The notes under the pieces are model-generated. The model ran no database searches and was not told the DNA's origin. It saw nothing but the letters and a program-made list of their open reading frames with translations. From positions 1-32,828 of the forward strand of contig ONQO01000038.1 in NCBI GenBank assembly GCA_900319995.1: a stretch of DNA of 32,828 nucleotides, written 5' to 3'. Positions 1 through 32,828 of the stretch are shown one piece after another. The translations under genes and the position numbers were made by a program. Source of the DNA: an uncultured Bacteroidales bacterium (lineage in GTDB: Bacteria > Bacteroidota > Bacteroidia > Bacteroidales > Paludibacteraceae). The number at the start of each line of letters is the position of its first letter. Positions within the stretch are counted from its first letter, which is position 1.

Positions 1-2517
1 AACAAGGTGGCTAACATCGTTGGTCACACCATGCAGTTCCATCCCCACGGAGATGCCAGCATCAAGGATGCGCTGGTGCAGTTGGGACAGAAAGACCTGC
101 TGATTGACTGTCAGGGAAACTGGGGTAATATTCTTACCGGTGACGGGGCTGCGGCGCCGCGTTATATTGAGGCACGCCTGTCCAAGTTCGCATTAGAGAC
201 TGTCTTCAATCCCAAAACGACCGAATGGATGAAATCCTATGACGGGCGCAAGAATGAACCTATTCATCTGCCCGTCAAGTTCCCTTTGCTGCTCGCGCAG
301 GGAGTGGAAGGCATCGCCGTCGGTCTGAACTCCAAAATCCTGCCGCATAACTTCAATGAATTGTGTGACGCCTCACTCGCTTACTTGCGTAACGAGGACT
401 TCCAACTCTTCCCGGATTTCCCGACGGGAGGAGTCATTGATGTTACGCGCTATAACGATGGAGAAAGAGGAGGAGTGGTTAAAATCCGTGCGCGTATTCA
501 GAAAGCGGATGATAATAAAACGCTCATTATCACGGAGATACCTTTCGGTACTACCACCTCGAAAATCATTGAGACGATTCTCAAAGCCAATCAGAAAGGC
601 AAAATCAAGATCCGCAAGATTGACGATTTTACCGCCGACACCGCACGTATAGTGGTACAACTCGCTCCGGGAACATCCTCGGATAAAGCTATAGATGCCC
701 TGTACGCCTTTACCGACTGCGAAATCAATATCTCGCCCAACTGCTGCGTCGTGGAGAACAAGAAACCTATCTTCACGACCGTTTCTAGCCTCCTCAAACT
801 GTCCTGTGACAACACTAAAGCGTTGCTCAAATGGGAACTGGAGATAGAGAAAGGCGAACTGGAGGAGAAATATTTCTATACCTCCCTTGAGAAAATCTTC
901 ATCGAGAACCGTATCTATAAAAGGGAAGGGTACGAAAATGCCCCGAACAAGGAAAAACTCATTCAGTTTGTGGATGAGGCGCTTGAGCCTTTCAAACAAC
1001 AGCTCATCCGTGAAGTTCGGACAGAAGATATAGAGAAACTCTTCGAAATTCGCATGATCCGTATTACCAAGTTCGATTCCAAAAAAGCGGACGAACTGAT
1101 GAAAGAGTTGGACAAGAAAATCAAAGCTTGTATCAAGAATCTCAACCATCTCACGGACTATACGATTGCTTGGTTCGAAATGCTTAAAACCAAGTACGGA
1201 GACGCGTATCCGAGACGTACCGAGGTGCGCAATTTCGGAGCTATCAATGTCAAAGCTGTGGTTGAAAACAACGAGAAACTGTATATCAACCGCGAGGAAG
1301 GCTTTGTGGGAACGGGGCTCAAGAAGGATGAGTTCCTCTTCAATTGCTCCGACATTGACGATATTATTGTCTTCCACAAGGACGGCAAGTACAAAGTCAT
1401 GAAGGTGGCGGATAAACTCTTTGTCGGAACGGATATCCTGCATATCGCTATTTTCCAGAGAGGCGATGAACGTACGGTCTATAATGTGGTTTATCGTGAC
1501 GGCAAGAAGGGTATCTATTTCATGAAGCGCTTCAATGTCACGGGTGTAGCGAGGGATAAGGAATACGACCTGACGCAAGGTAAACCCGGCTCCAAAGTGG
1601 TCTATTTTACTGCCAATCCCAACGGAGAAGCGGAAATAGTACGGGTTACGCTCAAACCACAACTCCATCTCAAGAAACTGGAGGTTTGCAAAGACCTCTC
1701 CGAACTGGCAGTCAAGTCACGTACGGCGAGAGGAAATGTACTGACCAAATTCGAAGTCAAGTCCGTGACTCTCAAGCAGAAAGGACACTCCACGCTCGGC
1801 GGTCGCAAAGTGTGGTTCGATGCCGATGTACTGCGCGTCAATTATGATGAGCATGGCGTCTATCTCGGCGAGTTCTGGGATGAGGACCGTATCCTTGTTA
1901 TCAATAATGATGGTACGTATTATACCACTTCTTTCGACATTACCGCCCATTTTGAGGATAATATCTGGCGTATAGAGAAACTGGATCCCGAAAAAACGTG
2001 GTCGCTTATCCAATGGAACGGCGAACTCAAGTATTATTACGGCAAACGATTCCGGCTGGATGACGCGCAGCCTAAGATTCAATCCATGCTCGGCGAAGAT
2101 AAAGACTCGCGTTTGGCGGTCCTTTCCGACAGCCCCGAAGCGACTTTCCGAATCATCTTCAAGGACGAAAACCGCGAACCTATGGATATCCTCATGGCGG
2201 AGTTTATTGATGAGAAATCCGCTAAAGCGAAAGGCAAACGCATTACTACCCTCGAAGTAGCATCTATTGAAGACATTACCCCGGAACCCGAACCGGAACC
2301 CGAACCCGATGAATCATCGGAGGAAGAGAGTGCCGAATCTACTCCCGAAATCGAGAAGTCTCGTGAGCTCGAAACATCGAATCCTGATAACCTCGAAATT
2401 TCGCAAACTACACAAACTACGCAATCTACGCAATCTACGCAATCTACGTCGATAGACATAGAAGGCATTCCTATGACCTTTACCAAACCCAAAGATACCC
2501 AGTTGGATCTCTTCTAA
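1..2517 (+). CDS. parC: DNA topoisomerase IV subunit A, 5' end outside window
   Basis: Type IIA topoisomerase A subunit, which cuts and rejoins duplex DNA and, with ParE, separates daughter chromosomes. The frame is open from base 1 (N-K-V-A-N), so the start lies upstream; the GTG at 7 is an internal valine codon. HPHGDAS (bases 40-60) is the conserved DNA-gate motif, and the active-site tyrosine is in APRYIEARL (codon 163-165). Coiled-coil and C-terminal wrapping regions follow. The last 70 or so residues are low complexity: alternating Glu-Pro (near 2280-2310) and then Thr-Gln/Ser-Gln repeats (near 2400-2450), ending in a conserved-looking DTQLDLF. GyrA is the alternative; the FHPHGDAS context and acidic tail favour ParC, as does what I remember of Bacteroidota ParC. 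The Maf gene starts 14 bases after the stop. Confidence 0.93.
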   Translation, partial: NKVANIVGHTMQFHPHGDASIKDALVQLGQKDLLIDCQGNWGNILTGDGAAAPRYIEARLSKFALETVFNPKTTEWMKSYDGRKNEPIHLPVKFPLLLAQGVEGIAVGLNSKILPHNFNELCDASLAYLRNEDFQLFPDFPTGGVIDVTRYNDGERGGVVKIRARIQKADDNKTLIITEIPFGTTTSKIIETILKANQKGKIKIRKIDDFTADTARIVVQLAPGTSSDKAIDALYAFTDCEINISPNCCVVENKKPIFTTVSSLLKLSCDNTKALLKWELEIEKGELEEKYFYTSLEKIFIENRIYKREGYENAPNKEKLIQFVDEALEPFKQQLIREVRTEDIEKLFEIRMIRITKFDSKKADELMKELDKKIKACIKNLNHLTDYTIAWFEMLKTKYGDAYPRRTEVRNFGAINVKAVVENNEKLYINREEGFVGTGLKKDEFLFNCSDIDDIIVFHKDGKYKVMKVADKLFVGTDILHIAIFQRGDERTVYNVVYRDGKKGIYFMKRFNVTGVARDKEYDLTQGKPGSKVVYFTANPNGEAEIVRVTLKPQLHLKKLEVCKDLSELAVKSRTARGNVLTKFEVKSVTLKQKGHSTLGGRKVWFDADVLRVNYDEHGVYLGEFWDEDRILVINNDGTYYTTSFDITAHFEDNIWRIEKLDPEKTWSLIQWNGELKYYYGKRFRLDDAQPKIQSMLGEDKDSRLAVLSDSPEATFRIIFKDENREPMDILMAEFIDEKSAKAKGKRITTLEVASIEDITPEPEPEPEPDESSEEESAESTPEIEKSRELETSNPDNLEISQTTQTTQSTQSTQSTSIDIEGIPMTFTKPKDTQLDLF

Positions 2518-2531
2518 ACGACTAATCACCG

Positions 2532-3143
2532 ATGACCAATAACCCATGCCAAATACTCTTGGGCAGCGCATCGCCAAGAAGGCGTGAGTTGCTTGCTGGT
2601 TTGGACATCCCTTTTACGGCGGTCTCTATTGACGCCGATGAGTCGTATCCTGCCGACCTGCATGCGGGCGATATTCCTTGTTATATATCGCGCGCGAAGG
2701 CGCGGGCGTATATCCGGCAACTCGATGACAACCAACTGCTTATAACCGCCGATACCATTGTTTGGCTTGACGGGCATATGCTCGGCAAACCCCATAACGC
2801 GGAGGACGCAAAGGCTATGCTTAGAGCCCTCAGCGCTAAGACGCACCAGGTCTATACAGCCGTCACTTTTGCAAAAAAAAGCCAACAGCCAACAGCCAAC
2901 AACCAAAGTCTCGTTTTATCAACGATCGTCGATTGTACCGACGTCACTTTTGCTGAATTAACCGACGCCGAAATCGACTATTATATCTCTCAATACCGTC
3001 CCTTTGACAAAGCGGGAGCCTATGGTGTGCAGGAGTGGATCGGCTATGTGGCTTGTACGGAAATCCGTGGTTCGTATTTCAATGTAATGGGCTTTCCCGT
3101 TCACCGGGTTTATCGCTTTTTGAAAGACAACGGATATGTTTGA
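2532..3143 (+). CDS. maf: Maf family nucleoside triphosphate pyrophosphatase
   Basis: House-cleaning enzyme that hydrolyses non-canonical or excess NTPs (dTTP/UTP type in the YhdE branch) to the monophosphate and pyrophosphate in the cytoplasm. Visible motifs: SASPRRREL (residues 12-20), TADTIV with the likely catalytic Asp74, GKP (85-87), THQVYTAV (104-111) and the C-terminal DKAGAYGVQ...GSYFNVMGFPV block. At 203 residues the length is near normal. Residues about 114-126 (AKKSQQPTANNQS) look like a small insertion made by a 7-bp tandem repeat (AGCCAAC three times, near 2880-2903) in a loop between conserved strands. There is no strong ribosome-binding site. It probably shares a transcript with parC. 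Substrate preference cannot be read from the sequence. Confidence 0.9.
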   Translation: MTNNPCQILLGSASPRRRELLAGLDIPFTAVSIDADESYPADLHAGDIPCYISRAKARAYIRQLDDNQLLITADTIVWLDGHMLGKPHNAEDAKAMLRALSAKTHQVYTAVTFAKKSQQPTANNQSLVLSTIVDCTDVTFAELTDAEIDYYISQYRPFDKAGAYGVQEWIGYVACTEIRGSYFNVMGFPVHRVYRFLKDNGYV

Positions 3144-3360
3144 TTTTTCCGTTAACCCCCCACCAGAGCTAAACGACCTTTTAACGAGGTTTGTATTGGA
3201 CGCCGTTTTTTGTGAAAAATGATGTATTTTGCCTCATCAACGAACAGTTTGACGGTTGAATAATCCGTTTAATCTGTGCAATCTGCGGGCAAATAAAATT
3301 GTTTTATTTGTGGATAATTGGGAGTTATTAGTGACAAAAAAAAATTATTTTGCCAAATCC

Positions 3361-3391
3361 TTGCATATGTCATTTTTTTTTCGTACCTTTG
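3361..3391 (+). promoter_or_regulatory. Bacteroidota-type promoter
   Basis: TTG at 3361-3363 (in TTGCATAT), then 20 bases, then TACCTTTG at 3384-3391. This is the phylum's -33/-7 form with the same spacing as the other promoters here. It points at the candidate RNA, with a start expected near 3398; the next annotated gene is about 350 bases away and beyond a terminator. Confidence 0.75.
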
Positions 3392-3446
3392 CAAGCGATT
3401 TTAAAAATAAAGGAAAGTATTAACGGTTAAGACACTGCTTTCGGTC

Positions 3447-3551
3447 ATGTTTTCAATAACTTATCATAGTTCTTACGCGTTTTATACGCAGACAGTCTCT
3501 GCTGTCATAAACTATGTGCCGGAAAACTATACATGCGTGCTATCGAATTAG
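3447..3551 (+). CDS. Possible 34-residue small ORF
   Basis: ATG at 3447 opens 34 codons to a TAG at 3549-3551. The product would begin MFSITYHSS and be rich in Tyr, Ser, Thr and Val, with one Cys near the end. The stop codon lies in the loop of the terminator hairpin, an arrangement also seen at the end of the GH13 gene at 16001. There is no visible ribosome-binding site, and an open stretch of this length can occur by chance, so it may be only an accident of the structured RNA. Confidence 0.2.
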   Translation: MFSITYHSSYAFYTQTVSAVINYVPENYTCVLSN

Positions 3552-3570
3552 GTAGCACGCATTGCATTTT
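3533..3570 (+). terminator. Intrinsic terminator of the candidate RNA
   Basis: Perfect 10-bp stem: ATGCGTGCTA (3533-3542) and TAGCACGCAT (3553-3562), with a 10-base loop, followed by TGCATTTTTA. Confidence 0.8.
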
Positions 3571-3743
3571 TATAGATTGGCTTTTTGGGGTTAACTTTAA
3601 AATTTACTTGGAACGAGTGCCCCGAAGTTAATCCGCGTTGAGCAAATTTTAGGCAATTATGCCAGTTATGCACACGAGCAATAACAAAATCAAACGAATC
3701 AGCATGGGAATATAGAAGAAATGGTTTAGACTCAAAAATAAGT

Positions 3744-4892
3744 ATGCGCGATAAATTGGATCCGACATATAATTATGCTGTGCAGGCAATCAAACAGGCT
3801 ATATTGAATAGTCAGTTGAGGGCTGCTCGTCATGTAAATGAAGAACAATTGGCGTTATATTTCGGAATTGGAAAATATATCTCGGATAATACTCGGAAGA
3901 ATAAATGGGGCACAAACGCGATAGAAAATATCAGTAAGCAACTAAGCATTGAGTTGCCTGGGTTAAAGGGCTTTTCTGGTACAAACTTGAAACTCATGCG
4001 ACTTTTCTATGAGTCATGGAACTCTTTGTTTAATTCGTCAGCCATGGCTGGCGAAATAGCAGAAAAAACGTCAGCCACGGCTGACGAAATGGACGAAAAT
4101 CAGAATTTGGTATTCTTATCGGATCGTTTGATGATGAAAAATCGTCCCTGTGCTGATGTTGAGATGTCGTGGAGTGACTTTTTTGCATTGGGTTTTTCGC
4201 TGCATACTGAGATATTATCTAAGACGGAAACATTGGAAGAACGTGCTTTTTATATTCATCAGACTGCGCTATATCATTGGAACAAATATACATTGAGGGA
4301 TAATTTGAAGGCTGATTTATTCCACCATCAAGATCAATTGCCTAATAATTTTGCGCACACTCTCCCGCAAAAGAACCAAACGCTTAAGGCTATTAAGATG
4401 TTTAAAGACGAATATATGCTGGATTTTATCAATGTTGAGCAATTGGGAGAGCATGATGAGGATATAGACGAAGCGGTGATAGAGCGTGAAATAGCGATGA
4501 ATATCAAGAATTTTATAATGGAATTCGGACGCTCTTTTACATATCGAGGTAATCAGGTACATTACGATAAATTGGGGCATAACCATTGGGTGGATTTGCT
4601 CTTTTTTAACAGAGAATTACAAAGTCTGGTGGTGATAGAACTTAAGAAGGGTGCGTTCAAACCCGCCTATTTAGGGCAATTGGCTGCATATCTGCGGATA
4701 TTGGATGATGAAGAGAAATTGCCGCATGAAAACCCATCAATAGGGATTATATTGTGTAAAGAAGCGGATAAGGCTTATGTGGAGTATGTGTTACAAGATT
4801 ACCAGAAACCGATGGGTGTCGCGACCTATAAGATACGTGAGCATTTGAAAGAATTGCTTCCTGATGAAAACAAGTTGAAAGAATTGCTATAA
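3744..4892 (+). CDS. YhcG/DUF1016 family PD-(D/E)XK nuclease-like protein
   Basis: 382 residues. The N-terminal half (IGKYISDN, WGTNAIENISKQL, GFSGTNLKLMRLFYE) matches the helical DUF1016 N domain; the C-terminal half is a PD-(D/E)XK fold with D284 in HWVDLLFF, then E299 and K301 in VVIELKKG, and a following GQLAAYL helix. Biological role is not established; family members are often accessory genes near restriction systems, but here the gene stands alone with no methylase or specificity gene beside it. Residues about 98-116 (SSAMAGEIAEKTSATADEM) are a variable linker encoded by two near-identical palindromic segments. No promoter of the type seen elsewhere was found upstream. The ATG at 3744 fits the family start. 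Confidence 0.88.
   Translation: MRDKLDPTYNYAVQAIKQAILNSQLRAARHVNEEQLALYFGIGKYISDNTRKNKWGTNAIENISKQLSIELPGLKGFSGTNLKLMRLFYESWNSLFNSSAMAGEIAEKTSATADEMDENQNLVFLSDRLMMKNRPCADVEMSWSDFFALGFSLHTEILSKTETLEERAFYIHQTALYHWNKYTLRDNLKADLFHHQDQLPNNFAHTLPQKNQTLKAIKMFKDEYMLDFINVEQLGEHDEDIDEAVIEREIAMNIKNFIMEFGRSFTYRGNQVHYDKLGHNHWVDLLFFNRELQSLVVIELKKGAFKPAYLGQLAAYLRILDDEEKLPHENPSIGIILCKEADKAYVEYVLQDYQKPMGVATYKIREHLKELLPDENKLKELL
4036..4086 (+). repeat. Two palindromic 18-mers inside the YhcG gene
   Basis: 4036-4053 and 4069-4086 are both of the form CGTCAGCC-2 nt-GGCTGACG, the first with one mismatch. They lie 33 bases apart, in frame, each followed by AAAT, and encode SAMAGE and SATADE in a linker between the two domains. 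Confidence 0.7.
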
Positions 4893-4948
4893 ACAACAAA
4901 TCAAACGATTATAAATTAACCTTTTTGTTTAACTAAAAAATTAAATTT

Positions 4949-7900
4949 ATGAAAAAACTAAAACTTCTCTCCCTACTGATGCTGATTTGTTTCAGCGTGG
5001 GAAATGTGTGGGCGGATGATCCTGCTTCTGTAGGAACAACGCTATTTAGCGAGGACTTTAGCAGTTATTCTGCCAACAATGTTCCGAGCGGCTCGGTAAC
5101 AACTGCTACCGGTCGTGTTGTTTATGGTGGTGCTAATGTTACCTATGCTTGTACAGACGGAGGCTCCGCTACTAAAATTTATAACGAAACAACTGCTGGA
5201 GGAACAGCTCCCGAGATTTTGGTTGGGAAAAACACGGGTGTATTTTCAATCACTGGTATTCCTTCGGGAGGTGCACAAAAGATTACAGTTTCTTGGACAC
5301 AAAACAAGCAAGCTTTGGATGTGGCGCCTACTGGAACCGGTTATTCGGGTTCAGTTTCTGGAAAGCCAGCTAATGCGGGAAACAGATCATTCGACATAAC
5401 GGTTGCTGATGGCGCAGATGCAACTTTCACGCTTACCTTTGCAGCTACGGGTTCTTCTAACGTTCGTGTGGACAACATCGTTGTTACTGTTAAAACAGCG
5501 GGTGAAGGTGGTGCTCCTGCTAAAACTCTCACAAGCATTGCTGTTTCGGGCGCACCGACAAAGACTTCTTACTATGCAGGAGATAATTTTGACCCCGCTG
5601 GTTTGACTGTGACCGGCACATACAGCGATGCTTCAACTGCTCCTATTACTTCCGGTATTACTTGGTCTTATGATCCGTCACAGGAGCTAGCTCTCAATCA
5701 AACTTCTATTGGCGTAATAGCAACTGTTAGCGAGATAGCAAGTCCTAAAGTTAACGTAAGTATTACCGTTACAGAAGCTCCTGCCGCTGTAAACTATGAG
5801 AAAGTAACCGCTGAACCTGCAGATTGGTCAGGTGAATATTTGCTCGTATATGAGGCTGATGCTACGAATGCACGAGTTTGGAAAGGCGCAGATCAAGCTA
5901 ACAATTATGCAGAGGCGACGATTTCTGCTGGTGTAATCGCCGCTCCCGAAGGTGCAGCTGTGTTAACCATAGCTAAAGTGGCAGAATCCGATCCGGTAGT
6001 ATATACTATTATGGTTGGTGACAAATATATCGGTCAAACATCTGATGCAAATGGAATTAAGATTCAAACTACAGCCATTAACAATAGTATTTCGTATAAT
6101 GGAACAGATGCTGCTATTGATATTGTTGCTTCATCCGCTCACTTGAGATATAATAGTGCATCATCAAGCTATTTCCGTTATTACAAGTCGGCTACATACT
6201 CTTCACAGAAAAAGATTCAACTCTACAAAAAAGTAGATGGCACTGTAAAACCTGCTGCTGGTTTAGCATTTGAAACATCGGCCTACTTGGTTAAGGCTAA
6301 TGGATCTCTTGCAACACCGACTTTGAGCACGGCTGATGGCTTTGATGGTACTGTTACTTATGCAAGTAGTGATGCTGATGTAGTGGCAGTAAATACAACT
6401 ACAGGTGCTTTGACAATCAAGGCTGCTGGTAAGGCTGAGATTACTGCTTCATCTCTTGAGACAGAGAACTTCAAGGCCGGTTCGGCTAAATATACAGTAT
6501 ATGTAGCTGAGCAAGCTGGTACAGCTGAGGATCCTCTGACCGAGGCAAGTGCAAAGGCTTTGATTGATTTGGGCTGCACGCTGAACGCTCATGTGAATGG
6601 TATAGTTTTATCACAAAACTCTACTAATTTCACAGTTACTTTAACGGACGGTTTCCAATTCTACAAAGCAAAAGACCTTAATAATGTTGCTTTTGAAAGT
6701 GCTTACCTTGGTGCCGGTGACGAAGTAACGGCTGTCGGCGCTTTGAAGAAATTCAGTTCTACCTATGAATTGGACGAAGGATGTTATTTGACATTCTATG
6801 AACAAGCATCAACTCCTTTGACTTCTATTGCAAATGACGAAGCGAGCGCATACACTGTAGCACAAGCTCTCGGATTCGCAGCTAATCCGACTACTTATGA
6901 CTTAAGTGACATAGTTTATGTACGCGGTAAAGTTGCTATCGCTTCAACTGCTTTATTCAGTAAAAAATATTTGACCTATTCTATTTCGGATGATGGAACT
7001 ACCACAAGTGTTCTGAAAGTTTACAACGGTTTAGGCATTGACGGCGCAGCTTTCACCAGTAAAGATGACATTCTGGTAGGTGACGTCGTTGTTGTAAAGG
7101 GTAACTTAACCCAGTTCAATACAGAATTAGAGTTCGCAGCTAATAATGAATTGGTTTCAAAGAAACCGGTAGCAACCATTGCCATTGATAATATGGAGTT
7201 AGAATACGCAGAAGTAGCTACTATCTCTGCAACTATCACTCCCGCAGCGGCTGCGTCTACTGTTAAGTATAGCATTAAAGCAGGTAGCGATGATGTAATC
7301 ACATTGTCCGGAGACCAAATTACGGCAAAATCCGTAACTGGTACTGCAACTATCGTAGCAACTATTGCTGGTACAGATGATTACGAGGGCGCAACCAAAG
7401 AGTTCACGGTTTCTGTTGCTGAGGCTGACACTCGTAAGGTTGCTAATAGCCCTGCTACATTTACTACAACAAATGGAAATCTTGATCCTGCTGATATCGC
7501 TTATGCATCTTATCAAGGAGGCTCAAGCACCGCTCCTGCTATCTATAACGATGGTATCCGTTTGTATCAAATTAGCGGTTCAAATGACTTTGGAGGTTTC
7601 GTTACGATAACTGCTAAAACCGGTTGTACAATTGATGAGGTACAGATTACGACAACAAGCAAGTATTCAACAACCGTTGCGTACAGCGTAGATGGCAACG
7701 AAAATCTGTTGAAATCAGAAAGCGTTGCTGCTTCCAGTTCGTATACCACCGGTACAGGTTTGAATGTATCAAGTGTAAACATTCTCAACGTAGGAACCGG
7801 TAGCAGTGGTCGTTTGGAAATCGCTTCTATCAAGGTTTACTATACCGGTGAAGCGGCTACTATTGACCACTATGAGTTAGGAGGAACATATCAAACCGCA

Positions 7901-10084
7901 TTTATGCAGGATGAAGACTTCAACCATACAGGTCTGATTGTTTATGCTGTATACGATGCTCTCGGCGAGAATAAGGTGGATATTACTTCTATGTGTACGT
8001 TCTCTGAGCCGGATATGAGTACAACAGGTGAAAAGACTATTGAGATTACCTACAATGAAGCAGTTGTTGCATCGTATACGATTAACGTTGCTGCTGATTC
8101 TCGTAAGGTGGCTAATAGCCCTGCTACATTCACTACTGTTAGCGGTGATATGACACCGAATGATATAACGTTTGCTTCTGATCAAGGTGGCGCAGGTACT
8201 GCACCGCAAAACTATAATGATGGTATCCGTTTGTATCAGGCACCGAGTGCTGATGCTATTGGCGGATTTATCACTTTGAAGGCTAAGAAGGGTTGCACGA
8301 TTGATCAGGTTAAGATCACAACTACCAACACTTATGCAACTACTGTTGCTTATAGCGTTGACGGTAATGAGAATCTGTTAGGTGAAGAGGCTGTGGCTAA
8401 ATCCAGCACTTACACTACTCCTTCCGGCTTGAATGTAGAAAGTGTGAATATCGTGAACAAAGGAACCGGTAGCAGCGGTCGTCTGGAGATTGCTTCTATC
8501 AAGGTTTGGTACACAGGTGACGCTCTTGCTGTTGACCACTACATCTTGGGCGGTACTTATGCTACCGAGTTTGAGCAGTATGGCGAGTTCAATTATGAAG
8601 GTCTGACAGTAACCGCTGCATACGATGCTGGTGAGACTATCACAGAGGCTGTTACCGGCTTTACGGTTGAGGCTGATTTGAGCACTGCGGGTAACAAGAA
8701 GGCTGAAGTTATGCTCAATAGTGTTAAGATTGCTGAGTACGACATTACTGTTAATCCTTCTGCAAAAGAGGATCCAGCATTGGCTTATAGCCCGACTTCG
8801 GTAGTTCTTACGTTGGGTGACGCTTTGAGTGCTCCGACGTTCAGCAATGATTACAAAGTATCGCCGATTTCTTATGAGTCGAGCAAACCGGCTGTGGCTA
8901 CTGTTGATGCAGAAGGTAATATCGCTCTCGCAGGTGGCTGTGGTACTGCTGTGATTACCGCATCGTTCGCAGGAGATGATGATTATATTGACAGTGAAGC
9001 AACATTCACTATTACGGTTAACGAGCCTGTTGAGGACTTGACTGGCACTTGGGTTCTGGCAACATCTGTTGCTGCTGGTGACAAAATTATCATCGGTGCT
9101 ACATACCAAGACGCAACAAAGTCAATGGGTGCACAAAACGGAAATAACCGTTTGGCTGTAGCAAGCACACTTGATGCTGGTGTTCTCTCTCCGGGAGAAG
9201 GAACAAAGGTATTTACACTTGTGGACGCTGGTGACGGCAAGTTCGCTATCCAAGCATTGAATGGCAACTATCTAAGCGCAGCCGGAACAGGAACAAGCAA
9301 TTACCTGAAAGAAGCGGCTGATTATACTGCTGATAATGCAAAGTGGAGTATTTCGATTGATGGTGAGGGTGTTGCAAGTGTCGTTGCTTTGTCCAACAAC
9401 CGCAATGCCATGCAATACAATAGTGGTAGTACATTGTTCTCTTGCTATGCTTCTGTTACGTCTCAAAGACCGATTAATATCTATAAGAAAGATGCAGCTC
9501 CGGAACCGGTTTACGAGACAGTTCGTGCTGGTTTGACACCAAATAACTACTACACCGTTTGCTGGCCGAAGGCAATGACTGCTATCAAGGGAGGTACGCT
9601 GTGGTCGTTCGCAGGTAAGGATGAAAACATGGCATATCTCATCCAAGAAAACGCTCCGCTCGTTGCCGGTCGTCCGTATATCATCTATGCTACAGATACC
9701 AAACTGGAAGCTGTGGTTGAAGGTGATGATGCAGCGGCAGGCTCTAACAATGGTCTCTATGGTACGTTAGATTACATGGACGCAGCCGCTTTGTCGGCAG
9801 CAGGTGCAACATACATGCTGAAGAGCAATGAGCTTCGTCCGATAGGTACGAACAACCACCTCGACGCAAACCGTGCTTATGTGATATTGGATAACATCTC
9901 TGGTGGCGCTCCGGCCAATGTTCCTGCCCATATGGTACGCAAGATGCCGTTGCAAGGTCAGACTACTACCGACATTGATGCTCTCAACGCTTCCGAAACT
10001 CCGGTTAAGATGATGATTGACGGTCAACTCTTCATCCTCCGCGGCGAGAAACTCTATGACGCTACCGGACGTTTGGTAAAATAA
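4949..10084 (+). CDS. Giant secreted multidomain surface protein
   Basis: 1711 residues. Signal peptide 1-22 (hydrophobic core LLSLLMLICFSVG, cut near VWA-DD). Then beta-rich modules read by eye: a jelly-roll-like unit (about 33-183); a bacterial Ig-like unit (about 194-283, YAGDNFDPAGLTVTGTY); a unit with WSGEYLLVYEAD (about 284-430); another Ig-like unit; two OB-fold-like units (about 530-760, HVNGIVLS and VYVRGKVA); a 223-residue block repeated twice (829-1051 and 1052 to about 1270); an Ig-like stretch; a unit with GTWVLATSVAAGDKIII; and a C-terminal domain (1521-1711) shared with the protein at 10901. No catalytic motif is seen. It ends in FILRGEKLYDATGRLVK, the tail also found on the protein at 10901 and, in variant form, on the amylase at 29946; a secretion or anchoring signal is my inference. 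A microprotein gene follows after 81 bases. Confidence 0.85.
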   Translation: MKKLKLLSLLMLICFSVGNVWADDPASVGTTLFSEDFSSYSANNVPSGSVTTATGRVVYGGANVTYACTDGGSATKIYNETTAGGTAPEILVGKNTGVFSITGIPSGGAQKITVSWTQNKQALDVAPTGTGYSGSVSGKPANAGNRSFDITVADGADATFTLTFAATGSSNVRVDNIVVTVKTAGEGGAPAKTLTSIAVSGAPTKTSYYAGDNFDPAGLTVTGTYSDASTAPITSGITWSYDPSQELALNQTSIGVIATVSEIASPKVNVSITVTEAPAAVNYEKVTAEPADWSGEYLLVYEADATNARVWKGADQANNYAEATISAGVIAAPEGAAVLTIAKVAESDPVVYTIMVGDKYIGQTSDANGIKIQTTAINNSISYNGTDAAIDIVASSAHLRYNSASSSYFRYYKSATYSSQKKIQLYKKVDGTVKPAAGLAFETSAYLVKANGSLATPTLSTADGFDGTVTYASSDADVVAVNTTTGALTIKAAGKAEITASSLETENFKAGSAKYTVYVAEQAGTAEDPLTEASAKALIDLGCTLNAHVNGIVLSQNSTNFTVTLTDGFQFYKAKDLNNVAFESAYLGAGDEVTAVGALKKFSSTYELDEGCYLTFYEQASTPLTSIANDEASAYTVAQALGFAANPTTYDLSDIVYVRGKVAIASTALFSKKYLTYSISDDGTTTSVLKVYNGLGIDGAAFTSKDDILVGDVVVVKGNLTQFNTELEFAANNELVSKKPVATIAIDNMELEYAEVATISATITPAAAASTVKYSIKAGSDDVITLSGDQITAKSVTGTATIVATIAGTDDYEGATKEFTVSVAEADTRKVANSPATFTTTNGNLDPADIAYASYQGGSSTAPAIYNDGIRLYQISGSNDFGGFVTITAKTGCTIDEVQITTTSKYSTTVAYSVDGNENLLKSESVAASSSYTTGTGLNVSSVNILNVGTGSSGRLEIASIKVYYTGEAATIDHYELGGTYQTAFMQDEDFNHTGLIVYAVYDALGENKVDITSMCTFSEPDMSTTGEKTIEITYNEAVVASYTINVAADSRKVANSPATFTTVSGDMTPNDITFASDQGGAGTAPQNYNDGIRLYQAPSADAIGGFITLKAKKGCTIDQVKITTTNTYATTVAYSVDGNENLLGEEAVAKSSTYTTPSGLNVESVNIVNKGTGSSGRLEIASIKVWYTGDALAVDHYILGGTYATEFEQYGEFNYEGLTVTAAYDAGETITEAVTGFTVEADLSTAGNKKAEVMLNSVKIAEYDITVNPSAKEDPALAYSPTSVVLTLGDALSAPTFSNDYKVSPISYESSKPAVATVDAEGNIALAGGCGTAVITASFAGDDDYIDSEATFTITVNEPVEDLTGTWVLATSVAAGDKIIIGATYQDATKSMGAQNGNNRLAVASTLDAGVLSPGEGTKVFTLVDAGDGKFAIQALNGNYLSAAGTGTSNYLKEAADYTADNAKWSISIDGEGVASVVALSNNRNAMQYNSGSTLFSCYASVTSQRPINIYKKDAAPEPVYETVRAGLTPNNYYTVCWPKAMTAIKGGTLWSFAGKDENMAYLIQENAPLVAGRPYIIYATDTKLEAVVEGDDAAAGSNNGLYGTLDYMDAAALSAAGATYMLKSNELRPIGTNNHLDANRAYVILDNISGGAPANVPAHMVRKMPLQGQTTTDIDALNASETPVKMMIDGQLFILRGEKLYDATGRLVK
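7433..8758 (+). repeat. Tandem in-frame duplication within the giant gene
   Basis: Two blocks with a 669-base period (starting at 7433 and 8102) encode RKVANSPATFTT, YNDGIRLYQ, VAYSVDGNENLL and SSGRLEIASIKV in both copies, each followed by a DHY-LGGTY Ig-like unit. The first half of each block is much more alike than the Ig-like half. Confidence 0.85.
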
Positions 10085-10101
10085 ATGAAACCAACCCCTA
10101 A

Positions 10102-10121
10102 CCCCTCCCCTCGGGGAGGGG
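10102..10121. repeat. GC-rich palindrome just after a stop codon
   Basis: CCCCTCCCC (10102-10110), 2 bases, GGGGAGGGG (10113-10121), 17 bases after the giant gene's stop. It resembles, but is not identical to, the 37-bp repeats that follow the stops of ackA and pta. Without a T-run it is not a typical terminator; it lies between the giant gene and its microprotein. Confidence 0.7.
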
Positions 10122-10165
10122 AATAAAGGGGCAGAGTAAAAACGAATAAACGAAAGGATAGAATT

Positions 10166-10294
10166 ATGATGAAGACATATGAAATACCGAGTGTAGAATT
10201 AACGCAGTTAATGCCGGGTACAATTGTTTTGGCGGGTAGTCCGTCTGGAATTACCGTGAATCCCACTCCTATTGATAATGAAGGCGGCGATTAA
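10166..10294 (+). CDS. PIDNEGGD microprotein 1 (42 residues)
   Basis: Begins MMKTYEIPSVELTQ and ends PIDNEGGD. Too short for most gene callers. Evidence that it is real: a second ORF at the same relative place behind the second giant gene shares Y--P-VE-T-L, AGS, N and the last eight residues, with intergenic DNA that otherwise differs. Both starts follow a purine-rich GGA (AAAGGATAGAATT before ATG). No signal peptide or membrane segment is visible; the tail is acidic. A 14-bp stem terminator follows 29 bases after the stop. From memory, Bacteroidales genomes hold many short ORFs of the general form Y--P followed by an AGS-like motif, with unknown function; I could not check this. A peptide precursor, chaperone or signal are open possibilities. 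Confidence 0.65.
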   Translation: MMKTYEIPSVELTQLMPGTIVLAGSPSGITVNPTPIDNEGGD

Positions 10295-10322
10295 TCCCTT
10301 CCCGCCTATATGGCGAACATAC

Positions 10323-10363
10323 CCAACAGCCCTGCCCTTTGCGGCGGGGTTGTTGGTGTTTAT
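10323..10363 (+). terminator. Terminator after giant gene/microprotein 1
   Basis: Stem CCAACAGCCCTGCC (10323-10336) with GGCGGGGTTGTTGG (10343-10356): 14 pairs including two G-T wobbles, 6-base loop, followed by TGTTTATT. Confidence 0.8.
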
Positions 10364-10511
10364 TCGTCCAAAAATTACCCAAAATAAGCCCAAAATGAAG
10401 ATTTCTTGCTTTTTTTGAAGAAATATTTGGATAACAAATTGTACTAAAACTTTCCAGTATAATCAAATTTGGAACGAACTATATTTGTGTACTTTGAATA
10501 TAGAAGGAAGA

Positions 10512-10621
10512 GGCTGACAAGCTGACGGCAGACACCCTTTTTTTAAAATACATACACATGTACGCGCGTGTGTGAGTTATATAACGAGGGTGTCAGCCTG
10601 TCAGCCGTCAGCCTGTCACCC
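10512..10621. repeat. Long imperfect inverted repeat of GTCAGCC units
   Basis: The left arm (10512-10538) is nearly the reverse complement of the right arm (10587-10621). Both start from AGGGTGTC at the inner end and contain GCCGTCAGC; the right arm has an extra 8-base AGCCTGTC unit. The 48-base centre has alternating purine-pyrimidine runs (ACATGT, ACGCGCGTGTGTG). Confidence 0.75.
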
Positions 10622-10679
10622 AAGAAAGGTCCACTCCCCCTCAACTATCACCCGATTACCCGTTAACTACGACTCAAAA

Positions 10680-10710
10680 CCGCGACCTCACCGCGACCTC
10701 ACCGCGACCT
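10680..10710. repeat. 11-bp tandem repeat (CCGCGACCTCA)
   Basis: Two full units (10680-10690, 10691-10701) and a 9-base partial (10702-10710). It shares unit length and the CCGCG start with the CCGCGTGATTC array at 20113. Confidence 0.8.
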
Positions 10711-10820
10711 GTCTGTATTGTGAAACCGCTTGCGTATTTGCGTTCATGCGTACGAATCTATTCTAAATTCCATTCAAACAGGCCAATCTTCCTGCAAAAA
10801 TAAAATTTCTCACCAAAAAT

Positions 10821-10851
10821 TTGCGTATATGCTTTTTTTGTTGTATCTTTG
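10821..10851 (+). promoter_or_regulatory. Promoter of the 1236-residue surface protein
   Basis: TTG at 10821-10823 (in TTGCGTAT), 20 bases, TATCTTTG at 10844-10851; expected start near 10858, giving a leader of about 40 bases. Confidence 0.8.
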
Positions 10852-10900
10852 CGACCAAAATTGAAATTCAAACCAATTATTAACATAATTTTATAATATC

Positions 10901-13900
10901 ATGAAAAAATTTCTTACTCTCCTCGCTGCCCTGATAGTGACGGGTAGCATGACGGTTGTTCAGGCGGATACTTGGACGCCTGCCGGCACACCGGCATCCG
11001 TTTTTACAGATGAATGGGAACCGAATACTCCGGCGAATGACATGGTGCTCTCAAACGGACTGTATGTGTTTGCCAAAAGGAGCGACTTCGCGCAAACTCC
11101 GATTCAATTCAAAGTCTGCAAAGACCATGCATGGACGACTGCTTATCCGGGAAGCAATTACAGTTTCACTATTCCGGCGGGTGCAAAACACCTTATTATC
11201 ACGTATAATCCCAGCGGAAATGCGGTGAATGCGTTCGCTATTTCCTCAATGACGGTTGCTGGAGATAACGCTACTTTGTTCGGTGATACATGGAAGCCGG
11301 CGAACACAGCCAATGACATGGCATTGCAATCGGATGGCACCTATAAGTTTGAAAAATCGGGTGTAGCATTATCCGCCGGCATGGTCAATTTTAAAGCCTG
11401 TGCCAATCACGGATGGGATAATGCTTGGCCGAGTTCCAATTATTCGCTTTCTATTCCGGAGTCAGGAAACTATACCATTACCATCACTTTCAATCCTGCT
11501 ACACTCTCTGTTTCCGCTACGGCAGATTTAGAGGAAGCAGTTGTCGTTATTCCTACCATTCAACTGCATAGTAACATTACGAATCCGTCTTGGGAATCTT
11601 CAGCAAATTTCGCTCTCGCAGGAAATGAAGAAACAGCAAGTTTGACTCTGACAGGTGTGACGAAAGGAAATTATGAGTTTGGCGTAAAGATTGATGGTAC
11701 TTGGACTTCCAATGGGTCAGGTTTCACTCGTGCAAATCCTTCTCACACCATCGCAGCCGGTAGCGGCAACTGCACCTTCAATGCCGATAGAAATGGTGAT
11801 TACACCTTCACATGGACGTACGCAACGAATACATTGAGTGTTACTTATCCGGCAGTACCTGCGCAGAGCGTGGAACTGACGGGGCTGAGCGCGCAAATAT
11901 TGAAAGGTACTGAGGTTACTTTCACGGCATCCTCTTCCGGTATCGACGAGCCGGGATATCGTTTCTACGTGAAAGAGAAGAACGGTGGTTACGGTAGTGC
12001 CGTTGCATCCTATACTTTCGATGCAGTAGGCGAATATGTGGTAAAAGTGGAAGCTTTGGAATACAATACCGGAGATCCGGTAGCTGACGATGAAAGCGAA
12101 GTTCTGGTTTATGATACGCACACCTTTACCAACGGAACAACCATTTATGTGGACTTCTCGGCAATGACCGAAGGAACAAAGGGTGTTAATTATCCGAAAG
12201 TCGGAGAGGTAGGGTTGGATTATGATGACGCAGGTGCAGGAACACTCAAGACGGTTGCATTTAATGCGAACGTTACATGGACAACGAACGATGTATTTAT
12301 TAAAACCGAAAAAGCAGGTTGGGCAGAGTTGAAATTCATTGTTCCTGGAGACGGACAGAACTGTGTCGTGGTTGCTGCAGACGGTGCTTCCTACACTTGG
12401 GGCATCTATTCAGGAGGGGAACCTGAGCATACATATACTGTGGCAGGACCGGAAACATTCTTTAGCACAAATTGGGATGCTACAAATACAGACAACGACA
12501 TGGCGTTGGATGATGGCTTATATAAACTGACTAAAGCGAACGTTGTCGTTGCTGACGAAACAACGATAGAGTTTAAGGTCTGCCAAGACCACGCATGGAC
12601 CGTTGCTTTCCCCGGAGATAATTATTCGCTTTATTTTGCTAATGGAGGCACATACTCTATCACCTATACCTTTAATACGGAAGGAAATGCTGTCGGTGTG
12701 GATATACCTTCGTTTGTAGCAATGCATGGTAACTTTGCAGGCGTGGACTCCTGGGCAGATACCAAGAATTTTGTAGTTGCTCCGGGCGGTGCTACTGCCA
12801 GTTTGACAATGACACTTGCTGCACGTGACAATTATGAGTTCGGTATGCGACTTCGTAGCAACGGTAACTGGACTTCCAATGGAGCATCGTTCTCGCGCGC
12901 AACACCCTCTGCTTCTATTGTTGCAGGAGAAGGTAATATAACACTGAATGCTGACGTAGCCGGTGAATATACATTCACGTGGACTTTTGCAACCAATACC
13001 CTGTCCATTACCTATCCAGAAGGCAGCTCCTCGACTCCCACAGCTGTTGCAGCTAAAGGTGGTTGGGACAGTTGGGCGGATCCGCTGAACTTTACTCCGG
13101 CATTGGACGGATTGACAGCTACTGCTACTTTGTCTGAGCTTCCGGCAGGCAACTATGAATTCAAACTCATTATTGGAGAAACAACGGGTGACGCGGCAAC
13201 TTGGGATTGGCGCAGCAACGCAAATGCATACCACCGTTTCTGGACATCTGCTTCGGGAATCACATCAAACAATGATTTGAATATGGAACTTCAGGCAGAT
13301 GCCGACGGCGATTATATCCTCACTTGGACCTTTGCAACCAATGCGCTCTCTATCACGTTCCCAGAAACACCGAAAACGGGTACCAATGAAGTGAAATTCT
13401 TCCCGCCGCGTACGGAAGAGCACCCGTGGAATAGTGTCTATGTATATGCTTGGCGCCGTACAGCCGGTGAAGATGCAAGGCTTACTGACGAATGGCCCGG
13501 AGATCTCGCAACCAAAGACGGAGAATGGTATAAAGCAACCATTGCCAAAGGCGCTTGTGCCATTTTCCACGACAACGCCGGCATGCAAAGTTTCGATATT
13601 GAGAACGTCCAGAAGGATGTTTGCTACATCTCGAATGAGATTGACTATACGGAGCATGAAGCCGATCCAGAGAAACCCGTCAAGGCAAAGTTCGTTGAAA
13701 ACTGCACTGTAAGTTATTTCATTACCGGTGACGAGGCTATCATGGGAGCCGGCAACGCTTGGAAGGCTGATCTCGCTGAGCGTCAGTTAGACGGCAGCGA
13801 CGAAATCACGCTTTCCAACCTGCCGGCAGGTATCTATGAGTTCAAACTCACCAACGGCAGTTGGGCATGGAGCATCGGCGGAAAAGAACACTTGAAAGGC

Positions 13901-14611
13901 GGTGATTGTTCGAATGTGGCTGTTACCAGCGGAAGTGGTAATGTGAAATTCAAAATCGAAAGTACTCAAGACGTTACAATCACCTATTTCCCTGCAACAC
14001 AACAAATATGTTTGAGTGCAGAGACCATGCTGCCCTTTGAGGATGTCCGCACGGGTCTGACTGCCGATAATTACTACACTGTCTGCTATAACCGTGAGAT
14101 GAAACAAATACGCGGCGCATCCCTCTGGTCATTCGCAGGCAAGGATGAAAACTTCGCATATCTCGTTCGTGAAGACGCTCCGTTTGCTGCGGGTAAACCT
14201 TTTATCATCTATGCCGAATCCGACAAACTTGAAGCTGTCCTTGACGGTAGCACGGAAGTGGCGGGCTCGAACAACGGTCTCTATGGGACGTTGGTATACA
14301 TGGATGCAACCGCTCTATCAAACGCAGGTGCAACATATATGTTGAAGAATAATGAACTCCGTCCTATTGGATCGAACAATCACCTCGCTGCTAATCGTGC
14401 ATACATTAAGTTGAACGAGATTCCTGACGGCGGCGCACCTGCAGGGTTGCCCAAACACCGGGTACGCGCTATGCCGACGCAGTCAAACGTTGCTACCGAC
14501 ATCGATGCTATTAACGCTTCCGATGCGCCGGTTAAGATGATGATTGACGGAGAACTATTCATCCGCCGCGGCGAGAATCTCTATGACGCAACAGGTCGTC
14601 TGGTAAAATAA
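10901..14611 (+). CDS. Giant secreted protein with starch-binding-like modules
   Basis: 1236 residues. Signal peptide 1-22 (MKKFLTLLAALIVTG, cut near VQA-DT). Modules by eye: three units with an F-D-W/NDMAL/FK-C--H-W pattern (about 23-115, 118-210, 515-600) like the X25-type domain of pullulanases; three units of the SW-------NF...NYEF...YTFTWT-ATN-LS-T-P form (about 217-315, 603-705, 712-820), a carbohydrate-binding look; a PKD/Ig-like unit (320-400); a CBM26-like unit (about 828-910, VYVYAWRR, DEWPG, GEWYKATI, IFHDNAG); another X25-like unit (930-1040); and the shared C-terminal domain (about 1046-1236) ending IRRGENLYDATGRLVK. Inference: an extracellular starch or glycogen binding protein working with the amylases of this window. 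It has its own promoter, and a microprotein gene follows after 71 bases. Confidence 0.85.
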   Translation: MKKFLTLLAALIVTGSMTVVQADTWTPAGTPASVFTDEWEPNTPANDMVLSNGLYVFAKRSDFAQTPIQFKVCKDHAWTTAYPGSNYSFTIPAGAKHLIITYNPSGNAVNAFAISSMTVAGDNATLFGDTWKPANTANDMALQSDGTYKFEKSGVALSAGMVNFKACANHGWDNAWPSSNYSLSIPESGNYTITITFNPATLSVSATADLEEAVVVIPTIQLHSNITNPSWESSANFALAGNEETASLTLTGVTKGNYEFGVKIDGTWTSNGSGFTRANPSHTIAAGSGNCTFNADRNGDYTFTWTYATNTLSVTYPAVPAQSVELTGLSAQILKGTEVTFTASSSGIDEPGYRFYVKEKNGGYGSAVASYTFDAVGEYVVKVEALEYNTGDPVADDESEVLVYDTHTFTNGTTIYVDFSAMTEGTKGVNYPKVGEVGLDYDDAGAGTLKTVAFNANVTWTTNDVFIKTEKAGWAELKFIVPGDGQNCVVVAADGASYTWGIYSGGEPEHTYTVAGPETFFSTNWDATNTDNDMALDDGLYKLTKANVVVADETTIEFKVCQDHAWTVAFPGDNYSLYFANGGTYSITYTFNTEGNAVGVDIPSFVAMHGNFAGVDSWADTKNFVVAPGGATASLTMTLAARDNYEFGMRLRSNGNWTSNGASFSRATPSASIVAGEGNITLNADVAGEYTFTWTFATNTLSITYPEGSSSTPTAVAAKGGWDSWADPLNFTPALDGLTATATLSELPAGNYEFKLIIGETTGDAATWDWRSNANAYHRFWTSASGITSNNDLNMELQADADGDYILTWTFATNALSITFPETPKTGTNEVKFFPPRTEEHPWNSVYVYAWRRTAGEDARLTDEWPGDLATKDGEWYKATIAKGACAIFHDNAGMQSFDIENVQKDVCYISNEIDYTEHEADPEKPVKAKFVENCTVSYFITGDEAIMGAGNAWKADLAERQLDGSDEITLSNLPAGIYEFKLTNGSWAWSIGGKEHLKGGDCSNVAVTSGSGNVKFKIESTQDVTITYFPATQQICLSAETMLPFEDVRTGLTADNYYTVCYNREMKQIRGASLWSFAGKDENFAYLVREDAPFAAGKPFIIYAESDKLEAVLDGSTEVAGSNNGLYGTLVYMDATALSNAGATYMLKNNELRPIGSNNHLAANRAYIKLNEIPDGGAPAGLPKHRVRAMPTQSNVATDIDAINASDAPVKMMIDGELFIRRGENLYDATGRLVK

Positions 14612-14682
14612 GATGTCGAATGTTGGTATTCCCGGATTACGGTAACCCGATAACACGAAATACCGAAAAAAAAGGAATCATT

Positions 14683-14841
14683 ATGAAAATTGAAAATAAT
14701 CGCGCCCTTGCGGCAGTGAAAAAGAATTATATTCAGCCGAACGTAGAGGAAACGCTGTTAATAGGCGGTTCCACGATTATGGCAGGAAGCAATACTCTTA
14801 AAATTAACACCGATCCTATTGATAATGAAGGCGGTGATTAG
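14683..14841 (+). CDS. PIDNEGGD microprotein 2 (52 residues)
   Basis: Begins MKIENNRALAAVKKNYIQP and ends PIDNEGGD. The frame is open back to an ATG at 14620, but I chose 14683 because it follows AAAGGAATCATT, matching the spacing before microprotein 1, and because the extra residues would be unlike the partner. It shares Y--P-VE-T-L, AGS, N and the ending with microprotein 1 but has a longer basic start. The last eight codons are almost identical in DNA as well, which suggests either duplication with the giant gene or strong constraint. It is followed by a strong two-way terminator. Function unknown. Confidence 0.7.
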   Translation: MKIENNRALAAVKKNYIQPNVEETLLIGGSTIMAGSNTLKINTDPIDNEGGD

Positions 14842-14872
14842 TCACAATCGACAGCCCTTCTCAGGGCAGAAT

Positions 14873-14910
14873 AACAATCAAAGGCAGCCTTTCCGCTGCC
14901 TTTGATTGTT
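14873..14910. terminator. Two-way terminator
   Basis: Perfect 16-bp stem: AACAATCAAAGGCAGC (14873-14888), 6-base loop, and its complement (14895-14910), followed by TCT on the + strand. It sits between the + strand microprotein gene and the end of the - strand prenyltransferase gene, so it can serve both. Confidence 0.85.
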
Positions 14911-14965
14911 TCTAATAACTCTTCGTTTGTTTTTCCTGCATTGGATGCAGGGCATTGGTTACCCC

Positions 14966-15940
14966 TTACACCAATCCCCGTACGATGCATATGCAATACA
15001 GCATTCCTAAGAACATCGTCAGTTTGATAACCTGCTGGCACGTTTTGTAGTCGCTTGGTATTTTGGCTGCCCACAGCAGCCACAGCGAACTCAGCAGAGG
15101 AATAACCACACCTAACGCAATATACCTTGTGCTGAGGCTGTTCCATGCGGTTGGGAAGGGTAGTACATGGTACCATAGATGCCCGATGATGGCCACTGTC
15201 AGCACGACGAGCACTGTTACAAACACTTTCGTCCATCGCTCTCCCCATACGACTGGCATCGAATGACATTCCAATTCACGGTCGCCCATCTGATCCTGCA
15301 AATCCTTCACAATCTCACGAATCCATGTCAGCAGAAATGCAAACAACGCAAAACCGCCTAACCACGTATAAATGCTGTTCACCGGCGTATAGGCCAGAAA
15401 ATCAGAGTAACGCAACTGCAATATGGCTGCATTAGCCATCGCTACCATCATCGGTGTTAATCCTGCCAATAACGCTATCGTTATATTACCAATGATAAGC
15501 AGCCGCTTGTAACTGCTGGAATAGAACCACAGCAACCCGGGAACAACGACATACACGATGCCGAGCGTCATGCTGCGCAATAGCACAGCGCTCACAATGC
15601 CGCAAACTAAACCGATACCGCTGAGCCATAGACTCAAACGCATCGCCGACGGCTTGCTTATACTACGGGTCACAATCACCTCGTCCGGCCGGTTGATGCG
15701 GTCAATCTTTACATCGAAATAATCGTTGATGACGTACCCTCCGGCGGCTATCAGCACGATCGCTGTTCCCATAAGAACCAACACGTACCACGGAAGTTGT
15801 TCGCCAAATCTCGCCTTGTCTAATATGGGTACAGCTACCCATTTCTCCATTAGCCATACCAATACTCCGAGAAAGAGCAAATTGCTCCATCTCACTAATC
15901 GCATGATGTCCTTAAATGTTTCCAAAATAACAAATTTCAA
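14966..15940 (-). CDS. UbiA family prenyltransferase
   Basis: Integral membrane enzyme that moves a prenyl group from a prenyl diphosphate to an acceptor. Motif 1 NDYFDVKID is at residues 72-80 (N72, D73, D76, D80) and motif 2 is in REIVKDLQDQMGDRE; both bind diphosphate through Mg2+. About eight hydrophobic segments are visible. The acceptor is not clear: menaquinone precursors and glycerol-phosphate type lipids are both used by relatives in Bacteroidota, and no menaquinone gene lies next to it. The ATG at 15904 (MRLVRWSNLLF), preceded by AAGGACATC, is an alternative start and looks more typical. TAGATTTG at 15974-15981 (minus strand) resembles a -7 element but lacks a TTG at the usual distance. 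Confidence 0.85.
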   Translation of the reverse strand: MKFVILETFKDIMRLVRWSNLLFLGVLVWLMEKWVAVPILDKARFGEQLPWYVLVLMGTAIVLIAAGGYVINDYFDVKIDRINRPDEVIVTRSISKPSAMRLSLWLSGIGLVCGIVSAVLLRSMTLGIVYVVVPGLLWFYSSSYKRLLIIGNITIALLAGLTPMMVAMANAAILQLRYSDFLAYTPVNSIYTWLGGFALFAFLLTWIREIVKDLQDQMGDRELECHSMPVVWGERWTKVFVTVLVVLTVAIIGHLWYHVLPFPTAWNSLSTRYIALGVVIPLLSSLWLLWAAKIPSDYKTCQQVIKLTMFLGMLYCICIVRGLV

Positions 15941-15981
15941 AAAGTTTATTGCGCCTTCGTGGCAGAGAACTTACAAATCTA

Positions 15982-16019
15982 AATACTCAAAATCAGGCCT
16001 TTACCTGATTTTGAGTATT
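15982..16019 (-). terminator. Terminator overlapping the end of the GH13 gene
   Basis: Perfect 16-bp stem: AATACTCAAAATCAGG (15982-15997) and its complement (16004-16019). The GH13 stop codon (16001-16003) is in the 6-base loop, so one arm also encodes the last residues ILKIR. Confidence 0.8.
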
Positions 16020-17644
16020 ACTCCTTTCCAGGCCTGTAAGGTAATTTCCGTACATCCGTCCGGCACAAACGAAATAGTTTTTTTGCTTCCTGTCAGAGCA
16101 TCTGTCGCTTGGGCGGATGCTTTGCCTTCCAATCCTAAGTAAACAAACGCATCGTTCGGAATGCGTACCTGGATATGCTGCTCGCGGTCGTGAAAATTGA
16201 CTACAACCAGAAGCGTCTCGCCTTTGATGTGCCTCAAAAAAGCATAGTGCTGCCGTTTGTCAAATCCTTCGCCCTGTGCATATGTGATGTCGTACATCTG
16301 ACCCTTTTGTATAGCCTTGCTGCTGCGTGCAAAAGTCAGCAAACACTGGTAGAAATCGCGTAACTCATGTTGCGCATCATTCAACTTGGCACCATCAAAC
16401 TTACCCTTGTTTGCCCATGCCTGAAGGCTTTTTAGTCCCCAATAGTCGAAAATACTCGTGCGACCGTCTATTCCGCTGAACCCTTCCATATCCATGCCGC
16501 GTTCGCCTAATTCCTGACCCGAATAAATCATCACAGGACATTGATTCAGCGTCGCGGCTACTATCATCGCCGGTTCGGCGCAACGACCGCTGCCGCAGAA
16601 GAATCCGCTCGCTATGCGTTGCTCGTCATGGTTCTCAAGGAAATACAGCATATGCTTGATGCGCTCGTCGCCGTGTTGCATCCATTGGGAGGTGATGCCC
16701 TCGGTCGGCCAACCTTTGCTCGTCACGCCGCGCAGATATTCGTACATCCCCACTTTGTCGTACAAGTAGTCGAAACCGGCCGATATATAGGCATCATACT
16801 GGCTCGGATCGTAGCATTCGCCAATGAATAGGAACTTCTTGTGCTTCTTTCTTACTTGCGCAATCGCCCATGCGAAGAACTCCACAGGCACCATCTCTGC
16901 CATGTCAACGCGTACGCCGTCTATCCCTTTGCCTGCCCAAAATAGCAGAATATCAAGCATTTTCTTCCAAGTGTTCGGCATTGGGTCGAATTGCTTCTCG
17001 CGACCACCTTGATAAAAAACACCGTAGTTCAGTTTGACCGTCTCATACCAGTCGTTCGTGCTTGGGTGGCTGGTAAAACAGTCGTTGCCTGTCACTTTTG
17101 CAGGGTACTCCTCGTAACCCTGCAAATCCATGTCCATCGTGAACTTCTCGCCAGGCAGATAGTAGAAGTTGTTCAACGGAGAAAATGCCCATTCGGGATG
17201 GTCTTTCTCGCCCAAATCTTCTACACCGGCAGGCTTGCAGAGACTCTTGTATTCACGGCTCACATGGTTAGGAACAAAATCAATCAGCACTCCTAAACCG
17301 GCTTCGTGGGTACGCGCAACTAATGCCTCAAATTCTTCCATGCGCTTTTTGGGGTTCTTGGCCAAATCAGGATCTACATCGTAATAATCCGTAATCGCAT
17401 AAGGAGAACCCGCCAGGCCTTTGGTGATGGCTGGATGATTGTATTCGGCTGTTGCGTGACGGATGACTCCTGTGTACCACACGTGCGTCGCACCCAAATC
17501 CGAGATGGACTTGAGCGCACGCTCGTTTATGTCAACAAATCTTCCGCAACCGTTCTCCTCTTTGGTCCCGTAACGCTTGCGAGTCTCGTTGTAATTCGCA
17601 AATAAGCGCGGGAATAATTGGTAAATAATCGGTTTATTGATCAT
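16001..17644 (-). CDS. Cytoplasmic GH13 alpha-amylase-type glycosidase
   Basis: 547 residues, no signal peptide, so it should act on maltodextrins inside the cell. GH13 hallmarks: region I VLIDFVPNHV; region II GVRVDMAE with nucleophile D247; region III FIGECYD with acid/base E276; region IV LENHDEQR with D340. The (beta/alpha)8 barrel starts at once with IIYQLFPRLF, and a C-terminal beta domain (about 440-547, LLVVVNFHDREQ) follows. Exact specificity (alpha-amylase, neopullulanase or other) cannot be fixed by eye. It lies 104 bases downstream of ackA on the same strand, with a 37-bp repeat between them; co-transcription is possible. Start ATG at 17644 is the only good choice. Confidence 0.9.
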   Translation of the reverse strand: MINKPIIYQLFPRLFANYNETRKRYGTKEENGCGRFVDINERALKSISDLGATHVWYTGVIRHATAEYNHPAITKGLAGSPYAITDYYDVDPDLAKNPKKRMEEFEALVARTHEAGLGVLIDFVPNHVSREYKSLCKPAGVEDLGEKDHPEWAFSPLNNFYYLPGEKFTMDMDLQGYEEYPAKVTGNDCFTSHPSTNDWYETVKLNYGVFYQGGREKQFDPMPNTWKKMLDILLFWAGKGIDGVRVDMAEMVPVEFFAWAIAQVRKKHKKFLFIGECYDPSQYDAYISAGFDYLYDKVGMYEYLRGVTSKGWPTEGITSQWMQHGDERIKHMLYFLENHDEQRIASGFFCGSGRCAEPAMIVAATLNQCPVMIYSGQELGERGMDMEGFSGIDGRTSIFDYWGLKSLQAWANKGKFDGAKLNDAQHELRDFYQCLLTFARSSKAIQKGQMYDITYAQGEGFDKRQHYAFLRHIKGETLLVVVNFHDREQHIQVRIPNDAFVYLGLEGKASAQATDALTGSKKTISFVPDGCTEITLQAWKGVILKIR

Positions 17645-17710
17645 ATCTTGCTTGTGTCTTTCTTTATGGTATTTTTTCTTTCGAAATCTCGTAACCTCGT
17701 GATCTCAATC

Positions 17711-17747
17711 CCCTCTCCCTCTCCTTGGGAGAGGGTCGGGGAGAGGT
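17711..17747. repeat. 37-bp dispersed repeat, copy 1
   Basis: Identical over 37 bases to 18987-19023. It contains CCCTCTCC facing GGAGAGGG as a hairpin plus a second GGGGAGAGG arm. It lies directly after the ackA stop codon (17749) in the direction of transcription. Confidence 0.85.
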
Positions 17748-17748
17748 C

Positions 17749-18882
17749 TTAAATGAGTGCTTCCGTATCGCTTGCGATCATCAACTCCTCATCCGTCGGA
17801 ACGAGAACAACTGTCACTTTGCTGCTCGGCTTCGAAATGATGCGTTCCTCACTCACCTCTGCACGGATATACGGATCGTTCTCGCCGATTCCTGCGGTAA
17901 ACACGAGAATATCAATTCCGTTCATCGCAGCAGCATAAGCGCCGATATATTTCTTCAGACGATAGATGAACATCTTACGCGCTAAATCAGCACGTTTGTT
18001 GCCCTGATTGATAGCAGCTTCGATGTCGCGGCAGTCGCTCGAAACACCCGAGATGCCAAGCAGACCGGATTTCTTGTTTACCAAGTTATTGAAGGCTGCT
18101 GTATCCAGATGCTCTTTGTCCATGATGAAAGTAGCTGCTCCGAGGTCCAAATCGCCTGCGCGGGTTCCCATCACCAGTCCCTCTACCGGCGTCAGACCCA
18201 TACTCGTATCGACACTCTTGCCGTCCATCACAGCCGTGCAGCTTCCGCCGCCGCCGATATGGGCGGTCACGATCTTCTTGCCTTTCGGATCTACACCTAA
18301 ATAATCGCATACGCGCGCGCTCACGTAACGGTGGCTCGTGCCGTGGAAACCGTAACGACGGATCGCGTATTTTTCATACAACTCATAAGGAATAGCGTAC
18401 ATGTACGCGTAGTCCGGCATCGTCTGGTGGAAAGCGGTATCGAATACAGCTACCTGCGGTACGCCCGGCAGAATCTTCTCAATCGCATCAATACCCTTCA
18501 GGTTTGCAGGGTTATGCAGCGGAGCTAAATCGATGCACTCGATGATCTGTGCCTTCACTTCAGGCGTAATGAGTACCGACTTGTTGAATTTCTCGCCGCC
18601 GTGGACTACACGGTGTCCCACAGCGTTAATTTCTTTGAGGTCTTTGATGCAACCGATCTCCGGATCAACAAGCTTCTCAAGAATCAACTCGATACCAACG
18701 GTATGTTCCGGCATCGGTTTCTCGAATTTCACTTTCTCTCCGTTCGGCAGTTTTACTTGCAGGAACGAATCCGGCAAACCGATTTTCTCGATCCCGCCTT
18801 GTGCCATCACTTCCTTGCTCTCCATCTCAAAGAGCTTATACTTAATACTGCTACTTCCGCAGTTCAATACTAATATCTTCAT
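17749..18882 (-). CDS. ackA: Acetate kinase
   Basis: Converts acetyl phosphate and ADP to acetate and ATP (cytoplasm). Visible ASKHA-fold motifs: VLNCGSSSIKYKLFE at the N terminus, VHGGEKF, RRYGFHGTSHRYVS, the phosphate-binding TAHIGGGGS and MGTRAGDLD. 377 residues from ATG 18882, a little shorter than the usual 400 or so because of a short C terminus; all core motifs are present. The frame extends to a TTG at 18891, but ATG 18882 gives the normal MKILVLNCGSS start. It lies downstream of pta on the same strand, 144 bases apart, the gap filled with palindromes. The usual pta-ackA pairing supports both calls. Confidence 0.95.
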   Translation of the reverse strand: MKILVLNCGSSSIKYKLFEMESKEVMAQGGIEKIGLPDSFLQVKLPNGEKVKFEKPMPEHTVGIELILEKLVDPEIGCIKDLKEINAVGHRVVHGGEKFNKSVLITPEVKAQIIECIDLAPLHNPANLKGIDAIEKILPGVPQVAVFDTAFHQTMPDYAYMYAIPYELYEKYAIRRYGFHGTSHRYVSARVCDYLGVDPKGKKIVTAHIGGGGSCTAVMDGKSVDTSMGLTPVEGLVMGTRAGDLDLGAATFIMDKEHLDTAAFNNLVNKKSGLLGISGVSSDCRDIEAAINQGNKRADLARKMFIYRLKKYIGAYAAAMNGIDILVFTAGIGENDPYIRAEVSEERIISKPSSKVTVVLVPTDEELMIASDTEALI

Positions 18883-18921
18883 AAATATCAAATTTGTTTG
18901 TTAAATGTCTATGTCCCTTGT

Positions 18922-18938
18922 GCCGGATGTCATCCGGC
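18922..18938. repeat. Palindrome GCCGGATG-N-CATCCGGC, copy 1
   Basis: 17-base near-perfect palindrome in the pta-ackA gap; the same palindrome with the other central base is at 29366-29382. Confidence 0.85.
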
Positions 18939-18963
18939 GTTTATTTTTCATGTACCCTTTTAT

Positions 18964-18987
18964 GTATCCGCCAATATTGGCGGATAC
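18964..18987. repeat. 24-base perfect palindrome
   Basis: GTATCCGCCAAT followed directly by its reverse complement, with no loop, in the pta-ackA gap. It abuts the 37-bp repeat. No second copy was seen in the window. Confidence 0.85.
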
Positions 18988-19023
18988 CCTCTCCCTCTCC
19001 TTGGGAGAGGGTCGGGGAGAGGT
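18987..19023. repeat. 37-bp dispersed repeat, copy 2
   Basis: Identical to 17711-17747. It lies three bases beyond the pta stop codon (19027) in the direction of transcription, the same relation as copy 1 to ackA. Confidence 0.85.
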
Positions 19024-19026
19024 GTT

Positions 19027-20025
19027 TTATTTTATCGCCTGATTAGCGGTAATAACCACCATTTGCACGATGTCCTGTACTTTGCATCCGCGGCTCAGGT
19101 CATTTACCGGAGCAGCAATACCCTGCAAGATCGGACCAACAGCATCTGCGCCGCTGAAACGCTCAACCAACTTGTAGCCGATGTTACCTGCCTGCAGATC
19201 CGGGAATACCAGCACATTAGCCTTGCCTGCCACATTGCTGCCCGGTGCTTTGGTCTTCGCCACGCTCTCTACCAACGCAGCATCTGCCTGCAACTCGCCG
19301 TCGAGTGCCAACTCAGGAGCCATCTCTTTGGCCAGTTTTGTCGCCTCCTGTACTTTATCAACCAACTCATGTTTAGCGCTACCCTTCGTCGAGAAACTCA
19401 GCATAGCTACTCGCGGCTCGATGCCTGCGATAGCGCGTGCGGTCTCTGCCGTCGAGATAGCGATCTCTGCCAACTGTTTTGCATCCGGATTTGGGTTAAC
19501 TGCGCAGTCTGCAAACAGCAGGAAACCGTTCTCGCCTAAATGTTTAGCCGGCGTGAACATCAGAAATGCGCCGCTCACAATAGAGCAACCCGGTTTGGTC
19601 TTCAATATCTGGAATGCAGGACGAATAGTATCTGCCGTCGTTCCGCGTGCACCTGCGAGCTCACCATCCGCGTCACCTGCCTTGATCATCAAACAACCTA
19701 AATACAACGGATCTTGTGCTTTCTTCGCAGCCTCTTCTTCCGTCATGCCTTTTGCCTTACGCAACTCAAACAGCAGTTTAGCGTACTCCGGCATCTTCGG
19801 ATCGTGAATCGGATCAACAATCTTGGCCTCGCAGATATGCTCATAGCCTTTCTCCGCAGCCATGCCCTTGATTTTCTCAGGGTCACCAATCAAAATAAGC
19901 TGCGCAATCTTGTCCTTCAACAAAATGTTTGCAGCTTCCAACGTACGAGGTTCGTCACCTTCCGGCAATACAATGCGCTGCGGATTTGCCTTCGCGCGCG
20001 CAATCATTTGATTTAAAATGTCCAT
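19027..20025 (-). CDS. pta: Phosphate acetyltransferase
   Basis: Converts acetyl-CoA and phosphate to acetyl phosphate and CoA, feeding acetate kinase. 332 residues, the size of the catalytic PTA/PTB domain alone, without the N-terminal DRTGG/P-loop part of long Pta proteins. Visible family motifs: ARAKANPQRIVLPEGDEPRT at the start, a GELAGARGTTADTIRPAFQI block, FADCAVNPNPDAKQLAEIA, and a C-terminal GAVGPILQGIAAPVNDLSRG-like block (here GADAVGPILQG). A - strand promoter lies at 20246-20276, giving a leader of about 210 bases with two tandem repeat arrays. The product works with ackA just downstream to make ATP during fermentation. Confidence 0.95.
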   Translation of the reverse strand: MDILNQMIARAKANPQRIVLPEGDEPRTLEAANILLKDKIAQLILIGDPEKIKGMAAEKGYEHICEAKIVDPIHDPKMPEYAKLLFELRKAKGMTEEEAAKKAQDPLYLGCLMIKAGDADGELAGARGTTADTIRPAFQILKTKPGCSIVSGAFLMFTPAKHLGENGFLLFADCAVNPNPDAKQLAEIAISTAETARAIAGIEPRVAMLSFSTKGSAKHELVDKVQEATKLAKEMAPELALDGELQADAALVESVAKTKAPGSNVAGKANVLVFPDLQAGNIGYKLVERFSGADAVGPILQGIAAPVNDLSRGCKVQDIVQMVVITANQAIK

Positions 20026-20057
20026 ATTCCTATATATATTTAATTATTAAACTCTCA

Positions 20058-20085
20058 ATTCTCCATTCTCCATTCTCCATTCTCC
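20058..20085. repeat. 7-bp tandem repeat (ATTCTCC)
   Basis: About four perfect copies of ATTCTCC in the pta leader, 33 bases before the pta start on the minus strand. Confidence 0.8.
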
Positions 20086-20112
20086 ATAATTCCCATCCAA
20101 AACGGGTGATTT

Positions 20113-20145
20113 CCGCGTGATTCCCGCGTGATTCCCGCGTGATTC
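20113..20145. repeat. 11-bp tandem array (CCGCGTGATTC), three copies
   Basis: Three perfect units (20113, 20124, 20135) inside the pta leader. The reverse complement, GAATCACGCGG, forms a four-unit array in trmO at 28892-28935. Confidence 0.9.
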
Positions 20146-20245
20146 GGCTTATGTCATGCTCCTCTCAGTTCAGGAAAATACTCCTTTTTCCGTCCTCCAT
20201 TCTCATTTGACTAAAATCTCAATCCACACTTCTCAAAATCGCTTG

Positions 20246-20276
20246 CAAAGGTACAAAAAAAAATCTATATATGCAA
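20246..20276 (-). promoter_or_regulatory. Promoter of pta
   Basis: On the minus strand, TTG (20276-20274, in TTGCATAT), 20 bases, TACCTTTG (20253-20246). Expected start near 20239, so pta mRNA would have a long leader. It is back to back with the promoter at 20313. Confidence 0.8.
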
Positions 20277-20312
20277 TACTGATTATAAAAAATATTTTTT
20301 TTTGCGAAAATA

Positions 20313-20344
20313 TTTGCGTATGTCAAAAAAAAGTAGTACCTTTG
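20313..20344 (+). promoter_or_regulatory. Promoter of the OmpA-LysM gene
   Basis: TTTG at 20313-20316 (TTTGCGTAT), 20 bases, TACCTTTG at 20337-20344; start near 20351, leader of about 37 bases. Divergent from the pta promoter, leaving 36 bases between the two -33 elements. Confidence 0.8.
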
Positions 20345-20387
20345 CAGCCGAATTGTGAATTTTGTAAACAAATAATCTCTTTTCAAC

Positions 20388-22229
20388 ATGAAGAAAGGTT
20401 TACTGATAGCGGCTTTAATGTGCTTTTCGTTAAGTATTGTAGCGCAGGAAGCAGCGGAGGAAGAATGGCCGGAAAACAATGAAGAAACGGCGGTGAATGA
20501 TTCCACGCAAACGGATAGTAGTAGTAATGATGATTCGTTAGGCGCACACCCTTATGACTTGGAGCAAAATGCGTCCATCGCGCCGGAAGTCTCACACTGG
20601 TCTCTTATCGGACATCTCGGTTTCAGTACGGTCGATGGTGACTTTACTTCGGAGCAGAAGTACAGTATTGGTCTTCCTTCCGCCGGTTTGGACCTCGAGT
20701 ATGCGTTTACTCCGGTTTGGGGCATGGGACTCGAGTATATGTTCTCGTGGTATAATGTTTCCGGTAATACAGGACACGCAGATACCCTTTTGAATGGTTA
20801 TTTGCATAAGGCCGGCGTTTACCTTATGTTTGATATCGCCAACCTCATGTTCCCGCATATGGAGAGAAAGATTGTCTCCGTGCAGCCTCTCATCGGTGGT
20901 GGTGGCGCTTGGTACAAACGTAACAAGTTCTATCTTGATGACTACTACTACGATGCGAAGAAAGGAGTGGATGTCAACCCGACCCACCAGCGTGGTCATA
21001 CCTTGGATTATAGGAATAGAGATGGAGATTATCAAACTCCGGAATATGATACGACCTATAATTTTATGCCGTACATGCAGTTGGGTGTGAACGTGGATTT
21101 CAATATCAACCGTTCGCTTGCTGTGGGTATACGTGCGGTGTATAGTTATTTTACCCGTGACTATTTTGACGGACGTGGTGCCAACAAAGGTCTCTCTTCG
21201 CACGCATCGAAAAACAATGATGGTTTGTTGGATATAACGCTCAACTTACGTTATAAGATTCAACCGCGTAAGTACACGCACGAACGTAACATTGCTCACC
21301 TCGGACAGAACCAGCCGGAGGAGAAAGCAATGAAGAAGTTGGCGGACGCTTTGGCAGGCGATTCTGCAAGTGCCGATGCTTTGGCTGCGATCGGATTAGG
21401 CGGAGGCATGTGCCACGACACAATTATCTATTATCGTGACACCGTTATTATTCGCGAAACACAGACCAATACCTTCGAGCATATTGAAACAGCGAAAGAA
21501 CTTGAGCAATATTATTACGTTTACTTCGATAATAACAAGGCAATTATCAATGACGAAGGCTTGATCACCATCCAACAGGTTGCTGAGCGCTTGCAGGAGG
21601 ATAGCTCTCTCTACGCTGTCGTAACCGGTTATTGTGACAATACAGGTTCGGACAAACTCAACTATGCGTTGGGTGACAAACGTGCCGCTAATGTGGTGGA
21701 TGAGTTGATCGCTGAGCACGCTATTCCTACAGATCACTTGTACGGAATGGGTAGAGGCAAAGTTATCGGTCGCCGTAGCACCGCTTCTTATAGCCCGAAC
21801 AGACGTGCTTCCATTCGTCTGGTTGACAAGGAGACTTTCGACCGCATGAGACAAAATCTGGATGACCAGCAGGCAAGCCGTCCGATTGGAGCTGCTGATG
21901 AAGATTATGACTTCGAAAATGATCAGCCGGTAAGAACAATCCCGCTCTCTGAAAGCGCAAGAAAAGAGAAGGTGAATGTATATCAGCAACGTACTAACGA
22001 GACCGTAACTACTGGTAAATCAACCACTCTCGCTAAACTTGCACGTCAGTATTATGACAACACGTATTGCTGGGTTTACATCTATGTCGCTAACATGGAT
22101 AAGATTAAGAACCCGAATGCGCTCAGACCGGGTATTAACCTTGTCATCCCAGAGTTGACAGAACAAGAAATGCGTATTACCAAAGACGAGGGTCTTGTAA
22201 TATACAATAACGCACGTCAAGGTAAATAA
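20388..22229 (+). CDS. Outer-membrane OmpA family protein with LysM domain
   Basis: 613 residues. Signal peptide 1-20 (GLLIAALMCFSLSIVAQ), an acidic Glu/Asp/Ser stretch (21-60), an outer-membrane beta-barrel (about 65-300, alternating aromatic strands such as GMGLEYMFSWYNV), an OmpA-like peptidoglycan-binding domain (about 372-480: YYVYFDNNKAIIND, VVTGYCDNTGSD, GMGRGKV, NRRASIRLV) and a LysM domain near the C terminus (about 528-595: TTLAKLARQYYDNTYCW, NPNALRPGINLVIPE). Likely role: linking outer membrane to cell wall. A barrel, OmpA and LysM in one chain gives two potential wall contacts. Strong promoter upstream; a tRNA gene starts 39 bases after the stop with no promoter seen between. Confidence 0.9.
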   Translation: MKKGLLIAALMCFSLSIVAQEAAEEEWPENNEETAVNDSTQTDSSSNDDSLGAHPYDLEQNASIAPEVSHWSLIGHLGFSTVDGDFTSEQKYSIGLPSAGLDLEYAFTPVWGMGLEYMFSWYNVSGNTGHADTLLNGYLHKAGVYLMFDIANLMFPHMERKIVSVQPLIGGGGAWYKRNKFYLDDYYYDAKKGVDVNPTHQRGHTLDYRNRDGDYQTPEYDTTYNFMPYMQLGVNVDFNINRSLAVGIRAVYSYFTRDYFDGRGANKGLSSHASKNNDGLLDITLNLRYKIQPRKYTHERNIAHLGQNQPEEKAMKKLADALAGDSASADALAAIGLGGGMCHDTIIYYRDTVIIRETQTNTFEHIETAKELEQYYYVYFDNNKAIINDEGLITIQQVAERLQEDSSLYAVVTGYCDNTGSDKLNYALGDKRAANVVDELIAEHAIPTDHLYGMGRGKVIGRRSTASYSPNRRASIRLVDKETFDRMRQNLDDQQASRPIGAADEDYDFENDQPVRTIPLSESARKEKVNVYQQRTNETVTTGKSTTLAKLARQYYDNTYCWVYIYVANMDKIKNPNALRPGINLVIPELTEQEMRITKDEGLVIYNNARQGK

Positions 22230-22268
22230 AGATGCCCGCATAGGGTAGGCGCGAGACAAAATCGCGCG

Positions 22269-22343
22269 GGTCCCATAGCTCAGTTGGTTAGTAGCACCTG
22301 ACTCATAATCAGGGGGTCCTTGGTTCAAGCCCAAGTGGGACCA
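22269..22343 (+). tRNA. tRNA with CAT anticodon (Met, possibly Ile2), unusual D arm
   Basis: Acceptor GGTCCCA pairs with TGGGACC, anticodon stem CCTGA/TCAGG encloses CTCATAA, T stem CTTGG/CCAAG encloses TTCAAGC; discriminator A73, CCA not encoded. The D arm reads GCTC-AGTTGGTTA-GTAGC, one base more than the standard GAGC, so the fourth D-stem pair is lost or a T bulges. Elongator Met is likeliest, but an Ile tRNA with lysidine cannot be excluded by eye. A short hairpin (GCGCGA 22248-22253 with TCGCGC 22262-22267) ends one base before the 5' end. Confidence 0.88.
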
Positions 22344-22345
22344 CG

Positions 22346-22377
22346 ACAGGAGGATAGTCCCGGGACTATCCTCCTGT
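22346..22377. terminator. 32-base perfect palindrome after the tRNA
   Basis: ACAGGAGGATAGTCCC followed directly by its reverse complement (16 pairs). Only a TTGATT follows, so the T-run is weak. It may end the tRNA transcript or aid 3' processing. It finishes 19 bases before the next ATG. Confidence 0.7.
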
Positions 22378-22396
22378 TGATTGGAAAACAATAGTA

Positions 22397-23458
22397 ATGA
22401 GGTTGCGCTTAATCATATTGTCACTTTTTATGGCTTTCGCTCTCGGCGATAATTTTTGCTATGCCATGACCCCTGCGCAGAAAAGGGCTAAAGCCAAAGA
22501 AATACAAATGCGCAAGCGTGAGGCTGCAAAACGCAAGGCGGCAAAGAAAAAAGCGGCCAAAGCCAAAGCGGCTAAACGCAAACGTATAAAAGATGGTAAA
22601 CCTCTATTGTATGTCTATACCTATAACAAGCAGACAGGAGACATACTGCCTGCATCGCATGTCATAGTGCAGGACATACATGCTTATCCCAATAAAAGAC
22701 CTAAAGTAAGCAAAGACACTGATTCCAAACGCGCACGCATCTCAAGAGGTTTGCCGTTTGGTACATATTGGGCGGTTGCTGCGAAAACGGGATGGTTTCA
22801 TTCGGACACAGTTGTATTCAAACACCAGGAAGATGAGGATACCATTCGTCTTTTCCTCTATCCAGAAACAAGACTCACGTTCACGGTTACTGATTCGCTA
22901 ACTTCGCGTCCGGTATCTGCGAATATTATTGTTCGGCATCCGGAGGGGCATAAAATAATGCAGACTACTTCCGATTCTATACATACACTCTTGGCTGTAT
23001 TATTGGATGACCGTGTGCCCTATTATACCATTGAAGCCACCTCTCCTGACTACTACCCGTTTAACGACACCATTAGCGATTACTCCTCTTATCCCGGTGT
23101 GATTATGTCACCAAAAGAAATCAAATCTTTTGTTCTTCATAAGATTTATTTTGCAACAGGCAAAACACACATTCTGGCTACTTCCGAACCTGCGTTGCAG
23201 GAATTGTACCAGTTCCTGCAAATACGGCCGAACCAAAGGATTCGTATTGTCGGGCATACGGATAATATAGGCTCGGATCGTTCCAACCAAGTGCTCTCGG
23301 AAGGACGTTGTACTGCCGTTAAACAGCAAATGGTGGAACGTGGTATAGCACCCGAACGTATTGAAGTGGATGGACGAGGAGAAAGAGATCCGATTGTACC
23401 CAATGACTCGGAAGAACACCGCCAGATGAACAGGCGGGTAGAGATAGTATTATTATAA
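22397..23458 (+). CDS. OmpA family protein with Lys/Ala-rich N terminus
   Basis: 353 residues. Signal peptide about 1-23 (LIILSLFMAFALG, cut near CYA), then a very basic Lys/Ala/Arg helix-forming stretch (about 27-66, repeats of KAAK), then two short beta domains (about 70-230, carboxypeptidase-regulatory-like VHSDTVVFKHQED and TFTVTDSLTSRPVSANI), and a C-terminal OmpA domain (about 245-353: KIYFATGKTHI, RIVGHTDNIGSDRSNQVLS, RGERDPI, NRRVEIVLL). Likely a wall-bound periplasmic or outer-membrane protein; the basic segment could contact polyanions (inference). No promoter fits between the tRNA palindrome and the ATG, so it is probably read from the upstream transcript. Confidence 0.88.
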   Translation: MRLRLIILSLFMAFALGDNFCYAMTPAQKRAKAKEIQMRKREAAKRKAAKKKAAKAKAAKRKRIKDGKPLLYVYTYNKQTGDILPASHVIVQDIHAYPNKRPKVSKDTDSKRARISRGLPFGTYWAVAAKTGWFHSDTVVFKHQEDEDTIRLFLYPETRLTFTVTDSLTSRPVSANIIVRHPEGHKIMQTTSDSIHTLLAVLLDDRVPYYTIEATSPDYYPFNDTISDYSSYPGVIMSPKEIKSFVLHKIYFATGKTHILATSEPALQELYQFLQIRPNQRIRIVGHTDNIGSDRSNQVLSEGRCTAVKQQMVERGIAPERIEVDGRGERDPIVPNDSEEHRQMNRRVEIVLL

Positions 23459-23539
23459 AGGGCACCTCAAAAAATAAAAGTGCCAAATGTTTAATTTAAA
23501 TGGGTAAAACTAAAAACGTGGAATTTTTAGAAGTGCCCT
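23459..23539 (+). other. Short gap able to form alternative hairpins
   Basis: AGGGCAC (23459-23465) can pair with GTGCCCT (23533-23539) over 67 bases, or its GGCAC part with GTGCC at 23480-23484. It lies directly after one stop codon and 15 bases before the next start. Function unknown; the sequence between is AT-rich. Confidence 0.4.
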
Positions 23540-23554
23540 AAAGAACCCGTTTCT

Positions 23555-25552
23555 ATGAAATCTTTTATTCCTTCTTTTTGCATGGCAGCAGTTTTGCTAT
23601 GCGCATGCACGCACACGAATCAACAAATGATGAATACTCTTTATTCTGACCAACCCCTTGGCGTGAGACAGGCGCAGGCTCTATGGACACCGCAAGACGG
23701 CAGTAATGAGCAATTTGAACAATTGGTAAAAGACCATACCTGTGCTAATGAAAGCGAAAAGGTAGCACTTTTCGAGTCGCTCAGCCGTATTCTCGAAAAC
23801 TGTTTCCAGTCAGCAGATATGCTTACTGTTGAATTGTTGCGACCAACCCAGTTGACAAACGCCTCCGAACCGTTGACTCCTGATTGGATAGTGTCCGGTT
23901 ATAGCCCGTTAGCGCATTTCTCGGATGACATGTTTGACAATAAACTGGCGTTCGTTACTATCCTTAATTTCCCTCACTATACTCTGGAAGAGAAGAATAC
24001 GCTTGGAACCGGATGGTCACGTCAGCAGTGGGCGTATGCGCGCATGGGAGACGTGTTTACAAAACGTGTTCCTGCATCTGTTCAGACACGTCTGGCGCAA
24101 GCCTTCGCGGATGCGGAGAACTATATTGCCGATTATAATATTTATATGGGCAACCTCCGTACAGAGGATGGCCGCCAACTATGGTCCGAAGACAAAGTAT
24201 TGCTCAGTCATTGGAATCTGCGCGATGAACTCAAAGCGCTCTACAGCGCGGAAAACGGACAGGAGAAACAGGAGATGATTTATCAGGTTATGCAGCGTAT
24301 AGTGGATCAATCTATCCCTGCTCAGACGGTCAATAACGGGGAATATATTTGGTGTCCCTATAGTAATACATTGCAACACAACGGGATAAATGAACAAACA
24401 GCGTATGATTTTACACGCTATGAACGTATACTTGACATTGCGCATGCGTTCTTTGAGCAGGATAAGTACTGCCCCACTGCGCCTACAGCTATTATCCGCA
24501 ATTTCGAGGAAGATATGGAGATGCCTGCGGCAGAACTGGATAGTCTCTTCCGGGCCCTGATTAGTTCGGAACAGGTCAAACAAGTGGCTTCTGTCATCCG
24601 CGAAAAACTCGGACGTGACCTTCGCCCGTATGATATTTGGTATGATGGTTTCAAAGCACGTGCTATGCTGAACGAGGATGAACTGACAGCACAGACAAGG
24701 AAACTTTATCCCGATGCCAACGCCTTTGCCGCGGATATGTCCAGATTGTTGACTACCATGGGATTCTATTCTGAGGATGCCCGGCGTATAGCGCATAATA
24801 TAGTAGTTGAACCGGCAAGAGGTTCCGGTCATGCATGGCCTTGTAGAGGACGCAAGGAAGATGCGCGTCTCCGCACGCGAATAGGAGAGGCTGGAATGGA
24901 TTACAAAGGTTATAACATTGCCGTGCATGAGTTCGGACATTGTGTGGAGGAAGTGTTGGATATGTATTTTATTGATTATTACATGCTTTCCGGCGTCCCC
25001 AATACCGCCTATACTGAAGCGTCTGCTTTTCTCTGGCAGCAACGCGACTTGCAGTTATTGCCCCAATCACAAGTCACCAATCTCAAATCACAAATGTCGA
25101 AAGACGAAGTCTTCGATGCCTTTTGGTCCATGTATGAGATTATGGGAGTCAGCTTGGTTGACATGCAGATGTGGCAGTGGATTTACGCGCATCCGGAAGC
25201 CACTCCCCAACAACTATGCGAAGCAACTATGCAAATTGCCAAAGAGATATGGAACAGATACTATGAGCCTGTTTTGGGAGAACATGATTGTATATTGCTG
25301 GGCATATACAGCCACATGGTCAATTCGCCTATGTATTTGCCAAACTATCCCCTCGGACATATTGTGCAGTTCCAGTTGGAGGAACATCTTGCGCAATGTA
25401 AGTCACAATTGGATTTTGCCGCTGAATATATGCGCATATACCGCCTTGGAAGGCTTACTCCCAAGCAATGGATGATTGAGGCAGTTGGCGAAGCTCCCTC
25501 CATCGATCCCATTCTTCGCGCAGTGGATAAAGTAACAAACGAGAGTAAATAG
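23555..25552 (+). CDS. Lipoprotein zinc metallopeptidase (HEFGH), M3-like
   Basis: 665 residues. The N terminus MKSFIPSFCMAAVLLCAC is a lipoprotein signal with Cys16 or Cys18 as the likely lipidated residue. HEFGH at 458-462 gives the zinc-binding histidines and catalytic Glu459; E488 in YTEASAF is a good third ligand, a spacing like M3 oligopeptidases. Flanking motifs GHAWPCRGRKEDARLRTR and YPLGHIVQFQLEEHL are distinctive, the latter typical of the C-terminal substrate wall in this class. Inference: a periplasmic or surface peptidase. VTNLKSQMSK (near 25070-25100) is an apparent insertion encoded by CAATC/CACAA repeats. Family membership beyond gluzincin is not certain. No consensus promoter upstream. 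Confidence 0.8.
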   Translation: MKSFIPSFCMAAVLLCACTHTNQQMMNTLYSDQPLGVRQAQALWTPQDGSNEQFEQLVKDHTCANESEKVALFESLSRILENCFQSADMLTVELLRPTQLTNASEPLTPDWIVSGYSPLAHFSDDMFDNKLAFVTILNFPHYTLEEKNTLGTGWSRQQWAYARMGDVFTKRVPASVQTRLAQAFADAENYIADYNIYMGNLRTEDGRQLWSEDKVLLSHWNLRDELKALYSAENGQEKQEMIYQVMQRIVDQSIPAQTVNNGEYIWCPYSNTLQHNGINEQTAYDFTRYERILDIAHAFFEQDKYCPTAPTAIIRNFEEDMEMPAAELDSLFRALISSEQVKQVASVIREKLGRDLRPYDIWYDGFKARAMLNEDELTAQTRKLYPDANAFAADMSRLLTTMGFYSEDARRIAHNIVVEPARGSGHAWPCRGRKEDARLRTRIGEAGMDYKGYNIAVHEFGHCVEEVLDMYFIDYYMLSGVPNTAYTEASAFLWQQRDLQLLPQSQVTNLKSQMSKDEVFDAFWSMYEIMGVSLVDMQMWQWIYAHPEATPQQLCEATMQIAKEIWNRYYEPVLGEHDCILLGIYSHMVNSPMYLPNYPLGHIVQFQLEEHLAQCKSQLDFAAEYMRIYRLGRLTPKQWMIEAVGEAPSIDPILRAVDKVTNESK

Positions 25553-25581
25553 AACAGATAGAACAGATAGAACAGATAGAA
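25551..25581. repeat. 9-bp tandem repeat (AGAACAGAT), three copies
   Basis: Three perfect units begin at 25551, overlapping the stop codon of the peptidase gene, plus a 4-base partial. Confidence 0.8.
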
Positions 25582-25640
25582 ATAACAACTATCAATAAGC
25601 AAGGCAAATTCAAATACCATGACCGCCTGACTCTACTTTG

Positions 25641-25748
25641 GTGAAGAGTCTTTGGACTATCTTAAGAATGACGACGAATCTGTTCCCAGCCGGTTATATG
25701 GATTTGACTCCTGCGGACATTAATGACATTTTAAAAGAGAGTTTGTAA
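25641..25748 (+). CDS. Possible small ORF or gene remnant before the DUF2130 gene
   Basis: Open from GTG 25641 (35 residues) or ATG 25668 (26 residues) to TAA 25748, four bases before the DUF2130 start. The C-terminal part (GYMDLTPADINDILKESL) looks like ordinary protein sequence and could translationally couple to the next gene. A second frame (GEESLDYLKNDDESVPSRL) is also open across the region, so it may be the frameshifted tail of a lost gene. No family recognised. Confidence 0.25.
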   Translation: MKSLWTILRMTTNLFPAGYMDLTPADINDILKESL

Positions 25749-25752
25749 TACA

Positions 25753-26979
25753 ATGAAAGAACTGAAATGCCCTCATTGCGGAAAAGTATTCAATGTGGAT
25801 GAGAACGATTATGCTGCTCTGCTCGGGCAGGTAAAGAACGCTGAGTTTGAGACAGAATTGTCTCGACGTATTCATGAGTTGGAGCAGACACAGCAGGCAC
25901 GTCTGATGGCTGAAAAACAGGCAGAGGCGGCGCGAATGCAGGCGGAATCTGCCCGTCAACAGGCAGAACAGTTGCGTCGTGAACAGCAGTTTAACAGCCA
26001 ATTGGCAACCAAAGAACGGGAACTGCAGGCTGCGCAGGCACAGTTGCAGCAGGCGGAACAACAGAAACAATTGGCAGTATTGGAGGTGCGTCAGAAGGCG
26101 ATGGAAGCTTATTCGAAAAAGGAACAGGAACTGGCTTCTGTGCGCAGCCAAATGGACGAGAAACTGAAAGCTGCACAAGAGCAGATTGATTACTATAAAG
26201 ACTTCAAGATGCGTATGTCCACAAAAATGGTTGGCGAGACTTTGGAAATCCATTGCTCCACACAGTTCAATCAGTATCTACGCCCTCTAATGCCTAATGC
26301 GTATTTCGAGAAGGACAACGAAGTGGTGGAAGGAACTAAAGGCGATTTCGTCTTTCGCGATAAATCTGAAGACGGGGTGGAGTATATATCCATTATGTTC
26401 GAAATGAAGAACGAGAACGACGAGACAGCAACCAAGCACAAGAATGAAGATTTTCTCGCCAAACTGGATGCCGACAGAAAGAAAAAGAACTGTGAGTTCG
26501 CTGTGCTCGTATCGATGCTTGAACCGGATAGCGAGCTATACAATGGAGGAATAGTGGATGTCAACTATCGCTATGAGAAGATGTACATTATACGTCCCCA
26601 GTTCTTTGTGCCGCTCATCACGCTACTATGCCAAACAAGTCGCAAGAGTCTTGAAGCCAAACGCGAGTTGGCACTCGTCAAGGCGCAACAGATTGATGTG
26701 ACTAATTTCGAAGAGAAACTGATGACGTTTAAGGATGGTTTCACACGAAATGTCCGTTTGGCAAACGAACGATTCCAAGGTGCTATAGATGAGATAGACA
26801 AGACAATCGCCCATTTGACCAAGGTGCGAGAGAACCTAATCAAATCCGGTGACAACCTCAACTCCGCAGACAAGAAACTGCAAGAGGTTACTATTAAGCG
26901 GCTTACGTACGGCAATCCAACTATGAAAGCCAAGTTTGAAGAGGCGCAGAAAAAAGGAGAATCCACATCGGAAGAATGA
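25753..26979 (+). CDS. DUF2130 family nuclease-like protein
   Basis: 408 residues. It starts with a half zinc-ribbon (C6-P-H-C9-G; no second Cys pair seen), then a long Gln/Ala/Glu-rich coiled coil (about 30-145), then the DUF2130 domain (about 150-330). D198 in KGDFVF and E217-x-K219 in IMFEMKNEN have the D-(about 18)-E-x-K layout of PD-(D/E)XK enzymes. NEDFLAKLDADRKKKNCEFAVLVSMLE is characteristic. A second helical stretch (about 310-370) follows. Role unknown; the fold and coiled coil suggest a DNA-acting protein in the cytoplasm. It is the second PD-(D/E)XK-like gene of the window. The next gene begins 106 bases downstream. Confidence 0.88.
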   Translation: MKELKCPHCGKVFNVDENDYAALLGQVKNAEFETELSRRIHELEQTQQARLMAEKQAEAARMQAESARQQAEQLRREQQFNSQLATKERELQAAQAQLQQAEQQKQLAVLEVRQKAMEAYSKKEQELASVRSQMDEKLKAAQEQIDYYKDFKMRMSTKMVGETLEIHCSTQFNQYLRPLMPNAYFEKDNEVVEGTKGDFVFRDKSEDGVEYISIMFEMKNENDETATKHKNEDFLAKLDADRKKKNCEFAVLVSMLEPDSELYNGGIVDVNYRYEKMYIIRPQFFVPLITLLCQTSRKSLEAKRELALVKAQQIDVTNFEEKLMTFKDGFTRNVRLANERFQGAIDEIDKTIAHLTKVRENLIKSGDNLNSADKKLQEVTIKRLTYGNPTMKAKFEEAQKKGESTSEE

Positions 26980-27085
26980 GAATTCTGCTATCGTTCTGAA
27001 CGTAATGAAGGAACAGATAGTTATCCGTTTCAAGATATCGAAATGTCTCCGAAGTAAATAGCCAAACGATTAAACGTCAACGAAT

Positions 27086-27757
27086 ATGAAAATCATTATT
27101 ACAGGTGCCACAGGTTATGTGGGCGAAGGTGTGATGCTTGAAATGTTACGCACGCCGCAAGTAGAGAAAGTGCTGTCAGTCGGTCGCCGACCAGTACAAA
27201 TTAACCAGTATCCGTTGACAGAAGAAGAGAAAGCCAAACTAGAAGAATATATTATCCCTGACTTTATGGATCTTCAAGCAGGAGATCCGCATTTTGAAGG
27301 CTACGACGCGGTTTATTTTATAGCCGGAGTAACATCTATAGGAACTCCGGAAGAAGTCTATCGCCGCATTTCTTACGACATACCAACCCATTTTGCAGAT
27401 ATCATGCCCAACAAGGAAAAGATGACCTATATTTATCTATCCGGGGCAGGAACAAATCCCAAAGGAAAACAATGGTGGATGCCGATCAAAGGAGCAACAG
27501 AGAACTATATTCAAGCGCAAGGATTCAAGCATGCTTTTGCTTATCGTCCGGCTCTTATGCGTTGGGCTAAAGGACAAATACGACTGCAGAAGATGCAATA
27601 TATATTCTTCCTCTTCTATCCGCTTATGCGTCTTTGCGGCTTAGCCAACAACATGACAGAAGTGGCACATTCTATGCTCTCTTGTACCCGTGACGGCTAC
27701 AAGGAGTTTGCTATCAATCCGCGAGAAATCACAAAACTTGCAAAGTTGTGGAAATGA
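27086..27757 (+). CDS. Atypical SDR, NAD(P)-binding protein
   Basis: 223 residues with an N-terminal Rossmann fold: MKIIITGATGYVG gives the TGATGYVG dinucleotide motif (residues 6-13), followed by VGRRP at the end of strand 2, DFMDL and a YFIAGVTS block. The usual YxxxK catalytic pair is not obvious (MPIKGATENY has the lysine without the tyrosine four residues before it), which fits atypical SDR proteins. No substrate can be assigned. It converges with the tRNA-Phe gene, and the two share a terminator. The ATG at 27086 is directly before the motif, as usual for this fold. Confidence 0.82.
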   Translation: MKIIITGATGYVGEGVMLEMLRTPQVEKVLSVGRRPVQINQYPLTEEEKAKLEEYIIPDFMDLQAGDPHFEGYDAVYFIAGVTSIGTPEEVYRRISYDIPTHFADIMPNKEKMTYIYLSGAGTNPKGKQWWMPIKGATENYIQAQGFKHAFAYRPALMRWAKGQIRLQKMQYIFFLFYPLMRLCGLANNMTEVAHSMLSCTRDGYKEFAINPREITKLAKLWK

Positions 27758-27800
27758 AAAACTGATGGTGCCAAATAAGTGCCAATGTTTTCATAATAAT

Positions 27801-27830
27801 CAAGGGCAGGCTTGTTATAGCCTGCCCTTG
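27801..27830. terminator. Shared terminator between convergent genes
   Basis: Stem CAAGGGCAGGC (27801-27811) and GCCTGCCCTTG (27820-27830), 11 pairs, 8-base loop, directly after the tRNA-Phe 3' end on the minus strand and 43 bases after the SDR stop. Confidence 0.75.
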
Positions 27831-27831
27831 T

Positions 27832-27903
27832 GGTGCCACCGAGAATCGAACTAGGGACACAAGGATTTTCAGTCCTTTGCTCTACCAACTGAGCTATGGC
27901 ACC
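27832..27903 (-). tRNA. tRNA-Phe (GAA)
   Basis: On the minus strand: acceptor GGTGCCA/TGGCACC, D arm GCTCAGTTGGTAGAGC, anticodon loop CTGAAAA with anticodon GAA, T loop TTCGATT. CCA is not encoded. Its promoter is about 125 bases upstream. Confidence 0.95.
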
Positions 27904-28028
27904 GAGCGCTTCGCGCATTTGTCATTTGTCATTTGTTATTGGACATTTGAAAACTGACGTCCTGAACGAAAGCAGTTTTTCTAACCGATTTTTTCTCAGC
28001 ACAAGTGCTACCGATTAAAAAGCGGGTG

Positions 28029-28059
28029 CAAAGGTACTACATTTTTTTGACATGAGCAA
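28029..28059 (-). promoter_or_regulatory. Promoter of tRNA-Phe
   Basis: On the minus strand TTG (28059-28057), 20 bases, TACCTTTG (28036-28029). The start near 28022 leaves a precursor leader of about 120 bases before the tRNA. Confidence 0.75.
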
Positions 28060-28097
28060 ATTTTTTTGCATTTTTTTTGCATTTTCTGGTGTTTTTC

Positions 28098-28128
28098 TTG
28101 CTTTTTTGATGGAAAAGTAGTAATTTTG
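28098..28128 (+). promoter_or_regulatory. Promoter of trmO
   Basis: TTG at 28098-28100, 20 bases, TAATTTTG at 28121-28128 (first T of the TTTG box shared with the TAnn part). Divergent from the tRNA-Phe promoter. The start near 28135 fits either the 28151 or 28205 start codon. Confidence 0.65.
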
Positions 28129-28204
28129 CAACGTTTTTGATCGCCCATATATGGTCGATGTCTATGAACGGATAAAGAAAACGAAACCGGAAAAGAAAGA
28201 AAAG

Positions 28205-29242
28205 ATGGAACAGACACTAAAAGTGATTGCTTACGCCCGAAACGGGCACACAGACAAGTTCGGAATACCTCGTCAGAGTAGAGAAGAAAGTCCCATCCTG
28301 ACGAGGATCGTATTCGAGCCGGAATATTGTGTGGCAGAAGCTCTGCGAGGAATAGAGGGTTATAGCCATTTATGGTTGGTTTGGGGCTTTAGTGCTTCGC
28401 GATCGGCTACTTCTGAAAGGCAGTCGCAAAGCGACAGTAAGACTGCTAAGGTTATTGGAGCGCAAGCAGGGCTTGCTGTTGGACAGTTATGGTCTCCGAC
28501 GGTTCGGCCGCCGAGGTTAGGAGGGAATAAAAGAATGGGCGTTTTTGCTACGCGGAGTCCGTTCCGGCCTAATCCGATAGGTCTGAGTAGTGTTCGGCTT
28601 GTAGGCATATGCATAAATGGAGAATTGCAAATAACGAATCATGAATTTGGCGTTGCAGATACCGATTTGGACATTATTTCCCATGAGAGCGGGCGGATGG
28701 AGTTAATCGTTAGCGGAGCAGATGTGTTGGATGGGACGCCGATATACGATATAAAGCCTTATTTGAGTTTTAGCGATAGTCATCCGGATGCGAGGAATGG
28801 TTTTGCGGAAGAGACGAAGGATAGAGAGTTGGCAGTTGATTGGTCTCTTGTGGATGATTCAGATTCCGCTGATGGCAGCATCACGTTATACGAATCACGC
28901 GGCAATCACGCGGGAATCACGCGGGAATCACGCGGGAATTTCTCGATGTTGCGTCGTTTAAAGGATGATATAGAGTATATACTGCGTCAGGATCCTCGGC
29001 CCGGTTACCAAAATGATCCGGAACGTGAGTATAAGCTGGATTACGCTGGTCTGACAGTTACTTTTCAGGTGCAAAGTGAGGAAGAAGAAGGTAAGGAAAA
29101 TGCGAAGGGAATGAAAAGCGAAGGCGGAGAGAGTGCGAAAGGGATGAAAAGTGAGGGCAGAGAGAGTACGAAAGGGATGTGCAGAGGAAAAGTGATTGTT
29201 AAAAGAATAGAAAAATGGCCAAAGAGAAGTAGTGTTCTCTAA
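28205..29242 (+). CDS. trmO: tRNA m6t6A37 methyltransferase TrmO, repeat-expanded
   Basis: TrmO (TsaA/YaeB) methylates N6 of t6A37 in ANN-decoding tRNA-Thr, using SAM. Visible core: KFGIPRQS, GIEGYSHLWLVWGF, the hallmark PTVRPPRLGGNKRMGVFATRSPFRPNPIGLS, LDGTPIYDIKPYL. I chose ATG 28205 (MEQTLKVIAYARNG) because it matches the usual N terminus; the frame is open to ATG 28151, which would add 18 mostly charged residues. At 345 residues it is much longer than the roughly 235 of the E. coli protein. Three extra segments explain this: RSATSERQSQSDSKTAK (around 28400-28450, containing a palindrome), ESRGNHAGITRESRGNF (11-bp DNA array) and a C-terminal 11-residue repeat (AKGMKSEGGES). All lie outside the catalytic motifs. 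Confidence 0.88.
   Translation: MEQTLKVIAYARNGHTDKFGIPRQSREESPILTRIVFEPEYCVAEALRGIEGYSHLWLVWGFSASRSATSERQSQSDSKTAKVIGAQAGLAVGQLWSPTVRPPRLGGNKRMGVFATRSPFRPNPIGLSSVRLVGICINGELQITNHEFGVADTDLDIISHESGRMELIVSGADVLDGTPIYDIKPYLSFSDSHPDARNGFAEETKDRELAVDWSLVDDSDSADGSITLYESRGNHAGITRESRGNFSMLRRLKDDIEYILRQDPRPGYQNDPEREYKLDYAGLTVTFQVQSEEEEGKENAKGMKSEGGESAKGMKSEGRESTKGMCRGKVIVKRIEKWPKRSSVL
28892..28935. repeat. 11-bp tandem array (GAATCACGCGG) in trmO
   Basis: Four units starting at 28892, 28903, 28914 and 28925, one with a single change. As 11 is not a multiple of 3, each unit is read in a new frame, giving ESRGNHAGITRESRGN. It is the reverse complement of the array at 20113-20145. Confidence 0.9.
29102..29179. 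repeat. 33-bp tandem repeat at the trmO 3' end
   Basis: Units at 29102-29134 and 29135-29167 and a 12-base partial (29168-29179), encoding AKGMKSEGGES, AKGMKSEGRES and TKGM. Confidence 0.85.
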
Positions 29243-29365
29243 AAAAACGGCGAATTACGCGAATTAAACGAATGTTATGGGGAAGCAAAATGCGGCGGAG
29301 ATGGTTTGATTCACAAAGTTAACAAAGGTAACGAAATGTTAACGGAAATCAAAAATAGGAGAGAA

Positions 29366-29382
29366 GCCGGATGACATCCGGC
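29366..29382. repeat. Palindrome GCCGGATG-N-CATCCGGC, copy 2
   Basis: Same as 18922-18938 apart from the central base. Confidence 0.85.
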
Positions 29383-29480
29383 ATAATGGACGACGCTTAT
29401 TTTTGTTGGTTAGTCCAAAATTATCAAAAAAGATCCAAAAATATTTTTCGCGCACGGAAGGCGCGAACACAGAACATCGT

Positions 29481-29580
29481 GGGATGAGAGGGAAGGATGA
29501 GAGGGAAAGATGAGAGGGAAAGAGGTGAGGGAAGGAGGAAATGAGGGAAGGATGAGAGGGAAGGAGGTGAGGGAAGGAGA
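29481..29580. repeat. G/A-rich minisatellite of 13-bp units
   Basis: About 100 bases, almost all A and G on the + strand, built of GATGAGAGGGAAG-like and GAGGTGAGGGAAG-like units with irregular order. There is no C in the stretch. Confidence 0.75.
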
Positions 29581-29642
29581 TTTTAAATAGATGAAGATTT
29601 TAAATAAAAATAGAGTTTTTTATCAAAAAAATACACACGTGC

Positions 29643-29673
29643 TTGCGTATTCGAAAAAAAAGTAGTAAATTTG
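29643..29673 (+). promoter_or_regulatory. Promoter of the tandem amylase genes
   Basis: TTG at 29643-29645 (in TTGCGTAT), 20 bases, TAAATTTG at 29666-29673. The start near 29680 gives a leader of about 265 bases, nearly all of it the hairpin array. Confidence 0.8.
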
Positions 29674-29725
29674 CAGGCGATTTAGGATAATAGCAGTCAA
29701 GACTATACCTGAATAGTTATAACAC

Positions 29726-29910
29726 CAGAATTAACACATCGGTTAATATAAAAAAGAAAAGTCAGAATTAACATATCGGTTAATACAAAAAAGAAAAGTC
29801 AGAATTAACACATCGGTTAATACAAAAAAAGAATACCAGAATTGACACACATTGGTTAATATAAAAAAAGAACACCAGAATTGACACATAGGTCAATATA
29901 AAATGAACAC
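29726..29910 (+). repeat. Leader array of five hairpin repeats
   Basis: Units start at 29726, 29763, 29800, 29837 and 29876 (spacing 37, 37, 37, 39), each CAGAATTRAC-loop-GTYAAT followed by an A-rich spacer. Each forms a 6-bp stem (for example 29730-29735 with 29742-29747). Degenerate half-units (CTGAATAG) lie before (29709) and after (29911). Stem pair 4 is A-T in units 1-3, G-T in unit 4 and G-C in unit 5. Its place in the 5' leader of a secreted amylase suggests regulation or mRNA stability, but this is inference. Confidence 0.85.
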
Positions 29911-29945
29911 CTGAATAGACACATCAAATCCATATTTTGAAAGTT

Positions 29946-31379
29946 ATGAAACGAATTATTCTATACCTTCTACCTATGCTTGTATATGCAGGCGCGATGA
30001 GAGTTCATGCCGAAAACATAGGTGTGCCGGCGGAGTGTGAGGATGTCATGCTGCAAGTTTTTTATTGGGACAGTTACAAAGAAACGAAATACGGTCGAAC
30101 GAAATGGATTGATTTACTGAAAGATACTGCGGCAATCAATGCGAATTTTGATTTGGTGTGGTTTCCGCCGAGTGCAAAAGGTGGCGGCGTGGGTTATTCT
30201 CACAAGCAGTTGAGTAATCAAGAAAGCGACTGGGGTACTCGTGCGAGACTAGTGGAGTTGATAGCGGCTCTTCATGCGGGACATACCAAAGTGTTAGGCG
30301 ACATAGTGATTAATCATCGCGGCAACAAGAGTAACTGGTGTGATTTCTTTGAGGACGATTTTAAAGGTTACGGCAAGTGGCAGTTGACTCAGGCGCATAT
30401 CTGCAAGGGCGATGAGGGTTTTACGAATCCGAGTTCGACCTGCTACGGCAGTAGTGAGCGCGGAGCAGCAGATACAGGAAGCAATTTTGATGGCGCCCGT
30501 GATTTGGATCATACGAACGAGTATGTTCAGAACTGGTCGAAAGCCTATGTGCAATGGATGTTGGACACGATGAAGTACGACGGTTTCCGTTATGACATGA
30601 CGCTTGGTTTTCATGGTCGCTATCTGAGTATGTATAACGAGGCGAGCCAGCCGTATTTGTCCGTGTCGGAGTTGTGGGAAGGTATAGACAGACAGAAACA
30701 ACACTTGGAGGAAACGAACTACAACACGATGATTTTCGATTTCCAACAGAAATATGAATTGCACAAGGCGATAGTGAACGGCAGTTACAGCAAGTTGATG
30801 AAGAACAGCAATTCGTTCCGCGGTCAGGGTTTGGAGCGTTATGCGGTAACCTTCGTTGACAACCATGACACGTTTGAGCGCGACGGTTACGGCAATAATC
30901 AGTTTGGCGGTCAGTATTGTGATTTGAATAGTGCCGTGACGAAAGCGCGCGTGTTGCAGGCCTATGCATATATTCTATGTATGCCCGGAGTGCCTTGCGT
31001 ATTCTGGCCTCATTGGTACAAATACAAAGATGAGATAAATACCTTTATCAAGATTCGTAAGGAGGCGGGCATTCATTCGGAGTCTGCTGTTTTTGACGAG
31101 TCGTACGTTCAAGGCGGCTATAGCGGAACTGTTCAAGGTCATAATCGCAAGGTGATTGTACGTCTTGGTAAAAACCGTGACATGACAATACCTGCGGGTT
31201 ATTTCAAATGCGCAGAGGGTGATTATTATTTTGTCTATCAAGAGGTCGGCGAAGGGATAGAGGAAGTGCAAAGGAACGAATTGCCGAGCAGCAAGTTTAT
31301 AGAAGGCGGCAAATTGTATATCCGTTGCGGCGAGCGTGTGTATGACGCGCACGGGCAACTGATTTCGGATAATAAATAG
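29946..31379 (+). CDS. Secreted GH13 alpha-amylase 1
   Basis: 477 residues from ATG 29946; a TTG at 29937 in frame is less likely because MKRIILYLLPMLVYAG makes a normal signal peptide, cut near VHA-EN. GH13 regions: LGDIVINHRG (I), GFRYDMTLG with nucleophile D217 (II), SVSELWEG with acid/base E242 (III), FVDNHDT with D308 (IV). ADTGSNFDGARDLDHTN resembles the calcium-site loop of plant and bacterial alpha-amylases. A short beta domain (about 380-440) follows, and then KLYIRCGERVYDAHGQL, the same tail as the two giant proteins. It should cut internal alpha-1,4 bonds of starch outside the cell. It is the first gene of a pair, with 10 bases to the next start. Confidence 0.93.
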   Translation: MKRIILYLLPMLVYAGAMRVHAENIGVPAECEDVMLQVFYWDSYKETKYGRTKWIDLLKDTAAINANFDLVWFPPSAKGGGVGYSHKQLSNQESDWGTRARLVELIAALHAGHTKVLGDIVINHRGNKSNWCDFFEDDFKGYGKWQLTQAHICKGDEGFTNPSSTCYGSSERGAADTGSNFDGARDLDHTNEYVQNWSKAYVQWMLDTMKYDGFRYDMTLGFHGRYLSMYNEASQPYLSVSELWEGIDRQKQHLEETNYNTMIFDFQQKYELHKAIVNGSYSKLMKNSNSFRGQGLERYAVTFVDNHDTFERDGYGNNQFGGQYCDLNSAVTKARVLQAYAYILCMPGVPCVFWPHWYKYKDEINTFIKIRKEAGIHSESAVFDESYVQGGYSGTVQGHNRKVIVRLGKNRDMTIPAGYFKCAEGDYYFVYQEVGEGIEEVQRNELPSSKFIEGGKLYIRCGERVYDAHGQLISDNK

Positions 31380-31389
31380 AAAGGACACT

Positions 31390-32828
31390 TTGAAAAAGAT
31401 ATGCACCATATGGCTTTTGCTGCTATGCGTTTCATTAAGTTGGGCGCAGAGTTACGGTATTCTGGTGAACGGTAAGATTTATTTTGTCGGTTCTCCAGCC
31501 GGCGAGTTTGAAGGCTTTCAGCAGTATTTGGCTCATGTTCAAGTGTCTAAAGGCGACCAGTTCCAGTTGTATGACGCGACGAACAAAGCCGCTTGGGCAG
31601 TGGATTTGAACAAATATTCCGAGTCCGGTTTCAGCCGTAGCGGCAATCACTATGTGTCCAACGTGAGCGGCTGTTATGATTTCTATATCAAGCTGAAGTG
31701 GGAACAGGACGAGCTCTATATCGGGAACGGTTCCAACTGCGGCAGCGGAGAAGATCTGTCCGATATCTATATGGGCGCCGTACCTGCGCAATGCGAGGCG
31801 GTGTTGATGCAGGCGTTTTTTAATGAGTCGTATCGTGCAGATGCGCCCGGAGTGAGCGAGTACGGCGATACGAAATGGACTACTCTGACGCCTCAGGCAG
31901 CGGAGTTGGGACAGTATTTCGACTATATATGGCTTCCGCCGAGTGCTTATGGCGATGGCGCGGGTTATCATCCGAAACAATATAGCAACCAGAATTCGAA
32001 TTGGGGCACGCGCGAAGAGTTGGAGACGTTGATTAGTGCCCTTCATAAAGCCGGCACAAAAGTGGTGGCGGACATTGTGATTAACCATTGTGCGGGTTGG
32101 AGCAGTTGGTGCGATTTTCCTGAGATGGATTTCGGCGAGTACGGCGTGTTCCATCCGGACGCGAGTTATATCTGTTCGAATGACGAAGTGAATTTGAATC
32201 CCGAGTCCGGCGCTTGTTACGGAACGGCAACCGGAAGTGCAGATGATGGCGATAACTGGGATGGTGCGCGTGACTGGAGCCATGACAAAGTGTATGTTCA
32301 GAAGATGTTTATCGCTTATCTGCAATGGATGCGCAATGTGATGCACTACGACGGTTTCCGCTATGACAAGGGCGACGGGTTCAATAACTGGCATCACTAT
32401 AATTATAACAAACATTCCCGTCCGGAGATTGCTTTCATGGAGAGTTACAACGGAGATGACCGTATTATCTATGAAATCGAGCAATCCAACCGCGATCTGA
32501 TGGCATTGGATTTTCAGACCAAATGGCAGGCTTTCGATGGTATCGCGGCTTTCGACTACAGCAAATGTCAGGGAAGCGGATTATTAGGCCGCGGATATGC
32601 AAAATACGCCGTGACATTCATCGAAAGCCACGATTGGTTCTTGCGTCCGGACAATGAGAATGAGTTCGGCGGTCGCGGCAAATCCATGACTCCAGAGTTG
32701 AAAGACCGACTACTTCAGGCTAATGCGTTTTTGTTGGGAATGCCTGGTGTACCTTGTGTTTTCTATCCTCATTGGCATAAATACAAGTCAGCCCTCAAGC
32801 CGATGATTAATGCCCGCAAGTTGGCAGG
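31390..32828 (+). CDS. Secreted GH13 alpha-amylase 2 with N-terminal module, 3' end outside window
   Basis: Open frame from TTG 31390 to the window edge. The TTG start is chosen because it gives a normal signal peptide (LKKICTIWLLLLCVSLSWAQ) and follows AAAGGAC; no ATG in this frame precedes the mature sequence. Residues about 21-125 (SYGILVNGKIYFVGSP, FYIKLKWEQDELYIG) form a beta-rich module absent from amylase 1, perhaps starch-binding. The catalytic part begins at about 132 (CEAVLMQAFF): VADIVINHC (I), GFRYDKGDG with D326 (II), AFMESYNG with E351 (III), and FIESHDW with D415 (IV, where amylase 1 has VDNHD). It is a diverged paralogue of amylase 1 and lies in the same operon. Confidence 0.88.
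   Translation, partial: MKKICTIWLLLLCVSLSWAQSYGILVNGKIYFVGSPAGEFEGFQQYLAHVQVSKGDQFQLYDATNKAAWAVDLNKYSESGFSRSGNHYVSNVSGCYDFYIKLKWEQDELYIGNGSNCGSGEDLSDIYMGAVPAQCEAVLMQAFFNESYRADAPGVSEYGDTKWTTLTPQAAELGQYFDYIWLPPSAYGDGAGYHPKQYSNQNSNWGTREELETLISALHKAGTKVVADIVINHCAGWSSWCDFPEMDFGEYGVFHPDASYICSNDEVNLNPESGACYGTATGSADDGDNWDGARDWSHDKVYVQKMFIAYLQWMRNVMHYDGFRYDKGDGFNNWHHYNYNKHSRPEIAFMESYNGDDRIIYEIEQSNRDLMALDFQTKWQAFDGIAAFDYSKCQGSGLLGRGYAKYAVTFIESHDWFLRPDNENEFGGRGKSMTPELKDRLLQANAFLLGMPGVPCVFYPHWHKYKSALKPMINARKLA

Follow-up and report, generated by a model that had tools for sequence, protein, structure and literature searches.

Two giant genes of an uncultured Bacteroidales bacterium are each followed by a tiny open reading frame, which raises the question of what the small products are and whether they serve the giants. 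The window is the whole 32,828-nucleotide stretch of DNA that was analyzed; G and L codes denote the genomes and loci compared, with G000 the window's own genome.

Microproteins behind the giant genes

The two pairs were present as the original prediction described them (Table 1). The microproteins begin 81 and 71 nt after the giant stop codons, and a strong hairpin follows each. The first hairpin has a folding energy of -31.0 kcal/mol (z -5.2) and the second -26.5 kcal/mol (z -8.3), and 0 of 200 shuffles were equally stable. The second was missed by a pattern scan for hairpins. Microprotein 2 could also start further 5', at an in-frame ATG at 14620 (73 aa); an A/G-rich stretch lies 5' of 14683.

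Table 1. Features of the two gene pairs in window coordinates.
Feature	Position	Strand	Remarks
Giant secreted-type protein 1, 1711 aa	4949..10084	+	Signal-like N-terminus MKKLKLLSLLMLICFSVGNVWA, C-tail VKMMIDGQLFILRGEKLYDATGRLVK
Microprotein 1, 42 aa, MMKTYEIPSVELTQLMPGTIVLAGSPSGITVNPTPIDNEGGD	10166..10294	+	Proposed RiPP-type precursor
Proposed leader, microprotein 1, through AGS motif (Y5, P8, S25)	10166..10240	+	Putative cut site within VLAGS
Variable tail, microprotein 1, proposed core	10241..10291	+	First residue inexact
30-nt repeat copy coding PIDNEGGD + stop	10267..10296	+	28/30 identical to 14814-14843
Terminator-like hairpin 3' of microprotein 1	10323..10356	+	
Giant secreted-type protein 2, 1236 aa	10901..14611	+	C-tail VKMMIDGELFIRRGENLYDATGRLVK
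Microprotein 2, 52 aa, MKIENNRALAAVKKNYIQPNVEETLLIGGSTIMAGSNTLKINTDPIDNEGGD	14683..14841	+	Proposed RiPP-type precursor
Proposed leader, microprotein 2, through AGS motif (Y16, P19, S36)	14683..14790	+	Putative cut site
Variable tail, microprotein 2, proposed core	14791..14838	+	First residue inexact
30-nt repeat copy coding PIDNEGGD + stop	14814..14843	+	Pairs with 10267..10296
15-bp hairpin then TTTCT, 3' of microprotein 2	14874..14909	+	

Domain profiles left traces of Big_3/Big_2 in giant 1, below cut-off, and identified six pullulanase X25-like stretches and a CBM26 starch-binding module in giant 2. The T9SS type A C-terminal domain (TIGR04183) had no match in giant 1, a match below cut-off and off the C-terminus in giant 2 (E 0.13), and no match at E<=0.01 in five giants of G313 and G412. 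The predicted structure of the giants' C-terminal 154 residues was unusable (mean pLDDT 45.8). No known family matched the microproteins convincingly.

Homologues at matching positions were found in the rumen genomes L011 and L012 and in many congeners, and the Y--P...AGS reading frames that the original prediction mentioned for Bacteroidales do exist. Their conserved part is the N-terminus, KKxYxxPxxE followed by two hydrophobic residues, two small residues and Ser. The Y and P are the sole invariant columns in an alignment of 36 microproteins, and YxxP is kept in 92/92 sequences of the genus plus L011/L012; the microprotein profile itself rewards YxxP, and both sets exclude duplicates and two presumed chance matches without it (G000:C88, E 0.244; G118:C5, E 0.323). 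Counted from Y, position +10 is hydrophobic in 95% and +16 in 97%. The first Ser from +16 onward sits at +18 to +20 in 101/116 sequences, mostly at +20. These 116 include 24 other sequences chosen by hand, partly through the YxxP pattern, so that YxxP in the 24 is there by construction. Tail length and composition vary widely; PSGITVNPTPIDNEGGD is one example. Pooled over pairs within nine groups, the pairs not being independent, pN/pS was 0.30 for the N-terminal and 0.50 for the C-terminal portion. These values indicate protein-level constraint.

The shared PIDNEGGD ending had suggested a C-terminal recognition tail or a processed peptide. The recognition-tail reading was rejected. Among the homologues read, the ending is seen only in the window, where it belongs to a local 30-nt repeat; the rest of the two tails differs, and the homologues end differently. 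Recognition more probably rests on the N-terminal YxxP, the lasso-type leader motif that RiPP recognition elements (RREs) read.

Co-occurrence with an RRE and a protease

A profile search (E<=0.005) found microproteins in 42/61 genomes of the window's genus, and matches reach 22 per genome at E<=5. Their presence follows that of a PqqD-type RRE. Both occur in 41 genomes, the microprotein only in 1, the RRE only in 3 and neither in 16 (p=7.6e-11); the co-occurrence p values ignore phylogeny, and the RRE-negative congeners may be one clade. The exceptions are G153, G159 and G193, with an RRE and no microprotein, and G187, a 77% complete genome with the reverse; G200 joins them at E<=0.02. The association weakens when the cut-off is relaxed to E<=1 or 5 (43/8/1/9, p=1.2e-5). 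The 17 congeners without an RRE all have matches to the giants' tail (3-68). A clear microprotein was found in G187 only, with one weak match each in seven (E 0.017-0.66) and none in nine. One prediction failed: the L013/L014 genomes, whose giants are without a microprotein, were expected to lack the RRE, which is present in all four named genomes.

In the window's genome the RRE (G000:C34) lies away from the microproteins with a protease gene adjacent. The PqqD-type RRE matches PF05402 (E 2.4e-14), and TfuB1 (6jx3, E 0.0012) is the only solved structure that the RRE profile reaches at E<=0.1. The signal-peptidase-like protease occurs in 43/61 genomes, all RRE-positive (43/44 RRE genomes), and in 40/43 it precedes the RRE in the same orientation, at most 350 nt away; the pairing is untidy in G199, G202 and G159. 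Eleven of the 43 protease matches span one stop; the five of these eleven that were read as ORFs (L157, L158, L161, L162, L163) are 143-215 aa long. Ser30, His72 and Asp92 are invariant in 11 aligned proteases. The archaeal signal peptidase model TIGR02228 matched five of six proteases scanned (E 3.9e-5 to 1.4e-10, all under the curated cut-off; L204 none), and the protease profile reached no solved structure at E<=0.1. In the genus, the loci that were read contain the protease and the RRE, and some add a kinase: among 14 RRE loci a kinase is found in 4, NTP_transf_5 in 1 and a nearby ABC exporter in 0.

The association extends to five other families of the order. In a sample of 295 genomes the microprotein was found in 9 (E<=1e-3), the RRE in 44 and both in 8 (p=1.1e-6). 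With the genus left out, 6/7 microprotein genomes have the RRE (p=3.9e-5). The two genes lie 3.5-6 kb apart in G379, G431 and G458. G493, G258 and G440 have a microprotein match without an RRE. An RRE without a detected microprotein is found in 36/44 genomes; most sequences behind the profile come from the window's family, so it may be insensitive.

We conclude, with a probability of roughly three in four, that the microproteins are precursors of RRE-dependent, ribosomally made, clipped peptides that are a Bacteroidales relative of linear polyphosphorylated peptides (LPPs). The guess of a processed peptide in the original prediction is supported, and its interpretation as a whole is partly supported.

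Gene neighbors and alternative readings

The gene order of the window recurs as the repeated two-gene unit that had been proposed. In 64/73 congeneric copies the gene within 300 nt upstream carries the giants' C-terminal tail. The 73 were picked from the listed matches in 13 genomes, excluding the window's two, and are a sample of the matches. The upstream genes are at least 332 aa as seen, many being clipped by the edge of the fetched stretch. Among the nine uncounted copies, G162:C46 is tail-linked according to another ORF caller; G179:C2 and G188:C12 have an intervening gene and a tail match further upstream; G162:C10, G198:C13 and G155:C29 are each followed directly by a lipoprotein-like gene; the contig ends next to G177:C63; and no explanation was found for G175:C14 and G198:C8.

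This arrangement could be a passive link. Precursor genes might settle downstream of strongly expressed genes or spread as small cassettes, and their peptides would then have a role of their own, such as signaling or antimicrobial action. We consider this a genuine, if not the favored, possibility. One L011/L012 copy is identical across the DNA of the whole ORF with different flanks, and neighbors vary between taxa. A by-eye impression that microprotein tails match their giants' C-tails was rejected: no coupling beyond shared descent was found. The tail correlates less with the giant C-tail (rho 0.09) than with the giant body (rho 0.26), and once the body is controlled for, the partial rho is 0.009 (p 0.38; 79/80 pairs). 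Against a passive link, most neighbors in several families are genes for large secreted-type or lipoprotein-like products.

It is improbable that the co-occurrence reflects shared ancestry only, with the microprotein having nothing to do with the RRE and serving as a regulatory leader or structural element. The possible single lineage of RRE-negative genomes, p values computed without a tree and the many RRE genomes of the order that show no microprotein are in its favor. The same association with physical linkage in other families, the fit of the motif to an RRE leader and the protein-level constraint argue against it.

The original prediction had the microprotein serve the giant, for example in export, folding, anchoring or signalling. 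One form of this is a dedicated cytoplasmic helper, such as a chaperone or an export or anchoring factor. The tight, repeated gene order speaks for it, but the other data make it quite unlikely. The giants' tail is found in 61/61 congeneric genomes, which served as a control, and far outnumbers the microprotein (110 vs 13 matches in G000). The microproteins follow the RRE and not the tail, and in G141, of another genus, 14/14 copies read precede a lipoprotein-like gene instead.

A canonical lasso peptide precursor is very hard to reconcile with the genus data. The YxxP leader is lasso-like, the RRE resembles lasso RREs (TfuB1, and NF033530 at E 0.0025, below cut-off), and 4/36 microproteins touch lasso_cyano without significance (best E 0.074). 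However, the B2 protease (PF13471) is over cut-off in 0/61 genomes, G157 and G200 giving weak matches. The RRE instead has a signal-peptidase-like protease as its neighbor, and the tails vary widely. No Asn-synthetase-like macrolactam cyclase was noticed on reading the RRE loci.

Some microproteins carry E..M..MAGS, which resembles the double-glycine consensus. An ABC transporter with a C39 peptidase domain (PCAT) might then cut the peptide at the GS of AGS, a reading with next to no likelihood within the genus sample: small leader-tail peptides with a GG motif and PCATs are reported in Bacteroidales (PMC10352776), but Peptidase_C39 is found in 0/61 congeners, compared to 8/14 control genomes, including a Bacteroides.

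Relation to LPPs and a possible pathway

The closest known system to the proposed precursors is LPP (LppA, B, S, K, N, D), described in May 2026 (Popov et al., Nat Commun 2026; PMC13381572). That paper calls its biological role unknown and the system Bacillota-restricted. It reports RRE-dependent cutting by LppS (catalytic S29, H68, D93), a polyphosphorylated Ser, clusters that contain one to three precursors each and often belong to capsule loci, and the leader motif YxxPxVLxHQxIxFETxxS with Ser at Y+18. Both systems have a YxxP leader, a conserved N-terminus and variable C-terminus, a discrete RRE and, beside it, an archaeal-type signal-peptidase-like leader peptidase with Ser-His-Asp. Ser30/His72/Asp92 correspond to the LppS residues by motif and spacing rather than by alignment with LppS. 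An HprK-like kinase, NTP transferase and MsbA-like exporter have counterparts here in clusters outside the genus, and only in part in the loci of the genus. The systems also differ. In the Bacteroidales genomes the precursors are scattered, number as many as 22 and mostly neighbor the gene of a secreted protein; VLxHQxIxFET is absent and the Ser is mostly at Y+20; and the loci read in the window's genus have no exporter.

Other systems share fewer of these features. Paeninodin-type lasso clusters have HPr kinase and nucleotidyltransferase accessory genes (PMC7533575). They and the B1 RREs (TfuB1/FusB1) share the YxxP (or WxxP) leader and a discrete PqqD-type RRE, and differ in their B2 protease. 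The HPr-rel-A system/SynChlorMet cassette (TIGR04352, TIGR04353, TIGR04249) likewise combines a PqqD-type protein with an HprK-like kinase, with weak profile matches all far under curated cut-offs. A literature search, which covered subscription papers and preprints only little, turned up no description of these microproteins, nor of an RRE paired with a signal-peptidase-like protease in Bacteroidales. The text of a leader-protease paper (PMC10885120) is without S24, S26, signal peptidase and LexA.

The following pathway is proposed for the precursors. The precursor gene, close behind the giant gene and ahead of the hairpin, would be cotranscribed with it. The RRE would then bind the leader KKxYxxPxxE, as motif and co-occurrence suggest. 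The adjacent protease would cut in the hydrophobic-A-G-S segment and free the variable tail, which is rich in Gly, Pro and Ser. If LPP is a guide, genomes with an HprK-like kinase may add phosphate to the conserved Ser. The ABC exporter of complete clusters would release the product, and the peptide may, more speculatively, reach the surface and work with the co-encoded large protein. A tentative extension is that one RRE and protease mature up to about 20 different peptides per cell, and that each peptide is encoded with one large surface protein and serves it as a dedicated ligand, cap or covalent decoration. If this one-machine, many-precursors reading is true, LPP-like biosynthesis extends to Bacteroidota and includes peptides that equip surface proteins. 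To our knowledge, no RiPP-type peptides were known to have this purpose. Precursors by the dozen, mostly adjoining secreted or lipoprotein-like genes, are a clue to what such peptides are for, and an annotation can be offered for a large overlooked class of ORFs of about 40-60 codons.

The LPP core gene set (RRE, protease, HprK-like kinase, NTP_transf_5 and ABC exporter) is now seen in several Bacteroidales families. Five clusters outside the genus (L204, L205, L206, L208, L209) were compared. The archaeal signal peptidase model matches the protease in four, L204 excepted; an HprK-type kinase is present in 5/5, by weak NCBIfam matches (best 6e-8); and the clusters carry an ABC exporter together with NTP_transf_5 (PF14907, 7e-31 to 1.3e-44).

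Giant genes and the microproteins behind them

A Bacteroidales peptide system of an RRE (RiPP recognition element, PqqD-type) and a protease, whose many precursors are scattered and linked to genes for secreted proteins, is a substantial finding; its biochemical steps and role are putative. The noted arrangement of two giant genes, each followed by a microprotein gene and a strong hairpin 3' of it, was confirmed at the tabulated distances and lengths. The giants share a C-terminal tail (C-tail) with the consensus IDGxLFIxRGExLYDATGRLVK. PIDNEGGD does end both microproteins, but the claim that this end is conserved did not hold: it belongs to a 30-nt repeat (28/30 identical), and homologues in the rumen genomes RUG14494 and RUG644 end in EEITGN, SFIPD and GGTGG.

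Features of the window and of RRE loci in its genus
Feature	Location	Strand	Description
YhcG/DUF1016 PDDEXK nuclease gene	3744-4892		just 5' of giant 1
Giant 1	4949-10084	+	secreted-type, signal-peptide-like start, C-tail
Microprotein 1	10166-10294	+	42 aa; 81 nt past giant 1 stop
Giant 2	10901-14611	+	signal-peptide-like start, C-tail; six pullulanase X25-like stretches, starch-binding CBM26
Microprotein 2	14683-14841	+	52 aa; 71 nt past giant 2 stop
Small exported-looking protein ending in a CNCF/CNCY-type motif	L151:6941-7474; same place in L152-L156, L163

RUG14494 (locus L011) and RUG644 (L012), both 'uncultured Bacteroidales', are the closest named matches of giant 2, and each has two giants with a microprotein again behind each. 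No microprotein was found behind the more distant giants of loci L013 and L014. L011:8925-9056 and L012:8765-8896, a microprotein gene with about 20 nt 5' of it, are identical in DNA while their flanks clearly differ, suggesting that the microgene may recently have been exchanged or converted.

A profile search detected the microprotein family in 51/61 congeneric genomes at E<=5 and in 42/61 at E<=0.005, with up to 22 matches per genome. The expectation of a repeated unit in related genomes was borne out: 64 of the 73 copies whose surroundings were read start at most 300 nt 3' of a C-tail-bearing gene (median gap about 40 nt, 62 copies counted). At L068 (G021:C15), L143 (G179:C2) and L130 (G188:C12), a 186-205-aa gene with similar C-termini precedes the microprotein, and the tail-bearing gene is further upstream; the G021 copy resembles 23S rRNA intervening-sequence proteins (PF05635, E 2.8e-5, below cut-off). 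Genome G141, from another genus of the same family, has 16 copies. A lipoprotein-like gene begins 148-170 nt after the match start in 14/14 copies read on the downstream side, and one of these genes, when scanned, matched the FISUMP type (PF09603, E 7.9e-27). Genomes G313, G412 and G493 represent a third family, in which many microproteins again follow large secreted-type genes, mostly with a different, NGKKxxxK kind of C-tail, and some are placed 5' of lipoprotein-like genes.

The codon-level check put pooled pN/pS (9 groups of related copies) at 0.30 in the N-terminal and 0.50 in the C-terminal part; by this measure the microproteins are constrained at the protein level, and their tails less strongly. 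Among 36 aligned microproteins, no columns are invariant except Y and P of YxxP. Over 92 microproteins the N-terminal anatomy is KK-x-Y-x-x-P-x-x-E (E in 65), with hydrophobic residues at +10 (95%) and +16 (97%) from Y, small residues at +18 (85%) and +19 (83%), and Ser at +20 (67%).

RRE and protease in the genus

YxxP is described as a leader motif bound by lasso-type RREs and those of linear polyphosphorylated peptides (LPP) (PMC12710340, PMC13381572). An RRE scored over cut-off in 44/61 congeneric genomes. At E<=0.005, 41 genomes have both RRE and microprotein, 1 the microprotein only, 3 the RRE only and 16 neither (p=7.6e-11, without phylogenetic correction); at the loose E<=5 the counts are 43/8/1/9 (p=1.2e-5). 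The control, the giants' C-tail, occurs in 61/61 (3-110 matches apiece). Four congeners (G021, G198, G177, G172) carry a microprotein on the RRE contig, 6-12 kb off.

A small protease gene lies 5' of the RRE gene in 14/14 loci read and, by match positions, in 40/43 genomes (exceptions G199, G202, G159). Its profile matched 43/61 genomes, all RRE-positive; the sole RRE-positive genome without a match in this search was G196, which is 66% complete. Ser30, His72 and Asp92 are invariant. The protease is similar to signal peptidase I of the archaeal type (TIGR02228, 1.4e-10 at best, under that model's cut-off), and the G431 copy matches S24 peptidases (PF00717, 2e-6, above cut-off). The 14 loci include a kinase in 4 and an NTP_transf_5 gene in 1, and no ABC exporter was seen nearby in them. 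In part of the genus a small exported-looking protein of 177-200 aa, with a CNCF/CNCY-type motif at its end, directly precedes the protease-RRE pair.

Other families and the LPP comparison

The microprotein was found in 9 of 295 genomes of the order at E<=1e-3, 8 of these with an RRE (p=1.1e-6; RRE overall 44/295). Outside the window's genus, the RRE is present in 6/7 microprotein genomes from five families (p=3.9e-5). For the order as a whole, the count at E<=0.02 was 8/11. Against this association, the profile, which rests mostly on the window's family, found no microprotein in 36/44 RRE genomes. In G379, G431 and G458, 3.5-6 kb separate the microprotein from the RRE. Five clusters (L204, L205, L206, L208, L209) were scanned part by part: NTP_transf_5 and an ABC exporter are each in 5/5, an HprK-type kinase in 5/5 by weak matches (in L204 only ScmC and PEPCK-type models matched), and a protease model matched in 4/5.

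The LPP gene set reported in Bacillota comprises the SpI-like peptidase LppS (S29, H68, D93), the discrete RRE LppB, the HprK-like LppK, the NTP transferase LppN and the MsbA-like LppD (Popov et al. 2026, PMC13381572). Precursors have a YxxP leader and variable C-termini, are cut in vitro by LppS only with LppB present, and are phosphorylated at core Ser3 (PMC13381572). LPPs are described there as confined to Bacillota, and the stem 'bacteroid' is absent from the text (PMC13381572). The five scanned Bacteroidales clusters, which lie outside the genus, show this gene set, the kinase by weak matches. The microprotein leader differs beyond YxxP and has its Ser two residues farther from Y. The system is therefore best called LPP-like, probably a Bacteroidales branch, and the name LPP itself is not applied to it.

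In the most likely course of events, precursor and giant are produced together, the RRE binds the precursor's leader, and cleavage by the signal-peptidase-like protease takes place within the hydrophobic-A-G-S segment. The cut could fall before AGS, with Ser as core residue 3, as in LPP; alternatively, it could follow AGS, where signal-peptidase habit would place it. The tail released by this cut would then be the product.

A possible partnership with the surface protein

Only gene order suggests that the peptide may partner with the neighbouring surface protein. A test for specific matching of microprotein tails to giant tails was negative. On a simple prediction, giants lacking a microprotein should belong to genomes without an RRE; this failed, and even in RRE-positive genomes most tail-bearing proteins lack a microprotein. 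No Pfam or NCBIfam model covers the C-tail in the window giants. Judged by profile matches, it is a very abundant C-terminal tail without a family name: its 28 residues gave 110 matches in the 2.6-Mb window genome and recur in every congener.
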